This document shows, in pieces, positions 1-64,000 of a stretch of DNA of 64,000 nt; the first letter of the stretch is position 1; every line of letters begins with the position of its first letter. Location: assembly GCA_947477565.1 (NCBI GenBank), contig CANJUR010000003.1, positions 62,001 to 126,000 of the forward strand. The letters run 5' to 3'. This DNA comes from Deltaproteobacteria bacterium. Lineage in GTDB: Bacteria; Myxococcota_A; Polyangia; Polyangiales; Ga0077539. Below the pieces are notes generated by a model. That model was given only the letters and a program-made list of their open reading frames with translations. It did not search any database and was not told the DNA's origin. The translations under genes were made by a program, and so were the position numbers.

Positions 1-1
1 G

Positions 2-892
2 AGATTTCGTCTTCGCTTCCTGCTGCAGGAGCATGATCTCCCATCAGGGGAGACCGTTCTTGGGCGCAGTCCTGACTGCCATATCACGATCGAAGATCCG
101 CTGATTTCGAGGCAACACGCTCGCATTGTGGTCGAAGCCGGGGTGGTCACGTTCCACGATCTGGGGAGTCGAAACGGATCGCGGATCAACGGGCGGCCGG
201 TGAGCGGCACGCAGGTGCTAGCCGACCAGGATCGCGTGCGTCTCGGAGCGCAGGAGTTGGTCTTCTTCCGGATGGAGACCTCCCAGTTTGCAGCACGCTC
301 CACGGGCGCCATGCGCCTGTGCGGTCGGTGCAAGACGCCATTTCCGGAGGGTCCGCTCGTGTGTCCCCACTGCGGCCACGCCGTGACCGCGGTTCGCGAG
401 GAGGAGACGTTTCCGGGCATCAGCGTTCCCGTCCGGCGTGCGTGGATGGCGCAAATGTTTGGCGACTTCATGGACCGGGCGCTGCCGCAGGGGAAGTTTG
501 CCGAGGCCGACCGCATTCTCCGGCGCGCCGCAGAGGAGGAGGAAGAGCGCATCGCGGGGGGGGAAATCGACGCAGTTTCCCTGGCCCGAATTGCCGAGTA
601 CGCGCTCAAACTTGCGCTGCTCAAGCGAGATTCGCAGTGGGTGTGTTGGGTTCTCGACGCCTATCGCCGCGCCAGAAAGGTTCCGCCTGCCTCGGTGGTC
701 GCTGAGCTTGAAGCACTGAGCGACCTGACGGGCTTTCCGCAGGCGGTCGATCGCCTGCTCGTCGTGCTCCATGCGGCGGAGGCACCCGTCGCCGAGGAAC
801 ACGCCCCGCAATTGGCGGCCCTGGAGTTGCTGGCCGAACGAGTCTCCAGGGCATCTTCGGTGGTTACGAGCACCACCGAAGATCCGTCGTAG
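2..892 (+). CDS. FHA-domain protein with zinc-ribbon motif (5' end truncated by window edge)
   Basis: Frame stays open to base 2 and reads ...GETVLGRSPDCHITIEDPLISRQHARIVVEAGVVTFHDLGSRNGSRING (FHA core), followed by CGRCKTPFPEGPLVCPHCGH zinc ribbon; stop TAG at 890-892. Confidence 0.85.
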   Translation, partial: RFRLRFLLQEHDLPSGETVLGRSPDCHITIEDPLISRQHARIVVEAGVVTFHDLGSRNGSRINGRPVSGTQVLADQDRVRLGAQELVFFRMETSQFAARSTGAMRLCGRCKTPFPEGPLVCPHCGHAVTAVREEETFPGISVPVRRAWMAQMFGDFMDRALPQGKFAEADRILRRAAEEEEERIAGGEIDAVSLARIAEYALKLALLKRDSQWVCWVLDAYRRARKVPPASVVAELEALSDLTGFPQAVDRLLVVLHAAEAPVAEEHAPQLAALELLAERVSRASSVVTSTTEDPS

Positions 893-916
893 CCCTGACG
901 GGCGAGAGCTTTCAGT

Positions 917-2200
917 TCAGGGAGCGGAGCCGGTGTGGCTGAGGGAATCCGCGAGCTGACGGTGGTCTTGCGCAAGTGTGTCGACGAGAGTGCGGAGGTT
1001 TCGCACCCGCGCGACATACTCAGACCATGGCCGGGTGAGACCACCCATCGCGATAGACCCGAGTCCGCCGCTCACCGACACCGGAACGGCCACCGTGCCG
1101 AACATGTTCGGAGCTGCGAGATCGCCGCCGGCGTAAAGCTGCCGGGTTGGCGGGGTACCCGCTAGCGCCGGGGTGATCGGCACCGCGCCCGCAGGGTCGG
1201 CCGTGCCGAGCGAAACGAGCGTGCTGATAAGCCGCGGACCACCCTCAGGACCCGCCGCGAAGACCACTCCGAGACGCTGGTATTCACCGCGAACCCGCTG
1301 AAGATCTTGCATCGACGTCTGGATGAGGCGAAGGCCCGGCTGAGTGGTGCCCTGGTGACGCCGCAGATCGCCCCATGCTTGTGCGAGTTCGAACTGAACC
1401 TTCATCAACTTCTGGACGATGTCCGGGCGGAGACGACCTACGCGGCCCGCATAGACATCGGGCATCAACGGCGGTTCCGGTGGCTGGGCCGCAAACCACG
1501 TCACGAGTTCCTCATCGACGGTCGCGGTCTGCGGCGCTGCGGCAGGCTGGCCGGCCGGGTCTTCACCCTGCGCCGGGATGCCCGCCGCAGTGGCCGCGTG
1601 GTCCACCTTGTTCTTCATCGTCGCGATCACGGCGCCGGCGCTATCGACGCTGCGACGAATGTCGGCGATGGCTTCGACCGTACGGGCGCCCTGACTGCGG
1701 GTCTCCATGAACCCGCCCATCAGGAATCCGCCCACGAGAGCGACCGCGCCGACGACCACGAACCCCAGAATCGCGCCGGTGTTCTTCCGGCCGACCTCCA
1801 TGTCACTCACTGCCTTGTCGTCGAAGACAAGACGAATCTCCTGGGGCGCATCGGCAACGGAGGCCGATGCGAACGGGTCCGCGGCCATCGCCCGCGCCCT
1901 CTCCTGTGCCGCCCGCTCGGCGACGGCCCGCGTCGCACGCTCGGCGGCCTGCCTGGACTCCTCCGCGGCGCGCGCCTCGCCGGCAGCCTTGTCGGCCATC
2001 TGCTGCTTGATGAAATCAGGTACCGCGATGTCCGAACCCGCCGACGCGATCGCCGTCTCGCCGACCGAATCGAGCCCCGCCGAAGGCGCCCCAGCGCCCG
2101 CGCCCCCGAACTCGGGCGGCGCGCCCGCCCCTGGGGGACTTCCCACCATGGTGCGGTTCAATCGAGCCTTCAAATCAGGCTTCTTTTTCTCGTCGGCCAT
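917..2200 (-). CDS. Hypothetical protein with one predicted transmembrane segment
   Basis: 427-aa ORF; hydrophobic segment TGAILGFVVVGAVALVGGFLMGGF; Ala-rich N-terminus. Confidence 0.7.
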   Translation of the reverse strand: MADEKKKPDLKARLNRTMVGSPPGAGAPPEFGGAGAGAPSAGLDSVGETAIASAGSDIAVPDFIKQQMADKAAGEARAAEESRQAAERATRAVAERAAQERARAMAADPFASASVADAPQEIRLVFDDKAVSDMEVGRKNTGAILGFVVVGAVALVGGFLMGGFMETRSQGARTVEAIADIRRSVDSAGAVIATMKNKVDHAATAAGIPAQGEDPAGQPAAAPQTATVDEELVTWFAAQPPEPPLMPDVYAGRVGRLRPDIVQKLMKVQFELAQAWGDLRRHQGTTQPGLRLIQTSMQDLQRVRGEYQRLGVVFAAGPEGGPRLISTLVSLGTADPAGAVPITPALAGTPPTRQLYAGGDLAAPNMFGTVAVPVSVSGGLGSIAMGGLTRPWSEYVARVRNLRTLVDTLAQDHRQLADSLSHTGSAP

Positions 2201-2349
2201 CGGGAATCACTGCTCCTTCGCGGCGGTCACGACCTCGCGCCGTTTTCGCGGGCCGGACGCTATCGTCGCGCTTCTCGCACTGTCAAGACGACTTCTTCGC
2301 AGCGGCGTCAACCCCGCGCTCGCGCGGGGTTCGGTGGTAACGTGCGGCC

Positions 2350-3378
2350 ATGATCCATAGTGCGCTTCGGGCGCTCATCGAAGGTCGCGACCTCGACCAC
2401 GACGAGGCCACCGCGGCAATCGAGGAGGTGCTCTCGGGCGATGCCTCCGCAGCACAAATTGCGGCCCTTGCCACCGCCCTCAGGATGAAGGGCGAGACTG
2501 TCACGGAAATCGAGGCTGCCGCCGTGGCGCTTCGTCGCCGATGCGAGCCACTCGAGGGCTTATCAGGCATCCTGCTCGACACCTGCGGCACCGGAGGGGG
2601 ACCCGCATCGACGTTCAACGTGAGCACCGTCGCGGCGATTGTCGTGGCTTCCTGTGGCGTCGCCGTGGCCAAGCATGGTCTCCGTGCGGTCACCTCGCGC
2701 ACCGGAAGTGCCGACGTGGTCGAGGCACTCGGGGTCCGCATCGACGCGCCGCGCTCAGTGGTACGTCGGTCGTTGCGCGAGGTGGGAATAACCTTTCTCT
2801 ACGCTCCCAGCTTTCACGTGGCACTCGCAAACGCGGGCGTAGTGCGCCAGGAGTTGGGCTTTCGCACCATCTTTGACCTCATTGGCCCACTGGCCAATCC
2901 GGCGGGCGCGACGCACCAACTCCTGGGGGTGCACTCGCCGGGATACCTTCGCAAGATGGCCGAGGTGCTGTCCCGGCTCGGCGCCCGGCGCGCATGGGTG
3001 CTGCACGGGGCCGGTGGCATGGATGAAGTCAGTCCGTCAGGGCCGACCCAGGTCGTGAGCGTCCGGCATGGCGTTCTCGTCGAAAGTATCGTGACTCCGA
3101 ATGATTTCGGTCTCGATCCTGTCCCGTGCGATGCCCTTGCCGGAGGCGATCCGATGACCAACGCCCGAATCGTCATCAGCGTGCTCGATGGTGAGCCCGG
3201 CGCGCGGCGCACGGCAGTAGTACTCAATGCCGCCGCTGGACTCGTCGTTGCCGAGGTGACTTCCGATCTGCGCGAGGCGGCCACTCTCGCGGCGAATGCC
3301 ATCGACTCCGGGCGCGCCCGACAGACGCTCGATCGTTGGGTGCTGGCCTCCAACGTCGCGGAAGACGAGAGCGCCTGA
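2350..3378 (+). CDS. trpD: Anthranilate phosphoribosyltransferase
   Basis: Full-length ORF with DTCGTGGGPASTFNVST and KHGLRAVTSRTGSADVVEALG motifs typical of TrpD. Confidence 0.93.
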   Translation: MIHSALRALIEGRDLDHDEATAAIEEVLSGDASAAQIAALATALRMKGETVTEIEAAAVALRRRCEPLEGLSGILLDTCGTGGGPASTFNVSTVAAIVVASCGVAVAKHGLRAVTSRTGSADVVEALGVRIDAPRSVVRRSLREVGITFLYAPSFHVALANAGVVRQELGFRTIFDLIGPLANPAGATHQLLGVHSPGYLRKMAEVLSRLGARRAWVLHGAGGMDEVSPSGPTQVVSVRHGVLVESIVTPNDFGLDPVPCDALAGGDPMTNARIVISVLDGEPGARRTAVVLNAAAGLVVAEVTSDLREAATLAANAIDSGRARQTLDRWVLASNVAEDESA

Positions 3379-3436
3379 GCGCCGCACGCCACCGCGACTA
3401 CGCGCCGAGTCGGCTATTTCGTTGTGAGCACCCCGC

Positions 3437-4219
3437 GTGCTAACCGAGGCAGCGATGAAGCGCCGCGAGCGTTGGCTGAAGAATGTCGAGGTACTTCGCG
3501 AGATGGCCGCGGTGGCCCGGCAGGGATGGCTCATCCCGCAACCTTCGCGCACCCTCAAACAACATGGCGACGCGCGACACCTTGTGGTGTTCGTGCACGG
3601 TTTCTTCGCCTCGTCGGGTGTCTTTCGCCCCATGGCGTTTGCGTTGGCTAGAGAGGGCCTCGCGCCACGGCAGGTGCACTTTGACTACACCCCCATCGGC
3701 GGAATCGAGCGCCACGCCCGCAGACTGGCCGCGGTCATCACTGACGCGCGGGTTCCTGGGCCGGTCATCGTCGTCGCGCACTCACTCGGCGGACTCATCG
3801 TGCGCCATGCCGTGCAGCACCTCGGACTGGACGTAGATGCGCTCGTCGCCATGTGCACACCCCACAGCGGAACCTCGCTCGCGAGACCGTGGCCCTTGCG
3901 ACTCACTCAAGAGCTCTCGCCCGGAAGCGTAGCCATCGACTCCCTGGCCGCGACGTCGCACCGACTGCGGCGCACTGCCGTCACCTCCGTGATCGCCGAG
4001 CAGGACGTGTTGGTCGAGGCCGAGAGTGCTTCTCTGGCAGGCTCGCGCGTCGTCAGTATCCCTGGCGTGGGACATCATGGGGTTTTGTATAGTCCGCTCG
4101 CGTGGGAAGCCGTGCGGGACGCCATCCGGGGAGCAACAGAGGCTCCCGCGGAGGGCGGACGATCGTCTGGGGAGTTCGAAGTCGGGCCCGACGCGACGAT
4201 CAGGGACCGAGCCGGTTAA
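3437..4219 (+). CDS. Alpha/beta hydrolase (lipase/PGAP1-like)
   Basis: [14 protein letters not shown] and [13 protein letters not shown] (GxSxG) motifs. Confidence 0.75.
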
Positions 4220-5552
4220 GCATCCGCGGGAAGGGAATCGTCTCCCGCACATGGCCGAGCCCGCAGGTCCACGCGACGGTGCGCTCGAGGCCAAGCCCGA
4301 ACCCCGCATGAGGAACGCTGCCGTAGCGTCGCAGGTCGAGGTACCACTCGAACGCCTCCCGGGGGAGTTTGTGCGCCTCGATGCCCTTCTCCAGGTTCTC
4401 CAGTGAATCTTCACGCTGCCCGCCACCGATGATCTCGCCGTATCCCTCCGGGGCGAGGACATCCATCCCTAGCGCGAGTCGCGAGTCCAGCGGATCGCGC
4501 TTGAAATAGAAGGCCTTCAGCGAAGCCGGATATCGATGAACGATGACCGGCCGATCATAAGCGGAAGAGATTACCGTCTCTTCGTCGGCGCCGAAGTCAT
4601 CCCCGAACTCCGGACGACGCTCGACGGCGCCATCGGGCTGCGCCACCAGCGTGCCACCCAACTTCCGGAGGTCGTACGCGTCCTGCAAGACCTTGATGGC
4701 CTCTTCGTAGCGAATACGCGGAAATGGGCCCTGTACGCGCTCCAGGAGCTTCGTGTCGCGCTCCAGTACCTTTAGCTCCTCCTTGCGATTCTCCAGCACA
4801 CGGCCAACCACGTAGACGAGAAAGTCTTCCGCCAGGGCCATGTCGCCATCGAGGTCCATGAAGGCCACCTCGGGTTCAACCATCCAGAACTCCGCGAGGT
4901 GCCGACGCGTCTTGGACTTCTCCGCGCGAAATGTCGGCCCGAAGCAGTACACCTTGCCAAGCGACATCGCCGCAGCCTCGGAGTAGAGCTGTCCAGACTG
5001 GGTCAGATAGGCCTTGTCGCCATGATAGTCAGTCTCGAACAACGTGCTCGTGCCCTCGCACGCGTTGGGAGTAAAGATCGGAGCATCGACCAGGGTGAAA
5101 CCGTGATTGTCGAAGTAATCCCGAATGCTCTTCACGATCTCGTGGCGCACCTTGAGAATCGCGTGCTGCCGACGCGAGCGCAGCCAGAGATGCCGGTGAT
5201 CCATGAGGAAGTCGGTGCCGTGATCCTTCGGGGAGATGGGGTACTCCCCAACGACTGCGCCAATGACCACGAGCGCCTTCACCGCTAGTTCGAACACTCC
5301 ATCCTGCTTCGGGTGCGCGCGCACCTCGCCAGTGACAGAGAGAGAGGTCTCCTGGGCCATGTGATCGGCCACGGCGAAGACCTCGTCGCCTACGTCCGCG
5401 CGGGCCGCGATCGCTTGCACGATGCCGCTTCCGTCGCGCACCTCGAGAAACACCAGCTTCTTGCTGGAACGCTTGTTGTAGAGCCAACCGCGGACGGTCA
5501 CGGTCTCGCCGACGTGATTCCGCAGTGTGTCGATTCGGACGAACGTCTCCAT
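4200..5552 (-). CDS. asnS: Asparagine--tRNA ligase
   Basis: [44 protein letters not shown]-terminal OB fold and class II motifs ([33 protein letters not shown]). Confidence 0.93.
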
Positions 5553-5618
5553 AGGGCGCGCAGGAGTAGCACACCACGCGACCGTGGACAGCCGTGACCG
5601 AAGCTCAGCGGAGGGGAG

Positions 5619-7469
5619 CTACTTCTTCTTGCCGAAGAAGGCGCGGACCGGGTCGGGCAGACGGGAAACCACCTCGCTCCTGGCCATGCTCACGTAGGAG
5701 CGTGCCATCTGTTTGGCGACGGCCACCTTCGCATCCAGGCTCTCCGTCGTGGGCGCCTCCTGGCCGAGCGTACCTTCCTCGAATTGCTGTTTAGTCTTGC
5801 TACGTTGCAGCTTGCCCGAGGAGGTCTTCGGTACCGTTCCGGGCGGGATGAGCACCACCTGCCAGGCGTTCAATCCGATGGACCCGACAACCACCTCGAC
5901 GACCCGTTTACGGACGATCTCGAGGGCCTCGTCGCTGGGGCGCTCCTTGCCCGCCCACTCCGCGACGACGACGAGTTGCTCGCTCGAAGCTGCCGCGGGG
6001 AGGCACGCGAAAGCCACCGAGCTACCGCGACGCACGCCCTCGACGTCGTTGACCACCCACTCGATATCCGTTGGGAAGTAATTGCGACCATGGACGATCA
6101 CCATGTCCTTGATGCGGCCGCACACATACACCGCGCCATTCGCGATGTAGCCCTTGTCACCGGAGTGCAGCCAGCCGTCCTTGAAGCTCAGCGCAGTGGT
6201 CTCGGGGTTTTCGTAATACCCACTACAGACGCTCGCGCCCTTCATGCACAGTTCACCGATCATCCGATCGGGCAATACGTTGCCATCCGGGTCCCGGACG
6301 CACACCTCGTGTCGCGGAAACGTCTCGCCACAACAGACTACTTCGACCGAGCTGCCGGGGGCCGCCGTCGACGGGTCCACGGGGCGCGCCTCGCCCTGAC
6401 GGAAGGCCTCGACGTCCAGGGTATCCACCCGTAATTCGTTGGTGGGGTGCCGCGCAAAGCTGATCGCGAGGGTGTGCTCCGCCATTCCGTAACAGGGCAG
6501 TAGAGCCGTGCCCTTCAGACCCGCCTTCGAGAAGCGATCGACGAACTCGCGCAGCGTCGACGGTTGAATCGGCTCTGCACCGCAGCCGAGGTAGCGCATC
6601 GCAGAGAGGTCCCACTTCGCGAGTTCGGAGTCCTTCACTCGCCGTGTGGCGAGGGCGTATGCGAAGTTCGGCGCAAACGTGATGGTCGCGCGCTGCTTGT
6701 CCATCATCTCGATCCAGTAGGCAGGGCGCTTCACGAACTCCATGGTCGGGAGGAATGTGATTCGGATGCGCGCGAACAGCGGCACAATCACGAAGCCAAT
6801 GAGTCCCATGTCGTGATAGAGTGGTAGCCATGATACGCCATGATCGATGTCTGCGTCAGTTTGCAGGCTGTCCCGCGCAATGGCCACGCAGTTGGCGGCC
6901 AGGTTGGCGTGAGTGACAATGACGCCCTTCGGCGACGCAGTGCTGCCGGAAGTGTATTGAAGGAAGCAGACGTCGTCTGGGGAGACCGAAGGCTCGGTGC
7001 CCGCACGGGGTGCGTTGAGGTCGAGAGACTCAACCACAATGAGCTTCGTGATCGCGCCAATGTCGAGCACAGACCCGAGAATGGGGCGGACCTGCTTGCT
7101 GATGAGTAGCGCCCTGGCACCCGAAGAAGTGACGATATGCTCGACGTTTTTTACGTAGCTCTCGACCTTGCCGAGAGCGACGGGCGGATACATCGGAACC
7201 GGGATGATGCCGCCGAGAGTGGCCGCGAGAAAAGTGAGGACGAAATCCTCCGGAACAGGAATGACCATCGCGAGCCGATCGCCCTTGCGCAAACCCTCTG
7301 CGTACAGAGCCGCGAGGCGGGAGCGGGCGGCGTCAAGCAGTTCGCTCCAGGTGTAGTTTTTGTCGGCAGTGCGCGGGTCAGCGAAGGTGAATCCGCCGCG
7401 ATCACCGCGTAGGGCGGCGGCGTCTCGGATCGCGTCCGCGACCGTGGTGGACCATAGATGTTCGCTCAT
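5619..7469 (-). CDS. Fatty-acyl-AMP ligase-like AMP-binding protein
   Basis: LQYTSGSTASPKGVIVTHANL, VPMYPP, HSGDKGYIANGAVYVCGRIKDMVIVHGRNYFPTDIE; FAAL-type features. Confidence 0.88.
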   Translation of the reverse strand: MSEHLWSTTVADAIRDAAALRGDRGGFTFADPRTADKNYTWSELLDAARSRLAALYAEGLRKGDRLAMVIPVPEDFVLTFLAATLGGIIPVPMYPPVALGKVESYVKNVEHIVTSSGARALLISKQVRPILGSVLDIGAITKLIVVESLDLNAPRAGTEPSVSPDDVCFLQYTSGSTASPKGVIVTHANLAANCVAIARDSLQTDADIDHGVSWLPLYHDMGLIGFVIVPLFARIRITFLPTMEFVKRPAYWIEMMDKQRATITFAPNFAYALATRRVKDSELAKWDLSAMRYLGCGAEPIQPSTLREFVDRFSKAGLKGTALLPCYGMAEHTLAISFARHPTNELRVDTLDVEAFRQGEARPVDPSTAAPGSSVEVVCCGETFPRHEVCVRDPDGNVLPDRMIGELCMKGASVCSGYYENPETTALSFKDGWLHSGDKGYIANGAVYVCGRIKDMVIVHGRNYFPTDIEWVVNDVEGVRRGSSVAFACLPAAASSEQLVVVAEWAGKERPSDEALEIVRKRVVEVVVGSIGLNAWQVVLIPPGTVPKTSSGKLQRSKTKQQFEEGTLGQEAPTTESLDAKVAVAKQMARSYVSMARSEVVSRLPDPVRAFFGKKK

Positions 7470-7643
7470 CGGGATTTCGTGTCCTATGAAGTATCGAGGT
7501 TGTTGGATGAAACCGGACGCCGTGGTCCGATCGGCGGCGGACCATACTGACGCGTCGGTCGGCTGTCACCGTGCGAAGACCGCTGCCCAGACTACCGAAG
7601 CGGCTGCGTCGCTTGCTTCCCATGGCGTCAAGAGGTTCCGTCA

Positions 7644-9176
7644 CTAGTCGTATTGGGCAGTACCAACGCCTGATGAGCGCGGCGCGGCGATCACCGGCAA
7701 CGCGACCGTAGCCGTAGCCGCCGGCAAGTCCGATCGATGCCGACCGTGACGGTGATGACGGTGATGACGGACCGAATTCAGCGCAGGGCGCTCCTCAATC
7801 GCCGACGCCGGGGCCACAAAGGGAGAGGTCGGCGAGAGCCCGACGACCACCGGCGACGCCACGGGTACGGCGGCATCGGCGACCGGCGTCACCACGGGTA
7901 GCGCGACGCTTGCCGGAGGCGATGGGATCACGGCCCGAACGGCAGTGACCGACGGCGTGGAGCGCAGGACGGCGTGGAGCGCAGCCTCGGGCAGCGGCCC
8001 ACGGTGGCCGCTACTCACGAAGGCCAAGATTGCTATCGCGGCCAGAACGGCGGCGGTGGCACCTACGGTGAGAGCGGTTCGTCGCGCCGGTGGGGGCGAG
8101 CGCACGACCGGCACAAGCGTCTCCTCGCGGCGACCTTCCTGGAGGTCGTTCGAGACGGAAGCTACAGTCTCTTTCGTGGAAAAGTGTTCGGGCTGGGCGT
8201 CAACGGCCAGCGTGCCTCCCACCTCCGCGCGATCGTCGAGGGTGAGGCGCTCGATCTCCGCGGCGGCTACTGCGATGGCGGCGAAAGCGACAACTCCAGT
8301 CGATTCGATGGCTTCGCCCAACTGAAGATGCCGCAGGTCGCGCAGTAAGGGCGCAGCGGAAGGATAACGGGCGGCGAGGTCGCGCCGCAGGCAGCGCTCG
8401 ACGATGCGGGCGTAGTCAGAAGTGACTTCGGGCACGTGCTGGCTCAGCGGAGCGGGATCGCGGGTGCAAATACCGACAAAAATGGCGCCTGCGGAGGGAC
8501 CCATGAAGGGCAACACTCCCGAGGCGAGTTCGTAGAGCATCACCCCGAGCGCCCAGACGTCGGCGCGGGCGTCGAGGTCGCTCGCGCCCTGCAACTGCTC
8601 GGGGGACATGTACGTCGGCTTGCCCATCGCAGTGCCCTTCGCGGTGAGCTTCTCCGCCCCTGGTTGAACGATCTTCGAGATGCCGAAATCGAGCACCCTG
8701 GGGACGACGCCCTGCGTGCTGCTGCTGAGGAAGATGTTCTCGGGCTTCAAGTCGCGGTGCACCACACCGCGTTGGTGGGCGGTGGCGATGGCATCGACCA
8801 CGGGAATCATCAGCGCGAGAATCTCTGCAGGGGGCAGGGAATTTCCGCTGGACTCACGGTGGTGCGCGAGGTTGTGGCCGACCAGCAATTCCTGAACGAC
8901 GAATGGGATGTTCTGGTCGTCAGTGCCCAGGTCGATGACGTCAACCAGATTTTCGTGCTGTATGGCGTTGGCAGCGCGCACCTCGCGGAGGAAACGCTGG
9001 ACGATCTCGGGGTGGCGGCAGAGTTCCGGGCGTAACACCTTGATGGCGACATCGCGCCCGACGAACTCGTCGCGCGCGCGGTAGACCTCACCCATTCCGC
9101 CCACGCCGAGGCGGGTCTGCAATCGATACTTCCCCGCCAGCAGTTCACCCTCTCGGGACTTCATGTCGTCGGTCAT
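7644..9176 (-). CDS. Serine/threonine protein kinase
   Basis: LGVGGMGEVYRARD, VAIKVLRPE, HRDLKPENI, DFGISK, MSPEQL; start placed at MTDDMKSREGELLAGKY. Confidence 0.92.
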   Translation of the reverse strand: MTDDMKSREGELLAGKYRLQTRLGVGGMGEVYRARDEFVGRDVAIKVLRPELCRHPEIVQRFLREVRAANAIQHENLVDVIDLGTDDQNIPFVVQELLVGHNLAHHRESSGNSLPPAEILALMIPVVDAIATAHQRGVVHRDLKPENIFLSSSTQGVVPRVLDFGISKIVQPGAEKLTAKGTAMGKPTYMSPEQLQGASDLDARADVWALGVMLYELASGVLPFMGPSAGAIFVGICTRDPAPLSQHVPEVTSDYARIVERCLRRDLAARYPSAAPLLRDLRHLQLGEAIESTGVVAFAAIAVAAAEIERLTLDDRAEVGGTLAVDAQPEHFSTKETVASVSNDLQEGRREETLVPVVRSPPPARRTALTVGATAAVLAAIAILAFVSSGHRGPLPEAALHAVLRSTPSVTAVRAVIPSPPASVALPVVTPVADAAVPVASPVVVGLSPTSPFVAPASAIEERPALNSVRHHRHHRHGRHRSDLPAATATVALPVIAAPRSSGVGTAQYD

Positions 9177-9254
9177 GACGACCGCGATGCTAATGGACTG
9201 GCGTCCGAATCGCCACGAGTCATCAGTCAGGTACGCACGGCGAAACAAGGGCCA

Positions 9255-9755
9255 TCATTGGACGCATACCCCGCTGACGCACATCGGGACGCCGCCGTCT
9301 TGAGGTGTGGAGCAGCGTCCACGGCATGAACCGCAGTTGTCCGGGTCGCTGTTAATACTGGCCTCGCAGCCGTTACCGGGATTTCGGTCGCAGTCGCGGA
9401 ACCCAGTCGAGCAACGCAATATGCACGCACATTGCTGGCAGACCGCGGCGGCGTTCTCGCCCACCGGACAGACCACGCCGCACCCACCGCAGTTGTTCGT
9501 GTCCGTGATCACCATTCCGAACGCTCCGCCGCCGTCGCATTGCACAGTATTCGTCGGGCAAACGGCCGAGGCATCAACGTCGATGGCACTCGAGTCGCTC
9601 ACATCGCTCGACACGGGCACGTCCATCGCGCCGACTTCCGTGAAGGAGGCGTCCGCATCGACGGCGCGAGGGAAGGTTTTCGGCACGCAGGCGGCGCACA
9701 CGAAGACAGCCGTGAATGCGATGTAACTGAGCGAGCGCGAGAACGGAAACGGCAT
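9255..9755 (-). CDS. Cys-rich putative lipoprotein
   Basis: N-terminal hydrophobic signal with VFVCAAC lipobox-like; multiple Cys in the second half. Confidence 0.6.
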   Translation of the reverse strand: MPFPFSRSLSYIAFTAVFVCAACVPKTFPRAVDADASFTEVGAMDVPVSSDVSDSSAIDVDASAVCPTNTVQCDGGGAFGMVITDTNNCGGCGVVCPVGENAAAVCQQCACILRCSTGFRDCDRNPGNGCEASINSDPDNCGSCRGRCSTPQDGGVPMCVSGVCVQ

Positions 9756-9864
9756 GAATCTCCATGGAACAGACGAATCAACAAATACTTTGGCAGCTTA
9801 TCATCGTCGCAGTCAGCGTTCGCCAGGGCATCGACTCGACATCGTGAAGCACGAGCCCTTGTCG

Positions 9865-10959
9865 CTAGAACAGACCTGCAACATCCAGCGATCCACCGCC
9901 GGAGGTCGGGGTGATTTGAAGCGTGGCGTGGTGCGCACTCGCCGGGCGTGCTCGCCGTCCAACGGCCCACCAAACCACGGCCGTCGCGAGGGCTGCGGCG
10001 CCGGTTCCAAGGGTAATCTGCGCGGAGACAGAGTACCGAGCATAGCTGTCGTAACTCTCCTCTTGCGAGCCAGGGCACCCCAGGGCTGAGTCCGCGCACG
10101 ATGGGTAGGCCGCGCGGCTCAACCCATAGAAAAGACCGGCGATTCCGAGGCTTGCGAGCCCAGCGCCGCCGACGATCCACGGGCCTATACCCGCAGTCGG
10201 GGTCGGTGCGACTGGGTGCGGAGTCAACGGCATCACCGGAGTCAACGGCATCACCGGGGTCAACGGAGTCACTGGGGGCACCGGAGTCGCTATCCTCGCG
10301 GTCGCGACTGGAGCGAGCTCGGCGCGCCGCTCGACAGTCTGCCCTGCGCCGACCTCGATACTTGAACGATAGGTTTCATACCCGTCTGCGCTGACCTCCA
10401 CTGCGATGGCACCGGGAATGACGACGTACGGCAGACCCCACGCTACCGGCGGAATCACCGCACCGCCGATCGACACGTGAAGCCCATCGGGCCGCGGCAT
10501 GGGCAAGCGTAACCGCAACTGGCCAACCTCGCGCTCTGCGCGGGCGATCAACCTCCGACACTCCTCGATGACGTGTTCTCGGTCGGGAATCGCGACGTTG
10601 CGAACCGCTTCGGCCTCGCACTGCGAAGCCTCGCCGAGCGCGAGTACCCAACTGCCCAGGTATTCAGCCTCCCGGGCGATGATTGCCCGCAGCGATGGCG
10701 ACGCAGCGATGCGCTCGGCGCGAAGTGCGAGATCGAGCGACCGCACGTGGTCTCCCGCATCGCTGGCGGCGAGTGCATCCCGAATCGCCTCGCGTCGCGA
10801 AGCCACGAGAGCCGGATCGATTGCCTGCGCCGCGACGCCTGAAGGCCGCGCGGCCATCGCAGTGACGACGAGAGCGAAGTGTAGCCCGACGACGCGGGTC
10901 ACTGCTTTAGCGGGACGGAGCCCGTGTTGCACCTTATCCAAGGGAAAACCGCCTACCAC
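9865..10959 (-). CDS. Hypothetical PEGA-like envelope protein with Pro-rich linker
   Basis: Signal-like N-terminus, PYVVIPGAIAVEVSADGYETYRSSIEVGAGQTVERRAELAPV (PEGA-like), TPVMPLTPVMPLTP repeats, C-terminal TM segments. Confidence 0.65.
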   Translation of the reverse strand: MVGGFPLDKVQHGLRPAKAVTRVVGLHFALVVTAMAARPSGVAAQAIDPALVASRREAIRDALAASDAGDHVRSLDLALRAERIAASPSLRAIIAREAEYLGSWVLALGEASQCEAEAVRNVAIPDREHVIEECRRLIARAEREVGQLRLRLPMPRPDGLHVSIGGAVIPPVAWGLPYVVIPGAIAVEVSADGYETYRSSIEVGAGQTVERRAELAPVATARIATPVPPVTPLTPVMPLTPVMPLTPHPVAPTPTAGIGPWIVGGAGLASLGIAGLFYGLSRAAYPSCADSALGCPGSQEESYDSYARYSVSAQITLGTGAAALATAVVWWAVGRRARPASAHHATLQITPTSGGGSLDVAGLF

Positions 10960-11251
10960 ACAGTGCTTCGGGCGTCACGATTGTGGGGAAGACAAGGGAT
11001 TTGGAAGGGCCGATCGCGTGTCCTCGGAACCCGCCTCCGCCATCTCTTTTCCGAACATTGCTCCGAAGGCGGAACTCCATGTCCCGGCTTCGATACATCG
11101 AACATGAAAACTTCGCCCAGGCAGCCAGAACGCCTTCGGTTCTCGATGTTGCAGACGCAAGCGCAACCTTGCCCGTCTCACCGCCGGGCATTGCCGCGAT
11201 GACGGCCGTCCTGTGGGTACTCTCGACGATGCGCGTGAGCGAAGCGGCGGT

Positions 11252-15049
<3,798 letters not shown>

Positions 15050-15081
15050 TGCGGTTGTTGACCTCGGAAGAAGAGACGCGC

Positions 15082-16035
15082 TCAACCGGTGTTGAGGCAA
15101 TCGTGGGTATCGGACTTTGGCTTGTCTGCAATGGCCAGTACCACCTGAAAGTGGGGCTTCTTGGACTCCCGACAAGCGACCTCGGAGGAGACCACGTGGA
15201 GACCCGACCGGGCGAGCAGCGCGAGCAGTGACGCCGGCGAGAAACCCGCGTGGCGATCACCGTACGGAGCCGTGAGCTCCCGGTGCTGGTGCTGATCAAG
15301 CGACAACAGGACCACCCGTCCCCCTGGTCGCAGCACCCGAAAACACTCCGCGAGCACCTGCGCCGGATGCTCGGCATACGTCAGCGTGTGAAACACCAGA
15401 ACGATATCGAATGAATCCGCCGCGAAGGGCAGCGCATGCGCGTCTGCGAGCCGCGCGCGAACGTGGGGAAAGCCCGCTAGCCGCTCTTTCGCGGCATCGA
15501 CCATGCGCTCGTTGGAGTCGATGCAAGTGAGCGAGTTGCACCGAGGCGCGAGCGAACTGACCGCCGCGCCGTCCCCCGAGCCGATATCGAGGACGTCCCC
15601 AAGCCGCGTCAGCGCCGCAAAGCCCGCCGCGAGGGACTGCCATGTACGGCCGGGCGAGTAGTGCCGCTCCATCTCTCCTGCAAACGACTCGGGCAAGCCC
15701 CCGCGGCGCTCGGCCTCGAGTTCGCTCAGGCGCTGCTGATCGCCCTCCAGGGTCGGATCGGCCGAGCCGATGGCCTCGTCCAGGATGAGTCGCGCGGTGC
15801 CCGGCAGCGTGTCGAGAGCCAGGCCGTAGAAGGCGTGCTGCCCCTCCCGCCTATCGCGCACGAAGCCCCCCTCGCGCAGCCGCGCCAGGTGCGTCGATAC
15901 CCGCGACTGCGAGATACCCGTCACTCGAACGAGGTCAGTCACGCTCAACTCCCGATCGCGGAGCAGGGCGCAGAGCCGTAGGCGGCTCTCGTCGCCGAGA
16001 AGATTCAGCGTGCCTACGTAGTGAGAGAGATTCAT
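15082..16035 (-). CDS. ArsR-family HTH fused to SAM-dependent methyltransferase
   Basis: N-terminal ArsR wHTH ([54 protein letters not shown]) followed by [14 protein letters not shown] methyltransferase domain; immediately upstream of metH on the same strand. Confidence 0.9.
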
Positions 16036-16117
16036 CAATCTGCTTATGGCGATGGACGGATGGACGCTAGCCCTGGCGGCTGGACGTGTCAAACGGCGGG
16101 CGATCTCGCGGGGGAGG

Positions 16118-16882
16118 TCAGCGGGCGGGGCGCTGGCGCTGGCGTCGCGGCGTCTCTTCCGGCTTTCGCGCGAGGAAGAGATAGTTGAACCCGCGGAGGA
16201 AGAAGTTGTCGCGCTCCGCGGCCTGGTGAAAGTTGCCCTTCAGCAGGCTCTTGTTGCGGCGCACCACGCTCACGATGTCGATGGGAATGAACCGCACCGT
16301 GAAGATGGAGAAGAGTCCGAATCCGACGGGTGCGAGGCCCTTCTTCGTCTCGAAGTAGTCGCAGACGTAGACGGCGAGCACGCCGCCGGGCTTGAGCACC
16401 CGGTAGGCCTCATCGAAGGCCGCCCGCATGGCCTGGAAATACCTGGGATCGTAAGCCGACAGCTTGCCGATGCACCGCGGGTCGTCGGAGTAATCGATGT
16501 GATCGCCGTAGGGCGGGTCCATGAAGACGACCTGCGCGGAGCCGTCTTCGAGAGGGAGGTCGCGGGCGTCCGCGCGGACGATTTCGGGACGCGTCGGGTT
16601 GAGGTCGAAGCCGCGGCCCTCGCGCTTGAGTTCGCGCGCAACGTCGAGGGTGGTGCCGCTCCCGCAGAAGGGATCGACCACCACGTCGCCTTCGCGCGAG
16701 TAGCGATGGAGGACGTTCCAGATGACATGCGAGGGCGTGGCGCCGACGTAGGCCTTGTCGCCCTGGTCGCCGTCGCCGTGCTGCTGCGATGGGTAATCCC
16801 AGAGCGTGGTGGTGTGCACACGCATGGGCGGACGTTCGAAGTGCTGCCGTCGCGGGGGGGGGCGATGCGGAGGACGTTGCAT
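16118..16882 (-). CDS. Orphan DNA-methyltransferase-like / TRM11-like protein (N4/N6 MTase fold)
   Basis: VVVDPFCGSGTTLDVA (motif I) followed by VVFMDPPYGDHIDYSDD (motif IV); start chosen at internal Met because the longer ORF runs into tRNA-Glu. Confidence 0.75.
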   Translation of the reverse strand: MQRPPHRPPPRRQHFERPPMRVHTTTLWDYPSQQHGDGDQGDKAYVGATPSHVIWNVLHRYSREGDVVVDPFCGSGTTLDVARELKREGRGFDLNPTRPEIVRADARDLPLEDGSAQVVFMDPPYGDHIDYSDDPRCIGKLSAYDPRYFQAMRAAFDEAYRVLKPGGVLAVYVCDYFETKKGLAPVGFGLFSIFTVRFIPIDIVSVVRRNKSLLKGNFHQAAERDNFFLRGFNYLFLARKPEETPRRQRQRPAR

Positions 16883-16982
16883 GGGGGAGGGAAGGTCGAT
16901 CACGGCCACGGAGTAAACGTCAAGATGACGTGAAGGAAATGGTTGCAATCGGAAGGAGATCGAGTAGGTTGCGCGCCGCTCC

Positions 16983-17055
16983 GTCCCCATCGTCTAGAGG
17001 CCCAGGACAGCGGCTTTTCACGTCGCGAACGGGGGTTCGACTCCCCCTGGGGACA
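16983..17055 (+). tRNA. tRNA-Glu (anticodon TTC)
   Basis: GTCCCCA...TGGGGAC acceptor stem, GCGGC-TTTTCAC-GTCGC anticodon arm, GGGGG-TTCGACT-CCCCC T-arm. Confidence 0.93.
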
Positions 17056-17114
17056 CTACTCCATACCTGTTTTAACTCTGTCAGTGATCCGCCATCCGAC
17101 CCCCACGGTCGGTG

Positions 17115-17146
17115 CTGGACGGTCCGCAAACCAGCGGACCGTCCAG
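17115..17146. terminator. Perfect 13-bp stem-loop downstream of tRNA-Glu (possible terminator)
   Basis: CTGGACGGTCCGC-aaacca-GCGGACCGTCCAG, followed by tattta; no long T tract. Confidence 0.5.
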
Positions 17147-17517
17147 TATTTAGGCGGAACGGGCGACGGGTGTGCGGATCGCACGCTCAGCCCCGCGATT
17201 GGCCGGGAGGTCCGGGACGCTACCGTCCGATGTTGCTCATGGTCTGGAGGGCAATCGAGTCGGTGTTGCCGTCTCGACCATGGCCATTGGCAAACCGGTA
17301 TCGGGCCAGGGCGGTGCTCGTCCTCTTCGCGGGTGAGCCCTGCCCGGCGGCGTCACCGTGCTCGCTGGTACCGCAGACGACCCGGCGACTTCCACTCCCA
17401 GCGACCTCGCTACGCCCCCGCCCGCTCCGCGACGCCCTTCGCCCGGAGAGCCTCCCAGAGCCCGCCCAGGTTCAGCAACATCTCCAGCAGGCCCGCCCGC
17501 ACGGTCGCCGAGGGTCA

Positions 17518-17728
17518 GCGCGGCGGCGTCCCACTGCTCGTCGATTCAGCGGACGTGCGGGGGCGCCGGGCCGTCGGCCGAGGCGTAGCGGTGCGGAAGC
17601 CCGCACTCGACGGCGGCACCGAGGGCGAGGGTGGTCTTGCCCACCTGCCGGGGGCCCGCGATCACCTCGATGAACCGGCGCGGTTCGCGCAGGCGTTGAA
17701 CGAGGACGTCATGCTGTGCGCGGTGCAT
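17518..17728 (-). pseudogene. Remnant of AAA/P-loop ATPase (AAA_14/DUF4143-like N-terminus)
   Basis: MHRAQHDVLVQRLREPRRFIEVIAGPRQVGKTTLALGAAVECGLPHRYASADGPAPPHVR..., with Walker A then a stop where the protein should continue (a further WIDEQWDAA segment lies beyond it). Confidence 0.65.
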
Positions 17729-17854
17729 CGCGTGGGATTACTCAGGCCGTTGAGTAAATTCGGTTATTTTAACGAAGTTCGGCGCGCGGTGGGTCGCTGG
17801 GAGGTGCCGAACGACCCACGGAGGACGCGCGGTGGGCGTCGGGAGAATCGGAAC

Positions 17855-18089
17855 GACGAAAGTTCGTGGAGGGGCGGTTGAGGGTAAGCCGCCGATGACG
17901 AAAGTTCGTGGAGGGGCGGTCGAGGGTAAGCCGCCGATGACGAAAGTTCGTGGAGGGGCGGTCGAGGGGAGCCGCCGATGACGAAAGTTCGTGGAGGGGC
18001 GGTCGAGGGGAGCCGCCGATGACGAAAGTTGGTGGAGGGGCGGTCGGGGGGAGCCGCCGATGACGAAAGTTGGTGGAGGGGCGGTCGGG
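17855..18089. repeat. Tandem array of about 5.7 copies of a 41-42 bp unit
   Basis: Units gacgaaagtt[c/g]gtggaggggcggt[t/c]g[a/g]ggg(taa/ga)gccgccgat start at 17855, 17897, 17939, 17980, 18021 and 18062. Confidence 0.95.
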
Positions 18090-18114
18090 CCATGCGTCGA
18101 AGCTCGCGCAGGCC

Positions 18115-18225
18115 GCGCGGCGGCATCCCACTGCTCGTCGATCCAGCGGACGTGGGGTGGCGCCGGGCTGTCGGCCGAGGCGTAGCGGTGCTGGAGCCCG
18201 CACTCGATGGCAGCAACAAAGGGAG
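18115..18225 (-). pseudogene. Second, shorter relic of the same ATPase segment
   Basis: AIECGLQHRYASADSPAPPHVRWIDEQWDAA matches the 17518-17628 copy at both DNA and peptide level, offset 597 bp. Confidence 0.7.
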
Positions 18226-18423
18226 CGAGCGAGAGGGAGTGCGACGGCGGTCCGTCTGCGCACACGACATCAGTGCCCATTCCCCCAACGCCGCCACCAG
18301 AATACCCTTTAATCGATCAGGCTCTGTGCCTCTGTGGCTCTGTGCGAGACCTCTTCTTATGCCGTCGCCTCTCGGACGTCGATCTGACGCGTGACAGCAT
18401 CGGAGATGCGCGCTGTGCGGCGA

Positions 18424-18762
18424 TCAGGCAAGGACGTCGAGCAGACTCTTCTCGGCTTCGTGGGTCGCGCGGAGCACCGCGACATTGGCGCGCACGCCCG
18501 CAAGCGCCCCCTGCTGATCGACGAACTCGGTGGCAAGTTCGGTGTTCGAGGGTGTCTCTACGCCCGGCTCAACGGGCGGAATGGCGCTGGACCACCGCAC
18601 GATGACCGCGGCACCCCCACCGGGAAGGTCTTCCGAAGCAACACGCCCGCTCCGAAAACCAGGAGTGTTGACGTTGGCAACGTTGGTTGCAGACACCGCG
18701 AGGCGCGTCTCTTCGACGCGGACACCGCTCAGCGAAGCGCGCGTAATCGATTGAAAACTCAT
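18424..18762 (-). CDS. Short flagellar basal-body rod/hook-like protein
   Basis: MSFQSITRASLSGVRVEETRLAVSATNVANVNTPGFRSGRV (N-terminal rod motif) and ELATEFVDQQGALAGVRANVAVLRATHEAEKSLLDVLA (C-terminal rod motif). Confidence 0.75.
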   Translation of the reverse strand: MSFQSITRASLSGVRVEETRLAVSATNVANVNTPGFRSGRVASEDLPGGGAAVIVRWSSAIPPVEPGVETPSNTELATEFVDQQGALAGVRANVAVLRATHEAEKSLLDVLA

Positions 18763-18944
18763 GGCTCCCCAATGGGTATCACAACCCACGACGATTCGGA
18801 GCCGACAGGGCACGGACATCGGTTCCGGCCGGGCCTCCCGATCTCTCGGGCCGCACCGCGCGACGCCATCTTTCGGTCTGCTTTGGACGCATCGAAGAGA
18901 ACCGCTGCAACACCGGGCGCCTGGTAGTGGTAAGCAACCGCACC

Positions 18945-19388
18945 ATGCGAAAGCGCCACTTCGTCCTCGGTCTGATCTCGCTCCTCTCCGTCGCTCTGCC
19001 CGTCGGGGCCGATCCGGCGTTGGCTCGTCCCACGATCACCGTGCCGCGCGGCCCGCGACCCACGGCACTACGCACCCGCGACCTGCGCGCCGGAACCGGC
19101 GCCGTGGCCGCCGCGGGCATGGAGGTCGAAGTGCAGTACGTGGGCGTCGCATGGTCCACCGGACGCGAGTTCGACGCTTCATGGAACCGAGGAAGCACCT
19201 TCCGTTTCACCCTCGGCCGCCGGATGGTGATCCCGGGCTGGGACCAGGGGGTCGCAGGCATGCGCGTGGGCGGGCGTCGCGAGTTGGTGATCCCGCCGGA
19301 CCTGGGCTACGGCGCTCGGGGCGCGGGCGGCGCCATCGGTCCCAACGAGACGCTGATCTTCGTCGTCGATCTCGTCTCCGTGCACTGA
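18945..19388 (+). CDS. FKBP-type peptidyl-prolyl cis-trans isomerase (secreted)
   Basis: Signal peptide; VEVQYVGVAWSTGREFDASWNRGSTFRFTLGRRMVIPGWDQGVAGMRVGGRRELVIPPDLGYGARG. Confidence 0.93.
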   Translation: MRKRHFVLGLISLLSVALPVGADPALARPTITVPRGPRPTALRTRDLRAGTGAVAAAGMEVEVQYVGVAWSTGREFDASWNRGSTFRFTLGRRMVIPGWDQGVAGMRVGGRRELVIPPDLGYGARGAGGAIGPNETLIFVVDLVSVH

Positions 19389-19472
19389 ACGACACGCACG
19401 GGATCAGCGCGTCGTGGATCTACGACTCGACCTTCGCGACCGATTGGACCGTGCGATGCTCCACGTCTCGCG

Positions 19473-20546
19473 ATGACCGGACTCGCCACCACTTCAGTGC
19501 TGTCCTTCCGCCACCTGCTGACCGGGGCGATCGAGGAATTTCTCGCGGAGCAGAACCTCGGGAAGGACGGGTTCGCCAACGATGTCGCCGAGACCATCGT
19601 GGCGTTGTCGCGCTACCGGGAGGAGGGCGCAGCACTGTTTCCTGCGGTGTTTTTCGGGGACGACCTCGCGCGCCTACTGCATCACCTCGGAGGGCGTGAC
19701 CCGGTGCTCGTCGGCAGCGGCCCGCGCTCGCCGCACACCACCCGTCGCGCCCTGAAACAGTGTGCCCCGCTCGGCAAAGGCGCCTGGGCGATCTTCCTGG
19801 TGCGTCACGGCGCCACCTACGATTACGGCGTGTTTCGTGCCGATGACTTCGTGCTTTCCGAGTCCCCGATGGCGCGACTCCGGGCCCTGGCCGACCCAGC
19901 GCTGCACCTCATTGGCATCGTGCAACTCGCCGAGAACATCCTCGAGGTGCGCGGCAGCGGCGGCGCCGGACGCCTCGTGCATCTCTCTGGCGCACGCACG
20001 GATGTTCCTCCTGCCACGATGCTCCTCCTTGAGTTGGTGGGCGCGATCACCCGCGACGTCGCCGACGACCTCCGCCCCGCGACCGGAACCTTCTTCCGTC
20101 GGGTCCTCATCGATGCGCTGCGCTCCACGCACGGGTCGCTCACTGCGGTGCTCCCGCACGGTTCACACGATGTCGGGCCCTTCACGGACGGCCTGCTTCT
20201 GACGCCGCCGATCGACGTTGCGGCGCGCGTGTCGGCCTGGCGTCGCGATGGCTCCATCGCCGCCCGCTCGGACGTCCAGGGCCTCGCGCAACTCCTCGCC
20301 GGGATGCTCAGCGCTGACGGCATCACCCTTCTCGCTTCGGACGGATCCATCGTCGGCTACAACGTTTTCCTCCATCCGGGCCCGGACACCAGCGGCGACG
20401 AGACCTCCCTCGGCGGCGCCCGCCAGCGCACCTTCCGCGCGCTCGCCTCGGAGGTCGGTCGCACCCTCGTCGCGGCCTTCGTCCGCTCTCAGGATGGCTA
20501 CTCCGAGTGCCGCATCGCCGACGCGCGCGACCCCGTCTGGCGTTGA
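19473..20546 (+). CDS. Putative diadenylate-cyclase (DisA_N/DAC)-like protein with N-terminal sensor-like region
   Basis: C-terminal ITLLASDGSIVGYNVFLHPG...SLGGARQRTFRALASEVGRTLVAAFVRSQDGYSECR resembles the DGA...GxRHRAA...SEExG order of DAC domains. Confidence 0.5.
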   Translation: MTGLATTSVLSFRHLLTGAIEEFLAEQNLGKDGFANDVAETIVALSRYREEGAALFPAVFFGDDLARLLHHLGGRDPVLVGSGPRSPHTTRRALKQCAPLGKGAWAIFLVRHGATYDYGVFRADDFVLSESPMARLRALADPALHLIGIVQLAENILEVRGSGGAGRLVHLSGARTDVPPATMLLLELVGAITRDVADDLRPATGTFFRRVLIDALRSTHGSLTAVLPHGSHDVGPFTDGLLLTPPIDVAARVSAWRRDGSIAARSDVQGLAQLLAGMLSADGITLLASDGSIVGYNVFLHPGPDTSGDETSLGGARQRTFRALASEVGRTLVAAFVRSQDGYSECRIADARDPVWR

Positions 20547-21433
20547 GCGCGGACTCCCGGCAGCCACCCCTGTCCCTGCGCGCCGGCGGCACCCTCGTCG
20601 GCCTCGCAGCCCTCTGGGGTGCGTCGTTTATGCTCATTCGCGTGGCGGTGCCGTCCCTCGGCGCACTTCCGCTCATCGGCGTGCGCGTGGCCACCGCGTC
20701 TCTAGTGCTCACGCCGCTCGCGCTCTCCCGCACCGGCCGCGAGGCCCTCCGTGGACGCTGGGCCGCGCTGCTCGTGTTGGGAGCGTGCAACACCACGATC
20801 CCCTTCGCGCTGCTCACCGCCGCGACGAAGCGTCTGCCCTCGGGTGTCGCTTCGGTGCTCAATGCAACGGTGCCGCTCTGGGGCGCGCTGGTCGCGTGGT
20901 GGTGGTTCGGTGACGCGCTCTATTTTTCTCGAGCGATTGGTCTATTTGTAGGCTTCGGTGGGGTCCTGGCACTCATCGCCGCGAGGGGCACGCTCACCCT
21001 CGACGGAGACCTCCCCTCGGTGCTGCTGTTTCTCCTCGGAACGCTCTCGTATGCGATCAGCGCAGGCATCACACGGAAGTACCTGTCGGGCCTCTCGGCG
21101 CTGCGCGTCACCGCGGGGAGCATGCTCGGCGGCGCGGCCACCCTGCTCATTCTGCTGCCGTGGGTGCGGCCTCCGGCGGCGGCGACCGGGCGCGCGTGGG
21201 CCTGCGCGATCTTCCTGGGCCTCGGCTCGACTGCTCTCGGCAACTGGGCGTACTTCGACCTTATCGGGCGCGTTGGGATGTCGCGCGCCATCACGGTGAC
21301 GTACCTCGCGCCGGTTTTCGGGCTGTTTTGGGCGACGACGTTGTTGGGTGAGCGCTTCACTCTCCCAATGCTCGGAGCGGCGGCAATGATGGTTCTGGGA
21401 ACGGTGTTCGCGACGCGTCCGCGACCGTCGTAG
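20543..21433 (+). CDS. EamA/DMT-family transporter
   Basis: Ten hydrophobic segments, LVGLAALWGASFMLIRVAV N-terminus; possible TTG start overlapping the upstream stop (TTGA). Confidence 0.85.
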   Translation: MSADSRQPPLSLRAGGTLVGLAALWGASFMLIRVAVPSLGALPLIGVRVATASLVLTPLALSRTGREALRGRWAALLVLGACNTTIPFALLTAATKRLPSGVASVLNATVPLWGALVAWWWFGDALYFSRAIGLFVGFGGVLALIAARGTLTLDGDLPSVLLFLLGTLSYAISAGITRKYLSGLSALRVTAGSMLGGAATLLILLPWVRPPAAATGRAWACAIFLGLGSTALGNWAYFDLIGRVGMSRAITVTYLAPVFGLFWATTLLGERFTLPMLGAAAMMVLGTVFATRPRPS

Positions 21434-21573
21434 TCGCCGGGAGGCCTTCCTCCGGGGGGTCTGCACTACTCGCCCCAACGCTTAGAAACAGTCGATTCAT
21501 CGCCGCCCGCCCCGCAGAGCAACGCACCGACAGCGAAAGGCGGGAGGCCTCCGACGCGATCGCCAGGAGTCCC

Positions 21574-22200
21574 TCAGGGCAGAAGCGGGCAGCGTCCGGT
21601 GCGGGGGTCCGGACTGCCGCAACGGTTCATACATCCTGGAATTCCGCAGGGATAGCAGCAGAGCAACCCTGCGGCGCAAGCGCTGTCGCTGGCACAGGTT
21701 TGCCCTGCGGCGAGACCGCCCGCGTCCACTCCCGCATCGGTGCCGGCGTCCACGCGAAGCGCAGGGGCGTCGCATGTACCGCCGTTGCAAGCGCACACGG
21801 CAGCGGCCAACTCGGGGCACGCGCTCGGACAGCCCAACGGGCACCCTCGCACTTCCGCCGCGCAGATGATCTCACTCGGATTGCACCGCCCGCATCCGCA
21901 CCAGAACGCATGGCAGCCCGTCACCGGATCGCAACGCCCCGCAACGTCCGTGACCGCAACGTCATGCACTCCGCGATCGACGCTGACATCGACCCCACGA
22001 TCGGCCTCGACTACGTCGCTGGTGGAGGCCTCGGGCGCGTCGAGCGGGCGCGGAGAATCAAGCGTTACGACATCGGCCGCATCGTGCGAGGAGGCCTCGA
22101 GAAACGAGGCATCGACCGGTGCCGCGATGGTGTCGGTGCACCCTGATGACAGCGATCCGACGAAGAGTGCCGTGACGAGCGTGCGAAACAGGATGCGCAT
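21574..22200 (-). CDS. Cys-rich putative lipoprotein
   Basis: MRILFRTLVTALFVGSLSSGCTD lipobox; Cys-rich C-terminal half. Confidence 0.6.
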   Translation of the reverse strand: MRILFRTLVTALFVGSLSSGCTDTIAAPVDASFLEASSHDAADVVTLDSPRPLDAPEASTSDVVEADRGVDVSVDRGVHDVAVTDVAGRCDPVTGCHAFWCGCGRCNPSEIICAAEVRGCPLGCPSACPELAAAVCACNGGTCDAPALRVDAGTDAGVDAGGLAAGQTCASDSACAAGLLCCYPCGIPGCMNRCGSPDPRTGRCPLLP

Positions 22201-22272
22201 GTCTTCGAAGCTACCGTCAGGCAGTCGCGGAAGCGATTCCCGAGTAAGCGGACCCTACCGTCGCTCGGGCGA

Positions 22273-23190
22273 TCAGCGGCCGGAGTACGGCAGCGCCTCG
22301 ATGTGCGACTGCAGCGTGCGAGACACGAGCGAGAAGAAGTCGTACCCGGTGCGCGCCTCCAGCGCATCGACGGTCACGACGTAGCGTTGCCAGCCCGAGC
22401 CGGAGCCCGCCTCGTTGGGCATCTCGACGGCGACCAGTGGCGTCGTGGCCGTCACCGATTCGACCCCCTGGCCTCGCTGCACCAACGCGATCACCTTCCA
22501 CGTTGACACCGGAATCGACACCCGACGCGCAGGATCGGCGCTCCGCCCGATGGCTGGACAACCCTCGGAGGGCAGGTTGCCTTGCGGCGTTCGATCGGTT
22601 GCGCAGGACTGCTCCCATAGGCCACCGGCGACGATGAAGAGGTCCCAGCCCTCCCTGGCCTTCTCGACGGACCAACGCTCGAGCGACTCCCACGCCCCTG
22701 CGTTGATGGCGTGTCGCTGCGGCACGATGTTCGTGGTGAGAAACGTGGCGGCGTTGTCCTCAACGGTCGCCGTGCGCTCCGCCGATGGGCAAAGATGCCC
22801 GTGATCGTAGCCGCCCCCGGAGTAGTCGCGATGATGCACCCCGTAGACGCCTGCGGGGAGCTGCGGATCCGGCGAGAAGATCCGTTGTGTGCGGCCCACG
22901 GAGCCGAGGTCGCTCGACGTGAGTCGCCACGCGACCCAGTTGGGGTTGTTGCGAAAGCGGTTGTACGACACGACGTACTGCGGCTTTACCAACACAATTT
23001 CGTCCTGCGGAGAAGCATCCGTGGGGGTTCCGAGCGCGAGGTGCACGCTCTCCCCCTGCGCAACGACCGGACCAGGCGTCGGCAGCCTCGGCGGAGACGG
23101 ACGCCGCGCGTGTGACTCGCTACGATCGAGGTCACACCCGATCGCCAGGACAAAAACAGCGGCCCAGCCCAGAGCGCCTATCGGCTTCAT
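22273..23190 (-). CDS. DNA/RNA non-specific endonuclease (NUC1-like), putative lipoprotein
   Basis: Signal MKPIGALGWAAVFVLAIGCD; YDHGHLCPSAERT variant of the DRGH motif, NIVPQRHAINAGAWESLERW. Confidence 0.85.
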   Translation of the reverse strand: MKPIGALGWAAVFVLAIGCDLDRSESHARRPSPPRLPTPGPVVAQGESVHLALGTPTDASPQDEIVLVKPQYVVSYNRFRNNPNWVAWRLTSSDLGSVGRTQRIFSPDPQLPAGVYGVHHRDYSGGGYDHGHLCPSAERTATVEDNAATFLTTNIVPQRHAINAGAWESLERWSVEKAREGWDLFIVAGGLWEQSCATDRTPQGNLPSEGCPAIGRSADPARRVSIPVSTWKVIALVQRGQGVESVTATTPLVAVEMPNEAGSGSGWQRYVVTVDALEARTGYDFFSLVSRTLQSHIEALPYSGR

Positions 23191-24041
23191 TGGCGCTCGT
23201 CGGCTTTGGCGCGCTGCCAGTACCCTTCGAGTTCCGCCTCGCTGTGCGCGTCGATGGCTCGCCCGGCTTCCTTTGCCAACGCCTCGACCCGACCGAAGCG
23301 CGACGCAAATCGCCTGTTACAGCGGGTAAGCGCGTCCTCCGGATCGATGCCGTGCTTACGCGCCGTGTTGACTACGGAGAACAGCACATCGCCCAGTTCG
23401 TCGGTCATCGCCTCGCGATCGCCGGACCCCACCGCAGCGTCGAATTCCGCCAATTCTTCATCGATGCGCGCGCGCGGCCCAGCGGCATCGGGCCAGTCGA
23501 AGCCGACTCGGGAGGCCTTGTCCCCCATCCGCAGCGCGAACAGCAGCGCTGGCATACCCCGGGGGATGCCCTCGAGCGTCCCGCGCCCCTTTTTCTCCGC
23601 GAGCTTCAGCTTCTCCCAGTTGGAGATGACCTCCGCCGACCCGGCGACCTGCTCACCCGCGAACACGTGCGGGTGCCGACGCTCAAGCTTCTCGCAGATG
23701 TCGTGCACCACGTGCTCCACCGTAAACCACCCGAACGACCGCGCCATCTCGCTCTGAAAGACCACCTGAAGCAGGAGATCTCCAAGCTCTTCTCGGAGGT
23801 GTGCGACGCGCGGGTCATCCGCGGAGCGGGTAATTTCACCTGCCTCGGTAATCGCCCGTTTCGCATCGTCGCCGAGACCGTCGATGGCGTCGCAGACCTC
23901 AAACGCCTCCTCGACGGCGTAGCGCTTGAGCGAGGCAAGGGTCTGCTCGCGATCCCACGGACAGCCGTCTGCCGCGAGCAGTCGCTGCATCACGGAGACG
24001 ATGCGGGCGAACCCTGAGGTCATTGGGTGCTTTACGCTCAT
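23187..24041 (-). CDS. mazG: Nucleoside triphosphate pyrophosphohydrolase
   Basis: CPWDREQTLASLKRYAVEEAFEVCDAID and EELGDLLLQVVFQSEMA motifs. Confidence 0.93.
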   Translation of the reverse strand: MSVKHPMTSGFARIVSVMQRLLAADGCPWDREQTLASLKRYAVEEAFEVCDAIDGLGDDAKRAITEAGEITRSADDPRVAHLREELGDLLLQVVFQSEMARSFGWFTVEHVVHDICEKLERRHPHVFAGEQVAGSAEVISNWEKLKLAEKKGRGTLEGIPRGMPALLFALRMGDKASRVGFDWPDAAGPRARIDEELAEFDAAVGSGDREAMTDELGDVLFSVVNTARKHGIDPEDALTRCNRRFASRFGRVEALAKEAGRAIDAHSEAELEGYWQRAKADERQ

Positions 24042-24114
24042 GGCCCAAGGCTGCTAACACGACGGCCCGCGAGCGCAACAGCCGCGACCCGCACCCCGAT
24101 GGAGCGACACCGTA

Positions 24115-24558
24115 ATGGCCCTGCTTCGAGCTGGGATTGAGATTGACGCGTATTGCACGCGATGCCGTATGGACCTCACGCACCGCATCATTGCAGTGGT
24201 GAACAACAAGCCGGTGAAGGTGGAGTGCCGAACCTGCTACGGCACGCACAATTACCGGGCGCCGAAGTCGAGCCCGGTGCCCGTCGAGAAGGCCACCCGA
24301 GGAGCCGCTGCTCCGCGTGCGCCGAAGGCCTCGGCGAGACGCAGCGCAGCGGTGGAGGAGCACATCAGCGTGGCTCCGCCGCCGGGCGCTCGCATCCACG
24401 GGTACCGAATGACGGACAAGTTTTCGAGGGACCAGTGGGTATCCCACAAGGTCTTTGGCACCGGCGTGGTGACGCAGGTGTTGGGCGACGACAAGATCGA
24501 GGTGCACTTCGACGGCGTCTCGAAGGTACTCGTGCACAACCGTCCTGAAGACACCTGA
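24115..24558 (+). CDS. Zn-ribbon protein with C-terminal Tudor-like segment
   Basis: CTRCRMDLTHRI...VECRTCYGTHNY (CxxC pairs); C-terminal WVSHKVFGTGVVTQVLGDDKIEVHFDGVSKVLVHNRP. Confidence 0.7.
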   Translation: MALLRAGIEIDAYCTRCRMDLTHRIIAVVNNKPVKVECRTCYGTHNYRAPKSSPVPVEKATRGAAAPRAPKASARRSAAVEEHISVAPPPGARIHGYRMTDKFSRDQWVSHKVFGTGVVTQVLGDDKIEVHFDGVSKVLVHNRPEDT

Positions 24559-24559
24559 G

Positions 24560-24585
24560 CAGAATCCCTCGAACCAGGGATTCTG
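24560..24585. terminator. 10-bp inverted repeat immediately after the stop codon
   Basis: CAGAATCCCT-cgaacc-AGGGATTCTG perfect stem; no T tract. Confidence 0.5.
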
Positions 24586-24686
24586 AGGGTTGTGACAAGA
24601 AAGAATCTTGCCGCAGGATCACAGTCAGTTTACCTCTACGTAGCACCGCAATGAACCGGTTGGTTCGCGGTGAAGGAGTACTCCCC

Positions 24687-25112
24687 ATGGCCAAGTTGCA
24701 GAACACCAAGACCCACGACAACCTCAAGCACGCTTTTGCCGGCGAGTCGCAGGCCAATCGGCGCTACGAGTACTTCGCAAAGGCTGCGGACGTTGAGGGT
24801 TATCCCGACATCGCGGGTCTCTTTCGCGACACCGCTTCAGGCGAGACCGGCCACGCGCATGGCCACCTTGACTATCTGAAGCAGGTGGGCGACCCGGCGA
24901 CGGGCCTGCCCATCGGCTCGACGGAAAAAAACCTCGCGGCGGCCGTTCACGGCGAGACCGAGGAATATCAGACGATGTATCCGGGCTTCGCGAAGGCGGC
25001 CCGGGAAGAGGGCTTCGAGGACATCGCCGAGTGGTTCGAGACGCTCGCGAAGGCCGAGAAGTCGCACGCGGGTCGGTTCGCGAAGGCCCTCGACGGCATC
25101 AAGGGACAGTAG
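24687..25112 (+). CDS. Rubrerythrin-family diiron protein (no rubredoxin domain)
   Basis: [61 protein letters not shown]; ExxH pairs, no C-terminal CxxC. Confidence 0.92.
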
Positions 25113-25209
25113 TCCCGCTTCGGCCTCGACTGCGCAGCTTCCGGCCCCGTTCTTCCGGGCGCCGTCATCCTCGTCCCAAAGTCCTCATTGATGGAGCACT
25201 AAACCAGTC

Positions 25210-26550
25210 GTGGAGATTAAACCCACCCCCGAGCGAACCCCCGTGTTCAACCCTGAGGATCCTATCTTCTGGGATCCGGCCGACCTGGAGGGTGAACTCC
25301 GGCGGGTGTTCGAGATCTGCCATGGATGTCGGATGTGTGTCGGGTATTGCCCGAGCTTTCCGTTCATGTTCAATCGCATCGACGATAACCACGAACTGCA
25401 CGGTCAGGCGCACTCTGCCATAACGCTCAATACGCAGGATTTCGAGACGGTCACGGACCTCTGTTTCCAGTGCAAGCTCTGTTACGTGAAATGTCCGTAC
25501 ACGCCAGACGATCCCAACAGCGACTGGCTGGTAGACCTCCCGCGATTGCTGTGGCGCGAGAAGGTAGTGCGAACCCGCCGAAATGGCGGCACTACGCTGC
25601 AGGAAAAGGCCCTGGGCGAGCCTGGAGTGCTGGGGGTCCTCAGCGCAGGCGTGATGGCACCGATCGCCAACTTCGTTACGGCGCAGTCCCTGGTGCGGCG
25701 GGCGATGGACAAAGTCGCGGGAATCGCACCGGAGTTTCTGCTGCCGACGTACGCGACGACCACATTTCCGACGTGGTTCAAGCGACATGAGCGCGGTGCA
25801 CGGCGGGATGCACCCCACGGGGAAGTGGCGATCTTCTCGACCTGCCTCGTGGACTTCAATCGCCCCCGCACCGGCGAACTGGCGGTCGCCGTGCTCGAAC
25901 ACGCGGGTTTTCGCCCCACGCTGCCGACGCAGACGTGCTGCGGAATGCCCAACATGGACACCGGTGACCTCGATCGCGTTCTGGAAAAGGCGCGTTTCAA
26001 TGTCTCCCACCTGGCCGCAGAGGTGCGTGCGGGAAGGGACATCGTCGCGCCGGGGCCGTCGTGTTCGATGACACTGAAGAAGGAATATCCCGAGTTGCTC
26101 GGGACACCGGATGCCGCGCTCGTGGCAGCGCATACCTTCGACCTGATGGAATATCTCTGGAAGCTCTGGCGCGAGGGCAAGATGCCCAGGACCTTCGCCC
26201 ACGAGCTGGGGTCAGTCGCCTATCACGCACCGTGTCACCTTCGCGCCCAGAAGATCGCGCACCCGTCGCGCTCGCTGCTGGAGAAGGTTCCGGGCACGGA
26301 GGTGACAGTGATCGAGCAGTGCTCCGTGGTGGACGGCACCTGGGGAATGAAGTCGCAATACTATGATCTTGGAGTGAAGTATTCGCGCAAGCTGGTGCGC
26401 GCAGTCGATAACGCCGAGGCGAGGTTCGTCGCGAGCGATTGTCCACTCGCCTCACAGCGAATCATGAAGGAGAACCGCGTGGCGGTGCGGCACCCAATCG
26501 AGTTGCTCGCGTACGCCTATGGGTTGACGACATTCGAGGGCGGGCCCTAA
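25210..26550 (+). CDS. GlpC/HdrD-like Fe-S oxidoreductase
   Basis: CHGCRMCVGYCPSFP and CFQCKLCYVKCPYTPDD 4Fe-4S motifs; CCG (TCCGMP) and CHLRAQ in the CCG-domain region. Confidence 0.9.
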   Translation: MEIKPTPERTPVFNPEDPIFWDPADLEGELRRVFEICHGCRMCVGYCPSFPFMFNRIDDNHELHGQAHSAITLNTQDFETVTDLCFQCKLCYVKCPYTPDDPNSDWLVDLPRLLWREKVVRTRRNGGTTLQEKALGEPGVLGVLSAGVMAPIANFVTAQSLVRRAMDKVAGIAPEFLLPTYATTTFPTWFKRHERGARRDAPHGEVAIFSTCLVDFNRPRTGELAVAVLEHAGFRPTLPTQTCCGMPNMDTGDLDRVLEKARFNVSHLAAEVRAGRDIVAPGPSCSMTLKKEYPELLGTPDAALVAAHTFDLMEYLWKLWREGKMPRTFAHELGSVAYHAPCHLRAQKIAHPSRSLLEKVPGTEVTVIEQCSVVDGTWGMKSQYYDLGVKYSRKLVRAVDNAEARFVASDCPLASQRIMKENRVAVRHPIELLAYAYGLTTFEGGP

Positions 26551-26575
26551 AGGCCTCACAGGAGAAGACGACACC

Positions 26576-27181
26576 ATGCGTAAGGTCCGCCTCGACGATC
26601 TAATCGGACTGAAGGAATACGAGGAGATTCGGCCGCGGTTTCGCGAGCGGATCATCGCGCACAAGCGCGTTCGCCGCGTTCTGATTGGTCCGGAAATGAC
26701 TCTGCTCTTTGAGGACCACGACACCGTGCTGAGCCAGGTGCAAGAGATGCTGCGCGCCGAACGCATCACGCTGCCCACTGCGGTGGCCGAAGAACTGGCG
26801 GTTTACAATGACCTCGTCCCGGAAGACGGCGGCCTCGCAGCCACCCTGATGATCGAGATCGAGGACCCGGAGGTACGCGAGCGCAAACGACGAGAGTATG
26901 TCGGCCTGGACGACGCATTGACCCTGGAGTTGGGCGACGTGACCGTACGTGGCTCCTTCGATGCACTCGGGCGCTTCGAAGACCGTACCGCTGCCGTACG
27001 CTTCGTGAACTTCGCGCTGCCTCCGGACGGCCGCGCGAGGCTCCTCGATGCCGCGACGACCGTGACGCTGAAGGTGCAGCACCCGAAGTACGCCGCGAGC
27101 GTGACGCTGTCCGATGAGATTCGACGATCGCTCGCCATCGATCTCGATCCGCTCAATGCGGAAGCCATGCGCAAGGCTTGA
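26576..27181 (+). CDS. DUF3501-family protein
   Basis: Sequence features and position immediately after the rubrerythrin and Fe-S oxidoreductase genes. Confidence 0.8.
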   Translation: MRKVRLDDLIGLKEYEEIRPRFRERIIAHKRVRRVLIGPEMTLLFEDHDTVLSQVQEMLRAERITLPTAVAEELAVYNDLVPEDGGLAATLMIEIEDPEVRERKRREYVGLDDALTLELGDVTVRGSFDALGRFEDRTAAVRFVNFALPPDGRARLLDAATTVTLKVQHPKYAASVTLSDEIRRSLAIDLDPLNAEAMRKA

Positions 27182-27191
27182 AGAATATCTG

Positions 27192-27220
27192 TTGACAGGT
27201 CGGAGGGGCCAGGAGTATCA
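27192..27220 (+). promoter_or_regulatory. Candidate sigma70-type promoter for tRNA-Val
   Basis: TTGACA-N17-GTATCA about 14 bp upstream of the tRNA 5' end. Confidence 0.5.
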
Positions 27221-27233
27221 GATCGGTCCCGTT

Positions 27234-27308
27234 GCGGGCATAACTCAGCGGTAGAGTGCGACCTTCACACGGTCGAAGTCGTAGGTTCAAGTCCTACTGC
27301 CCGTACCA
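27234..27308 (+). tRNA. tRNA-Val (anticodon CAC), CCA encoded
   Basis: GCGGGCA...TGCCCGT-ACCA acceptor, CGACC-TTCACAC-GGTCG anticodon arm, GTAGG-TTCAAGT-CCTAC T-arm. Confidence 0.92.
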
Positions 27309-27462
27309 ATAAGCCGTTCTTCCGGAATGGCTATAATTCACTGCTCAATGTCTGCCGGGACAGACATTGGCGGCACAGCATTATTGCTTTGCTGAGCTCT
27401 CCGCACTCTGTGTTTGCCCGGCGGACGTCAAGAGGCACTCGTTTGCCATTCAGGGGAGTACA

Positions 27463-28719
27463 GTGCCGATCAGCGTGCTGTTTTCCCAACTTGGCCTCTC
27501 CGAACCCCTCCTTCGTGCCATTGCCCGGCGCGAGTACCTTGAGCCGACCGCCGTGCAGGTCGCCGTGATCCCGGAGGTGCTGCAGGGGCGCGACGTCTGG
27601 GCCACGGCGAGCACCGGCACGGGAAAGACCGCGGCGTTTGCACTGCCGATTCTCGAGATGCTGGCCAGACGGCCGCGGCGTCCTCAGCGACGGGTCTATG
27701 CGCTCGTGCTTGTTCCGACGCGCGAGTTGGCCGAGCAGGTGGCCTCGGCGATCTCGGCGTATGGCTACTTCCTGCCTGAGCGACCGAAGACGGTCGTCGT
27801 TCTCGGAGGAGTGTCGATCAACCCACAGATGATGAACCTCCGCGGCGGTGCAGACATCGTCGTGGCCACGCCCGGCCGCCTGCTCGACCTCGTAGGCAAG
27901 AACGCCCTCTCGCTCGCAGACCTCTCGATACTCGTGCTCGACGAGGCCGACCGCCTGCTCGATCAGGGCTTCGCAGACGAACTCGGACGCATCCTTTCGC
28001 TTGCGCCCGCGCGCCGACAGACGCTTCTCTTCTCCGCGACCTTCGCATCCGCAGTCACACGGCTCGCCGAATCACTCCTCTACGACCCCCTACGCGTCGA
28101 TGTCGCCGCCGCGCCGATGGAGGCACCGGCCATCGAGCATCGCGCCATCGAGGTCGACCCGCCGAGACGCACGCACCTCCTGCTGCAACTGATCAACGAG
28201 GCGGGATGGAGCCGAGTGATCGTCTTCGTCGCCACGACCTATGCGACCGAACACGTCGCGCAGAAGCTTCGCGGCCTCGGTATCGCCGCCGCCCCGTTGC
28301 ACGGCAAGCTCAGTCAAGGCGCGCGAACGCAGGTGCTCGAGGACTTCCGTTCGAGCCGGGTCCGAGTGCTCGTGGCGACAGACCTCGCCGCGCGCGGCCT
28401 CGACATCAAGGGACTCCCGGCGGTCGTGAACTACGACGTCCCACGGTCGCCGAGCGACTACGTCCACCGCGTCGGACGAACTGGCCGCGCAGGCGAAAAC
28501 GGCGTCGCCGTCAGCTTCGTCACCGCCGCCACGCACGCGAATTTCTCGCACACTGAAAAGCGCCAGAACCTCGACCTGCAGCGCGAGACGGTCGTCGGCT
28601 TCGAGCCCATCGAGACACCCCCGCCGACGGATCCGAACGGCGGCGTGAAGGGCAGGCGGAAGAGCAAGAAAGACAAGCTCCGCGAGGCCGCCGCAAAAGT
28701 AGCGCCACGCGAAGAGTAA
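27463..28719 (+). CDS. DEAD-box RNA helicase
   Basis: Q-motif, ASTGTGKTAAF, VLDEADRLLD, SATF, HRVGRTGRAG; GTG start at 27463. Confidence 0.94.
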   Translation: MPISVLFSQLGLSEPLLRAIARREYLEPTAVQVAVIPEVLQGRDVWATASTGTGKTAAFALPILEMLARRPRRPQRRVYALVLVPTRELAEQVASAISAYGYFLPERPKTVVVLGGVSINPQMMNLRGGADIVVATPGRLLDLVGKNALSLADLSILVLDEADRLLDQGFADELGRILSLAPARRQTLLFSATFASAVTRLAESLLYDPLRVDVAAAPMEAPAIEHRAIEVDPPRRTHLLLQLINEAGWSRVIVFVATTYATEHVAQKLRGLGIAAAPLHGKLSQGARTQVLEDFRSSRVRVLVATDLAARGLDIKGLPAVVNYDVPRSPSDYVHRVGRTGRAGENGVAVSFVTAATHANFSHTEKRQNLDLQRETVVGFEPIETPPPTDPNGGVKGRRKSKKDKLREAAAKVAPREE

Positions 28720-28907
28720 AAGGCAGACCGGTCAGGTGTTGGACTCGTGCACAAAGAGCGCGGGACAGCGCACCGCGCGCATCACCGCAGCCGCGTTGAT
28801 CCAGGGAATGTGGGTCGCGTGCCGAAGTGACGACGTAAGCAACCGCGTTCTCCGAAGTGTGTCCGCGGTCCGTGGCGATGATCAGGGTTCTGATCCCGGG
28901 GGCTGCA

Positions 28908-29840
28908 TCACGAAGTGGGGATTTGCCCGGGCGCAGCGCAGAACACCCGCAGATGCTCGCGCGCCGTGTTCTCGTGGATCGCGAGCACCGGGCCGATGCC
29001 TCCGGAGCGGTCGCGCTGGTAGCCACCGGCGAGGTTCCAGACCAACGGGATGCGGGCGCTCGCGAGGCTCTCGAAGACCTGCGCGTCGCGGGCCCGGAGT
29101 TGCTCGGTCGTGAGCCAGCCCCCGAGAGGGTCTTTGACGTGAGGATCAGCGCCCGCCTGATAGAGCACCAGATCGAAGTCGGCGAGAGCGCGCAACTCCT
29201 CCCCGAGCCTCGCGAAGAACGCGCTCACCTGGGCAGGCCGATCAAATTCCGCCCCGGCGGTGAAGTGCCGCACCCACGGGGGGTCGCCGAGGCGCGAGAG
29301 AATGTCCACGGTGCCATCCCCGAAATGGTGGTCGCAGTCGAGAATCGCGACCTTGCGGACGAGCCCCTCGGCGCGCAGCGCGAGAGCCGTCACCATCAGC
29401 CCGTTGAACGTGCAGAAGCCCCCGCCGTGGGCCCACCTCGCGTGATGGAAACCCGACACCGGCGCGCACACCGCGACCCCCTCGCGCACCGCCACGCGGG
29501 CACCATCGAGCATCGCTCCGGAGGTGTACGGCAACGACGCGGCCACGGACTCATCGAGGGAGCCAAAGCCGTTCGCGCGACGCCGGGCGAGCACGTCCTC
29601 GACGTAGGTACGATCGTGCGCCCGCTCGAGCGCGCTGAGCGGGGCTGGCGTCGGCTCGATCACGCGCATGGGTAATCCGGCGCGACGCCATGCGGCGACC
29701 GCCTGTGCGGGCTTCGCAGCGCTGGGTGACAACCCTTCCGCCGTCGCCTGCATCCGCTCGCCAAACATTACGATCATCGGTGTAGCTGCTCGCATCATCG
29801 GACCTCCGTGTTGGATCCCATTGATACGTTTCGCTGACAT
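28908..29840 (-). CDS. Histone-deacetylase-family (acetoin utilization/AphA-like) protein
   Basis: SGFHHARWAHGGGFCTFNG, LDCDHHFGDGT, YQAGADPH, NLAGGYQ. Confidence 0.9.
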   Translation of the reverse strand: MSAKRINGIQHGGPMMRAATPMIVMFGERMQATAEGLSPSAAKPAQAVAAWRRAGLPMRVIEPTPAPLSALERAHDRTYVEDVLARRRANGFGSLDESVAASLPYTSGAMLDGARVAVREGVAVCAPVSGFHHARWAHGGGFCTFNGLMVTALALRAEGLVRKVAILDCDHHFGDGTVDILSRLGDPPWVRHFTAGAEFDRPAQVSAFFARLGEELRALADFDLVLYQAGADPHVKDPLGGWLTTEQLRARDAQVFESLASARIPLVWNLAGGYQRDRSGGIGPVLAIHENTAREHLRVFCAAPGQIPTS

Positions 29841-29847
29841 GCTCCGC

Positions 29848-29884
29848 CAGTCATGGCAGCGTCATGCGCATGACTGATCAGTCA
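29848..29884. promoter_or_regulatory. Overlapping inverted repeats at the HDAC/LysR divergent junction
   Basis: CAGTCATG-N13-CATGACTG (29848-29876) and perfect palindrome TGACTGATCAGTCA (29871-29884). Confidence 0.5.
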
Positions 29885-30775
29885 GTAGTGGAGCGGGTCA
29901 CCCGGGGTCTGTCGATCGAGCGCCTGGAGAGCTTCCTCGCCATCGCGGAGGCCGGCGGCATCGCGAAGGCTGCGCCGGGCAACCCCTCGCGGCAGAGCCA
30001 ACTGAGCCGCCAACTGCGCGAGGTACAGGCCGCGCTTGGGGTGCGACTCGTGGCCCCGGCAGGGCGCGGCGTGGCCCTCACGACCGAAGGGGTGCGCCTG
30101 CGAGGGGTGCTCCGTGACCTCCTCGCGGGTCTCGCGGCGGTGAGCCGTTCGGGCGCGGTCCAACCACTGGAGGTGACGCTCGCGGCGGGCGACAGCGTGC
30201 TGCGCTGGGTCGTGCTCCCGCACCTCGCTGCAGCTGTCGCATCGGAAGCAACAGTGCGAATCACCCTGCGCGCGGTGAGCGACGGCGGCGCCGCCATGCG
30301 CGACGGCGATTGCGAGATGGCCATCGTCCAGAGCGGCCCGCGCGGCGATGGCCTCCAGGCGCGCCGGCTCGGAACGATGCGGTTCGCGCTGTTCGTGCCC
30401 CGGGCCGTCAGTCGGCGTGTGCTTTCGCCCGCGGCGCTCGCAGCGCTGCCATTCGTCGCCGTCACCGCCGACCCCGAACCGCTCCGCAAGCTTGAGGCTT
30501 CCTTGCGCCGCCCGGTGGAGGTGGCGCTCCGCTGCGAGACCTTCCCACAGGCCGCGCAGGCGGTCGCCTCGGGGCACTTCGCGGCGGTGCTACCCGCCCT
30601 CGCCGAGATGGACATTCCTGCGACCGCGGCGGCCCCGATCGAGGTCCCGGGGCTCGGCCCACTTCGCGTGACCCTCACGCTCCTTGCGCGCGCTCGAACG
30701 CTCGAGGCCACGCCCGCCCTGGCGAGGCTATTTCCTCTTCTTGCGCGACACATTGGGGCCGGCCTCGTCGCGTAA
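29864..30775 (+). CDS. LysR-family transcriptional regulator
   Basis: N-terminal IERLESFLAIAEAGGIAKAA...QSQLSRQLREVQAALGVRLV HTH and a substrate-binding-like C-terminus. Confidence 0.82.
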   Translation: MRMTDQSVVERVTRGLSIERLESFLAIAEAGGIAKAAPGNPSRQSQLSRQLREVQAALGVRLVAPAGRGVALTTEGVRLRGVLRDLLAGLAAVSRSGAVQPLEVTLAAGDSVLRWVVLPHLAAAVASEATVRITLRAVSDGGAAMRDGDCEMAIVQSGPRGDGLQARRLGTMRFALFVPRAVSRRVLSPAALAALPFVAVTADPEPLRKLEASLRRPVEVALRCETFPQAAQAVASGHFAAVLPALAEMDIPATAAAPIEVPGLGPLRVTLTLLARARTLEATPALARLFPLLARHIGAGLVA

Positions 30776-30986
30776 GAACGGACCTGCGTCACGTCGTCGC
30801 AGCGCCCAGCAACCCGCGGAAGTGCCGTTCAGGCCGTGATATCGATCCGACCCTGATGAACTGAACTTCTCTCCTCGCGCTCTCCTCGCTCCGCCTCGTG
30901 GCCTGCTCGAACAACGCGGTCGCTCCGATCGCCCGGCCCGGAGCCGACCGTCACTGCAGGTATCCGGAGGCGGCAGAAAGGCCCGG

Positions 30987-31748
30987 TCAGTATCGGGAGG
31001 AGCTCTGGAGAATGCGGGCAGCGGCGAAGGCTGCGCCAAAGCCATTATCGATGTTGCAGACCGTCACTCCGGAGGCGCAACTCGTGAGCATCGACGCGAG
31101 CGCAGCGAGGCCGCCGAGTGCCGCGCCGTACCCCACCGAAGTGGGCACTGCGATCACCGGAATCGAGACCATTCCGCCGACCGCGCTTGGCAACGCACCC
31201 TCCATGCCCGCCACCACAATGGCCACCGCGCAGCGATCAAACACGTTGCGCCTCGCGAGCAATCGGTGCACCCCGGCGACCCCGACGTCGTAGACGCGCT
31301 CGACGGAGACCCCGAGCATGCGAAGAGTCTCGCAGGCCTCCTCGGCCACCGGAGCATCCGAGGTGCCCGCGCACACCACCGCGACCGGGTTTTGTCCGAG
31401 CACGGGGATGGGGTGCACCTCGAGCGTCGCGATGCGAGCGACCGGGTGATACCGCACCGTTGGCAATTGCGCGCGCACGGCCTCGGCCTTCGCCGGGTCG
31501 ATGCGTGTGATCAGCACGTTGGCGTCCCTCCGCGCGAGCTCTTCGGTGATGCCGATCACCTGCTCGGCCGTCTTGCCTTCGCCGAGAATCACCTCCGGAA
31601 TGCCCTGTCGGAGCGCCCGGTGATGATCGACCATCGCATAGCCAAGATCGACGAAGGGCAGGTCGCGCAGGCCGGACATCGCGGCATCGACGGAGAGTCC
31701 GCCGGTGCCCACCTGTTCGAGCAGATCTCGAAGCTTCTTTGGGTCCAT
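30987..31748 (-). CDS. larB: Nickel pincer cofactor biosynthesis protein LarB
   Basis: AGTSDAPVAEEA, DVGVAGVHRLL, VAGMEGALPSAVGG, PTSVGYGAALGGLAALASML motifs. Confidence 0.92.
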   Translation of the reverse strand: MDPKKLRDLLEQVGTGGLSVDAAMSGLRDLPFVDLGYAMVDHHRALRQGIPEVILGEGKTAEQVIGITEELARRDANVLITRIDPAKAEAVRAQLPTVRYHPVARIATLEVHPIPVLGQNPVAVVCAGTSDAPVAEEACETLRMLGVSVERVYDVGVAGVHRLLARRNVFDRCAVAIVVAGMEGALPSAVGGMVSIPVIAVPTSVGYGAALGGLAALASMLTSCASGVTVCNIDNGFGAAFAAARILQSSSRY

Positions 31749-31761
31749 CAGGGGGGCGTAT

Positions 31762-32516
<755 letters not shown>

Positions 32517-32520
<4 letters not shown>

Positions 32521-33098
32521 GGCAATGCGCTCCCTGGCGCGACGGGGATGAGCCAGCGACGGAGCACCGCGCGGAGCAACGGCGTGGCGTGGAGATAGAT
32601 GCCGGGCAACCAGAGTGGCACCCCCCAGAGGTCGGGATGTCGGTAATGAAAGGTCCCGGTCGATGCGAGGAGTGCCTCGAAAATGGTTCCGCCGATGGCG
32701 AACTGGAGGCTGCTCCAACCGAGGCCGGGCGCGCTCAGTGACCATGAGCGCAATGCGAAAGTGAACACATAGAGACCGAGGAGCCAGCGTGGCGACCCCT
32801 GGAGCGGACCGCTCACGCCATACGCGAGAACCATCCAGCCGAGCGCCCAGGCCGCCTCTCGGGTACCCCAGCGGTCGCGCGGCCCTTCCCGTAGATCACG
32901 AAGGAAACCCAGCTTGCGTGCCCTGGTGAGATACCCGAAGAGCCCGATCAGGGTGGCGACAGCGAACAGCAATGGCACCCAGGGGGCCTGACCAAACATC
33001 GACCCATCACGGTACTCAAGCACGCCGAAACGCACTTGCAGCTGATCGAGCAGCGTACACAACACTGAGCCGAACGAGATCGCGAGGAGCCATTGCAT
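32517..33098 (-). CDS. Multi-pass membrane protein
   Basis: MQWLLAISFGSVLCTLLDQLQV start; several hydrophobic segments; 4-bp GTGA overlap with the SDR gene. Confidence 0.7.
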
Positions 33099-33152
33099 CA
33101 CTGGGAGTTGCGGTTGTTGTACCGTGCTCTCGAAGGAGCTGGGAAGCGACGA

Positions 33153-34058
33153 ATGGCCGAGCCGATATTGGAGTCGAGCGTGCTGGCGAACGGTGTTCGC
33201 TTTCACTACGGAACACAGGGGCAGGGGCCGCTGGTGCTGCTGGTGCACGGCTTCCCGGAGCGCTGGTTCTCCTGGCGCTGGCAGATTCCGGCGCTCGCCG
33301 CCGCGGGCTACCGCGTGGTGGCGCCAGACCTGCGCGGGTATGGCCTCAGCGACAAGCCGCCCGGCGGATACGAGATCACCAACCTGGCGCGTGACATCGC
33401 CCAGATGATTCGCGCGCTCGGCGAAGATCAGGCCACCCTCATCGGTCACGATTGGGGAGGAGCTCTGACCTGGGAGACGGTGAGCCGGCACCCCGAGGTG
33501 GTCTCCCGCTATGGGGTCATCAACTGCCCGCATCCGGCGGTGATGCGGCGAGCGTTTCTGTCGTCAACGGCACAGCTAAGGCGTAGCTGGTACATGTTCG
33601 CGTTCAACCTGCCGTGGCTCCCGGAGCGACTGATCGCGCGCGATGGCGGAGCAGCCGTGGAGAAGATGTTCCACGCAATGGCAGTGGATCGCAGTCGATT
33701 CACCTCAGAGGAAATGGCGCCGTTTTGCAGGAGTGTTGCAGACCCGGAGTCCGTGACTCCAATGCTGGCCTATTACCGACAAGCCATTCGTCAGGCGCTG
33801 CAGCCCTGGAAGGTCGCGCCGTACCCCGTCATAGAAAAGCCAGGCCTGCTGCTCTGGGCGGAAGAGGATAAAGCACTGGGACTTGAACTCCTCGCGCCGC
33901 ACTCGCGCTTCGCTCACAATCTGCGCATCCAGCGAATCTCAGGGTGTGGACACTTCTGCACGCAAGAGCAACCTGAGGCCGTCAATCGATATCTCCTCCA
34001 TTGGCTGGAGGAGACCGCAATCACTCCAGGAAGAAGCTCCGCACCGCCATCGGCGTGA
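33153..34058 (+). CDS. Alpha/beta hydrolase (epoxide-hydrolase-like)
   Basis: LVLLVHGFPERWFSWRWQ, IGHDWGGALTWE, GHFCTQEQPEAVN. Confidence 0.9.
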   Translation: MAEPILESSVLANGVRFHYGTQGQGPLVLLVHGFPERWFSWRWQIPALAAAGYRVVAPDLRGYGLSDKPPGGYEITNLARDIAQMIRALGEDQATLIGHDWGGALTWETVSRHPEVVSRYGVINCPHPAVMRRAFLSSTAQLRRSWYMFAFNLPWLPERLIARDGGAAVEKMFHAMAVDRSRFTSEEMAPFCRSVADPESVTPMLAYYRQAIRQALQPWKVAPYPVIEKPGLLLWAEEDKALGLELLAPHSRFAHNLRIQRISGCGHFCTQEQPEAVNRYLLHWLEETAITPGRSSAPPSA

Positions 34059-34668
34059 ACGGCCCCGCGGTCGCGCCGATCTGACCGTTGTTGAATAGCG
34101 CTGTATACACAGCGATTTCGACGGTGTTCCCGCCGCCACCCGCAACGAGCACCCCCCAATCTCGCGTATTCGGGGTCCAGGTCGTCGCGGACTGCTGCCG
34201 ACGCAGAATCGTCTCGCCGTTGACCCGGAAGCGCAGTTCGTACGCGCGACCGGAGAATGGCTCACAGTGCGCCTCGGCCGCAGGGAGCAGCGTCGTCCAG
34301 CGGGCAAACTCATCGGCCAGGGTCATCGCGCGAGGCGCCGGCAGTCGGCGGCGCGAAGCGGTCGGGGCCGTCCAGACAAAGGTGAACGGCGTGGCGCGCG
34401 GAAGGCGCTGTGACTCCATCGGCGCAGTCACGGTCGCCGCGCGGGCGTCTTGCACTGATGAGCGCGTAGCGATGGCGTCATCGAAGACAGTGCAGGCCTC
34501 ATCCGAGAAGCGATCACCGGCAGGGGCACAGACAGGAAGGCTGATCTGCGCGGGATCGGTACAGGATGGAGACACCGGGGTGAGGTCATGACCGCAGCCA
34601 CCGAGGGCCACCGCGAACACCAAGAGCGGAGTGGAAATCAAACGGGCGCGGCATGAAAGAATTGCCAT
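34021..34668 (-). CDS. Hypothetical lipoprotein
   Basis: MAILSCRARLISTPLLVFAVALGGCGHD lipobox. Confidence 0.6.
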   Translation of the reverse strand: MAILSCRARLISTPLLVFAVALGGCGHDLTPVSPSCTDPAQISLPVCAPAGDRFSDEACTVFDDAIATRSSVQDARAATVTAPMESQRLPRATPFTFVWTAPTASRRRLPAPRAMTLADEFARWTTLLPAAEAHCEPFSGRAYELRFRVNGETILRRQQSATTWTPNTRDWGVLVAGGGGNTVEIAVYTALFNNGQIGATAGPFTPMAVRSFFLE

Positions 34669-34800
34669 GCGACGGATCGTACCGGGAAGTGACGCATTTA
34701 CCAGACGACAGATTGACGCAGGCGTGGGCCTACAGAATGGCTTCGCCAGCTCCACCGGGAGCTTCTCTGCTTTGTGCTGATCAACCGCCCGTAAGGGCTT

Positions 34801-37728
34801 TTAGCGAGACGCGACGGTGGCGCTGAAGAGGAAGCTGCGACCGAGCTGCGGCATCGACCGCAGGCGCTCGTCGAACTCCCCGCTCACGGGCGTCACGTAG
34901 CGCCAGTCGAAGAGGTTGTAGACGCCGACGGCGTATCGGACGCCCCAGCGCTCGGCGCGCCCCGATAAGACAACATCCCAGACGACGCCGGGGCCCGTGC
35001 GGCCCTGCGCGGGGTCCGTCCCACGGTCGTTGCGGTCCCAGCGCGGACCCTCCACGGTGAGTCGGGACATGAGTGTGAAGAGTTCGGGCACCACCGGGAC
35101 GGCGGCACGCATGGAGAAGAGATGCTCGGGCGCGTTGGGAACTTCGCGCATCGCATCCTGCGGACCGCCCGTGGTGTCTGCGATGTAGCGCGAGCGTTGG
35201 AAGGAGTAGCTCGCGCTGACCATCCAGCCCTGACGCCACTCGCGCCGAAGTTCGGCCTCGCCGCCGATGGTGAGCACCGGCTCGCGGGTGTTCTCGTAAT
35301 GGATCAGCGCAGGATTGGCCGTTGACTCCCGGAGGGCGATGAGATTGTCGAGATAGTTCGCATACGTACTAACGAGCGCCGTCCAGGTGGTGCCGATGCG
35401 GTGCGAGAACTCGACTTCGCCTGACCAGACGGTCTCCGGGAGCAGCCCAGGGGCGGCCTCCTGAGTCTGCCCGCCGTCGTTGTAATAAAGCTCGTAGATG
35501 CTCGGCACGCGAAAGGCGCGCCCGGCCATCAGCTTCAGGTTGCCGCGCGCGTAAGGCCGCACGATCAGCGCCAGACGCGGGGCGGGAAGGGCCCTGCCGA
35601 GGGTGCTGAAGTACTCTCCGCGAATCGCGCCGGAGACCCGCACCCGATCGCTCGGCGTCCACTCGGCGGTCAGGTATCCCGCTGCGATGCCGAAGTTTCG
35701 CGAGTCCTGGAAGTCTTGCGGGAGGCGCACCCGGTCTTCGCGCACGAGGGCCGAGGTCTGCGTGGCTTCGAGGTGGTACTGCCCCTGCGTGCCGACGTTG
35801 AGCCGCAGCCCGCGCGCGACCTCGAAGGCGCCGCGAATCTCGCCCTCGACCCAGGTGCCGTCGAAGGTCTCGCGGCCGGGGTTGGTCGGGTCGTCCGTGT
35901 GCCGCAGGAGGCTCCGATATTCGTACCGGTTGATCGACGCGCGGGTCAGGAGTTGGGCCGTCTCGGAGAGCCTCGGTTCGAAGCGCAATTCGAGCATTCC
36001 GCGGGTGTCCACGAGGTACGTCCCGGCGAGCCCGGGCACCGTGTCGTAAGCCCCGGCAGGAACGTCCTTCCTCCGGGAATTCAAGGACCACTGCAGGGAA
36101 AGAGAGCGGTACCAGGCTCGGCCGAGGAGAGTTCCGGTTTCAAAGCCATCGACCCCGCGCGCGGTGCCGTCGAAGCCCGGTCCGGCGAGTTCCGGGAGGG
36201 CGAGGTCGCGACCGGGGCTGCGCGCGCCGGAGACCGAGAGCCACGCTCCTGCGTGGTCGTTGGCGCGATATCGTCCCATCACCCGGGCGCGCGCGACGCC
36301 CTCCTGATTCGTCGAGACGGTCCCTTCGACGCCGGTGGGTTCTTCGCGTCCGCGGCTGACCAGATTGACCACGCCGGAGAAAGCGCCGGTTCCATAGAGC
36401 ACCGAGCCCGGACCGCGCACCACCTCGATGCGCGCAAGGTCTTCGAGGTCCGTGCGCAGGTCGTAGCCGAGGTACGCGGAGTTGAGCCAGGAGTCGTTCA
36501 GGGGTGCGCCGTCGAGCAAGACCAGCACCCGGTTGCCGTAGTCCCCGGGGCGGCCGTATCCGCGAAATCCCACTGTGGGATAGTTGCGATCATCCGAGAG
36601 GAAGATGCCCCGCGTGCCGCGTAGCGCCTCCGCGACGGTCGGATAGGCCATCGCCCGTAGCTCGGCCCCGGAGATGATGCTCACCGAACTTGGTGCGTCT
36701 TCGATGGCCTCCACGGCGCGCGACGCCGCGGTGACCTCTTCGACCTGGCGCAACGCGAGGTCCAGGCGCACCTGGGCCCCCTCGGTCACCGAGACGGTTT
36801 GCTCGACGGTGCGAAATCCGGAGCGAGATACGCGCACACGGCGGATGCCGATCTGTGCATCCACGACCGCGGGCGTGAAGCCTACCGGGCGGCCGTCGAT
36901 CTCCACCAATGCGTCGCGCTCGTCGGCGCTCACCACCACGCTGCCGGTGACCGGCGACAGGGCTAGCGTGACGGCGCGGGTCTCCCTCGCGACCACCTCC
37001 ACGGCTTCGACGCGCGCCCGGTAGTTCTCCGCGGAAATGTGCAGCGTTCGCCGCCCCGGGGGCAGTTCCACATCGCACGGAACGACCCCGAGGACAGGAC
37101 CGCGCTCGTCGTCTGCGCGCACCGTGGCCCCGCGGACGTTTCCATCGACGTGGACACGGCCGACGATGCGGCGCAGCGAGAGGAGCACCGGAGCCTCGGC
37201 TCCGAGGCGCAGATCGACGCCCTCCACGGTGGCGGTTTCGTAGCCCTCGAGTTCAGCGATGACCCGCACGCGCCCCGGCGAAAACGCCAGAACCCGTGGG
37301 CTCACTCCGCGAGGGCCGAGGTCTCGACGGTCGATGTAGAGCGTCGCGCCCGGAGGATCGGTGGTGACTCGCACTGCCGCGACGAACGGGCTTACACGCC
37401 GCAGCGCCGCCTCGATGTTGGCACGCGCGACCGTCTCGGTTTCACTCCCGAGTGCGAGCAGATAGTACCGGTGCGCATCGGGATATCGATTGAGTTGTTC
37501 GAAGCTGCGAGCAATGTTGAAGAGCACATTGCGATTGGGCACGAGGCGATTGGAGACAAGAAAATGCTCCAGCGCTTCGCGAAAATCACCGCGACGATAG
37601 CGATCGGCGCCGAGTTCGAACTGCAGTTCGGCCTCGTCGGCGAGATCGTCGGCGCGGGCCGGAAAAGATGCGGCCATAACGATCGCCATCACCCAGCAGG
37701 GGTATTGACGGAAGAGAGCGCGGGTCAT
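34801..37728 (-). CDS. TPR-PEGA-TonB-dependent receptor fusion
   Basis: N-terminal signal and TPR-like repeats, three PEGA-like repeats (VTTDPPGATLYIDRRDLG, RVHVDGNVRGATVRADDERG, VVSADERDALVEIDGRPVG), then plug (LRGTRGIFLSDDRNYPTVGFRGYG) and beta-barrel. Start at ATG with upstream GGTGA. Confidence 0.88.
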   Translation of the reverse strand: MTRALFRQYPCWVMAIVMAASFPARADDLADEAELQFELGADRYRRGDFREALEHFLVSNRLVPNRNVLFNIARSFEQLNRYPDAHRYYLLALGSETETVARANIEAALRRVSPFVAAVRVTTDPPGATLYIDRRDLGPRGVSPRVLAFSPGRVRVIAELEGYETATVEGVDLRLGAEAPVLLSLRRIVGRVHVDGNVRGATVRADDERGPVLGVVPCDVELPPGRRTLHISAENYRARVEAVEVVARETRAVTLALSPVTGSVVVSADERDALVEIDGRPVGFTPAVVDAQIGIRRVRVSRSGFRTVEQTVSVTEGAQVRLDLALRQVEEVTAASRAVEAIEDAPSSVSIISGAELRAMAYPTVAEALRGTRGIFLSDDRNYPTVGFRGYGRPGDYGNRVLVLLDGAPLNDSWLNSAYLGYDLRTDLEDLARIEVVRGPGSVLYGTGAFSGVVNLVSRGREEPTGVEGTVSTNQEGVARARVMGRYRANDHAGAWLSVSGARSPGRDLALPELAGPGFDGTARGVDGFETGTLLGRAWYRSLSLQWSLNSRRKDVPAGAYDTVPGLAGTYLVDTRGMLELRFEPRLSETAQLLTRASINRYEYRSLLRHTDDPTNPGRETFDGTWVEGEIRGAFEVARGLRLNVGTQGQYHLEATQTSALVREDRVRLPQDFQDSRNFGIAAGYLTAEWTPSDRVRVSGAIRGEYFSTLGRALPAPRLALIVRPYARGNLKLMAGRAFRVPSIYELYYNDGGQTQEAAPGLLPETVWSGEVEFSHRIGTTWTALVSTYANYLDNLIALRESTANPALIHYENTREPVLTIGGEAELRREWRQGWMVSASYSFQRSRYIADTTGGPQDAMREVPNAPEHLFSMRAAVPVVPELFTLMSRLTVEGPRWDRNDRGTDPAQGRTGPGVVWDVVLSGRAERWGVRYAVGVYNLFDWRYVTPVSGEFDERLRSMPQLGRSFLFSATVASR

Positions 37729-37733
37729 GGGGT

Positions 37734-39275
37734 TCACCGATGCAGGCGGATGTCGGAATCGACCGAAGGAGTGACTACGGGACGCACGGGCCGCCGTGCT
37801 CGAGGGTCGACGTGCACGGGCCGCGGAAGACCGGCCGGCAAGGGGAGGGCGACGACGGGCGTCTCCTCGGGCACCAGCGTTGCCACGGTGCGGACGGATG
37901 CTTCGCGGGAGGCTCCCGCCGAGAGCGCGAAGGGCTGATGGCCTGGGTGACGCAGCACGAAATGTCGGGGGGCTGCGGCCGCCGCGGCGTTCTCGATCAT
38001 CACTCCGACCGGGGTGACGCCGAGAACATTGCCTCCCTCTACGACCGCCGCACCGGGCGGATCGGAGTCGATTTCCAATCGATATTGGGTCGGAGTCGAT
38101 GGCAGCGGCGCGGGTGACGTAACGCCCGATGATGTGGGACGCGACGAGAGCCTCGATTCAACGAAGATGCCTCCCGCGACCCCGAGGGTGCCGAGCGCCA
38201 GGATACTAAAGGCCAGCGGCAGGGAACGCCGCGACGCCATGGTTTGACCACGCGGAATCGTCGGGCTGAGCGCGCTCGGAACCGACAACGGCGGGATCGT
38301 TGGCTGAAGGCCCGGAAGCGTCGAGCGACCCACGGGCATGGCGCCCGAGAACTGGAGGCCGAGCAGTGACTCGCACTCTCGCAGCGCCAGAAGAACTTCA
38401 TCCATGGTCGCAGGACGCCCATCCGGCTGCTTGTCGAGACAACGAAGCGCGAGCGCACCCAGCGGCTCGGGAACCACCGCCGCAGGGTTGCGTTCATGGA
38501 AAGGTGGAACGGGAGTGTGCAGGTGGGCCATGAGCACATGGACGGCATTGTCGCCCTCGAAGGGCGTCCGAGCGCAGAGGCACTGATACAGAATCACGCC
38601 GAGTGAATAGATGTCCGTGCGAAGATCCACGCGCCCGTGGGCGATCTGCTCAGGCGACATGTAGCGCGGGGAGCCTAGAAACGACCCCTCCTTGGTCAGT
38701 TCTTCGGAGTCGTCCCGAAGCACCTTCACCAGACCAAAATCAAGGATCTTGATCGTCTCTTCGCCGGACTCGTCAGGCACCAGCATCACGTTGGAGGGCT
38801 TGAGGTCTCGGTGCACCACGCCCTGCCCATGCGCTTCCCGCAGTCCCTTCGCGATCTGTCGCACGACGGCGACGGTCGCCTCCGCACCGAGCGGCCCCTC
38901 CCGCTTCAGGCGTCGGTGAAGCGTCTCTCCAGGCAGAAACTCCATCGCCATGAAATAAGCCTCTTCGGCGAGACCCTCGATGCGTCCGTAGTCAAAGACC
39001 GTGACGATGTTGGGGTGCCGGAGCCGCGACAGAATGCTCGCCTCCAGAAAGAACCGCTTCTGAAACGCCGGGTCATCCTGCCCATCGGTGAAGCGCGTGT
39101 GCAGAACCTTCACGGCGACCACCCGACCGAGCGGCAACTGCTCGGCCCGGTAGATCTTTCCCATCCCGCCGCTCGCGACCTCCTCGATGACACGAAACTT
39201 TCCGTTCACCAACTGGCCGACGAGCGGATCAGGCCCTTCACGCTGCACCTTCGAAAGACGCTCGCCAGACGTCAT
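37734..39275 (-). CDS. Serine/threonine protein kinase with PEGA-like C-terminus
   Basis: ASGGMGKIYRAE, VAVKVLH, HRDLKPSNV, DFGLVK, MSPEQI; TM segment then SDPPGAAVVEGGNVLGVTP. Confidence 0.93.
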   Translation of the reverse strand: MTSGERLSKVQREGPDPLVGQLVNGKFRVIEEVASGGMGKIYRAEQLPLGRVVAVKVLHTRFTDGQDDPAFQKRFFLEASILSRLRHPNIVTVFDYGRIEGLAEEAYFMAMEFLPGETLHRRLKREGPLGAEATVAVVRQIAKGLREAHGQGVVHRDLKPSNVMLVPDESGEETIKILDFGLVKVLRDDSEELTKEGSFLGSPRYMSPEQIAHGRVDLRTDIYSLGVILYQCLCARTPFEGDNAVHVLMAHLHTPVPPFHERNPAAVVPEPLGALALRCLDKQPDGRPATMDEVLLALRECESLLGLQFSGAMPVGRSTLPGLQPTIPPLSVPSALSPTIPRGQTMASRRSLPLAFSILALGTLGVAGGIFVESRLSSRPTSSGVTSPAPLPSTPTQYRLEIDSDPPGAAVVEGGNVLGVTPVGVMIENAAAAAAPRHFVLRHPGHQPFALSAGASREASVRTVATLVPEETPVVALPLPAGLPRPVHVDPRARRPVRPVVTPSVDSDIRLHR

Positions 39276-39377
39276 GAAACGCCTCGCGCCCCTTCGCTCG
39301 GCTTCATTCGTTCCGCCCTGCGCACGGGCGGACACTACCCCAACCCTGCGCCGCGCCGCCATCCCGCTCCGTACGAC

Positions 39378-39406
39378 TTGAAAACGATAACGGATCTCAG
39401 TATACA
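39378..39406 (+). promoter_or_regulatory. Candidate sigma70 promoter for bfd
   Basis: TTGAAA-N17-TATACA about 34 bp upstream of the bfd ATG. Confidence 0.6.
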
Positions 39407-39439
39407 TGTCGGTAGCTTCAACCTGGAGATGTCCTCCCG

Positions 39440-39649
39440 ATGATCGTTTGCGTTTGCCATGGCGTGCCCTGCAGCAAGATCAGGTTGGTGGTTCGCGAGG
39501 GCGCGGAGACCATCGATGCGGTGGGCGCAGCGTGTCGCGCGGGGACTGACTGCGGCTCCTGTCGCGAAATGATTGAAGAGATCATCGAGGAGACGGCCCC
39601 ACTGGCGAGCCGCGCTCGCGCACGTCAGTCGCTACGCATGGCGGGCTGA
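39440..39649 (+). CDS. bfd: Bacterioferritin-associated ferredoxin
   Basis: MIVCVCHGV...CRAGTDCGSCREMIEEIIEE: CxC plus CxxC BFD-type [2Fe-2S] motif. Confidence 0.9.
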   Translation: MIVCVCHGVPCSKIRLVVREGAETIDAVGAACRAGTDCGSCREMIEEIIEETAPLASRARARQSLRMAG

Positions 39650-39730
39650 GAACGCCAATCACTGCCTTCGAAGAATTTACCGGGCTCGCTTGAGCGCCCT
39701 CTGGTACCCATCGGGTTCCAGGAGGTTCTC

Positions 39731-40201
39731 ATGAAGGGTCAAGCGGCGATCATCGATCTGCTCAATGCAGTGCTGACGGCAGAGCTCACTGCCATCAACG
39801 AGTATTTCATTCACGCCAAGATGTGCCGCAACTGGGGCTACCTGCGGCTGGCTGATTACGTGAAGAAGGAGTCCATCGACGAAATGAAGCACGCGGACAG
39901 GATCATCGAGAGGATCCTGTATCTGGAGGGGATTCCGAACCTCCAGCGGCTCAACAAAGTGAACGTCGGGGAGACTGTCCCGGAGCAGTTTCGGCTAGAT
40001 CTCCAACTGGAGAAAGACGCCCTCGTTCGCCTCAACGACGGCGTGAAGCTCTGTCGTGATCTCGGTGACAACGGGACCGAATCGCTGCTGAAGGACATCC
40101 TCGTCGGCGAAGAAGAGCACGCTGATTGGCTGGAGACGCAACTCGGTCTCATCGAGCAGATTGGCGAGCAGAACTACCTCGCCCAGCAGCTTCACGGTTG
40201 A
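39731..40201 (+). CDS. bfr: Bacterioferritin
   Basis: [80 protein letters not shown]. Confidence 0.95.
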
Positions 40202-40226
40202 TCCGAAGGTCGGCCGTCGGCGGGTC

Positions 40227-41150
40227 TCAATAGACCATTCGGTTGCCCGGCGGCGGTGCGAATCCTCCGGGAAACGGCTCCGCCGACCGACGCAACTCCA
40301 CTTCATTCTCTTCCATCTCCAGGTCGGCACCGCGCTCGGCGAAGAGCGCCACTCCGATGACCCCGACGTTGCGCCCAGAGCCGCGCTCGTCCGCGTAAGA
40401 CCCATCGACCCCCCCGAAACGAAACGCGGCGACTGAGGTTGTGCTGCGACGGAAGCCCTCGACGACGATGCTCCCGTGCGGGCGCACCAGATATCCACGG
40501 TGATCAGTGCTGCCTGATTGTCCGTTGATGACGTCCAGGCCGTCTACGCTGAGCACGGCCTCGATGCGCGCCGGGGTGTGGTTTTCCAGCACGATCGAGT
40601 AGCGGTGTCCTGGCTCGCCGATGACGAAGGCCTCGCCGCCGCTCAAGAAGCCCGGGAGAACCTCGCCGGACTCTCCACGCAGAGAAATCCGGATGCCATC
40701 GCGGTGCACCGAGAGCCAACCGAAGCGCTCGCGGCGTGCCTGCATCTCCGACAGTCGGGCGTCGTTGTAGTGGAGCGTCGCGACCTCGAAAGGCCGGTCG
40801 GAGCCGCGCTCAAAAGCAGTGGTGCGCACTGAGGAGTAGCGATCCTCGCCCCAGTGGGTCGCGAGCCCGGGGCGCAGACCGGACGGGATCTCTACGGTCG
40901 GCGCTGGGGATTGATCGCGCGGGCTGTCGCCATCCGCAGACACGCGGTCGGACGAGACCGATGCCTCAACATGGGTAGGCGAGGAGCTTGGGCGAGCAAC
41001 GCCGCTGCCGTAGACCGGTGACGCAACGGATGCCGAACCGGGCGTATGGGCGGACCGATCACTGCCGCCCGGGAGGACGTAGGACGAGTGGACTCCGCAG
41101 CCCGCGACGACGGCTGCGATGATCGGAAATAGAACAAAGTAGCGCTTCAT
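40227..41150 (-). CDS. Hypothetical lipoprotein
   Basis: MKRYFVLFPIIAAVVAGCGVHSSY lipobox. Confidence 0.65.
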   Translation of the reverse strand: MKRYFVLFPIIAAVVAGCGVHSSYVLPGGSDRSAHTPGSASVASPVYGSGVARPSSSPTHVEASVSSDRVSADGDSPRDQSPAPTVEIPSGLRPGLATHWGEDRYSSVRTTAFERGSDRPFEVATLHYNDARLSEMQARRERFGWLSVHRDGIRISLRGESGEVLPGFLSGGEAFVIGEPGHRYSIVLENHTPARIEAVLSVDGLDVINGQSGSTDHRGYLVRPHGSIVVEGFRRSTTSVAAFRFGGVDGSYADERGSGRNVGVIGVALFAERGADLEMEENEVELRRSAEPFPGGFAPPPGNRMVY

Positions 41151-41209
41151 GGGGTTCACCTTTCGCGGGGGTGAACGTGGGCGGGGTTGCGCGGCTTACA
41201 GGGGTCGGG

Positions 41210-41854
41210 TCACGTTCCGGGAGGGCAGGGGTTGTAGGCCGCGCGACCGCGGAGACGAATCTTACCCGTCTCGATAATCGCAGAGGCGCCGAGGTCGGGC
41301 GCACGGATGCCAAATACCGCGATGAACCACCCATCATTCCAGGGCGTGATGACCGCGTTTTCGAGGGTGCTGAGCCCCAGGGAGCGCGGGTTGACGGTGC
41401 GAAACTGCCCGCTCGCGGAGACCACCGAGAGGGTGCCACCGCGGTTGTCCGCGCGGGCTCCGCGGGTAGAGATCTCCGCCCGCGTGAGCGGCGCGTCGAA
41501 CTCCGGCTGTGACGGTCGCTCGCGAGGCGCGTCTGCGACCTCGATCACCCGAACGAACGACGTCAGCGGGTCGATGGAGTAGCAACGCGGTGCGCCGCGG
41601 GAGAGGCCGCAGAGCTCGAGCTGATTCCCCAGAATACGCGCCCGGGTGGTTTCGAAATCGGTGGGAAAACAGGCGTGCGCGTCGGCCTGATCTGCGACCA
41701 GAGGAGGCAGTTCTGGGCGGACGTGTGCGGCGCGCGGCGCGACGGACGAGGCGTCACCCGCAGACGATGGGTTGCGTGCGAGGCAGCCGCCCAGGAGAAG
41801 GAAAACGACGCCAGGGGGGAGTGATCGCGGGCTCACGGCCGGGTGGACTAGCAT
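41210..41854 (-). CDS. Hypothetical lipoprotein
   Basis: VVFLLLGGCLARN lipobox-like segment. Confidence 0.55.
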   Translation of the reverse strand: MLVHPAVSPRSLPPGVVFLLLGGCLARNPSSAGDASSVAPRAAHVRPELPPLVADQADAHACFPTDFETTRARILGNQLELCGLSRGAPRCYSIDPLTSFVRVIEVADAPRERPSQPEFDAPLTRAEISTRGARADNRGGTLSVVSASGQFRTVNPRSLGLSTLENAVITPWNDGWFIAVFGIRAPDLGASAIIETGKIRLRGRAAYNPCPPGT

Positions 41855-41918
41855 CGTTCGCGAGGGGCTGCGCGGACGTTGGCGTCACCGGGGCGCAGCC
41901 AGTACCTTCGCGCCCGAC

Positions 41919-43334
41919 ATGAACCGATCGGCACGTCGTCTGGGGCATTGGTTGTTCGCGGTGTCTTCCCTGCTCGCGTCGGGTGGCGCCTCGCAGCAGA
42001 GGCCCGCCCGAGAGCCAGCGGGGCCGTCTGCGCTGCAGATTCCCATCCAGCGCGAGCGACTCGAAAACGGCCTTCGGCTGGTGCTCTCGCCAGACCATTC
42101 GGTTCCGACGGTGGCTATCGCGCTCTATTATGATGTCGGTGCGCGGGTCGAACCGCAGGGGGAAACAGGCTTCGCACACCTCTTCGAGCACCTGATGTTT
42201 GAAGGGACCGAAGGCCTCCCCAAGGGCGAGTTTGACCGACTGCTCTCGCGCGTCGGCGCTGACTCCAACGCCACCACTTCGGAAGACCGCACCAACTACT
42301 TCGAGCAGCTTCCCGCGCACGCGCTCGAACTCGGCCTCTGGCTGGAAGCTGACCGTATGCGCGCCCTCGCGATCACCCCGGAGGCCTTCGAAAACCAGCG
42401 TCTCACGGTGATGGAAGAGCGTCGGCAGTCTTACGAAAACCGCCCGTATATGCGCTCGTTTCTGCGGCGCGACGAGGTCTTCTACGACGGATACTTCCCG
42501 TACTCCCACAGCACCATCGGTGACGTTCGCGACCTGGAAATGCCTGGCATCGCACCGACCGATCAGATCGCGCGCGTGCGTGCCTTCCACACCCGCTTCT
42601 ACGCACCGGACAATGCCGTCCTCGCCATCGCCGGGGACTTCGAACCCGCCGAAGCGCTCGCGATGGTGCGGCGGTACTTCGGGGACATCCAGACCCGGCG
42701 CGGCCAGCCCTGGGAAGACCCGGGCTATCAGCCGCCCGTGGGCGAACGCACGGAGTCGATGGTCGATCCGCACGCCGAGGCGCCGGGCTTTCATATCGCG
42801 TGGCACATCCCGCCGCGGCGCACCCCTGATCACTACCCCCTCGAGGTGCTCGCGACGGTCCTTGGTGGAGGGCAATCGTCGCGGTTTTATCGAACCCTGG
42901 TGCACGATCGCGAACTGCTCTCGGAGGTTTCCGTAGACACGGAAGATCGTCGCGGCCCCGACCTCCTGGCCGTATGGGCGATCTGCTCGCAGGGACACAC
43001 CCCAGTGGAGGTTCGGCAGGCGCTCGACGCGATCGTGACGGACGTCGTCGCCCGTGGAATCACCGCCCGGGAACTCGAAAAGGCGAAGAACAACATCCGC
43101 GCTGCGTTCGTTTTCGGGCTGCAGCGACCGCTCGAAAGAGCAGAATTCCTGGGAATGTCGGAGCTCTACGACAACGACCCCTCGGTGGTGAACACCGAAC
43201 TGGCCCGCTACGAGGCAGTGACCCTCGCGGACGTCCGTCGGGTCGCGGCGCAGTACCTCCTCCCGACGAACCGCATCGTGCTCGAAGTGACGCCGCCTAG
43301 CGCGAGCGACCGAAATCAGGGAGCGAGCGAATAA
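41919..43334 (+). CDS. M16-family zinc metallopeptidase
   Basis: HLFEHLMFEGTE (HxxEH) and the downstream M16 fold region. Confidence 0.93.
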   Translation: MNRSARRLGHWLFAVSSLLASGGASQQRPAREPAGPSALQIPIQRERLENGLRLVLSPDHSVPTVAIALYYDVGARVEPQGETGFAHLFEHLMFEGTEGLPKGEFDRLLSRVGADSNATTSEDRTNYFEQLPAHALELGLWLEADRMRALAITPEAFENQRLTVMEERRQSYENRPYMRSFLRRDEVFYDGYFPYSHSTIGDVRDLEMPGIAPTDQIARVRAFHTRFYAPDNAVLAIAGDFEPAEALAMVRRYFGDIQTRRGQPWEDPGYQPPVGERTESMVDPHAEAPGFHIAWHIPPRRTPDHYPLEVLATVLGGGQSSRFYRTLVHDRELLSEVSVDTEDRRGPDLLAVWAICSQGHTPVEVRQALDAIVTDVVARGITARELEKAKNNIRAAFVFGLQRPLERAEFLGMSELYDNDPSVVNTELARYEAVTLADVRRVAAQYLLPTNRIVLEVTPPSASDRNQGASE

Positions 43335-45261
43335 TCTGGGTCCGCTCGGCGGGGCGAACCGGCACGGGACGAACGACCCGAATCACCGTTGGCACCGGCG
43401 CGGGCGTCCGGCTGATCGGCTCCGGGAGATTGGCGACGGGTGCCGGACACGCCGCGCATGGCGCACACACGGGTGACGGACCCTGAATGAACTGCGGCGC
43501 CGGGGACGGCCGGGCAGCGAGCGCGTACGCGATGGCGTGCGCGATGCCGACGATGAGCAGCGCGTGGGCCATGAAGAGCCCTCCAAGCGCGATGGGCGAG
43601 CGCGTCCATGGGGTCGCAGCCGCGGCGAGGGTGTGAATCACCGCCGTCGGCTCGTCGACAAACAGCAGCGATTCGCGGGCGCTCGGGTGACGTTCGAACG
43701 TGGGCGGGTCCTCCGGTGGGCCGTAGGCAGGCGAAGGCGGCGGAGGCACCTCGACCAGAGGCGGCGGAGAGTTTACCACCATCGGTAAAACGGTCACCGC
43801 GCGAAGGACGGCAGGTTCGACCTCGGCAACGCTCGCGGCCTCGGTCTCGGCAGCGCGGGAGGACGGAGCCACCATGGGGAGCAACGGCGTCGGCTCGTCG
43901 GGCGGCTCAGGCAGCGGGCTCGATGCCTTCTCCGGCGGCGGTGCAACGACGAGCGGAACCGTCGGCGTGACGACCGCCAACGGGGTCTTCTCGTCGGACC
44001 GATCGGGAATCAGAGCCACGAGATCCGTCGGACCGATGACCTCGGGCGAAGGCGGCGCCTGGACGGGAGGATTCACCTCGGAGGGCGTCGGGGCTTCGGC
44101 CGCAACGGCGGCGTGCATTTCCTCCGGGAGCGGCTCGGTGTCGCGAGGCGGCGGCTCCGACTCCTGGACCCGCACGGGGCTTGTTGCGGGCGGCAGCGGA
44201 GCGCGGGGCGGACGGGCCATGGGCGGACGGGACAGGCCATGGACGGGTTCAGTCGCGCTCTTCGCATCGCTCGCGAGAACCTTTCCTACCAACCCTCGCG
44301 GAACGATGGCCTGCGCGACCGCGCCAGCGTTGAGCAGCGTGTTGTTGCGCAGGCTTTGGGACATCACCGGAACCTGCGAGGTGGGTCGATCGTCGAAGAC
44401 GTTGCTCGCCAACGCGCCAGCCATATCGAGTGGATCGATGGCAGCGCGCAACGCTTTGGCGAAGTGTCCGGCAGTGGAGTGCCGGGCATCCGGCGAGAGC
44501 GACCAGGCCCGTTCGAATACGGCATCCAGCGCCGCCGGGAGAACAGGCAGGAGGACGCTGATCCGGTCGCGGACTCCAACCCTCATCGAGTCGAGCGCCA
44601 ACTCCGGAACGTGTGGCCAGGCGGCGCGGCCGGTGAGCAACTCGTACGCGACGGTGGCGAGGCTGAAGACGTCCGCCCGAGGGCCGAGGGACAGCACTCC
44701 CGCGAGTTCTTCCGGCGAACGATACCCTGGACGGACGCCCTCGAACTGCGGACGATCACCGTAGAAGAGGCCCAGCAGGCGCACCTCGTGGGTGTCCCGC
44801 AACACCATGAGGTGCTCCGGGCAGAGCGTGCGGTGAACGACCGAAGGAGTGCGCGCGTGGAGTGCGTCGAGCGCCGCCGACACTTCATTGACGACGTGCA
44901 CGACTGCGAGCGGATCGAGTCCTTTGGGGGTGGCTTCGAGCGCCTCGCGCATCGAGGTGCCCTCGAGAAGTTCAGTGACCTCGAAGGGTCTACCGTCGTC
45001 GAGTTGGCCGACCGCGAGCGTGCGAGGAAGCGATGGATGGACGATCGCCGCGCGGGCCGTCGCGCCTTGAGAAAACCACTCTCCGAGGCCATCGACGAGC
45101 CCGGCATCGAGCACGTGCACTGCGACGATGCCGCCGTCGCCAGAGCGCGCGGCGTAGATCAGTCGGGTGCGGCCCTGCACCACGACGTGCTCGACGGTGT
45201 AGCCCCCCGGAAGCTCTGCGCCTGAAGACAAATCGCCCGGGTCGTTGGGATCAGCCAGCAC
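43297..45261 (-). CDS. Ser/Thr kinase-like protein, probable pseudokinase
   Basis: Kinase-fold sequence (YRSPEELAGVLSLGPRADVFSLATVAYELLTGRAAWP) but VAIK position is VAVH, HRD is HRT (HRTLCPEHL), and DFG position is GLF. Confidence 0.82.
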   Translation of the reverse strand: MLADPNDPGDLSSGAELPGGYTVEHVVVQGRTRLIYAARSGDGGIVAVHVLDAGLVDGLGEWFSQGATARAAIVHPSLPRTLAVGQLDDGRPFEVTELLEGTSMREALEATPKGLDPLAVVHVVNEVSAALDALHARTPSVVHRTLCPEHLMVLRDTHEVRLLGLFYGDRPQFEGVRPGYRSPEELAGVLSLGPRADVFSLATVAYELLTGRAAWPHVPELALDSMRVGVRDRISVLLPVLPAALDAVFERAWSLSPDARHSTAGHFAKALRAAIDPLDMAGALASNVFDDRPTSQVPVMSQSLRNNTLLNAGAVAQAIVPRGLVGKVLASDAKSATEPVHGLSRPPMARPPRAPLPPATSPVRVQESEPPPRDTEPLPEEMHAAVAAEAPTPSEVNPPVQAPPSPEVIGPTDLVALIPDRSDEKTPLAVVTPTVPLVVAPPPEKASSPLPEPPDEPTPLLPMVAPSSRAAETEAASVAEVEPAVLRAVTVLPMVVNSPPPLVEVPPPPSPAYGPPEDPPTFERHPSARESLLFVDEPTAVIHTLAAAATPWTRSPIALGGLFMAHALLIVGIAHAIAYALAARPSPAPQFIQGPSPVCAPCAACPAPVANLPEPISRTPAPVPTVIRVVRPVPVRPAERTQIIRSLPDFGRSR

Positions 45262-45312
45262 GGGGGCACGCTACGCAAGCAGCGGGCGGGACGCCAGCGG
45301 AAGCGCGGAGGG

Positions 45313-45903
45313 TCAGGCCTTCGGGTCTTCGCGGCAGAGCGCGAAGTATTGCTCCATCGCCTTACCGCCCTTGTAAGCGGCGCCGATGGTGACGTGTTCG
45401 GAGACCTTGCGAAGCACGTCGGTCATGCCCGCCCAGACGAAGATACCGGCGCGCGCAGTCGGACCCATGATGGTCGGCCACCCGGCGGGCTTGCGAGGCG
45501 GAACCTTCGCGTAATCGACCAAAATCTCGCCCTTGTCGGTGAGGGTTGCGAGGAAATACCCGGGGCCGGTCACGGCCATCTGGAGGCCGCCGTTGTGGTT
45601 GTAGCCCCACAGCTGGTCGGGCGAATCGTCGCCGTCGGGCCGACAAAACCGCTTCTGGAAATGGCTGAAAACGGGAAGGGAGTTCTTCCCATGGTGGATC
45701 ACCTCGACGAGAGCCTCGCCGGTCGGAACCATCGCATCGAGGGTGAGCGCCTCAGCCCCCGCGCAGGCTTCGTAGAGGAGCTTCATCTGCGCGGGCGACA
45801 GCGAGCGCACGGCGTTGATCCGGGCCCACGGGCCGCAGGTGTCGAGCATGGCGCGCAGTCGATCGAGGTCTAGCTTCGGCTCGAAGAATGTCTGGATGAA
45901 CAT
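45313..45903 (-). CDS. Conserved hypothetical protein
   Basis: 196-aa ORF with non-repetitive composition; longer than overlapping alternatives. Confidence 0.65.
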   Translation of the reverse strand: MFIQTFFEPKLDLDRLRAMLDTCGPWARINAVRSLSPAQMKLLYEACAGAEALTLDAMVPTGEALVEVIHHGKNSLPVFSHFQKRFCRPDGDDSPDQLWGYNHNGGLQMAVTGPGYFLATLTDKGEILVDYAKVPPRKPAGWPTIMGPTARAGIFVWAGMTDVLRKVSEHVTIGAAYKGGKAMEQYFALCREDPKA

Positions 45904-45988
45904 AGCGCCCGCGGATGTAGGCCAGCATCGGTCTCCGGGTAAAGATCCGTGCGGGCGCTCCCTCCACGGGCGCAGGGCAGGACGAGAG

Positions 45989-47206
45989 TTACCGGGCGGT
46001 TCCCTGGACGGAGATCGAAGCGCTGAACTCCACCGTCACCTGCGCCGAGGCGCTAAAGCGACTGGTGATGTCCGCGGCCACGAGGGCCGCCCGCGTCACG
46101 CAGGCGACCGCCGTGAGCCCGACGTTGCTGGCCGCGCTCCCGACGCCATTCAGGCTCGCCACGAAGCTCGGCGCGCTCTGCCGCACGACACGATCGACGC
46201 GACTCGCATTGAGCACGATGCGGGGGTAGTTGCGCTGTAGCGAGGCGATCAAGACGCTGAGTCGCTGCAACGCCGCCGGCGCCACGGTCGCCCGACTCCC
46301 GATGGTGATCTGCGGGCTGGTGCATGTCGCCCGCGCGTTCGCTTGCGCCTCGCAGGCCGCCGAGCACTGCGCGTCGGCTTGCAGATCGTAAGTGCCATCG
46401 CATCGCACGCTGCTCTGTACCGAACACATCCCGCGGCATTGCCCGCGGCACGATCCCTGGCAGCCCGCCGAACAGCTTCCCGCGCAAGAGCCCGTGCAGG
46501 TCGCCGAGCAGCTACCGTTGCACGTTCCGGTGCACGTCCCGACGCAGCGGCCGGTGGCGTCCATCGCGCTGCAGCCCGCGCTGCACTGGCCGACGCAGGT
46601 GCCCATGCACGTGCCCGTGCACATCCCGCTGCACACGCCGGTACAGCCAGCCTCGCAGGTGCCCGTGCACGACCCGCTGCAGCTTCCGGTGCACTGCGCG
46701 ATGAGGTCTCCCGTGCAGCGAGGCACCTCCACCGTCGCCTGCGCGGTGCAGCTGGCGGCGCACTGAGCCGCGAAGCTCACGTCGATCTCACACACCGGCG
46801 GGACAATGGTGACGTCGAGCGTTGCACCGCGCGGAAGCGCCGCTTCGATGATGGTGCGAACCTCCTGCGAGACCCGGCGGCAGGTGTAGGCGACGGGGAG
46901 TTCACCCGCAGTGGAGGCGCGGTACTCCGACGCGGCGACGCCGAGGTCGGTGCCGATGGCGGCGCAGGTCGTGGTGAGACCGTCCGCGATCTCGAGGGTC
47001 GCCGCGTTGAGGTCGAGCGTGGCCTGCAAAAATGCGTCGATCTTCCGAGCATCGGCGGAGGTGCCGAAGGTGGTGAACGTGCGTCCCTCGACGTTGAACG
47101 TCGTCGTCGAGCAGGACGGGTCGCGGAGGTCGTTGGGGCTGACGGTTCCGCAGTCGGTCAGGGCCAGACCGAGCGTCGCGAACACCGGAAGGACGAGTCG
47201 TTTCAT
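45989..47206 (-). CDS. Secreted Cys-rich repeat protein (C-x3-C array)
   Basis: MKRLVLPVFATLGLALTDCG signal; CTGSCSGSCTGTCEAGCTGVCSGMCTGTC... array. Confidence 0.78.
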   Translation of the reverse strand: MKRLVLPVFATLGLALTDCGTVSPNDLRDPSCSTTTFNVEGRTFTTFGTSADARKIDAFLQATLDLNAATLEIADGLTTTCAAIGTDLGVAASEYRASTAGELPVAYTCRRVSQEVRTIIEAALPRGATLDVTIVPPVCEIDVSFAAQCAASCTAQATVEVPRCTGDLIAQCTGSCSGSCTGTCEAGCTGVCSGMCTGTCMGTCVGQCSAGCSAMDATGRCVGTCTGTCNGSCSATCTGSCAGSCSAGCQGSCRGQCRGMCSVQSSVRCDGTYDLQADAQCSAACEAQANARATCTSPQITIGSRATVAPAALQRLSVLIASLQRNYPRIVLNASRVDRVVRQSAPSFVASLNGVGSAASNVGLTAVACVTRAALVAADITSRFSASAQVTVEFSASISVQGTAR

Positions 47207-47253
47207 GATCGCGAGGGTAGATCCGCGACTGGTCGGCGTGGAAGGGGTGACCG

Positions 47254-48228
47254 TCAGTACCGAGCGAGCTTGCGCAGCGCGGCGGTGATTCGCTCGCGCC
47301 CAGGCAGGAGGCTCTGCTCGAGCTTCTTGTTGTAGGGCGAGGGGCGGTCGGCGTAGGCAACCCGGCGCACCGGCCCGTCGAGCCATTCGAAACACTGATC
47401 GGCGATGCGTGCGGCTAGCTCGGCGCCGAAGCCCGCGGTGACGGTGGCCTCGTGCACGATCAGCACCTTGGACGTCTTACGAACCGAGGTAAAGATGGTG
47501 TCCTCGTCGAGGGGCGTGAGGGTGCGCAGGTCGATCACCTCGACGGATACGCCCTCCCTGGCGAGTTCTGCAGCGGCGGCGAGCGACTCGTGCAGCGTCC
47601 ACGACCACGAGAGAATGGTCACGTCGGTGCCCTCTCGCACGATGTTGGCGCGGCCGAGCGGGGTGAGGAGGTCACCGGCGGGCAGTTCTTCCTTCTCGCG
47701 CCGATAGAGAAACCGATGCTCGAGGAAGATGACCGGGTTGGGGTCACGGATGGCGGCCTTGAGCATCCCGAGGGCGTCGCGCGGGGTAGACGGCGCGACC
47801 ACGCAGAGCCCCGGCGTGTGGGCGAACCACGCCTCCGGAGACTGCGAGTGGAAGGGCCCCGCACCGGAGCCGCCGCCGAACGGAAGGCGGATGACCATCG
47901 GTACCGGCGTCTCCCAGCGGTAGTAGGTCTTGGCGACGTTGTTGACGATCTGGTTGAAGCCGCAGGACACGAAGTCCGCGAACTGCATTTCGAGCACCGG
48001 GCGCTTGCCCACGAGGGCTGCGCCGAGGGCCGCACCGACGGCCCCGGACTCCATCAACGGCGTGTTGATCACCCTCAGTCGGCCGTGCTTTTCGAAGAGC
48101 CCCCTTGAAGCGCGAAACGGGCCGCCGAAGGCCGCGATGTCCTGCCCCATCAGGAAAACGCTCGCGTCGCGGTCCATCTCTTCGCCGAGGGCCCGGCGAA
48201 TCGCATCGATGTAGGTCGTCTCAGCCAC
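47254..48228 (-). CDS. 2-oxoacid (pyruvate/branched-chain) dehydrogenase E1 beta subunit
   Basis: TTYIDAIRRALGEEMDRDASVFLMGQDIAAFGGPF...; EHRFLYRREKEELP. Confidence 0.93.
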   Translation of the reverse strand: MAETTYIDAIRRALGEEMDRDASVFLMGQDIAAFGGPFRASRGLFEKHGRLRVINTPLMESGAVGAALGAALVGKRPVLEMQFADFVSCGFNQIVNNVAKTYYRWETPVPMVIRLPFGGGSGAGPFHSQSPEAWFAHTPGLCVVAPSTPRDALGMLKAAIRDPNPVIFLEHRFLYRREKEELPAGDLLTPLGRANIVREGTDVTILSWSWTLHESLAAAAELAREGVSVEVIDLRTLTPLDEDTIFTSVRKTSKVLIVHEATVTAGFGAELAARIADQCFEWLDGPVRRVAYADRPSPYNKKLEQSLLPGRERITAALRKLARY

Positions 48229-49378
48229 CGGTCACCTCCGTAGACTGGCGCGCAAACGCCGTCGCCACTTCACCCGGCGCGAACACCGGCCGCGTCGCTT
48301 CGGCAAGCGACGGCTCTTCGGTCAACAGCGCCCGTTCGACGGCGTCTTCGATGATGTCCCGGGCGGTGGCCGTGACGCGCTCGACCCGCTGCTGGTCTGC
48401 GTGACCACGGGCCAAGAGCGACGCCTCGAAGCGCACCAGCGGATCCTGCTTCAGGTACTCCTCGCGCTCCGCTGCTGGGATCATTTCGTAGCTCCCGTCG
48501 CCCTCCGCGTGACCGCGCATTCGCGGGAGCATGCACTCCAGCAACGTGGCCCCATAGCCTGTCCGGGCGCGCTCGATCGCCCGGTTCATCGCGGCATGTA
48601 CGGCGTCGAAGTCCAGGCCATCGACGGTCTCGCCCGCGATGCCGTAGCCCGGCGCGCGGTCGCTCAGCTTCTCGCACGCATACTGCTCTGAGAGCGGCGT
48701 GCTGAACGCGTAGCGATTGTTCTCCACCACCAGGATTAGCGGGAGTTTCATCACGCCCGCCAGGTTGAGCGCCTCGTGAAAATCCCCCTGCGAGGTCGCT
48801 CCCTCACCGATGAACCCGAGCACGGCGCGGTCGGTGCCGTCTTGTACATTGGCCAGCGCGAGGCCGGCAGCCACGGGGATCATCGCCCCGAGGTGCGAGA
48901 TCATCCCGACGTGCCGGATACCCCACTCGGGCTTGATGAGGCCGTAGTGAAACGAACGATCGACACCCCGGGTAAACCCACCGCGCCGCCCGAACACCTG
49001 GTTCGCGAGCGTGTCGAGCAGCGCCTGCGGGGGCGGGCGGAGAACGTCCCACGCGGTCTGATCGCCGTCCTCGAAGAGAGCGGGCGCGAGGCGGGTCGGG
49101 TCGAGGTAGGTGGTGAGCACCGCGCCGAGATCACGGTGCACGGTGGAGAGCGAGTCGTTGGCGCCGAGGGCGAGGGCGGTTCCGACGGTGGTGCACTCGT
49201 TACCGACGGCGCTGTACCAGCGGCCGATGCGGCCGACGCGGGCCATCGCCTCGAAGCGCGAGTCCCAGGCGCGGGAGAGGCGCATGAAAAAGTGCGCCCG
49301 ACGCAAGACCCGTGGGTCAGTGTCCGCGAGGACGGCAGTGGGCGGGGGAGGGGGTTTCGAGTGCGTCGAGACGACCAT
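48221..49378 (-). CDS. 2-oxoacid dehydrogenase E1 alpha subunit
   Basis: TPP motif GEGATSQGDFHEALNLAGVMKLPLILVVENNRYAFSTP; overlaps E1 beta. Confidence 0.93.
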   Translation of the reverse strand: MVVSTHSKPPPPPTAVLADTDPRVLRRAHFFMRLSRAWDSRFEAMARVGRIGRWYSAVGNECTTVGTALALGANDSLSTVHRDLGAVLTTYLDPTRLAPALFEDGDQTAWDVLRPPPQALLDTLANQVFGRRGGFTRGVDRSFHYGLIKPEWGIRHVGMISHLGAMIPVAAGLALANVQDGTDRAVLGFIGEGATSQGDFHEALNLAGVMKLPLILVVENNRYAFSTPLSEQYACEKLSDRAPGYGIAGETVDGLDFDAVHAAMNRAIERARTGYGATLLECMLPRMRGHAEGDGSYEMIPAAEREEYLKQDPLVRFEASLLARGHADQQRVERVTATARDIIEDAVERALLTEEPSLAEATRPVFAPGEVATAFARQSTEVTGG

Positions 49379-49417
49379 GGCGCGGGGTGTACCGTCGCCG
49401 ACGCGGCTTGCGCAAGA

Positions 49418-49765
49418 TCAACGCGGGCGGCGTAGCTGACCGGAGATGCGGAGCAACGCGGTTCGGGCCACCTCGTCGTCAAAGAGGACGCTCAACTCGC
49501 GGGTGAGGTGATCAAGTGCGTCGATGACCCCGTCGCTTCGCCCGGTGACGGTCTCCGCCTGGGCAGCTTCGCGCAATGCCGCAATGGCGTGCTCGAGGTG
49601 CGTCATCGGGGAGTTCGGAGAAGGGAAATCGATGATGTCCGGCCGGCGCGCCGTCGCCGGATCGCGAAGCAGTGTCAGACGAACCGGCTTGCGCCGTCGA
49701 GCCGCACCACCGCCCTCCAGCACCTGAAACCGTGAACGCATCAGAGAGGGAGCGTCGCCATCCAT
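49418..49765 (-). CDS. Hypothetical small protein
   Basis: ORF divergent from the HTH regulator; start MDGDAPSLMRSRFQ. Confidence 0.5.
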   Translation of the reverse strand: MDGDAPSLMRSRFQVLEGGGAARRRKPVRLTLLRDPATARRPDIIDFPSPNSPMTHLEHAIAALREAAQAETVTGRSDGVIDALDHLTRELSVLFDDEVARTALLRISGQLRRPR

Positions 49766-49801
49766 ACCCCGATGTATTGCGCAAGATATCAACAGCAGTC
49801 A

Positions 49802-49814
49802 AGCAATGATTGCT
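49802..49814. promoter_or_regulatory. Palindrome AGCAAT-g-ATTGCT between divergent genes
   Basis: Perfect 6+1+6 inverted repeat; matching AGCAATATTGCT at 50705-50716. Confidence 0.6.
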
Positions 49815-49845
49815 AAACGCTGGAGTTCCTGATAGATCCGTAGGG

Positions 49846-50478
49846 GTGCCGCGTCCGGTTACGAAGGAGCTCAGCCGACGGAGGCGCGAGCGGCTCGCGG
49901 AGCTGTTCGACGCACTGGGTGCGGTGCGTGGCGCGAAGCTCACCCAGCGGGCCTTCGCGTCCTCCATCGGACGAGAGCAGGGGACCATTGCGGCGATCCT
50001 TGGCGGGCATCGAGCCCTCGGGGGCGACGTGATGCTCGCGGTGGTGCAGGCGTACGGCCTGCCCGTGGACTACTTCGACTCGCCGGTGCAGCCCGATCCG
50101 CGGCCGTTTGCTCGCGCGGTGATCGGTGCGGTTCCAGACCTGGTCGGCGGGGGACGCCGTGCGGCTCCGACGAAGCCTCCGACCGTGCCTCCGATCGCCG
50201 CAAACATGGACGGCGACCCTTCACTCGAAGAAGCCCTCGAGGCGCTGCGCCCCGATCACGCGGTGACGGTGGCTCTGCGGGCGATCCAGCGTGCGGCGGG
50301 TGAGCGAACGACGTCCGAGTGGCTTCGCCTGGCGGTCGGCGCCCAGAGCGCCCACGAGAGGGGCACGCTGCTGGAGTGGTACGACCGCGCGCTCGCCACG
50401 CCGCGCCGCGCGGACCGCCCGGGTGTGCTCCGGCCCGTGGGATCGAGCCCGCGCGCCAAGGCATCCGAGCGCCCCTAA
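49846..50478 (+). CDS. XRE/HTH-like transcriptional regulator
   Basis: LTQRAFASSIGREQGTIAAILGGHRALGGDVMLAVVQAYGLPVDYF HTH. Confidence 0.75.
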   Translation: MPRPVTKELSRRRRERLAELFDALGAVRGAKLTQRAFASSIGREQGTIAAILGGHRALGGDVMLAVVQAYGLPVDYFDSPVQPDPRPFARAVIGAVPDLVGGGRRAAPTKPPTVPPIAANMDGDPSLEEALEALRPDHAVTVALRAIQRAAGERTTSEWLRLAVGAQSAHERGTLLEWYDRALATPRRADRPGVLRPVGSSPRAKASERP

Positions 50479-50550
50479 TGGACATATTCCGTCCGATCCC
50501 TAAACGGACAAATCCAACGAGATCTCGGGACCGATAGGCCAACTTAAAGT

Positions 50551-50567
50551 GTGACATATAATGTCAC
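50551..50567. promoter_or_regulatory. 17-bp palindrome GTGACAT-ata-ATGTCAC
   Basis: Perfect 7-bp arms with 3-nt spacer. Confidence 0.55.
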
Positions 50568-50704
50568 GCATCGATGGTGTGGAACGGCGCGACAGGGTGG
50601 GGCGATCTAACCTGCTTTGCGTATGGACGAGCGAGCGAAGAGCGCAGCGCAGAGCACCCCGGCGAACCGGGGGGTCTTCGTCCCGCGAAGAAGTGAGCCC
50701 TTCA

Positions 50705-50716
50705 AGCAATATTGCT
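50705..50716. promoter_or_regulatory. Palindrome AGCAATATTGCT (second copy)
   Basis: Same arms and similar flanks (TCAAGCAAT...ATTGCTnAA) as 49802-49814. Confidence 0.6.
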
Positions 50717-51051
50717 GAAAGCTGCATTCACAGATCGATCTACGACGAGCGCTGGGTCGAGTCGGCGCAGTTGCGGGTGGTGGATCGCGAGGCGGCGTAG
50801 GCCCAGCAAACCTCACCATGCGAGCGGCGCGCTTCCTCGCTCGGCACGTCGATCTCGCCGCGGAAGCCGTTCAGGCCCTGGCGACGCGACATCAGCGGGT
50901 TCTGTGCGGTTTTGGCAAGAAATCCCGACTGCGAGCAGACCACCATGGCGGGCGAACCTTACCCACGAGGCGCGAATTTACAGGATAAGAGCGGAGGGTT
51001 GCGGGCACCCCGCGGGGCGATCGGGATACACTGCGAACGACCCCACCGCTG

Positions 51052-52158
51052 ATGAACCCTCCGCTGCTCGAGCTGCCCCACCTCCTTGAAATCGCCCACG
51101 CGCGGGCTTCGCTCGCGCCGCGCTTCTACGCGATCGTGTCGGCGCTCGGGTCCCCGCGGGCCGTCTGGGAGGTGCTCCACGGCGCCGGAGTGTTTCCCGA
51201 GCCCGTGGGGCGCTACTACGCCTCGCTACGGCGCTTCGGAGTGGAGACTACCCTCGACGCACTGTTTACCGCCGAGCGGCTGCCCGCGATCCGGCGGTTC
51301 GTAGAGGGACCTCGGACGGTCGGCCCTCCGCGGGTGTCCGTGAGCACCCTTGCGAATCAGTTCTATTGCGAGATGCAGGTGCATCTCGCGCGAACCAACA
51401 CGCTGCGCACCGAAAGCGCCGAGCTTGCTGCGGGCGCGGCCGGACACGCGGCCTTCGAGGCCGAGGCCGAGGAGATCAGCCAGGAAGAGATCAGCGAAGC
51501 CATCACCGCGGGTGAGCCGCTCGAGTTGGTCGAGATGCCCGTGACCGCGGAGATTCACGGCGTGCGCCTCGTCGGACGCGCCGATCGCATCCACCTCGAA
51601 GGCCGACGAGCCCGGCTCGTGCTGGAGTTCAAGTTCTCCGGCCGACGGGAGTTGTTTCCCTCGCACGTGGTGCAGGTCGAAGCGTACGGCCGGATGCTGG
51701 AGTCGATGGGTTTCCAGACTGATCGACTGCTGCACGGCGTGGCCGTGCTCCCGCGCGGTCGGCGAGTGAGCGACGCGCTGGCCCGAAAGATCGCAGAAGC
51801 GGCCTTCGAGGTGGCCCGCGCCGGTCTGAGCGCGACCGATGCACGACCGCCGAGCGGACTTCCCGACCCGCTCTCTGGCCTCACCGTACGGCGGGTCGAT
51901 GACGAGGCGTTCGGGCTGTGGGTGTTTCGCCACTCGAGGCCGCGCGTCGAACGCGACCTGCAATGGGCGACCTCGTACTGGACCGGAGCGCGCCCCCCGG
52001 AAGGGACGCAGGCTCGTGGGAAGTGCCGGGCATGTCCGTTCAATGCAGCGGAGTTGTGCGGGGTATCGAAGGCGCCGCCGGACGGCCGCTACGCAGTGCG
52101 ACGGACGCTGGGACGGTTTGGGGTGACCCACGTCGTCCAGCCAGCGTCGCGACGCTAG
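51052..52158 (+). CDS. Cas4-like PD-(D/E)XK nuclease with Fe-S Cys motif
   Basis: NQFYCEMQVH, GHAAFEAE, GRADRIHLEGRRARLVLEFKFSG (D...ExK), VVQVEAYGRML, CRACPFNAAELCG. Confidence 0.72.
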   Translation: MNPPLLELPHLLEIAHARASLAPRFYAIVSALGSPRAVWEVLHGAGVFPEPVGRYYASLRRFGVETTLDALFTAERLPAIRRFVEGPRTVGPPRVSVSTLANQFYCEMQVHLARTNTLRTESAELAAGAAGHAAFEAEAEEISQEEISEAITAGEPLELVEMPVTAEIHGVRLVGRADRIHLEGRRARLVLEFKFSGRRELFPSHVVQVEAYGRMLESMGFQTDRLLHGVAVLPRGRRVSDALARKIAEAAFEVARAGLSATDARPPSGLPDPLSGLTVRRVDDEAFGLWVFRHSRPRVERDLQWATSYWTGARPPEGTQARGKCRACPFNAAELCGVSKAPPDGRYAVRRTLGRFGVTHVVQPASRR

Positions 52159-52165
52159 CGACGGA

Positions 52166-53167
52166 TCAGAGACGCAAAAGACCAGCGCCCCACGTGTAGC
52201 CGCTGCCAAAGGCGGCGAACAGAATCAGTGAGCCCGGCCCAGCGCGACCCGCGATGAGCGCCTCGGAGAGCGACAGCGGAATCGACGCAGCGGTGGTGTT
52301 GCCGTAGCGATCGATGGTCGTGACGACCTTGTCCATCGGGATGTCGAGCTTTCTCGCGACGAGTTCGTTGATGCGCAGGTTGGCCTGGTGAGGCACGAAA
52401 AGATCAAGGTCCGCCGTGGTCTTACCCGCCTCTGCGAGCACCGCGCGCGACGCCTCGGGCATCTTCTCCGTGGCCCAACGAAACACCTGCTTGCCGTTCA
52501 TGCGGGTGTACTGGCGGCGCTCGTCGAGCATCGCGTGCGTGATGCGCTCCGGTGAGCGGCCGGAGGAGGGGGCTTCGATCCAGAGGTCGGTGGCACCGCG
52601 CCCGTCGGCGCCGAGGGTCAGGCTCAACAGACCGCGGCCCTCCTCCTCGGTCGGACCGAGGACGACCGCGCCCGCGCCGTCCCCGAACAGCACCGTCACG
52701 TCTCGGCCCGCGTCGGTGAAATCGAGGCCGGTGGAGTGAACCTCGGCGCCGACCAGGAGCACCCGGCGGTAGACGCCCGCGCGAATCCACGCGTCGGCGA
52801 TGGAGAGCCCGTAGAGGAAGCCCGAACACTGGTTGCGGATGTCGAGCGCGGGGATGCCCGGCAGCCCAAGCTTCGCCTGGAGAAAGCAGCCATTTCCAGG
52901 GAAGAACGCGTCCGGAGAGAGCGTCGCGAAGATGATCGCGTCGATCTCCGAGAGGGCCACGCCGGCGTTTTCACACGCCATCTTGCAGGCCGGCACCGCG
53001 AGGTCGCTCGAAAACACCCCGTCGCCCTCAATGTAGCGGCGCTCGCGGATGCCTGAGCGCTGGACGATCCACTCGTCGCTCGTGTTGAACAACTTGGCGA
53101 GGTCGTCGTTGGTAACAACCTTCGACGGAACATAGTGACCGACACCCAGGATTGCACTTCGACGCAT
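52166..53167 (-). CDS. fabH: 3-oxoacyl-ACP synthase III
   Basis: MRRSAILGVGHYVPSKVVTNDDLAKLFNTSDEWIVQRSGIRERRY; DIRNQCSGFLYGLSIAD, FVPHQANLRIN, GNTTAASIP. Confidence 0.94.
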   Translation of the reverse strand: MRRSAILGVGHYVPSKVVTNDDLAKLFNTSDEWIVQRSGIRERRYIEGDGVFSSDLAVPACKMACENAGVALSEIDAIIFATLSPDAFFPGNGCFLQAKLGLPGIPALDIRNQCSGFLYGLSIADAWIRAGVYRRVLLVGAEVHSTGLDFTDAGRDVTVLFGDGAGAVVLGPTEEEGRGLLSLTLGADGRGATDLWIEAPSSGRSPERITHAMLDERRQYTRMNGKQVFRWATEKMPEASRAVLAEAGKTTADLDLFVPHQANLRINELVARKLDIPMDKVVTTIDRYGNTTAASIPLSLSEALIAGRAGPGSLILFAAFGSGYTWGAGLLRL

Positions 53168-53205
53168 GCCCAGCGGTCTGCTCGACGACGAGCAATCCGT
53201 CAACG

Positions 53206-56200
53206 TCAACGGTCGATGGCGCGATGACGCAGCGAGCAGCGGGTGAACGAGCCGTGGTCGCCGCGCAGCACCTCGAGTCGCGCCGGAATGCGCTTTCGCA
53301 GCTCTGGAACGTGCGAGATGACACCCACCATGCGGGCATGCTGCGGAAGGCGTTCGAGAAGCTCGATCGCACGCTCGACGGTGTCTTCGTCGAGTGCGCC
53401 GAAGCCCTCATCGACAAAGAGCGACTCGACACGGATGCCGCCCGCCCAGGCCTGGAGCACCTCGCCGAGACCGAGGGCCATCGCGAGCGAGGCCTGGAAT
53501 ACCTCGCCCCCGGAGAGGCTCGCCGCAGGGCGCGGAGCGCCGCCGACGTAGGCGTCATCGACCACCAGATCGAACTCCCGGCCGGTCTGCGCCCTCTCCT
53601 GACGACGTAAGCGAAAGCGGCCGTCGCTCATCGCCTCGAGGCCGGTGCTGGCGCTCGCAACAACACGGTCAAACAAGTCGAGCAGGACGTACCGGCTCAG
53701 TCGAACGCGGCTGGGTCCCTTGCCGTTGGCGATCTCCGACACGCGGCGCACCTGCTGGCTACGCGACTCGGCGACACCGCGGGCCGCCGCGGCTGCCACC
53801 AAAGCGTGGCGCTGCTGATTCATCAAGGCGATGGAGGACTCGACGACACCGAGCGCCCGCTGCATCGACGCCATCCGGGCGCGATGCTCGTCTTCGGCGC
53901 CGATCTCGAGTGGGTCCACGGGCTCGTCCGCCCCGAGCGACGCCAGCGCCTCCTGATGCGTGGCCTCGGCGTGAGCGCGCGACGCCAGCGATTCGGCCAA
54001 GCGCTGGCGTTCGATCGCAGACAGCACCGCGGGCGCGATCGCCGCCTCATCGGAAATTCCTCCCTCCTCCATCGCAAGCGCAAGGCCCGCCGCGCCCTCC
54101 ACGTGAAGCGCCGCCGCGCGCTCGACCTCCGCCCACAGCGTCGGCAGCGCTCCGCCCGCCATCGCAACCGCCTGGGCGATATCCTCGCGGAGCACTCGAG
54201 CCCGCCGGAGCGAGTCCTGCTGGTGTGCGAGGTCATCCTCCAGGGCCCGCAGCGCGCCGACAATCGCCGCAGGACTCATACCAAGCTCTGTAAAAACAAG
54301 GCGTCGCTGCGTGATGTCTTCCACCATCGCCGCGACGCGCGCGCGCACGCCGCCAAGCGCCGTCTGATCCGGGCCGAGGGAAGCGCGCAGGAGGTCTGCG
54401 GTGGCCGCGACGTTGGCCCGCGACCGACGTCCCGTGTCGAGGTCGAGCCGCCGCCGACGCAGCGCCGCCAGCGCGTCCTTTCCGGCCTTCACCTCGCGGG
54501 AGAGGTCCTCCTCATCGATCGCCTCCGCCGTGCCGTGAGAACGCAACGCCGCCTCCGCTTCTTCGATGCGAATCTGGAGCGCAAACACCTCGCGTTGCGC
54601 CTGGGTGTGCGCCGCGGTCACGCGCGCCAAAACCGCTCCATCCACCGTCATTTCATGCGTCGCCGGGCCCTCCCGGGGCGTCGGGTGTTCCGCTGCACCA
54701 CAGACCGGACACGCCTCGCCATGCACCAGGGTCGCAGCGAGCTGCGCAGCCAACTCCTGCCTCGAGGACGCCTCCGCGCGCGCCTGCTTGTCAGTAAGTT
54801 CGCGCCAGGCCTCCTCAGCGTCGCGCTCGATCGCGAGGGCGTCGCGACGCGCCCGCTGGAGGCCACGGAGAGCATCCTCGCGCGACCGCCGCTCCAGGGC
54901 CCGCTGCTGCCGCGCCGAAAGGTTGTCCACACGCGATCGCAGCACGGGCTCCTCCGCCAGGGCTGTCTCGTGCGCGACGATGGTCGCGTCCAGCGCGGCG
55001 ACCGTGCGCGTCGCGTCCGTCAGCGCTTGTTCCCGTGCGGCCAGCGCCACAGTCATTCGATCGGCTTCGGCGGCGCGCTCGGCGGTCTCGTGCTCCAGCA
55101 CTGCGAGCCGCTCGGCCTCGTCGAGCATCCCGCGCAATGCGACCGCGCGAGCCATCGACGAGCGCAGCGTGGCCTCCGTCGCCTCAAAGTGAGCCGGCGT
55201 CAGCACCGGATCGGCCAGCGCGATCGAGAGGCGTTGATGCTCCGCCAGGGCCAGATCGTGCTGCTCACGGCGCTTGCGCAACCCGGATTCCTGTTCGCGC
55301 AGTCGGGTCAGTCGCTCGAGGCACCGCGCGGCGACCTCATCCCGCTCGAGGCGCGCGGCAGAGATCGCCGCGAAGTCCGCCTGGCCTGCGAGTTCATAGA
55401 GCGCGGCCCGGTGGACGCTGCGCTGAGCGTTGCGCCGGGTGACCTCCGCAGCGACGGCGTTGGCGGCGATGACTGTTTCCATCGCCGTGAGGGTCGCGGC
55501 GAGGGCGTCCTCGGTCTCCGCGTAGCGCAGGCGGGACTCGGTGCTTTTCGCGTCGAGGTCTGCGAGGTCCATCGCGCCGACGCTCTCGAGAAGCGTCCGC
55601 AGCACGCTGTCGGCCTTCTCCACATCACCGCGCGCGGATACGTCCATCGTCCGGAGAGCTTCCTCGATGAGGGCGTACCGGGACGTGCCGAAGAGGTGTT
55701 CGAGAAGCCGCTCGCGACGCTCAGCGGGCGCCAGCAGCAGGTCACGGAATTCTCCCTGTGGCAGAACGATCACCCGGGAGAACTGCTCGTGCGGGAGGTG
55801 CAGCAAGCGAACAACCTCGCGAGAGACATCCTTGATGCCCCCGACGGCCTGGAAATTCGGGTCACCGGCGAGGCACTGCAGCGAGGCTGTGGAGCGGCCG
55901 CGGGTGACCGTACCGCGGCGCGACGTCCGCTCGGGCTCGAGCGAGCGGCTCACCCGATAACGCCGATCGCCCAGGGAGAAATCGAGCGTCACCACGGTCG
56001 GAGCGTCCGGCGGAGCAGCGACGTTGCGCAGCATCTCGTCCGTCGCGCGATCGCCAAGACCTTTGCCGTAGAGGGCCCAGGACATCGCGTCGAGAAGCGT
56101 ACTTTTGCCCGCCCCGGTGTCGCCGTGCACGAGGAAGAGCCCCGCGTCGTGGAAGGGCTCCAGGTCGATGGTGTGCTGCGTGTACGGGCCGAAGTGCTGG

Positions 56201-56223
56201 AGAGTGAGAGAGTGCGGCCTCAT
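53206..56223 (-). CDS. sbcC: SMC-like exonuclease subunit SbcC
   Basis: VHGDTGAGKSTLLDAMSWALYG Walker A, HGEACPVCGAAEHP zinc hook, SLSGGEVFQASLAMALGLG signature, LFVDEGFGALDEDT Walker B. Confidence 0.95.
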   Translation of the reverse strand: MRPHSLTLQHFGPYTQHTIDLEPFHDAGLFLVHGDTGAGKSTLLDAMSWALYGKGLGDRATDEMLRNVAAPPDAPTVVTLDFSLGDRRYRVSRSLEPERTSRRGTVTRGRSTASLQCLAGDPNFQAVGGIKDVSREVVRLLHLPHEQFSRVIVLPQGEFRDLLLAPAERRERLLEHLFGTSRYALIEEALRTMDVSARGDVEKADSVLRTLLESVGAMDLADLDAKSTESRLRYAETEDALAATLTAMETVIAANAVAAEVTRRNAQRSVHRAALYELAGQADFAAISAARLERDEVAARCLERLTRLREQESGLRKRREQHDLALAEHQRLSIALADPVLTPAHFEATEATLRSSMARAVALRGMLDEAERLAVLEHETAERAAEADRMTVALAAREQALTDATRTVAALDATIVAHETALAEEPVLRSRVDNLSARQQRALERRSREDALRGLQRARRDALAIERDAEEAWRELTDKQARAEASSRQELAAQLAATLVHGEACPVCGAAEHPTPREGPATHEMTVDGAVLARVTAAHTQAQREVFALQIRIEEAEAALRSHGTAEAIDEEDLSREVKAGKDALAALRRRRLDLDTGRRSRANVAATADLLRASLGPDQTALGGVRARVAAMVEDITQRRLVFTELGMSPAAIVGALRALEDDLAHQQDSLRRARVLREDIAQAVAMAGGALPTLWAEVERAAALHVEGAAGLALAMEEGGISDEAAIAPAVLSAIERQRLAESLASRAHAEATHQEALASLGADEPVDPLEIGAEDEHRARMASMQRALGVVESSIALMNQQRHALVAAAAARGVAESRSQQVRRVSEIANGKGPSRVRLSRYVLLDLFDRVVASASTGLEAMSDGRFRLRRQERAQTGREFDLVVDDAYVGGAPRPAASLSGGEVFQASLAMALGLGEVLQAWAGGIRVESLFVDEGFGALDEDTVERAIELLERLPQHARMVGVISHVPELRKRIPARLEVLRGDHGSFTRCSLRHRAIDR

Positions 56224-57404
56224 GGGGTCTCCGCGGTGCTGACGAGGGCCTCGCGAAACACCGCGCGGTCTTCCTGCGTCGGGGCGCCCGGCCCGTGAAG
56301 GCGAAAGAAATCATCGAAGACCTCCGCGGGACCGCGGCGCTCGTCGGGGATCGCGGCGACCACCGCCAGCGGATCGCGCTCCATCCTGGTTTGCCGGAAT
56401 TCCAGCAGGTGCGGAAACCTCGCGCGCAGCCGCTCCATCGCCTGCGGCGGCATCGGGTGGTCTGTCACCACAGCCTGGACATACCTGGAGGTGTATTCTT
56501 CCAGCGCGGGGTCGCGGAGCAGCGTTTCGAGGTCGCCGTGAATGCGCGCGAGGTCGCGACGCGGGTGCAGCGCCTCCTCCTCGAGGGCGCAGCGGCCGTC
56601 GGCGTCGAGGGTCACCACGGAGAGCGTCCGCGGGTCGTCGCTCTCCTCGAACGCATACCGGAGCAGCGATCCCGAGTACCGCACGCGGCGATCGTCGCCG
56701 ACCCACTGCGGGCGGTGGAGGTGGCCAAGAGCGACGTAAGAGAAGCCATCGAAGTGCGTCACAGGGACGGCGCCGGACCCACCCAGGTACAGCGCCCGCT
56801 CGGAGCGCGGAGACTCCTGCGGGACGGCGACACCCCGGACGAAGCCATGCGCCATGACGACGCTCCGTCGCACCCCACTGCGGACGCGATGCAGGTGCGC
56901 GGGCGCGAGCAGTGCCTCGATGGTCTCCGCGTGCGTGAGGGTGCCGCCGGTCACCGCGACTTCGACGCCCGGCCGCGCGAACATCGCCGCCGCGGCCTCA
57001 GGTTCAACATACGGGATCGGGTAAAATGTCACCTCGCCGTGTCGGTCTTCCAGAGTGACCGGATGGAAGGGCCCGTCGGCGCGCCCCCGCAGGTGCAGGT
57101 CGCCCTGCGCGAAGAGCCACGCGCCGAAGCCGAGGTGCTCTCCGCTATCGTGATTGCCCGCGATGGCGATGACTGGAATTTCGAGGCTCCGGTGCACTTC
57201 TTGTAGGAAATCGTCGAGCAAACGGACGGCTTCGCGCCCCGGGAGCGCCCGATCATAGAGGTCGCCCGCCAGCACCAGGACGTCGGCTTCCGCGGCGCGC
57301 ACACGGCCGACCACCTGTTCGAGAATGTGCCGCTGGTCGTCGATAAGCGAGAGTCCATGGAAGACCCTCCCGATGTGGAGGTCGGCGAGGTGGGCGATGC
57401 GCAT
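56220..57404 (-). CDS. sbcD: Exonuclease subunit SbcD
   Basis: MRIAHLADLHIGRVFHGLSLIDDQRHILEQVV, LAGDLYDRALP, IAGNHDSGEHLGFG. Confidence 0.95.
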   Translation of the reverse strand: MRIAHLADLHIGRVFHGLSLIDDQRHILEQVVGRVRAAEADVLVLAGDLYDRALPGREAVRLLDDFLQEVHRSLEIPVIAIAGNHDSGEHLGFGAWLFAQGDLHLRGRADGPFHPVTLEDRHGEVTFYPIPYVEPEAAAAMFARPGVEVAVTGGTLTHAETIEALLAPAHLHRVRSGVRRSVVMAHGFVRGVAVPQESPRSERALYLGGSGAVPVTHFDGFSYVALGHLHRPQWVGDDRRVRYSGSLLRYAFEESDDPRTLSVVTLDADGRCALEEEALHPRRDLARIHGDLETLLRDPALEEYTSRYVQAVVTDHPMPPQAMERLRARFPHLLEFRQTRMERDPLAVVAAIPDERRGPAEVFDDFFRLHGPGAPTQEDRAVFREALVSTAETP

Positions 57405-57529
57405 CCACTACGTTGTACCGCCATCGGTGCCTGGAAGCGCCGACGCCGGTGCAGTCAGCGAAAGGTTCGGCTATCGTCCGCGCGATTTCGCGTTCAACGG
57501 CGGAGTCGGACTGAAGTTGAAAGAGGTTT

Positions 57530-58798
57530 ATGAGCGACGCCGATGATCTGGTCGAGCTGAGCCACGAAGAGCGTCGAACCATCGACGCGATCTACGAACG
57601 TCGAATGACATCGACGCACTACGAAATCCTCGGAGTGCCACGCGATGCCGAGCGCAAGGTGATTCGCGATGCCTACTTCGCGCTCTCCAAACGCTTTCAT
57701 CCCGATGTGTTCTTCAACCGCTCGCTTGGCTCGTATCGCGTCCGTGTCGACGAGCTCTTTCAAGTCTTCACCCGCGCCTATGACGTGCTCGGCAACGCCA
57801 GGCACCGCGCTGGCTACGACCTGCACATCGCTACGCTGGAGAGCCCATCGCAACCGCCGCCGGCGGTGGTCCCGGAGGTCACGGGCATCGTGTCCGCCGC
57901 TCGCACCGCCGCCCGCGCCGCAACCCCGGAGCCTCCGCGTCCGAGCGTAGCGGCGCTGCCGCCTCCTGGGCACACGATCCCGCGGCCGGTGATGCCGCCG
58001 ATCGGCAGCGCGGTCTTGCCGACGGCTCACGTTCCGGCACCGTCTCAGGCCCAGCCGAAGGTCACCCCGCCGCCGATGCAGCCGCTCGACCCGGACGTCC
58101 TCCGACGGGCGCGCGAGGCGATGACGAGGCGGCTCAACTCCGCGGTGCCTCAACGGCCGTCGGCCACACCCTCGCGGGCGAATTCGACGCCGATCGGCAT
58201 GCCGCCGGCCTCGCAATCGTTTGATCAGATTCCACGCGTGGCGGAGCGCGGTCCCACGATCCAGCAGCTCGTCGATATGGCCGAGGATGCGCAGCACAAA
58301 GGAGACTTCGCCGCAGCGACCGAGACGCTAAAGCAGGCGGTCTCGATCAGCCGGGACGACGAGTCGATTCGTCTCCGCTACGAGGCCGTGCGAAAGCTGT
58401 TCGTAACCCAGCAGGTCGATGGTCACATCGCCGCGGCGCGGGATGCGATGCGAGACGGTCAGCCGTTGGTGGCCGCGAAGCACTGGGAACAGGCCGCCGA
58501 GGGACGTCCGGCGGATTCGCAGTTGTCGCTCAACGCTGCGGAGGTGCTCTCGAAGCACAGCAAGGAGTTCAAACGGGCCACGGATCTCGCACAACGCGTA
58601 CTGATGAGCGATCCCAACAACGTGAAGGCGCACGTGATCCTTGCGGGGATCTTCATCAAGGCCGGTCTCAAGGCCAGTGCGTATGCGTCGATCCAGACGA
58701 TCGTCCGCATCGCCCCGGACTCACCCGCGCTGAAAGAACTCCGCGAGAAGCTCGGGCCGTACACGCTCGCGGAGAAGGTGGGTCTGCGTAGTCGTTGA
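57530..58798 (+). CDS. DnaJ-domain protein with C-terminal TPR-like repeats
   Basis: TSTHYEILGVPRDAERKVIRDAYFALSKRFHPDVFFNR (J-domain, HPD motif). Confidence 0.9.
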   Translation: MSDADDLVELSHEERRTIDAIYERRMTSTHYEILGVPRDAERKVIRDAYFALSKRFHPDVFFNRSLGSYRVRVDELFQVFTRAYDVLGNARHRAGYDLHIATLESPSQPPPAVVPEVTGIVSAARTAARAATPEPPRPSVAALPPPGHTIPRPVMPPIGSAVLPTAHVPAPSQAQPKVTPPPMQPLDPDVLRRAREAMTRRLNSAVPQRPSATPSRANSTPIGMPPASQSFDQIPRVAERGPTIQQLVDMAEDAQHKGDFAAATETLKQAVSISRDDESIRLRYEAVRKLFVTQQVDGHIAAARDAMRDGQPLVAAKHWEQAAEGRPADSQLSLNAAEVLSKHSKEFKRATDLAQRVLMSDPNNVKAHVILAGIFIKAGLKASAYASIQTIVRIAPDSPALKELREKLGPYTLAEKVGLRSR

Positions 58799-58832
58799 AG
58801 CCGCGTGACGAAACGGGCATCGTCGGGGGACG

Positions 58833-61001
58833 ATGGCCGACGTAGAAGCGCTGCTCAAACGGATGGTGGGAGAGAGGGCGTCCGACCTGTTTCTTACGGA
58901 GGGTCGGCCTCCTTCGATTCGGGTCAACGGCTCGCTCGTGACCCTCGGAGATGCAGCGCTCGAACACGAGACCCTCAAGGAATTCATGGACACCGTGCTG
59001 CGCCCTACGCAGCGCGACGCGTTCGACCGCCTGGGCGACGTGGACGTGGGCGTCAGCCGCCCGGGGCTGGGTCGCTTCCGTGCGCATTTCCATCTGCAAC
59101 GGGGCCTGATCGGTGCGGTGATCCGGCTGGTGCCGGGTGGGCAACTGGACTTCGACGTGCTCGGCCTCCCGGCGGTCATCGCGACGCTCGCGGACGCCCC
59201 GCGCGGGCTAGTTCTGGTCACCGGGAGCACCGGGTCGGGCAAGAGCACGACGCTCGCGGCGATGGTGCATCACATCAACACCCATTACGCCCGGCACATC
59301 GTCACCCTCGAAGACCCGATCGAGTTTGTCCACGAAGACCTCAAGGGGCTGGTCACCCAACGGGAGGTGGGGAGCGACACGCGGGACTTCACCCTGGCGC
59401 TGAGGCACGTGGTGCGCGAGAGCCCGGACGTCATCCTCATCGGCGAGATGCGCGACGCCGAGACGATGAACGTGGCCCTCTCCGCGGCGCTCACCGGGCA
59501 CCTCGTGCTGAGCAGCGTGCACACCATCGACTCGCTGCAGACCCTCCAGCGCATCCTCGGGTACTACCCTGAGCACCTGCGCGAGCAGGTCGCGATGGAC
59601 CTCTCGATCTGCCTCCAGGGGATCGTGTCGCAGCGCCTGGTGCCGCGCGCCGAGGGGGAAGGGCGGGTGGCCGCGGTAGAGGTGATGGTCGCGACGCCGC
59701 CGGTGCGAAAGCTTATTCGTGAGCAGCGCGTGGACGAGATTGAAGACCTCATGCTGCAGGGGGCCGACGGGATGCAGACGTTCAATCGGGCGTTGGTGCA
59801 ACTCTACGAAAAGGGCGTCGTGAGCTACGAGACCGGCGCGGCATACGCGACGAATCCAGACGAGTTCCGCATGAACGCGCAGGGGATGGAGCGGGGCTCG
59901 GCGGCCTTCGTGGCGGAGCATGACGCGCTGCCCGCAGTAGGGAGCGTCGACATGCGGACGCTGCTCAACATCGCGCTGCGTTACGGGGCTAGTGACATCC
60001 ACCTCGTGGTGGGTTCCGCGCCGATCTTCCGCATCCACGGGAAGCTCCGGCGTCTCGAGGTCGATTCGCTTTCCCCCGGCGACGTCCGTCGGCTTCTTTT
60101 TTCGCTGCTTTCGCATGGTCAGCGCGAGAGCTTCGAGCTCGACCGCGAACTCGACTTCGCTCTCACCGTCACCGGCAAGCACCGGTTTCGGGTCAACGCG
60201 CACTTCCAGCGCGGCACCGTCGCCGTCGCGCTACGCCTCATCCCCAATTCTATTCCCGACGCCGCGACGCTCGGGCTGCCGCCGATCGTGCGTGAACTTG
60301 CAACGAGGCCTCATGGTCTCGTGCTCGTCACGGGCCCCACCGGCGCCGGGAAGAGCACGACGCTGGCGACGATGGTCGACCAGGTCAACTCGTCGCGCAG
60401 TTGCCACATCATCACCATCGAAGACCCGATCGAGTTCGTGCACTACAACCGCATGGCGACGGTCGAACAGCGCGAGGTCGGGCCGGACACCCGCAGCTTC
60501 GCCGCGGCGCTGAAGTTCATTCTCCGCCAGGACCCCGACGTGATCCTGATCGGTGAGTTGCGGGACATCGAGACGATCTCCGCGGCGCTTACCGCAGCAG
60601 AGACCGGTCACCTCGTGCTCGCAACGCTGCACACCAACGACGCGCCGCAGACCGTCGATCGCATCGTCGATGTCTTCCCCCCGCACCAGCAGTCCCAGGC
60701 GAGGGTGCAGCTCTCCGCCGCGCTGCAAGCGGTGGTGTCGCAGCGCCTGCTCACGCGGGCCGACGGGAAAGGGCGCATCGCCTGCTTCGAGGTGCTCATT
60801 GCGACCGCCGCGGTGCGCGCGATCATCCGCGACGGCAAGACCCACCAGCTGCTGAGCACGATGGAGACCGCGCAGCGCGACGGAATGATCACGATGGACC
60901 GGGCGGTGGTCGATCTCGTGAAGGCCGGGCACATCACGGTGGAAGAGGGTGCTCGGTACATGCGCAACCCGTCGGCATTGAAGGGTTTTATTGATGCCTG
61001 A
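58833..61001 (+). CDS. Tandem (double) PilT-type ATPase
   Basis: Two complete modules in one ORF: GSTGSGKSTTLAAMVHHIN/DVILIGEMRD and GPTGAGKSTTLATMVDQVN/DVILIGELRD. Confidence 0.93.
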   Translation: MADVEALLKRMVGERASDLFLTEGRPPSIRVNGSLVTLGDAALEHETLKEFMDTVLRPTQRDAFDRLGDVDVGVSRPGLGRFRAHFHLQRGLIGAVIRLVPGGQLDFDVLGLPAVIATLADAPRGLVLVTGSTGSGKSTTLAAMVHHINTHYARHIVTLEDPIEFVHEDLKGLVTQREVGSDTRDFTLALRHVVRESPDVILIGEMRDAETMNVALSAALTGHLVLSSVHTIDSLQTLQRILGYYPEHLREQVAMDLSICLQGIVSQRLVPRAEGEGRVAAVEVMVATPPVRKLIREQRVDEIEDLMLQGADGMQTFNRALVQLYEKGVVSYETGAAYATNPDEFRMNAQGMERGSAAFVAEHDALPAVGSVDMRTLLNIALRYGASDIHLVVGSAPIFRIHGKLRRLEVDSLSPGDVRRLLFSLLSHGQRESFELDRELDFALTVTGKHRFRVNAHFQRGTVAVALRLIPNSIPDAATLGLPPIVRELATRPHGLVLVTGPTGAGKSTTLATMVDQVNSSRSCHIITIEDPIEFVHYNRMATVEQREVGPDTRSFAAALKFILRQDPDVILIGELRDIETISAALTAAETGHLVLATLHTNDAPQTVDRIVDVFPPHQQSQARVQLSAALQAVVSQRLLTRADGKGRIACFEVLIATAAVRAIIRDGKTHQLLSTMETAQRDGMITMDRAVVDLVKAGHITVEEGARYMRNPSALKGFIDA

Positions 61002-61506
61002 TGGAGAGCTGCGCCGCACGGCGGCAAACCGGGTACGCCGACTGTTGGATGGCGCTCCCGGCGTCACGCAGAGACAGGCGATCGGCAGCGTGATCACGGT
61101 GACCCGGATGGCACTCGACCAGTTGGTCAACGACCGCGGGCTCTTCGCCCACGCGATCGATCGAGTGGAGGATTGGCTCCGCGGATCCGTGGGGGAGGAG
61201 TCCTTGCTTCTCATACGGGAGGATCTCTCTGCGGCTGCGACGCGGGCCGACCTCGAGGATGACCGCGGCGCCTGGCTGGCGATGGAGGCCGTCGTGTCGC
61301 TGCTCGACACCGCCCTGACTCGCGAGCCCTGGGCGGTCGGACTCCGCGGTTGGCGCGCGGTCATGTGCACCGCGGAGTCGATGGCCTGGCCGGACCTCGA
61401 CGCGTCGGAGATTCTCGAGGAGATCGACAACCGACTGCACGACGTGCTCGACCGCAGCGGCGCTCCCGATGGCGCGGAGACCCGGGTCTCCATCGCGGAG
61501 CGCTGA
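60994..61506 (+). CDS. Hypothetical protein overlapping the tandem PilT gene
   Basis: ATG at 60994 overlaps the last 8 nt of the preceding gene; 170-aa ORF with good composition. Confidence 0.65.
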   Translation: MPDGELRRTAANRVRRLLDGAPGVTQRQAIGSVITVTRMALDQLVNDRGLFAHAIDRVEDWLRGSVGEESLLLIREDLSAAATRADLEDDRGAWLAMEAVVSLLDTALTREPWAVGLRGWRAVMCTAESMAWPDLDASEILEEIDNRLHDVLDRSGAPDGAETRVSIAER

Positions 61507-61510
61507 TCTC

Positions 61511-63106
61511 TCAGTGCGGGAGAAACATCGGAAGCTCGCCGCCGCCTTCTTCAGAGGGGCGACGGGCGCGGGAATGCCCTGAAATCCCGGTCGATCGGGG
61601 AGAGCCGATCGTTGCAGAAGTCGTCCTCGGGGGCTGCGGGGCGATGGGGGCGAGGTCGATCGAGGCACTGTCGGAATTGCCATCGAGCACCACCGGGAGG
61701 CGCATCACGCCGAGTGTGAGTACCATCGGCCGCGTACCGCCCGCGGGCACGGACACGGCGCAGGGGGTGGCAGCGCACAACTCCGTGCCGTTGACCTCGG
61801 TCACTCGCGCGCCGACAGGACTGGTCTGCACCACGACCATGCGCGCGGCTGCGGCGGGCGGCAGCAAGCGGGCGGCGGGTGTCCGGACGGTCGGCTCCGC
61901 GGCCGGGTCTGGCGTCGTGCTCGGTCGCGGAGAGCGCAGCATCACTGTGCCCCCCAACGCCAGCGCCAGAGCAGCGAGAACGCCGAGCCCAAGCATCCAC
62001 GAAGAGCGCCGTGCAGTCGGCCCCAGGACCCCAGGCGAGGACTGCGTGACCGACGGCATCGCCGCACGGAGCACTTCGGAGTGCGCCATGGCGGTGGCCG
62101 AAGGGTCCCCCTCGACGCGGCCTGTGGAGGTTGCGTTACCGACCGGAACGACGCCGGAAGCCGACGCCCCGAAGCGGCCGCTGCTCTCGGCCGAGACCAT
62201 CCATCGGGACATCTCGCCACCGAGCAACGGCAGCAGCGCACGGCGAAAATCCTCGACGTTGGCGAAGCGATCCGACGGCTGTTTGGCAATGGCGCGCATC
62301 ACGACCTCCGCGAGCGGCGCTGGGACATCGGGGGCGCGGACGAGCAACGGAGTCGGCGGCTCGGCGATGATCTGCCGGAGCAACACGAAGCGATCCCGCC
62401 CGTCGTAGGGCAGGGCGCCGGACAACATCTCGTAGAGGGTCACGCCCGTGGCGTAGACGTCGATGCGCTGATCGGGAGCCTCGCCCGCGACCTGCTCGGG
62501 TGCCATGTAGCGGAGCGTTCCGACCATCGACCCCTGCGCGGTGTGGTTGGGATCGCCGGCCTCGGCCTCGGTGAGCTTGGCGACCCCGAAATCGAGCACT
62601 TTCACATGGTCGCCATCGTCTGTGCGGTGGACGAAGATGTTCTCGGGCTTGAGGTCGCGGTGAATGATTCCTGCGGCGTGCGCCGTACGGAGCGCCAGGA
62701 GGCACTGCGCCGCGATGACCGCCGCGCGATCGGGCGGAAGCCTCCCCTCCCGTCGGAGCAGCGTGCGCAGCGGCTCACCCTCGAGCAACTCCATCACCAG
62801 CAGCAGGTTTCCCTGGGTGTCGCGGCCGAAGTCGATGAGTTGAACGATGTTGGGATGCGTGAGGCGCGCGATGATGTTGGCCTCCCTCACGAAACGCGCG
62901 AGCCCAGACGCGTTGGAGGCGTGCTCCGGGAGCAGCATCTTCACCGCGACGAAGCGCCCGACCGAGCGCTGCACCGCGCGGTACACCGAGCCCATTCCGC
63001 CGACGCCGATCTCCTCGAGGATCTCGAACCGACTCTCGTCGATGTCGGGCACGCCCGGCTCAGAGCGCATCGAACGGGCGAGGTCGGCGGAGAGGGAGTT
63101 GTTCAT
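61511..63106 (-). CDS. Serine/threonine protein kinase with PEGA-like C-terminus
   Basis: IGVGGMGSVYRAV, VAVKMLLPE, HRDLKPENI, DFGVAK, MAPEQV; TM then TSPVGARVTEVNGTE. Confidence 0.93.
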   Translation of the reverse strand: MNNSLSADLARSMRSEPGVPDIDESRFEILEEIGVGGMGSVYRAVQRSVGRFVAVKMLLPEHASNASGLARFVREANIIARLTHPNIVQLIDFGRDTQGNLLLVMELLEGEPLRTLLRREGRLPPDRAAVIAAQCLLALRTAHAAGIIHRDLKPENIFVHRTDDGDHVKVLDFGVAKLTEAEAGDPNHTAQGSMVGTLRYMAPEQVAGEAPDQRIDVYATGVTLYEMLSGALPYDGRDRFVLLRQIIAEPPTPLLVRAPDVPAPLAEVVMRAIAKQPSDRFANVEDFRRALLPLLGGEMSRWMVSAESSGRFGASASGVVPVGNATSTGRVEGDPSATAMAHSEVLRAAMPSVTQSSPGVLGPTARRSSWMLGLGVLAALALALGGTVMLRSPRPSTTPDPAAEPTVRTPAARLLPPAAAARMVVVQTSPVGARVTEVNGTELCAATPCAVSVPAGGTRPMVLTLGVMRLPVVLDGNSDSASIDLAPIAPQPPRTTSATIGSPRSTGISGHSRARRPSEEGGGELPMFLPH

Positions 63107-63130
63107 CGACCGTCGGGTGGGGAGGAGAAT

Positions 63131-63889
63131 CTATGGTGCCGGATCGGCCGCGGGACTCTGCGTAAAGTACAGCACCACGGCAACTACGCCCGCAACCAGG
63201 GCGGAGCCAAAGGCGATGTCGGCGCCGAGGGCCATCGACTCACCGCGGTCGTAGGACGCTGCACGATTGCTGCCTTCATGGCTGGCGTTGAAGTCAGCCT
63301 GGGCAGAGAAAGCAAGCCCGCCCAGCACACCTCCCGCGACGGCCGCTGCCACCGCCACTCCGCTGGTCACCATCACCGGGATCGTAAACCGTCGATGTAC
63401 GGAGGCCGTCGCGAGGAGCCTTCGACGCTCATCCTCCGCCCGCTGCCGCTCGGCCTCCGCGGTCTGCACGCGGGCCACCTCCAGCGCTCGCTGCTCCGAA
63501 GTCTGCGCGGCAGCCTGACGCGCCTGCTCCGCCTGCTGGGCCTCGGCCGCGCGACGCTGCGCGGAGGCCATCGCCTCGCGCGCAATCGCCCCCGCCTCGG
63601 AGTCGGGATTCGTCTGCAGGAAGCGGCGATAGTAATCGGCCGCCACGGAAAACGACCCGGCGCGCTCGTGTGCACGGCCAAGGTTGTAGAGCAGCCGCGG
63701 CAGTGGACGGATCGCATAGGCCCGCTCGAGTTCGACGATCGCCTCACGCGCCTGCCCGGCCTCGTAGTGCTGCACCGCCGAGCGCAGCAATGCGTCGAAT
63801 TCACGACGGGATTCGCGCGATTGACCGAAGGCCAGCGACGCTCCGAGGAGGGTGGCCGCGAATACCGAACTTTGTAAGAGTGACCTCAT
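63131..63889 (-). CDS. TPR-like secreted/membrane protein
   Basis: MRSLLQSSVFAATLLGASLAFGQ signal; YNLGRAHERAGSFSVAADYYRRFL TPR; C-terminal TM segments. Confidence 0.7.
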   Translation of the reverse strand: MRSLLQSSVFAATLLGASLAFGQSRESRREFDALLRSAVQHYEAGQAREAIVELERAYAIRPLPRLLYNLGRAHERAGSFSVAADYYRRFLQTNPDSEAGAIAREAMASAQRRAAEAQQAEQARQAAAQTSEQRALEVARVQTAEAERQRAEDERRRLLATASVHRRFTIPVMVTSGVAVAAAVAGGVLGGLAFSAQADFNASHEGSNRAASYDRGESMALGADIAFGSALVAGVVAVVLYFTQSPAADPAP

Positions 63890-64000
63890 CGAGCGGTCCC
63901 TCCACTGGAGCAGCGGAAGCCGCCGACAGCCTCCCCGCGGTCGCCGTCGATCCATCGGCGGATGCCGGGTCGCAGATCGGTGGAGTTGTAGTTGCGGCCG
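63886..64000 (-). CDS. C-terminal fragment of a FGE/SUMF1-type (formylglycine-generating-like) protein
   Basis: Reads GRNYNSTDLRPGIRRWIDGDRGEAVGGFRCSSGGTAR-stop; GFRC ending is typical of the family; truncated by window edge. Confidence 0.55.
   Translation of the reverse strand, partial: GRNYNSTDLRPGIRRWIDGDRGEAVGGFRCSSGGTAR

Follow-up and report, generated by a model that had tools for sequence, protein, structure and literature searches.

A fused PilU-like and PilT-like ATPase of Myxococcota and Verrucomicrobiota as a candidate two-motor machine for type IV pilus retraction

Introduction

PilT, the retraction ATPase of type IVa pili (PDB 6ojx, 5zfq, 2gsz, 3jvv), is canonically a single module of about 350–380 aa, and PilU (PDB 9n32), a PilT-dependent retraction ATPase of Proteobacteria, is a separate protein that is usually encoded beside PilT. 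The two form separate homohexamers and no mixed hexamers (PMC6821130), and these hexamers probably stack (PMC13142100, PMC12607626). A PilU-like density was found beneath PilT by cryo-electron tomography, together with a model in which the C-terminal domain of PilU contacts two N-terminal domains of PilT (PMC13142100), and a back-to-back arrangement of PilT and PilU via their C-terminal faces has been mentioned in a discussion (PMC12607626). Rings of both proteins show C3 alternation of open and closed interfaces (PMC6858323, PMC12607626). How PilT and PilU cooperate is debated, i.e., whether the rings are separate or stacked, which faces meet, and in what ratio the two proteins are present.

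Here, we analyzed a gene at positions 58833–61001 (+ strand) of the window, the 64,000-nucleotide stretch of DNA under study, that encodes two ATPase modules of this family in one chain. Our search of the open-access literature (subscription papers and preprints lay outside it) returned no paper describing such a PilU-like/PilT-like fusion.

Results

Two complete ATPase modules in one protein

The gene is a single open reading frame of 722 aa, with zero internal stops in the translation. The PilT/PilU family profile TIGR01420 matches it twice (N-terminal module: 414.6 bits; C-terminal module: 459.3 bits; whole protein: 867 bits), each time well beyond the curated cut-off of 319.1 bits. Instead of the single-module size of about 350–400 aa that is typical of this family, the protein therefore comprises two full modules, as the original prediction had proposed: the N module at aa 1–350 (58833–59882), with an N2D domain and a RecA-like ATPase domain, and the C module at aa 372–722 (59946–60998). 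The modules share 44% identity over 345 aa (E = 2e-98) and are joined by a linker (aa 351–371; 59883–59945) that is preceded by NPDEFxxxxxGM. An AlphaFold2 model of the whole chain, built from an alignment of 22 sequences, shows two complete PilT folds (mean pLDDT 85), and its closest structural matches are Geobacter PilT4, P. aeruginosa PilU, and T. thermophilus PilT2. Residues 353–370 fall below pLDDT 50, and the pTM of the whole chain is 0.49; thus, each module is well modelled, whereas their position relative to one another is undefined. What had been read as a PAS-like region at the N-terminus is the normal N2D domain of PilT, which is present in both modules.

All four catalytic motifs were located in both halves by translation and alignment. 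The N module contains the Walker A motif (GSTGSGKST, aa 131–139, 59223–59249), the Asp box (IVTLEDPIE, aa 156–164, 59298–59324), the Walker B motif (DVILIGEMRD, aa 199–208, 59427–59456) with catalytic E205, and the His box (TGHLVLSSVHT, aa 221–231, 59493–59525). Their counterparts in the C module are GPTGAGKST (aa 501–509, 60333–60359), IITIEDPIE (aa 526–534, 60408–60434), DVILIGELRD (aa 569–578, 60537–60566) with catalytic E575, and TGHLVLATLHT (aa 591–601, 60603–60635). The motifs quoted in the original prediction are among these, with its longer versions of Walker A reaching aa 141 (GSTGSGKSTTL, aa 131–141) and aa 511 (GPTGAGKSTTL, aa 501–511). The concern that one half might lack catalytic residues is not borne out by the alignment, in which Asp box, His box, and catalytic Glu are all present in both halves. 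In 55 out of 60 fusions, both modules retain all ten residues compared (Walker A, Asp box, Walker B, His box, and arginine positions).

Distribution of the fusion and selection on the junction

Full-length homologues exist in four other species of the same genus (93–94% identity), in two further genera of the same family (76–78%), and across many other families (43–78%). Surveying related genomes showed that the architecture is widespread: one match spans both modules in 56 of the 379 Myxococcota genomes drawn for the sample (16 families; counted from the match list, with a few cut by contig ends), and the full-length fusion is present in 47 of 195 Verrucomicrobiota genomes (also counted from the match list). 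It was not found at E < 1e-120 in 247 genomes of the phylum to which genome G406 belongs, 40 Sumerlaeota genomes, and 246 Planctomycetota genomes, with four candidates scored per genome in the sets of 247 and 246. The planctomycete matches of a homologue search were mostly pairs of a PilB-like and a PilT gene and not fusions. A suspected second fusion in genome G025 (an open frame of 1479 aa) was two separate genes.

Within the genus, dN/dS is 0.04–0.11 in the modules (N: 0.08–0.11; C: 0.04–0.05) and 0–0.03 in the linker. These low values, including those of the linker, demonstrate that the junction is kept by selection, and purifying selection across it is strong. Given that the source genome is a draft of 252 contigs, the open reading frame might be an artefact in which an assembly or sequencing error joined two genes, and a missed stop near residue 370 had been named as the error to look for. 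Full-length homologues in the same genus and many other families show that no such stop was missed, and the same frame recurs in two phyla, in about 100 genomes that are independent of one another. Together with the purifying selection across the junction, this rules out the artefact, the probability of which is practically nil, and the gene is confirmed as a genuine fusion of two PilT/PilU-family ATPase modules.

The two halves belong to different parts of the PilT family

In trees of 105–131 modules, the N modules of all fusions form one clade and the C modules another (support 100/100 and 100/99), and both were recovered in a rebuilt tree. The C modules lie inside the PilT core as a clade of their own, apart from the canonical PilT encoded with pilB and pilC (the clade of Geobacter and Aquifex PilT). 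The N modules sit outside the well-supported PilU clade (100/100); an approximately unbiased (AU) test did not reject N and PilU as one clade (p = 0.46), and the N module may share a clade with PilU. In one rebuild, a branch with SH-aLRT support of 99 separates the N modules, PilU, T. thermophilus PilT2, and some free genes from the C modules and all PilT-core proteins. At the alignment positions that discriminate between PilU and PilT, the N module is PilU-like (F20, A/S132, T175, non-D197, M212, F317), and the C module is PilT-like at most of them.

With 44% identity between the halves, the two modules might also have come from one PilT gene by recent tandem duplication. However, the tree places each half nearer to proteins from outside the fusion than to its partner half, and free-standing N-type and C-type genes are found, separately, in other phyla. 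Moreover, the AU test rejected a joint clade of N and C modules (p = 0.00015) and thereby rules out internal duplication under the model used, so that we give this alternative next to no weight. The trees and the alignment instead support a fusion of two unlike PilT-family motors, with the PilU-like motor first and the PilT-like motor second. This agrees with the PilT–PilU-like identity originally suggested for the two halves and adds their order.

The halves also differ in how they evolve. The summed branch length is 31.6 for N modules vs 19.5 for C modules, i.e., the N module evolves faster. In family f9 (loci L030, L031, and L032), several catalytic residues of the N module have been lost, with changes that vary by member (Walker A K→R; E205→D or Q; H230→A, D, or N), and those of the C module are intact. 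Single changes were found in L029 (His box, N module) and L145 (Walker A, C module). Faster evolution of N and loss of its catalytic residues beside an intact C are as expected for a helper and a main motor, and the asymmetry fits a C module that would be the main motor and an N module that would be its helper. Family f9 provides a second case for asking why a catalytically decayed helper module is kept.

Origin of the fusion

Planctomycete genome G1188 (locus L300) carries an unfused counterpart, in which the start of a C-type gene overlaps the end of the N-type gene directly before it by 4 bp (ATGA). In the tree, the first of the two genes branches as sister to all N modules (98/93), and its downstream partner belongs to the C clade (100/98). 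The N-type protein of this pair has a C-terminal tail, NPDEFRLNMEGM, that agrees with the beginning of the linker, and its end, NPDEFRLNMEGMFTGV, corresponds to NPDEFxLxxxGMxxG, the motif with which the linker begins in the fusions. A free N-type protein from a Sumerlaeota genome likewise ends in a close variant of this motif. The first part of the linker is thus the former C-terminal tail of the N-type protein. The L300 pair is most simply explained as the pre-fusion state, the alternative being the product of a later split of a fusion. Separate N and C clades and an unfused pair in the same order point to a fusion, PilU-like then PilT-like, that was made once from two adjacent genes. Most simply, then, the fusion has a single origin, and it would have arisen by one read-through event between two adjacent, translationally coupled genes.

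For both halves, Chthoniobacteraceae fusions nest inside a Myxococcota subclade, which suggests that they were acquired by horizontal transfer. The Chthoniobacteraceae loci (L055, L056, and L057) stand apart from other Verrucomicrobiota fusions in the tree. In another planctomycete genome (G1166, locus L302), a free C-type PilT gene (8587–9726) overlaps a GGDEF-EAL gene (9723–11663) by 4 bp, a hint of c-di-GMP control of the C-type motor.

Genomic neighbourhood and pilus machinery

The fusion gene is preceded, 34 bp upstream and on the same strand, by a gene for a 422-aa DnaJ-domain protein with C-terminal TPRs (57530–58798, +), with which it is probably co-transcribed. It is followed by a gene for a small protein of ~170 aa (60994–61506, +) that matches no known family and whose ATG start overlaps the stop of the fusion by 8 bp. 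Both neighbours are kept beside the fusion only in its own family (f1). Other families have unrelated genes at this place (cytochrome-oxidase-like ones in f41; dut-like or ispF-like ones in Verrucomicrobiota), and because these vary by family, operon context gives no lead to function. A scan for promoters and terminators returned nothing above chance. Further upstream, SbcC-like and SbcD-like nuclease genes (53206–57404, −) overlap by 4 bp and adjoin a FabH-like gene (52166–53209) and an Exo5-like nuclease gene (51052–52158, +).

No pil genes were recognised near the fusion in 32 loci and a further 20 Verrucomicrobiota loci, in line with the original prediction, which had noted the absence of adjacent pilus genes. 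They were mapped elsewhere in the source genome: a pilB-pilT-pilC locus on contig C5, with canonical PilT as another gene, and a PilM match on contig C2. Because this canonical set is present, the fusion is an additional motor there. The source genome also encodes four further PilT-like proteins in two tandem pairs (C8 and C32; L014 6647–9088 and 9091–10809; L015 9047–10561 and 10578–12248). These carry N-terminal HEAT repeats or long low-complexity or unassigned extensions and are encoded far from the canonical pilBTC locus; they belong to other branches of the tree, which rules them out as the origin of the fusion.

Canonical PilT is also present in most fusion bearers, and a PilM family protein was found in all 24 fusion-bearing genomes checked, a comparison that covers bearers only. 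In family f27 (genomes G078 and G193), pilB lies directly beside pilC in a cluster that lacks an intervening pilT, and canonical PilT was not found in either of these draft assemblies (92–97% completeness). The only other strong PilT-type protein in the f27 genomes is encoded by L289 in G078 and belongs to a different branch of the family. L289 (6254–8140) is a PilT-type ATPase with N-terminal cNMP-binding and MshEN (c-di-GMP-type) domains. It may be a retraction motor under the control of a nucleotide messenger, and long-frame PilT matches in G193 and G162 look like its relatives. Genome G085, a draft of 92–97% completeness, has the fusion and one divergent PilT-like gene only.

Discussion

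A probable retraction motor of type IV pili

From the absence of adjacent pilus genes, it had been suggested that the role of the fusion may not be classic twitching. The absence stands for every family examined, and canonical PilT usually coexists with the fusion, in the source genome alongside four more PilT-like proteins. Thus, the fusion might serve another system, such as a type IV-like filament, a secretion system, or surface signalling, with the DnaJ/TPR protein as partner. This is weakened by the confinement of the DnaJ/TPR neighbour to family f1, the presence of PilM in 24/24 bearers, the f27 genomes in which canonical PilT was not found, and the scores of both modules far above the PilT/PilU cut-off, and we regard it as quite improbable. 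Instead, the protein is likely to act on type IV pili as a retraction motor with a PilU-like and a PilT-like part, and the best reading of its place in the cell is that of an accessory, sometimes perhaps main, retraction motor.

Ring geometry

We propose that a PilU-like and a PilT-like ATPase, connected covalently through a short linker, would work as a type IV pilus retraction motor of single fusion origin in the form of a stacked double ring, and we assign this explanation as a whole a probability of about 0.55. Each module would form its own ring, so that six chains would yield two stacked hexamers, the PilU-like ring contacting the N-terminal face of its PilT-like partner through its own C-terminal face. 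In this machine, the obligate motor would be the C module, which would act on the platform protein PilC, and the N module would serve as a power booster. As one chain, the protein would set the ratio at 1:1 and prevent loss of the helper ring. Provided that the protein is indeed a retraction motor on type IV pili, the stacked double ring is reasonably probable.

The original prediction had envisaged another geometry, in which three chains build one pseudo-hexamer with N and C modules alternating 1:1 around a single ring. PilT packing uses contacts between neighbouring subunits that the inter-module stretch (18–32 residues, typically 25–27, among the aligned fusions) could span, and the C3 alternation of PilT and PilU rings (PMC6858323, PMC12607626) would also suit such a ring. 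On the other hand, mixed PilT/PilU hexamers do not form (PMC6821130), and the N module can lose catalytic residues while the C module is fully conserved. Covariation among 64 sequences, an analysis of low power, gave higher values for known ring-contact pairs within modules than across them, with no cross-module signal; part of the signal is due to the joint loss of catalytic residues in f9. The three-chain ring is therefore unlikely, and the six-chain stacked double ring is preferred because the published PilT and PilU hexamers are separate and probably stacked (PMC6821130, PMC13142100, PMC12607626).

The order of the chain, from the C-terminus of the PilU-like module to the N-terminus of the PilT-like module over 18–32 residues, suits the stacked arrangement modelled for PilU and PilT (PMC13142100), and so short a linker would not favour the back-to-back arrangement (PMC12607626). 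More tentatively, and with the odds against it, the protein may be an obligately 1:1 double-ring motor, with its PilU-like C-terminal face on its PilT-like N-terminal face, that serves as the main motor in some lineages (family f27, in whose genomes canonical PilT was not found). If this were true, the order of the modules in the chain would decide the polarity and the stoichiometry of PilT–PilU assemblies, both of which are disputed. Many myxobacteria and Verrucomicrobia have conserved the joined form, which would thus represent a natural 1:1 version of a two-motor machine. Because a conserved natural fusion fixes ratio and order, imaging a single expressed protein would answer the PilT/PilU question directly. 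Furthermore, PilU-like helper motors would not be confined to Proteobacteria.

Comparison with known retraction ATPases

The N module resembles PilU in its fold, catalytic motifs, and discriminating residues (F20, A/S132, T175, M212, F317), and both lie outside the PilT core clade. However, it falls outside the PilU clade and occupies the first position in a chain shared with its partner. Its best sequence match among solved structures is T. thermophilus PilT2 (PDB 5fl3; E = 5e-98), which groups with N and PilU on one side of the tree but is a single module and not sister to the N clade. The C module is, like PilT, a member of the PilT core clade with Walker A, Asp box, catalytic Glu, His box, and an RNLIRE-like motif; in contrast to the PilT of pilB-pilT-pilC loci, it forms its own clade, is not encoded with pilB and pilC, and is one of two modules in its chain. 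The C8 and C32 pairs of the source genome also place two PilT-family ATPases side by side, although as separate genes from other branches of the family. In the planctomycete L300 pair, each module has a close relative and the order is unchanged, with the genes overlapping by 4 bp, but the products are two proteins rather than one.
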